From the NCBI GenBank assembly GCA_016839425.1, contig JAEOUI010000394.1:1-7904 (forward strand): a stretch of DNA of 7,904 nt, read 5' to 3'. How positions within the stretch are numbered: position 1 is the stretch's first letter; every line of letters starts with the position of its first letter. The translations under genes were made by a program, and so were the position numbers. The notes under the pieces are model-generated. The model searched no databases. It was not told the DNA's origin and was given only the letters and a program-made list of their open reading frames with translations. The stretch is from Promethearchaeota archaeon. Lineage in GTDB: Archaea; Asgardarchaeota; Lokiarchaeia; Sigynarchaeales; SOKP01. Shown piece by piece: positions 1 through 7,904 of this stretch.

Positions 1-178
1 ACATGACCACGCCAGTAAAACTAAATGCAGTCACGAGATAAATAACCATTCCATAAAGATGTAATGTGATATGATGAGACTTATACCGATAAAAATCCCT
101 AAAGAACAAGATCAAGGCGGTCATAAAAAGTAATAGAGCACTAAATCCATTGATCAAGTAAATTACAATATTTGTCAT
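1..178 (-). CDS. N-terminal part of a membrane protein of unknown function (cut by window edge)
   Basis: This reading frame runs off the left edge of the window and gives 59 residues from an ATG at 178-176. The peptide begins MTNIVIYLINGFSALLLF and has two strongly hydrophobic stretches, at about residues 3-26 and 41-59, joined by a short basic, His-containing loop (RDFYRYKSHH). This is the look of the first two helices of a polytopic membrane protein. There is no good Shine-Dalgarno sequence, but a TATA-like element lies about 27 bases upstream of the ATG, which fits a leaderless archaeal transcript. The first TetR gene lies upstream on the same strand, with 112 bases between them, so control of this gene by that regulator is possible but unproven. 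I do not recognise the family from this fragment; a membrane sensor or transporter cannot be told apart. Confidence 0.6.
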   Translation of the reverse strand, partial: MTNIVIYLINGFSALLLFMTALILFFRDFYRYKSHHITLHLYGMVIYLVTAFSFTGVVM

Positions 179-196
179 GACGTTGCATTACTATCT

Positions 197-212
197 TCTT
201 TTTTATTATTAA
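197..212 (-). promoter_or_regulatory. Candidate box A (TATA) promoter for the edge membrane protein
   Basis: Read on the minus strand the sequence is TTAATAATAAAAAAG, centred about 27 bases before the ATG at 178. That is the spacing expected between an archaeal box A and the start of a leaderless mRNA. The surrounding DNA is also AT-rich, so the motif alone is weak. Confidence 0.35.
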
Positions 213-290
213 GTATTTACTTGATCGTGATTAATGGATTATTTTTGATTTATTTAATCTGCTTAAAATAATTAAATTTCTATTAATTAT

Positions 291-896
291 TCATTTAGAA
301 ACTGTTCCTTTTACGAGGAAATCGACCAAGTCGTTTATGTACTCTTCATCTGAAAGCTCAAAACCAGTCTTGGCCCCATAACTAAATGTTTGGAATAATA
401 AATCCACCCATATCATTGCAGTTAATTTTGGATTTTGGGGGCGGATAAAGCCAACATTTAGCAGCTTTGTAATTATCTTTTCAACAGTCTTATAACCTTG
501 TTGAAGGTACTCTTCCTTCATTTTTGCGTATTTTTGATTAATTCCACCCATTTGATTGACAAAAATTAAGGCCGCATTGCCATGTTGTTTGAAAACGCAG
601 ATATATTCCCTATAGAGTGTTTTTATCAATTTCACGGGAGGTACATCGTACTTTAAGAGCTTTTCTAATTTATCCATAATATCTATATAAAATTCTTCAA
701 TTAGAGTCTCGAAAATTTCTTCCTTGCTGTTGAAATACCGATAAAAATTTCCGACAGAAGTTCCAGCTAAATCCGTGATATCTTTAACTCTAGTGTCGTT
801 GAATCCTTTCTTCTGAAAAGTTTCGACTGCGGCGACCAGATATAAACTCCTTTTTTCCTCTTTTATTTTTTCAGTTCGTTCCTTTCGAGAAGTCAT
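291..896 (-). CDS. TetR/AcrR-family transcriptional regulator
   Basis: A 201-residue protein with the standard TetR layout and length. A basic N-terminal arm (residues 1-16) is followed by helix 1 with the typical A..TFQKKGF pattern (about 22-32). A helix-turn-helix DNA-binding unit follows at about 36-57: VKDITDLAGTSVGNFYRYF, with the family hallmark YRYF then NSKEEIF. The remaining roughly 140 residues form an all-helical ligand-binding and dimerisation domain that is not diagnostic. TetR proteins usually bind palindromic operators as dimers and release them when a small ligand binds; the ligand is unknown here. The ATG at 896-894 is preceded by a weak AGGA. It lies 319 bases downstream of a second TetR gene on the same strand, and the two are only distantly alike. 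The function call is secure; target genes are not. Confidence 0.93.
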   Translation of the reverse strand: MTSRKERTEKIKEEKRSLYLVAAVETFQKKGFNDTRVKDITDLAGTSVGNFYRYFNSKEEIFETLIEEFYIDIMDKLEKLLKYDVPPVKLIKTLYREYICVFKQHGNAALIFVNQMGGINQKYAKMKEEYLQQGYKTVEKIITKLLNVGFIRPQNPKLTAMIWVDLLFQTFSYGAKTGFELSDEEYINDLVDFLVKGTVSK

Positions 897-1215
897 CGCA
901 GATCATCCTAATTTCAATAACAAGAAAATGTTTCAAGCATGTTAAGAAAAAAAAGCTCAGAAAAGGCTTCCTTTCTTCAAATATTATTACTTTTTATTCC
1001 TATATAAAATTTATGTATCTCCTTCTTGATTTAATCTTAAATGAGCCTTTTTCAATCGATTTCTTAATGATTTAAAATTTAAAGAGTAAATTTATATGGA
1101 GAAAGCTAACATAAGACTTACTAATTTTCCTTGCTCGTTCTGAAAGCTTAGATTAAGAAGTCAAATTTTCTTTTTCAATTATTTTTTAAGTTAAAAAAGG
1201 TTTTCTTTAGAAAAA
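897..1215. other. 319-base non-coding gap between the two TetR genes
   Basis: No convincing open reading frame was found on either strand. On the minus strand, in reading order, it holds a T-run just past the stop of the upstream TetR gene (A-run at 1193-1198 on the plus strand), a TATA-like stretch (TTTTATATAG, around 1001-1010), and a hairpin followed by eight T's (947-976). It then holds about 50 bases leading to the ATG of the downstream TetR gene. The TATA element would put a transcription start near 975, making the hairpin part of a leader of about 80 bases. Alternatively the hairpin ends read-through from the upstream gene. Confidence 0.6.
947..976 (-). terminator. Hairpin plus T8 run: terminator or leader attenuator
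   Basis: On the plus strand, AGAAAAGG (959-966) and CCTTTCT (970-976) can pair around a three-base loop, with one bulged A. On the minus strand this stem is followed after a few bases by eight T's (A-run 947-954). This order fits a minus-strand intrinsic terminator. It could end the transcript of the TetR gene at 1216-1878 or sit in the leader of the TetR gene at 291-896. Confidence 0.45.
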
Positions 1216-1878
1216 TTATTCAAAATTAGCTTCAGCGATAAACCTAAGTTTTTTAAGCACATATTTTCGAAATTTCTCTACAGAGATATTAGGAGGGCTC
1301 CCCTTGAAAGATCTATTCATATATTGAAGAAACCTTTCGATATAAACGGTCCCATAAAAAATAACAGATAAAAAAAGGAAATATTCAAAAATTTCTTCTT
1401 GATTTATATTTTCCGCTTGAAATGCTTCTCTTATATAGTCTATTGATAAATCAAATAATTTAGAATTTATGAAATCTTTTTCTACAGGTCCAACTTTATC
1501 GTCATTAGGGGGAGGGACATTCCAAATCATTTTATATCTTTCATAATCTTCAGCAGCGAAGTTAAGGAAAAATTCACCCCATTTTTCAGTTAATTCTACT
1601 AAAGATTTTTTATATGGTTCTATAGCTCTTTCCCTCATATCAATATATTCTAAAAGCTTTTTTTTACGAATAGCAAACCAGAGTTCTCTTTTGCTGGTTA
1701 TATAATTGTAAAGATTAGCCAGAGATACATTTAAATTTTTTGCCAAAGTCCTCATTTTAGTGCCTTCTGGACCATATTTTAAAAATAGTTTCTCTCCTTC
1801 TTCTAGAATTTTCTCATATTTCTTATTTTTTTCTTCTAGACTTCTAGCTCTTCTTTTTTTTGTCTTTTTTTCATTCAT
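1216..1878 (-). CDS. TetR-family transcriptional regulator with a basic N-terminal arm
   Basis: A 220-residue protein. The first roughly 20 residues are unusually rich in Lys and Arg (MNEKKTKKRRARSLEEKNKK), which would suit DNA contact. Helix 1 (about 22-36, ending LFLKYGPEGT) and a helix-turn-helix at about 41-61 (MRTLAKNLNVSLANLYNYI, then TSKRELW) follow the TetR pattern. The C-terminal part is helical and rich in aromatic residues (for example FEYFLFLSVIFYGTVYIERF), pointing to a hydrophobic ligand pocket or dimer face. The gene lies 202 bases downstream of the alpha/beta hydrolase gene on the same strand. A T9 run lies between the two, so they are probably separate transcripts. No Shine-Dalgarno is visible before the ATG at 1878-1876. 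A weak dyad GTAAA-GATT-TTTAC (1950-1963) lies about 75 bases upstream. The family is clear; ligand and targets are unknown. Confidence 0.9.
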   Translation of the reverse strand: MNEKKTKKRRARSLEEKNKKYEKILEEGEKLFLKYGPEGTKMRTLAKNLNVSLANLYNYITSKRELWFAIRKKKLLEYIDMRERAIEPYKKSLVELTEKWGEFFLNFAAEDYERYKMIWNVPPPNDDKVGPVEKDFINSKLFDLSIDYIREAFQAENINQEEIFEYFLFLSVIFYGTVYIERFLQYMNRSFKGSPPNISVEKFRKYVLKKLRFIAEANFE

Positions 1879-1993
1879 TTTTGCTTAATTTTAATCTTAC
1901 GGTCTTGCTAAATCTTATTGAAAAAGGTAATGAATATCTTAACTAATAAGTAAAGATTTTTACGCTAATTAAAAAATTTATTTTGTATATAAT

Positions 1994-2002
1994 AAAAAAA
2001 AA
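1994..2002 (-). terminator. T9 run, likely archaeal terminator of the hydrolase gene
   Basis: Nine A's on the plus strand give a run of nine T's on the minus strand, about 80 bases after the hydrolase stop codon and before the next minus-strand gene. Archaeal RNA polymerase commonly terminates at such T-runs without a hairpin. The call rests on position and base composition only. Confidence 0.4.
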
Positions 2003-2080
2003 GAGAATTTATGATTATCCAATTTAGATTTTATTTAAACTCTTTTTATAATCGGTTTGTTAGTTTCTTTATATGTTTGT

Positions 2081-3319
2081 TCATCCATGAGCAATTAACC
2101 ATTCTACCAGTGGTTCACTAATATCTTCTTCCATATGTTCACCAGCATATATATCCAAATGTCGATAATATGGTAAGTCGAACGCTGTAAAGTCAGAGGG
2201 ATTTGCAGTTCCATACAAGAAAGTATTAAGTCCACTCATACCACTATGCACGCCAAAATAGGGGAGATCTATATTGATAATATATTCATCGAAATCGGTA
2301 GTTACTTGCGTTGAGCAGTTCCAATCTCGAAAATTTGCCGTTTCAATTCCTAGTCTTGTAGGGAAGAACTTAGTCAAACCGGATAGAATACTCAACATTG
2401 GCATTATCGTACCGTAACCCCCAGACATATTTGATAAATTCGTCATTGTTGTGAGATAAAACTTTCCAAATTCTGAAATGTTATTAAAAGCAGGAGCAGG
2501 TATTGGTGGTAGCATTGTATATGGATCAATGGCAGGCGCACCAGGAAATTGATAAGCATATTTCCAGCAGAGATGAAATGGTGCTTCCTGAGCCCAACCT
2601 CCTGAAGGGACTGCTTCTAAAGCAGCGCTCAAATTATGAGTATTAGTAGTAATTGCTGCATTTTTTCCCCCACTTCCACCATCAAGACCTATTAATCCTT
2701 TCAAATTATGCTTCCAGTGTAGGGCCGCATAGTTTTCCATTGCGCCACCACCGAAGCTTTGCCCAGCCATAAATATCTTGCGCTTTCCAGTAATATCCTT
2801 AATCTTTTGTACACATTCGTCTATATCGCTTATCCATTGATCCCATCCCCAGTCCATCATAAAATCGGTCTCGGATTTATCTATTGTATCGGGTACATAA
2901 TAAGTTCGATAATTTATTGAGAAAACATCGAAACCCCTGTTGGCGAGATAAAGAGCGTAAGCTCGACTTTCTTCTCTAGTATAATAAAAATCGCTATCAC
3001 GCTGCCCTATTAATTGACTGCCAGCACTCCATGTTCCAGGAAGTATAAAAACAACATCTCCAGTCTTCGTACTACAATCAACAACCCTACATAATCCTAT
3101 TCTATCGTATTCGTCGTTAGGCAGCTGTTTTGGAACTTTTTCCCAATAATATTCCCTTAAATCTGGATATGGATAACTTGCTCGAGCTTTAATGATTAAA
3201 TCCCAACCATCATCCTTTACCCAAATTGGTTGATTTTGTATGATAATAGTTGCAAATATTAACCCAATTGCTACGATTGAGGTAGCTATTTTATGTTTTT
3301 CCATTTCCATTTTTATCAC
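2081..3319 (-). CDS. Membrane-anchored alpha/beta-fold hydrolase (esterase/lipase-like)
   Basis: A 412-residue protein with a short basic N-terminus (MIKMEMEKHK) and one hydrophobic segment at about 11-28. This predicts an uncleaved signal anchor or signal peptide with the enzyme outside the membrane. The fold is shown by an oxyanion-type turn FILPGTW (91-97) and the nucleophile elbow AGQSFGGG, with Ser188 as the probable nucleophile. The C-terminal YRHLDIYAGEHMEEDISEPL matches the usual H-L-D-x-x-x-G-E pattern, making His387 the likely catalytic His (His395 is the alternative). The catalytic acid is not certain; Asp351 is a candidate. A long insert (about 220-340, rich in Pro, Gly, Asn and Met) would form a lid or cap. 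Five cysteines (77, 82, 169, 251, 335) lie in the predicted outside part. The start is a GTG at 3319-3317; ATGs three and five codons later are possible. No Shine-Dalgarno is visible. Substrate unknown. Confidence 0.82.
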   Translation of the reverse strand: MIKMEMEKHKIATSIVAIGLIFATIIIQNQPIWVKDDGWDLIIKARASYPYPDLREYYWEKVPKQLPNDEYDRIGLCRVVDCSTKTGDVVFILPGTWSAGSQLIGQRDSDFYYTREESRAYALYLANRGFDVFSINYRTYYVPDTIDKSETDFMMDWGWDQWISDIDECVQKIKDITGKRKIFMAGQSFGGGAMENYAALHWKHNLKGLIGLDGGSGGKNAAITTNTHNLSAALEAVPSGGWAQEAPFHLCWKYAYQFPGAPAIDPYTMLPPIPAPAFNNISEFGKFYLTTMTNLSNMSGGYGTIMPMLSILSGLTKFFPTRLGIETANFRDWNCSTQVTTDFDEYIINIDLPYFGVHSGMSGLNTFLYGTANPSDFTAFDLPYYRHLDIYAGEHMEEDISEPLVEWLIAHG

Positions 3320-3341
3320 ATTTTTAAAAATTGGCAGGTCT

Positions 3342-3357
3342 TTTACATTTATGTAAA
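3342..3357. promoter_or_regulatory. Candidate operator, TTTACA-N4-TGTAAA, upstream of the hydrolase
   Basis: The sequence TTTACATTTATGTAAA is a perfect dyad with six-base half-sites and a four-base spacer, and it extends one pair further on each side (3341-3358). It ends about 22 bases before the GTG start of the hydrolase. The same half-sites with the same spacing recur at 5306-5321. Outside it, CAGG (3335-3338) and CCTG (3364-3367) add imperfect symmetry. Its size and symmetry suit a dimeric helix-turn-helix repressor such as TetR. Confidence 0.5.
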
Positions 3358-3390
3358 ATCTCGCCTGTTTAATAGTTGAACATTGTTCGT

Positions 3391-3400
3391 TTATAAATTT
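3391..3400 (-). promoter_or_regulatory. Candidate box A (TATA) for the hydrolase gene
   Basis: The minus strand reads AAATTTATAA here. Transcription would then start near 3370, giving a leader of about 50 bases that contains the dyad at 3342-3357. If the mRNA is instead leaderless, box A would overlap the dyad itself. The sequence does not decide between these. Confidence 0.35.
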
Positions 3401-3598
3401 TTTGCATCATTAATAAACCATCAATCGAGTTAATATTTTATCTGATTAACCGAGCTGAAATAATTACTTACGCAATAAACATGATAATTAAATTAGTAAA
3501 AATAAATAAGTTCAATCGAGGAGTCGATAAAAAAATCTAAATAGTTATTTATTTTTTAGATAAATAATAGCAAAAGTATGGTTTTTTTTGATTGCAAT

Positions 3599-3626
3599 AT
3601 ATCTTAAATGAAATTATTTAAGATAT
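3599..3626. repeat. Perfect 11-base inverted repeat upstream of the transglutaminase-like gene
   Basis: The arms are ATATCTTAAAT (3599-3609) and ATTTAAGATAT (3616-3626), separated by the six bases GAAATT. It lies about 73 bases before the TTG start of the next gene. It is longer than expected by chance even in AT-rich DNA. It could be a regulator binding site or a hairpin. An 11-base match to its left part (ATCTTAAATGA) occurs near 1034-1044 in the gap between the TetR genes. Confidence 0.5.
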
Positions 3627-3685
3627 TATATTTTCATAAATATACTAAATACATATTTTAAACCAATCATTTAATAAAAGCGTTT

Positions 3686-3693
3686 AAAGGAGA
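3686..3693 (+). promoter_or_regulatory. Strong Shine-Dalgarno that fixes a TTG start
   Basis: AAAGGAGA, with GGAG at 3689-3692, is followed after six bases by TTG at 3699. This is the best ribosome binding site in the window and decides the start of the transglutaminase-like protein. There is no nearby in-frame ATG that fits the family start. Confidence 0.8.
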
Positions 3694-3698
3694 TTTAA

Positions 3699-4367
3699 TT
3701 GAGTCTGAATGAATATCTTCAACCAAATGAATTTTTTGATTTTAATAAAAAAAGGGTAAGGCAAAAAGCATTTGAAATAGTAAAGGATTTGTCAAGCGAC
3801 AAGGAGAAATTAATAGCTTTATTCTATTGGGTCAGGGACGAAATCAAGTATAATATGATGTCCTATGTACCGAAAATAAAAGCAAATTTCAAAGCAAGCG
3901 TTACTCTTCGAAGAAAATACGGATTTTGCCTTTCAAAGTCTGTTTTACTTTCTTCATTTGCTCGAGCTATAGGTTTACCTGCCCGCATCCACGCCGTCGA
4001 TATTATTAATCATAAGATCTCTTCTAAAGTTGTTGAGCTTATGGGTACGAAGGTTTTCCATTATCACGCATACAGCGAAGTGTACATTGATGGAAGATGG
4101 ATTAAATTGGCTCCGATATTTGACAAGAATACGGCACTTAAAGGAGGATTCTTACCAATGGTAGAGTTTGATGGAGAGAACGACGCTTTGTTTTCCTCCA
4201 TTGATTTAGAAGGAAACACATATGTTGAGTATGTGAAAGATAGGGGGATACACGAGACCGTTCCTATAGATGATATTAGGAGATTATTTGCAGAAAAATA
4301 TAAGACTTTGGTGGACGAGCCTTTTCCTCCGAGAACAATAAAGAACGATGCTTTAGGTTATAAATAA
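3699..4367 (+). CDS. Transglutaminase-like (papain-fold) domain protein, probably cytoplasmic
   Basis: A 222-residue protein made almost entirely of one transglutaminase-like core. After a helical N-terminus (YWVRDEIKY at about 43-51) comes the catalytic Cys motif KYGFCLSKSVLLSSFARAIG (74-92, Cys77), ending in LPAR. This is the usual G-x-C-x-x-x-(A/S)...R-A-x-G-(I/L)-P-A-R pattern. The His motif is FHYHAYSEVYIDGRWIKLAP (120-139), with His123 the likely catalytic His. At the place where the classical triad has Asp (W-V-x-L-D-P) this protein has Ala138. The next acidic residue is Asp142. Many microbial relatives also lack the Asp at this place, so activity is not excluded. There is no signal peptide or membrane segment. 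Such enzymes act as proteases, amidases or crosslinkers, and the substrate is unknown. The TTG start is supported by the Shine-Dalgarno just upstream. It is divergent from the hydrolase gene. Confidence 0.85.
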   Translation: MSLNEYLQPNEFFDFNKKRVRQKAFEIVKDLSSDKEKLIALFYWVRDEIKYNMMSYVPKIKANFKASVTLRRKYGFCLSKSVLLSSFARAIGLPARIHAVDIINHKISSKVVELMGTKVFHYHAYSEVYIDGRWIKLAPIFDKNTALKGGFLPMVEFDGENDALFSSIDLEGNTYVEYVKDRGIHETVPIDDIRRLFAEKYKTLVDEPFPPRTIKNDALGYK

Positions 4368-4380
4368 ATTAACAATATTT

Positions 4381-4396
4381 GCATTATCAATAATGC
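4381..4396 (+). terminator. Small hairpin after the transglutaminase-like gene
   Basis: GCATTATCAATAATGC is a perfect dyad that can fold into a six-pair stem with a TCAA loop. It lies 14 bases after the stop codon and is followed by TATTTCT rather than a clean T-run. It may help termination or protect the 3' end; it could also be a protein site. Confidence 0.35.
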
Positions 4397-4506
4397 TATT
4401 TCTAATAATTCAAGTATTAAACAAGTCCTTAAAGGTTTAAAGCTTCAAAATTATGAGATATTATCCTATTCTTTTTATTAAATCTTGAGTTAATAAGACT
4501 AAGACA

Positions 4507-4514
4507 TTTTATAC
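4507..4514 (+). promoter_or_regulatory. Candidate box A (TATA) for the DUF166 gene
   Basis: TTTTATAC is centred about 26 bases before the ATG at 4537, and no Shine-Dalgarno precedes that ATG. Both facts fit a leaderless archaeal mRNA starting at or next to the start codon. Confidence 0.5.
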
Positions 4515-4536
4515 TTTAAAAATTAAGAAAACTATT

Positions 4537-5271
4537 ATGAAAATCCTCATACTTACTGACGGAAAATATGGAGATCGGGCAGTAAAAGTGATAAAAAAAA
4601 AATTCCCTGAAACAACCCTCCTCACAGTTAGAGAAGAGGATCCAACAATGATCTTAGACATTGTTGAACTCGAATCAGATGTGGAAAAAGCAATCGGAAA
4701 AGCAGATCTTCTCATCGTTTATGTGAGACACCCAGATGTCGTAAGTGAGATCTGTTCAAGACAGAAACCCACCATTCTAGCAATTAATTTTGGGGAAGGA
4801 TTCTATAATCAAGAAAAATTACTTAATCCTCGTATTTCAATGCCTTTTAGTATGTGTAATGCACTTCCCAATACGGGAATTCAAGAGGTTGACGAATATT
4901 TTTATAAATTTGGTACACCAATTTATAATGTCAAGATTGATTTTATTGAAAACAATATTCCTACAATTAAAAAAGCGTCTCTATTGGTTGAAAGCCCTTG
5001 TGGTGCTTCAGAAGCGAGTTTAGATTTTATACTTGGGAAAGTAATATCAGTTGAGACTCTCAACTCATTTGCTATAAATGTTAGGCAAGAATGCAGGGAA
5101 CCCGTATCTTATTTACTTTCTCGAAGCGATATGAATGAATCATCCTCCATTTTGCATCTCCTTAACTTGTTAGATGCTATCGAAAAGGAAGCCCCGTCTT
5201 TATTCAAAACTGAAAATCCTATCCGAGAATACGCTGAAAAGTGGCGAAAAGATTTCAAACAAAATATTTAA
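4537..5271 (+). CDS. DUF166-family protein of unknown function
   Basis: A 244-residue soluble protein. The N-terminus MKILILTDGKYGDRAVKVIK, followed by a Rossmann-like alternation of strands and helices (for example ADLLIVYVRHPDV at 56-68), matches DUF166 (PF02593), a family found mostly in archaea and without an assigned reaction. Further family-like marks are MCNALPNTG (106-114), VESPCGASEA (151-160) and VRQECREPVSYLL (182-194). The cysteines Cys107, Cys155 and Cys186 sit in these motifs and could bind a metal or an Fe-S cluster; Cys73 lies outside them. The tail (about 200-244) is helical. Some databases have labelled relatives as thymidylate synthase, but I see no support for that here. 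It is preceded by its own TATA-like box and followed by 126 bases before the next gene, so it is probably a single-gene transcript. The family assignment comes from recalled motif similarity. Confidence 0.8.
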   Translation: MKILILTDGKYGDRAVKVIKKKFPETTLLTVREEDPTMILDIVELESDVEKAIGKADLLIVYVRHPDVVSEICSRQKPTILAINFGEGFYNQEKLLNPRISMPFSMCNALPNTGIQEVDEYFYKFGTPIYNVKIDFIENNIPTIKKASLLVESPCGASEASLDFILGKVISVETLNSFAINVRQECREPVSYLLSRSDMNESSSILHLLNLLDAIEKEAPSLFKTENPIREYAEKWRKDFKQNI

Positions 5272-5290
5272 AATATTCTTTCTAAACTAG

Positions 5291-5300
5291 TTTATATATA
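5291..5300 (+). promoter_or_regulatory. Candidate box A (TATA) for the 57-aa/155-aa unit
   Basis: TTTATATATA is the clearest TATA-like run in the 126-base gap before the small gene. It overlaps the perfect 12-base palindrome TAAACTAGTTTA (5283-5294). Transcription would start near 5320-5325, leaving a leader of about 75 bases. That leader contains an eight-codon reading frame starting at ATG 5341, which I do not call as a gene. Confidence 0.45.
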
Positions 5301-5305
5301 GAGAA

Positions 5306-5321
5306 TTTACAGAAATGTAAA
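5306..5321. promoter_or_regulatory. Candidate operator, TTTACA-N4-TGTAAA, second copy
   Basis: TTTACAGAAATGTAAA has the same half-sites and spacing as the dyad upstream of the hydrolase. It lies between the TATA-like box (5291-5300) and the expected transcription start, a position where a bound repressor would block initiation. An extra TGTAAA half-site occurs at 5392-5397, directly before the ATG of the small gene. Confidence 0.5.
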
Positions 5322-5397
5322 GATTTAAATATTAACAAAAATGTATAATTATGCTAAATTTAATTAACAGCAAAGCGAAATTCAAAAGTGTTGTAAA

Positions 5398-5571
5398 ATG
5401 TCTGAAAAACAAGAAATTGAAAAATTCAAGAAGGTTTTGGAAGAAAGAGGCATTGATATTGATGCTGAAATAGAAAGAAAAAAAGAGCATCTTGAACGGA
5501 TGGATTTATTAAATCGACAATTATCAGTTTCAAGAAATATAAAAATACAGCAATTAAAATTAGGAGAGTAA
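5398..5571 (+). CDS. Small charged helical protein (57 aa), unknown function
   Basis: A short frame from ATG 5398 to TAA 5571 encodes 57 residues, beginning MSEKQEIEKFKKVLEERGID. It is rich in Glu, Lys, Ile and Leu, with two amphipathic helices (about 2-17 and 21-50) split by GIDID, as in small coiled-coil or helical-hairpin proteins. Evidence that it is real: its sequence is protein-like, the frame is open only from 5368 so ATG 5398 is the natural start, and its last codons contain the strong Shine-Dalgarno of the next gene, with only four bases between stop and start. Against it: no Shine-Dalgarno is visible before its own ATG. A 36-codon basic frame starting at 5352 overlaps it and looks less protein-like. 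Co-expression with the 155-aa protein is very likely; they may interact. Confidence 0.62.
   Translation: MSEKQEIEKFKKVLEERGIDIDAEIERKKEHLERMDLLNRQLSVSRNIKIQQLKLGE
5562..5568 (+). promoter_or_regulatory. Shine-Dalgarno of the 155-aa gene inside the end of the small gene
   Basis: AGGAGAG lies within the final codons of the 57-aa gene, and GGAG is nine bases before ATG 5576. The overlap of ribosome binding site and upstream stop suggests translational coupling of the two genes. Confidence 0.75.
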
Positions 5572-5575
5572 AAAA

Positions 5576-6043
5576 ATGAGTTTTCATAGTCCTGTATATG
5601 ATATTTTAGGGGAGAGAATAATTTCATTTCGTGAGTTAGTGTATAATGCACTAGGTGGTGTAACTATTTTAATTTCTGAGCCTCGGAATTATGATGGAAG
5701 TGTGTTTAATGAAAAAGAAATAGCAGTTTTAGATGTGCAAGTAATAAATGGCTCAGATTATACTCTTAAAAATGTTGTTGTTCAGATTAGTGTAACTGGT
5801 TGTGCAAAAATATATCCATTTAGAATTTGGGGGAAATCAGAGTTATTAGGTGAACATGGATTATTTGATGGAGAAGAATCATGGAATATCTTGCATCCTC
5901 ACGATACAAAAAGTTTTATAGTTAGGATAAAGGGAATATGTGCAGGGATGGCTTATGCAAAAGCAGAAATATGTGCAGAAGTTGTTCCATTTGCTAGCAG
6001 AGAAGTCTCATCGACTCTATCTTTTCCAGTCTATGAAGATTAA
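5576..6043 (+). CDS. Beta-sandwich (CARDB/Ig-like) protein, 155 aa, unknown function
   Basis: The protein has no signal peptide and no membrane segment. After a short N-terminal part (about 1-45) comes a pattern of alternating hydrophobic strands typical of an Ig-like or CARDB-type beta-sandwich. AVLDVQVINGSDYTLKNVVV (50-69) matches the V-x-V-x-N-x-(S/G) first-strand pair of such domains. HPHDTKSFIVRIKGICAGMA (107-126) matches their L-x-P-x-(D/G)-x-x-x-F-x-V-x-(I/V) strand, and the domain ends near VSSTLSFPV (144-152). Cysteines 76, 122 and 133 fall in or beside predicted strands. Most proteins with such domains are secreted, so a stand-alone cytoplasmic one is unusual and suggests a binding or scaffold role. 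The start is fixed by a good Shine-Dalgarno. It follows the 57-aa gene by four bases and is convergent with Ftr. The fold call comes from the strand pattern only. Confidence 0.72.
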   Translation: MSFHSPVYDILGERIISFRELVYNALGGVTILISEPRNYDGSVFNEKEIAVLDVQVINGSDYTLKNVVVQISVTGCAKIYPFRIWGKSELLGEHGLFDGEESWNILHPHDTKSFIVRIKGICAGMAYAKAEICAEVVPFASREVSSTLSFPVYED

Positions 6044-6048
6044 AATAC

Positions 6049-6056
6049 TTTTTTTT
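6049..6056 (+). terminator. T8 run between convergent genes
   Basis: Eight T's begin six bases after the stop codon of the 155-aa gene and overlap the stop codon of Ftr (6057-6055). A T-run here is what an archaeal plus-strand terminator would look like. The two convergent genes are only 11 bases apart. Confidence 0.5.
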
Positions 6057-6975
6057 AAATATATAATTTTTTCAAGAAGATTTTATATTTTCCTAATTTT
6101 CCACCGTAATTTCCACCAGAAATCTTTACCAATCCATCCATTTCAATGACTCCTTGAATGACATTTTTCATTGCAATTTTAATAATCTCAAGATCTAATG
6201 CGTTGAAAATTATTTCAGGAATTGATGAAACTCCTTTGGGAACTTGAAAATCATTTGGAATCAATTTATCCTTGAGAGTCGGACAAAAAGGGTGATTTGT
6301 TGAAGGACCGATTTCGGGATATTTTGCGTTGGGAGCGATGGGTTTTGATCCGGCAGAGCAAACATCAAATGTGGTGCAAGTATCGTCAATTTCTGCGATT
6401 ATTTTTACAGCTTCTCTTCCAATTTTAATCCCCGAAGCGACAGAATTGCAAAATAACCATAGATTTCCACCCATCACGCCTTTATCATAGGAAATCTCTC
6501 TTTCAATGAGGAAATCTTTGCCCATCATTATTGGAACATTAATTAAATCGCGCCCATATTTATTTAAAATCCATTCGTATCCGTCTCCACAATGACCAAC
6601 ATTATTCATTACATCGAATTTCGTGTCGGTCTTTTTTGGAAAATGATTAAAAACGGCCGTGGTAGGAACTACTAAAATTCCTTGCCGGATTCTCCTTCCT
6701 AATTGTTCATAGAATTTATTGACTGCCTTCTTGCTAGTTCCAGTGACCCAGAGCTGGACGATTGCTCCGATTCGCCCGTCAATAGTTTCTTTTTTTGATA
6801 TCCAACGGACAAGACCACCTTCTGCGTCTCCAAAAACGGTGGAGGGAAGTGCCGTAAAAGAATGAACGGCTCTATTTAAAAATTGCTCGTCGCTTGCCGT
6901 TACTTGTAATTGCACTACTAATCCTTCAAATGCCTCGCAATAAGTATCTTCAATTAATGCTCCCAACTTATTCAC
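6055..6975 (-). CDS. ftr: Formylmethanofuran:tetrahydromethanopterin N-formyltransferase (EC 2.3.1.101)
   Basis: Ftr moves the formyl group between methanofuran and tetrahydromethanopterin (H4MPT) in the cytoplasm. It is the second step of the archaeal methyl branch of the Wood-Ljungdahl pathway and of methanogenesis, and also runs in reverse. The protein has 306 residues, close to the roughly 297 of characterised enzymes, and matches them along its length: IEDTYCEAFEG (8-18), DGRIGAIVQLWV (66-77), CGDGYEW (129-135), GVMGGNLWLF (166-175), GPSTNHPFCPTL (223-234) and the C-terminal VKISGGNYGGKLGKYKI (283-299). No frameshift or missing block is seen. The GTG start at 6975-6973 is supported by AAGGA eight bases upstream. 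No other C1-pathway gene is adjacent; the neighbours are an unrelated convergent unit and a divergent longin-like gene. FhcD of methylotrophic bacteria belongs to the same family, but the context favours an archaeon. Confidence 0.95.
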   Translation of the reverse strand: MNKLGALIEDTYCEAFEGLVVQLQVTASDEQFLNRAVHSFTALPSTVFGDAEGGLVRWISKKETIDGRIGAIVQLWVTGTSKKAVNKFYEQLGRRIRQGILVVPTTAVFNHFPKKTDTKFDVMNNVGHCGDGYEWILNKYGRDLINVPIMMGKDFLIEREISYDKGVMGGNLWLFCNSVASGIKIGREAVKIIAEIDDTCTTFDVCSAGSKPIAPNAKYPEIGPSTNHPFCPTLKDKLIPNDFQVPKGVSSIPEIIFNALDLEIIKIAMKNVIQGVIEMDGLVKISGGNYGGKLGKYKIFLKKLYI

Positions 6976-6983
6976 ACTTTAAT

Positions 6984-6988
6984 TCCTT
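6984..6988 (-). promoter_or_regulatory. Shine-Dalgarno supporting the GTG start of ftr
   Basis: The minus strand reads AAGGA, then eight bases, then GTG at 6975. The protein made from this start begins four residues before the conserved GALIEDT block, as expected for the family. Confidence 0.65.
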
Positions 6989-7013
6989 GAGTTTTAACTT
7001 ATTTAGAAGAATG

Positions 7014-7025
7014 ATAAATATTTAT
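7014..7025 (-). promoter_or_regulatory. Candidate box A (TATA) of ftr, also a perfect palindrome
   Basis: ATAAATATTTAT is a perfect 12-base palindrome about 45 bases before the ftr start. It would place the transcription start near 6994, just upstream of the Shine-Dalgarno. The gap 6976-7193 must also hold the divergent promoter for the gene at 7194; AATATAATATAAAAC near 7110-7124 is a possible TATA region for it, but weak. Confidence 0.4.
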
Positions 7026-7193
7026 TGTTTTCTTGAGAGTATAACATATTCCATTCTGTTATTTTAAAAACATATCCTCATTGATTGTCTGAAGATTCGA
7101 ATATATCAAAAATATAATATAAAACAAATCATTTATTAAGACCAATAATAATATTAACACATATGGCAATTACATTCGGTAAGTAATATAATC

Positions 7194-7904
7194 ATGTCTC
7201 CTAACGCAGTTTTTTTGTACGAAATTGACAAGTCATTTGGTCCAAACCTCATTGCAGAGTTTAATTTAACTAAAACAAAGATTTCGAAAGATTTTCTAAT
7301 TGAATTAGCCAAAAAGCATGTAGATAAGGAATTAACAGATGCAACCGCCACGAAGGGCGATATAAAAGGCTATTCAAGCAAGATAGAAGGAGAACCCATA
7401 AAGAAGAACAATCTTTACCTTGGATTCATAATGAAAGACGATGAGGAGTTAATATCGTTGAAAAGCTTAGTTGAGAAAATGGAATCTAATGTGATTGAAA
7501 ATTATTCAACCGATAAGAACAAGCTGACTCAAGTCCTGAAACAGAACATGACCTCCATCTTAAGCTTAATGGAAAGGCTTAAAGAACCAAAATTAATCGT
7601 AGAAACCATTAACGAAAAAACGAAAAAAATGCTCGATGACGGTAAAATACAAGAGGCTCGAGAATTAATCGATCTTGGAGAAAAAGTCCCGGATAAATTA
7701 GCAGCAGAAATGAAACTTGCTGAAGAACTCTTTAAGGCAAAGGATTTTAAAAAAGCCAAAAAAAGCTTCGAAAAAGCAGCAGATTTAGCCGCACAAATAC
7801 AGGAGGAGGAAATCGTGTCGTTTTTGATAAACAAGGGAGAACAAGTAGGAACATATCCCGAATTACTTAAGGAGAGAGACACCATCACGAGAGAAATGAA
7901 AAAA
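7194..7904 (+). CDS. Longin-like plus TPR-like helical protein (3' end cut by window edge)
   Basis: An open frame from ATG 7194 runs off the right edge without a stop (237 residues so far). It is the only in-frame ATG after the stop at 7155-7157. Residues about 1-105 look like a small alpha/beta domain: AVFLYEIDKSFGPNLIAEF (5-23), a helix, then NNLYLGFIMKDDEEL (72-86) and a helix SLKSLVEKMESNVI. This order and the F-G-P-N-(L/I)-I-A-E motif recall longin or roadblock-like domains that are abundant in Asgard archaea, where they often pair with small GTPases. Residues about 145-237 are helical pairs of TPR type, with A-x-x-L and A-x-x-x-F-x-x-A spacing (AEELFKAKDFKKAKKSFEKA at 176-195). A scaffold or adaptor role is likely. 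It is divergent from ftr. Coding potential is strong; the longin call is tentative and no Shine-Dalgarno is visible. Confidence 0.75.
   Translation, partial: MSPNAVFLYEIDKSFGPNLIAEFNLTKTKISKDFLIELAKKHVDKELTDATATKGDIKGYSSKIEGEPIKKNNLYLGFIMKDDEELISLKSLVEKMESNVIENYSTDKNKLTQVLKQNMTSILSLMERLKEPKLIVETINEKTKKMLDDGKIQEARELIDLGEKVPDKLAAEMKLAEELFKAKDFKKAKKSFEKAADLAAQIQEEEIVSFLINKGEQVGTYPELLKERDTITREMKK

Follow-up and report, generated by a model that had tools for sequence, protein, structure and literature searches.

What do two identical inverted repeats at separate promoters of an archaeal contig signify, and which protein, if any, would bind them? The 7,904-nt stretch of a Promethearchaeota archaeon analysed here (the window) holds two exact matches to TTTACA-N4-TGTAAA and no others, dyads 1 and 2 of Table 1, and an earlier reading of the sequence alone (the sequence-only reading) had given their positions, half-sites and spacing exactly. 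The same reading judged that even one such dyad would be uncommon in this length of DNA. The exact pattern is indeed expected only 0.004 times per window if bases are independent, but a repeated perfect 6-4-6 dyad of some kind occurred in 6% of 400 windows simulated under a Markov-1 model, and 45% of them repeated some 6-N-6 dyad when any spacing between 0 and 12 was allowed. With up to 2 mismatches the window held 4 matches; 200 dinucleotide shuffles gave 1.54 on average, and 17 of the shuffled sequences held at least 4. Given a rate of 0.33 exact copies per Mb in 97 related genomes, two copies in 7904 bases correspond to P of about 3.5e-6, which is not a clean test because the pattern was picked post hoc. 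Since repeated dyads are this frequent in simulated windows, the pair taken alone, as a pattern spotted by eye, is a modest, suggestive observation.

Table 1. Coordinates of the dyads, candidate promoter elements and genes in the window.
Feature	Position	Strand	Remarks
TetR-family protein 1 (TetR1)	291..896	-	Pfam TetR_N; 88% identical in sister genome L001
TetR-family protein 2 (TetR2)	1216..1878	-	Pfam TetR_N
Alpha/beta hydrolase, 409 aa	2081..3310	-	Pfam Abhydrolase_1; 412 aa if begun at GTG 3319
Dyad 1, TTTACATTTATGTAAA	3342..3357	.	In leader/promoter of the minus-strand hydrolase gene
TTTATAAA, candidate TATA box of the hydrolase	3390..3397	-	From sequence
TTTATATATA, TATA box of the sequence-only reading, alternative core promoter	5291..5300	+	From sequence
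Dyad 2, TTTACAGAAATGTAAA	5306..5321	+	TATA-like box 2 nt downstream; 57-aa ORF 92 bp on
TTTAAATA, most likely TATA box of the 57-aa/155-aa unit	5324..5331	+	Dyad offset as in family promoters
TTAACAAAAATGTATA, imperfect further copy	5332..5347	.	2 mismatches; beyond TTTAAATA; minus-strand profile score 12.9
57-aa ORF, orphan	5398..5571	+	No Pfam match
155-aa ORF, orphan	5576..6043	+	Low-confidence all-beta model

The genome-wide count proposed along with the original observation would by itself have misled, as the number and the placement of the motif in relatives gave different answers. The 97 relatives contained 111 copies of TTTACA-N4-TGTAAA, close to the 87-104 found for the controls (104 with reversed half-sites, 91 with N5 and 87 with N3), so that abundance neither supports nor refutes a function. 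Placement at promoters, in contrast, was specific to the N4 spacing. Intergenic positions accounted for 77 of 103 distinct N4 sites, compared to 16/69 for N5, 15/69 for N3 and 6/30 for the reversed pattern (N4 against N5 and N3 together, P = 3e-16, Fisher test), and 65/103 N4 sites were followed within 250 bp by an ORF of at least 80 aa, compared to 10/69, 10/69 and 3/30, respectively. These samples represent 103 of 111 N4, 69 of 91 N5, 69 of 87 N3 and 30 of 104 reversed copies, the remainder having been merged by context or left unfetched; genes are ORFs called mechanically, many of the genomes are fragmented, and genomes for site loci were selected on high or control counts, not on placement. 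In the 12 genomes chosen for a similar FTR, 15 of 18 sites were retrieved and 14 of these proved intergenic. The window itself is Lokiarchaeal, its closest FTR match standing at 79%.

Genes linked to the sites also recur. A homologue in another N4 locus was found for 39 of 85 N4-linked ORFs, compared to 5-20 of 85 genes drawn at random from control loci (12 draws). A first control, in which 0 of 18 linked ORFs recurred, was too small, and 80 control sites and the random-gene background were added. With control dyads pooled, 4 of 28 linked ORFs were recurrent, while N4 subsamples of 28 averaged 8.0, and 10.5% of them gave 4 or fewer. Recurrence is thus well above that of random genes but not clearly above that of pooled control dyads at the same sample size. 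The sequence-only reading had proposed comparing orthologous promoters, and sites are common to such promoters, 57-61% identical, in three pairs of relatives (G009/G047, G003/G045 and G039/G009). Because each of these sites was found with the exact motif, the pairs provide evidence of co-occurrence, not of twelve matching bases out of twelve.

We then approached the motif from the gene side, using 70 promoters of one family (the 30 best copies, one per genome, and 40 further listed copies, some skipped, of well over 100). At no more than 1 mismatch, the N4 dyad occurred in 17 of the 70, compared to 0, 1, 0, 0, 2, 0 and 0 for N1, N2, N3, N5, N6, N7 and the reversed pattern, respectively. Dropping the three promoters in which the motif was already known left 14 of 67. 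The 17 promoters are not independent, since the family is large and some come from near-identical genomes, and at up to 2 mismatches the difference narrowed to 35/70 for N4 against 23/70 for N6. Of those 35 dyads, 32 sit 76-118 bp upstream of the matched coding region. In 31 of the 35 promoters used for layout, a TATA-like word begins 0-7 nt past the dyad in 26, compared to 2-10 of 31 for later 8-nt bins. By comparison, then, a 16-bp dyad of the form TTKACA-N4-TGTAAA recurs at promoters; in this family it stands about 100 bp upstream of the start codon, with a TATA-like box immediately after it. Taken with the spacing-specific placement, the recurrent linked genes and the sites common to orthologous promoters, the positive gene-first result upholds the original suggestion that the dyad is promoter-associated. 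That it is instead a chance product of AT-rich DNA, in which repeated dyads are frequent, with promoter positions that are coincidental, would account for the 45% of simulated windows and for genome counts close to those of controls. Placement and the gene-first test had already disfavoured this explanation, as does the profile score of dyad 2 given below, and we regard it as most unlikely.

The archaeal TFB-recognition element sits next to the TATA box, and the right half-site of the dyad overlaps the place of that element. The right half, TGTAAA, might then be a strong TFB-recognition element and the left half its extension, making the whole a core promoter element. In agreement with this, the right half is near-invariant and abuts the TATA box in the family promoters, while the left half is more variable. 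Yet at 1 mismatch the left half occurs at N4 and hardly elsewhere, and dyad copies are also found past the TATA box and in pairs. Moreover, a dyad+TATA profile built from 27 of the promoters proved rare, matching 6 times, at 5 places, across about 0.83 Mb of loci from relatives that had been gathered without reference to the N4 motif. To our knowledge, the left half-site with a fixed 4-bp spacing is part of no known TFB-recognition element. We consider a core element quite unlikely, and an operator for a dimeric transcription factor common to Lokiarchaeal relatives likely, its binding being a prediction from the motif. Because both copies in the window match a motif recurrent at relatives' promoters, the dyad is probably a real regulatory switch, which a factor is predicted to bind.

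Within the window, dyad 2 fits this operator reading best. It scored 24.4 with the dyad+TATA profile, compared to 13.0 for the next match in the window and a maximum of 17.0 in 60 base-shuffled windows, and its arrangement up to the ATG of the 57-aa ORF (Table 1) is that of the family promoters, as expected of a canonical copy. The sequence-only reading had placed dyad 2 between a TATA box and the expected start of the 57-aa/155-aa unit. A TATA box does exist at that place (TTTATATATA), but the other promoters favour TTTAAATA, and since dyad 2 matches the family layout, the TATA box of the unit probably lies downstream of the dyad, not upstream. The unit is an orphan insertion. Its 57-aa ORF matched only itself among 5.8 billion proteins, and the 155-aa ORF likewise matched only itself in a protein search, with a best E of 0.056 in the 97 relatives. 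A single-sequence structure model of the latter (mean pLDDT 56) recovered mostly beta-sandwich domains from the PDB, at E > 0.001 and TM of about 0.3-0.4, from which no function was drawn.

Dyad 1, situated in the leader of the hydrolase gene, is the less canonical of the two copies. It lies, as had been described, just upstream of the hydrolase start, 22 bp from GTG 3319 and 31 bp from ATG 3310, the likelier start codon; one relative of the hydrolase, ACFFHD_00275, at 73%, is found in a Promethearchaeota MAG. No TATA box directly follows dyad 1 in the hydrolase direction, and it is absent from the ten best profile hits of the window. With the TATA box at TTTATAAA, dyad 1 would fall just past the hydrolase start site; another candidate is TTTAATA (3368-3374), which reads TATTAAA on the minus strand. 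The orthologous position in L001 reads TTTACAAATATGTGAA and keeps 11 of the 12 half-site bases, which is weak evidence of conservation in a stretch 70% identical; this lone orthologous promoter belongs to a dead gene. Alternatively, dyad 1 might have nothing to do with dyad 2 and form an RNA hairpin in the leader of the hydrolase: this leader folds into a structure that includes an outer stem, at -9.3 kcal/mol (z -2.2), equalled by 7 of 200 shuffles. The dyad 2 stretch is ordinary in this respect (z 0.1), however, the outer stem is lost in L001, and an Rfam search of the window returned no match, making a hairpin very unlikely.

Which protein would bind the predicted operator? The sequence-only reading put forward the two TetR proteins as candidates: through one or both of them, attached at the dyads, the hydrolase and the 57-aa/155-aa unit would be repressed together, forming a local regulon. 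FadRSa, a TetR-family protein of Sulfolobus acidocaldarius, offers a precedent, with a 16-bp dyad, four genomic sites and regulation of lipases, according to the available text of PMC6449355. Both TetR genes adjoin the hydrolase, a single deletion in L001 removes TetR2 plus most of the hydrolase, and TetR2-like proteins are present in several site-rich genomes (G040, G041, G043, G045 and G061); none was matched, though, in site-rich G004 and G037. The surroundings of the sites also speak against this assignment, as the 107 N4 loci (459 kb, flanks mostly 1.5-6 kb) contained one TetR-like ORF, namely TetR1 in G001, whose locus had been included for synteny. No copy at up to 2 mismatches occurs at the TetR1 or TetR2 promoters of the window. 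The profile had no match in 30 TetR1 loci and one in 30 TetR2 loci, inside the TetR gene and scoring 16.3 against a threshold of 16, and the 30 TetR2 homologue loci (105 kb) held 28 matches at up to 2 mismatches, a density (2.1 per 7.9 kb) close to the 1.54 of shuffled windows. In five of the 28 cases the match falls about 150-165 bp into a TetR gene on the plus strand. When TetR1 promoters were compared (18 loci plus the window), many of the 43-47% identical relatives shared a different, non-dyad stretch, which was not clearly found in the window or L001. Control by the TetR pair is therefore unlikely, and the binder of the dyad is probably neither TetR1 nor TetR2.

Other regulator families were also considered. 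In G043 a site lies between a catalase gene and a Fur-family gene, as a Fur/PerR operator might, yet at a cut-off of 1e-8 to the G043 protein no match was found in G004, G037, G045, G047 or G061, which hold 3-4 sites each, and this candidate was rejected. Separately, Lrp/AsnC-type genes flank three sites and a response-regulator/Lrp fusion a fourth; these are raw counts from which nothing is concluded.

How would such an operator work? The centres of the half-sites being one helical turn apart, one dimer would bind the dyad, occupying the place of the TFB-recognition element right beside the TATA box. From there it may control assembly of the TBP/TFB complex, repression being somewhat likelier than activation. 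At the hydrolase, where the dyad would lie at or past the start site, the bound factor could act as a roadblock. The dyad-linked targets include an unnamed 100-119-aa family, DUF3303, SCO4226-like and DUF4345-like proteins, aldehyde ferredoxin oxidoreductases, catalase and OsmC, thereby suggesting a response to redox or metabolite stress; a relation between the unnamed family and DUF3303 was unsupported (hhalign probability 0.3%). Tentatively, then, we propose as a possible wider picture a lineage-wide Lokiarchaeal regulator with some tens of promoters per genome, a dyad joined directly to the core promoter as TTKACA-N4-TGTAAA-N2-TTTAAATA, a suggested role in redox or metabolite stress, and an orphan two-gene insertion that carries a canonical copy. 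The literature searched, as far as its text was available, yielded no described operator of Asgard archaea. With its fixed place by the TATA box of homologous promoters, the dyad could be used as bait to isolate a transcription factor of Lokiarchaeal origin, and its sites would make up a first regulon open to testing in the group of archaea closest to eukaryotes.

Two archaeal systems invite comparison. The FadRSa regulon, as the available text of PMC6449355 describes it, resembles ours in its 16-bp dyad, few sites, lipase or hydrolase targets and one site just past a start site, but the relatives' sites studied here lack a TetR gene, and their targets are scattered and mostly non-lipid. OxsR, a TrmB-family redox regulator of Haloferax volcanii, apparently activates from sites upstream of the BRE/TATA and represses from sites downstream, going by the accessible part of PMC9426492. 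Its motif is CG-rich and haloarchaeal, and a TrmB protein is without support here. What the OxsR system, as that text presents it, has in common with the Lokiarchaeal dyad is a single type of motif at several promoters and the position of that motif relative to the BRE/TATA.

The two perfect TTTACA-N4-TGTAAA dyads described in the sequence-only reading, one at the promoter of the minus-strand hydrolase (dyad 1) and one before the 57-aa/155-aa unit (dyad 2), are present, and the window contains no other exact match. A repeated perfect 6-4-6 dyad occurred in 6% of 400 simulated windows with the same dinucleotide make-up, and 45% contained a dyad repeated at one or another spacing between 0 and 12; the case from the window by itself is modest. 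The minus strand codes for two TetR-family proteins (TetR1 and TetR2), the alpha/beta hydrolase and, farther on, formylmethanofuran formyltransferase (FTR), which follows the plus-strand genes for a transglutaminase-like protein, a DUF166 protein and the 57-aa and 155-aa ORFs. The best twelve relatives of FTR (69-79% identity) all come from Lokiarchaeota or Lokiarchaeia, the nearest (79%) being that of the syntenic locus L001 in the sister genome G001.

We searched 97 relatives of G001 (~334 Mb, including the twelve FTR-relative genomes) for the exact pattern, with N5, N3 and reversed patterns as controls. Abundance by itself speaks neither for nor against the small regulon proposed earlier: N4 showed no clear excess (111, compared to 104 reversed, 91 N5 and 87 N3), and the counts by themselves are therefore near chance. 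Unlike its count, the placement of the N4 dyad is not near chance. Intergenic positions accounted for 77 of 103 distinct N4 sites, compared to 16/69 for N5, 15/69 for N3 and 6/30 for the reversed pattern (N4 versus N5+N3, Fisher P = 3×10−16); a smaller like-for-like comparison made earlier yielded 16/30 versus 16/60 (P = 0.019), and 14 of the 15 sites examined out of 18 in the twelve FTR-relative genomes were intergenic. Likewise, an ORF of at least 80 aa began no more than 250 bp downstream of 65/103 N4 sites (N5, 10/69; N3, 10/69; reversed, 3/30). Two dyads shared one intergenic region in G040 and G038 (104 bp apart, the pair being kept between them) and in G061 (46 bp apart, the second copy being degenerate in G047).

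For 39/85 ORFs linked to intergenic N4 sites, a homologue at a different locus was also linked to a site; 5 to 20 of 85 recurred in 12 draws of random genes from control loci. Recurrence within each control pattern was 0 (12, 12 and 4 links), but because the pooled controls gave 4/28 and 10.5% of N4 subsamples of 28 (average 8.0 recurrent) fell at or below 4, the comparison with control dyads is not decisive. Single-case linked genes include a catalase beside a Fur-family gene, OsmC and a carboxymuconolactone decarboxylase-like protein. Sites were common to diverged orthologous promoters in G009/G047 (protein 61%, promoter 61% identity), G003/G045 (54% and 57%) and G039/G009 (77% and 60%); all were found via the exact motif, and the evidence lies in their presence in both orthologues. 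In four genomes, genes for Lrp/AsnC-type regulators, including a fusion with a response regulator, lay no farther than ~2.1 kb from dyads, which is a raw count.

Searching the 97 relatives with a 107-aa member of the recurrent 100-119-aa family provided 70 promoters, examined irrespective of motif and including some copies from very close genomes. With at most one mismatch, N4 was found in 17 promoters, while N1, N2, N3, N5, N6, N7 and reversed gave 0, 1, 0, 0, 2, 0 and 0; the motif search had already turned up three of the 70, which makes 14/67 the cleaner figure. Allowing two mismatches, the values were 35 for N4 and 7, 9, 8, 12, 23, 3 and 7 for the same controls. In 32 of these 35 promoters the dyad preceded the matched coding region by 76-118 bp, and a TATA-like word started 0-7 nt after it in 26/31, compared to 2-10/31 in later 8-nt bins. 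The family consensus is TTKACA-N4-TGTAAA, the right half being almost invariant.

Dyad 2 is followed by GA and TTTAAATA, 92 bp upstream of the 57-aa ORF, and its predicted layout is the same as in these family promoters. A combined dyad and TATA profile derived from them scored 24.4 at dyad 2, 13.0 at the next window match and at best 17.0 in 60 base-shuffled windows. Across all scanned groups of relatives' loci (~0.83 Mb), it gave 6 matches at 5 places, one being the known catalase site, and none in the FTR loci L013-L080 (0.85 Mb; other archaea, base composition not matched); a reversed profile matched (5) only in loci chosen for the reversed pattern. Extrapolation from these few matches suggests ~20 dyad-plus-TATA promoters per genome.

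Dyad 1 is a plausible but weaker member of the set, since no TATA box directly follows it in the direction of the hydrolase, whose ATG at 3310 is 31 bp away. It would be placed just after the start site if TTTATAAA is the hydrolase TATA box. Its orthologous position in L001 reads TTTACAAATATGTGAA and keeps 11/12 half-site bases; overall identity in this stretch is 70%. A role in the leader RNA is also possible, as this leader folds somewhat more stably than shuffled sequences (z −2.2). The candidate TATA box adjoins a perfect 11-base palindrome, GAACATTGTTC, not kept in L001.

Features of the window and of relatives' loci, and gene families linked to the dyad
Feature	Coordinates	Remarks
Dyad 1	3342-3357	
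Dyad 2	5306-5321	
Weaker dyad copy	5332-5347	minus-strand profile score 12.9; beyond TATA-like box from dyad 2
Candidate hydrolase TATA box, TTTATAAA	3390-3397	
Palindrome, GAACATTGTTC	3378-3388	
57-aa/155-aa unit	5272-6054	
TetR2/hydrolase junction	window 1268 to 3162; L001 ~7370-7520	reverse-complement coordinate 7827
Exact dyad	L237 1501 (G043)	35 bp before catalase gene, divergent to Fur-family regulator
Paired exact dyads	L251 5949-6068; L252 5914-6033; L253 1528-1589	spacing 104 or 46 bp
Lrp/AsnC-type genes near dyads	L258 1938-2429; L262 1478-1927; L356 2646-3122; L336 1-864	
100-119-aa family without name		8 genes; Pfam on several, no match
DUF3303		4 genes; all by Pfam
DUF4345-like membrane protein, 132-aa		4 genes; Pfam below cut-off
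SCO4226-like		3 genes; by Pfam
Aldehyde ferredoxin oxidoreductase		3 genes; by Pfam
MFS-like protein		3 genes; Pfam run on one, weak
Ras-like GTPases		3 genes; Pfam on two
ThiC-like		3 genes, divergent; Pfam on two

The DUF166 and FTR genes are separated by the 57-aa/155-aa unit, an insertion: it is absent from L001, and the DUF166-FTR gap is ~60 bp in L001 and L006 compared to 783 bp in the window. Both proteins are orphans, with no relatives among 5.8 billion proteins searched. A deletion in L001 joins the TetR2 3′ end to the hydrolase 5′ part, and its span means that TetR2 and the hydrolase were lost together; this junction could instead be an assembly joint.

The TetR proteins had been put forward as candidate binders, a proposal that the following results do not support. 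The only TetR-like ORF in 107 N4 loci (459 kb) was TetR1 of G001, whose locus had been included for its synteny; neither window TetR promoter holds a dyad copy at up to two mismatches; and the combined profile gave no match in 30 TetR1 loci, while its single match among 30 TetR2 loci fell within the TetR gene. TetR2-like proteins were found in some site-rich genomes and missing from others. The TetR1 promoters of many relatives have a different stretch in common, unlike the dyad. This stretch, close to AAGTAATAAATTTTAACATAATTTCTTAACATGTAATAATA and conserved upstream of TetR1 homologues in L150, L153, L157, L159, L160, L161, L164, L165 and L166, is a possible operator or core promoter of TetR1.

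Comparison among relatives establishes, at the level of sequence, the dyad as an element together with its spacing and position. A dimer would bind it, the half-sites being centred one turn from each other, and would make contacts around the TFB-recognition element and the TATA box. An operator there usually excludes TBP/TFB, and we rank repression somewhat above activation at these promoters. The pattern, whether as TTTACANNNNTGTAAA, TTTACAN4TGTAAA or TTTACA-N4-TGTAAA, was not found in the literature searched (few subscription journals, no preprints), whose titles and abstract openings named no Asgard or lokiarchaeal regulon, operator or palindrome of such kind. Work on OxsR of Haloferax suggests that one type of site may activate when upstream of the BRE/TATA and repress when downstream (PMC9426492). 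The nearest precedent is FadRSa, with a small archaeal TetR regulon and a 16-bp dyad (PMC6449355), a likeness rather than a family assignment.
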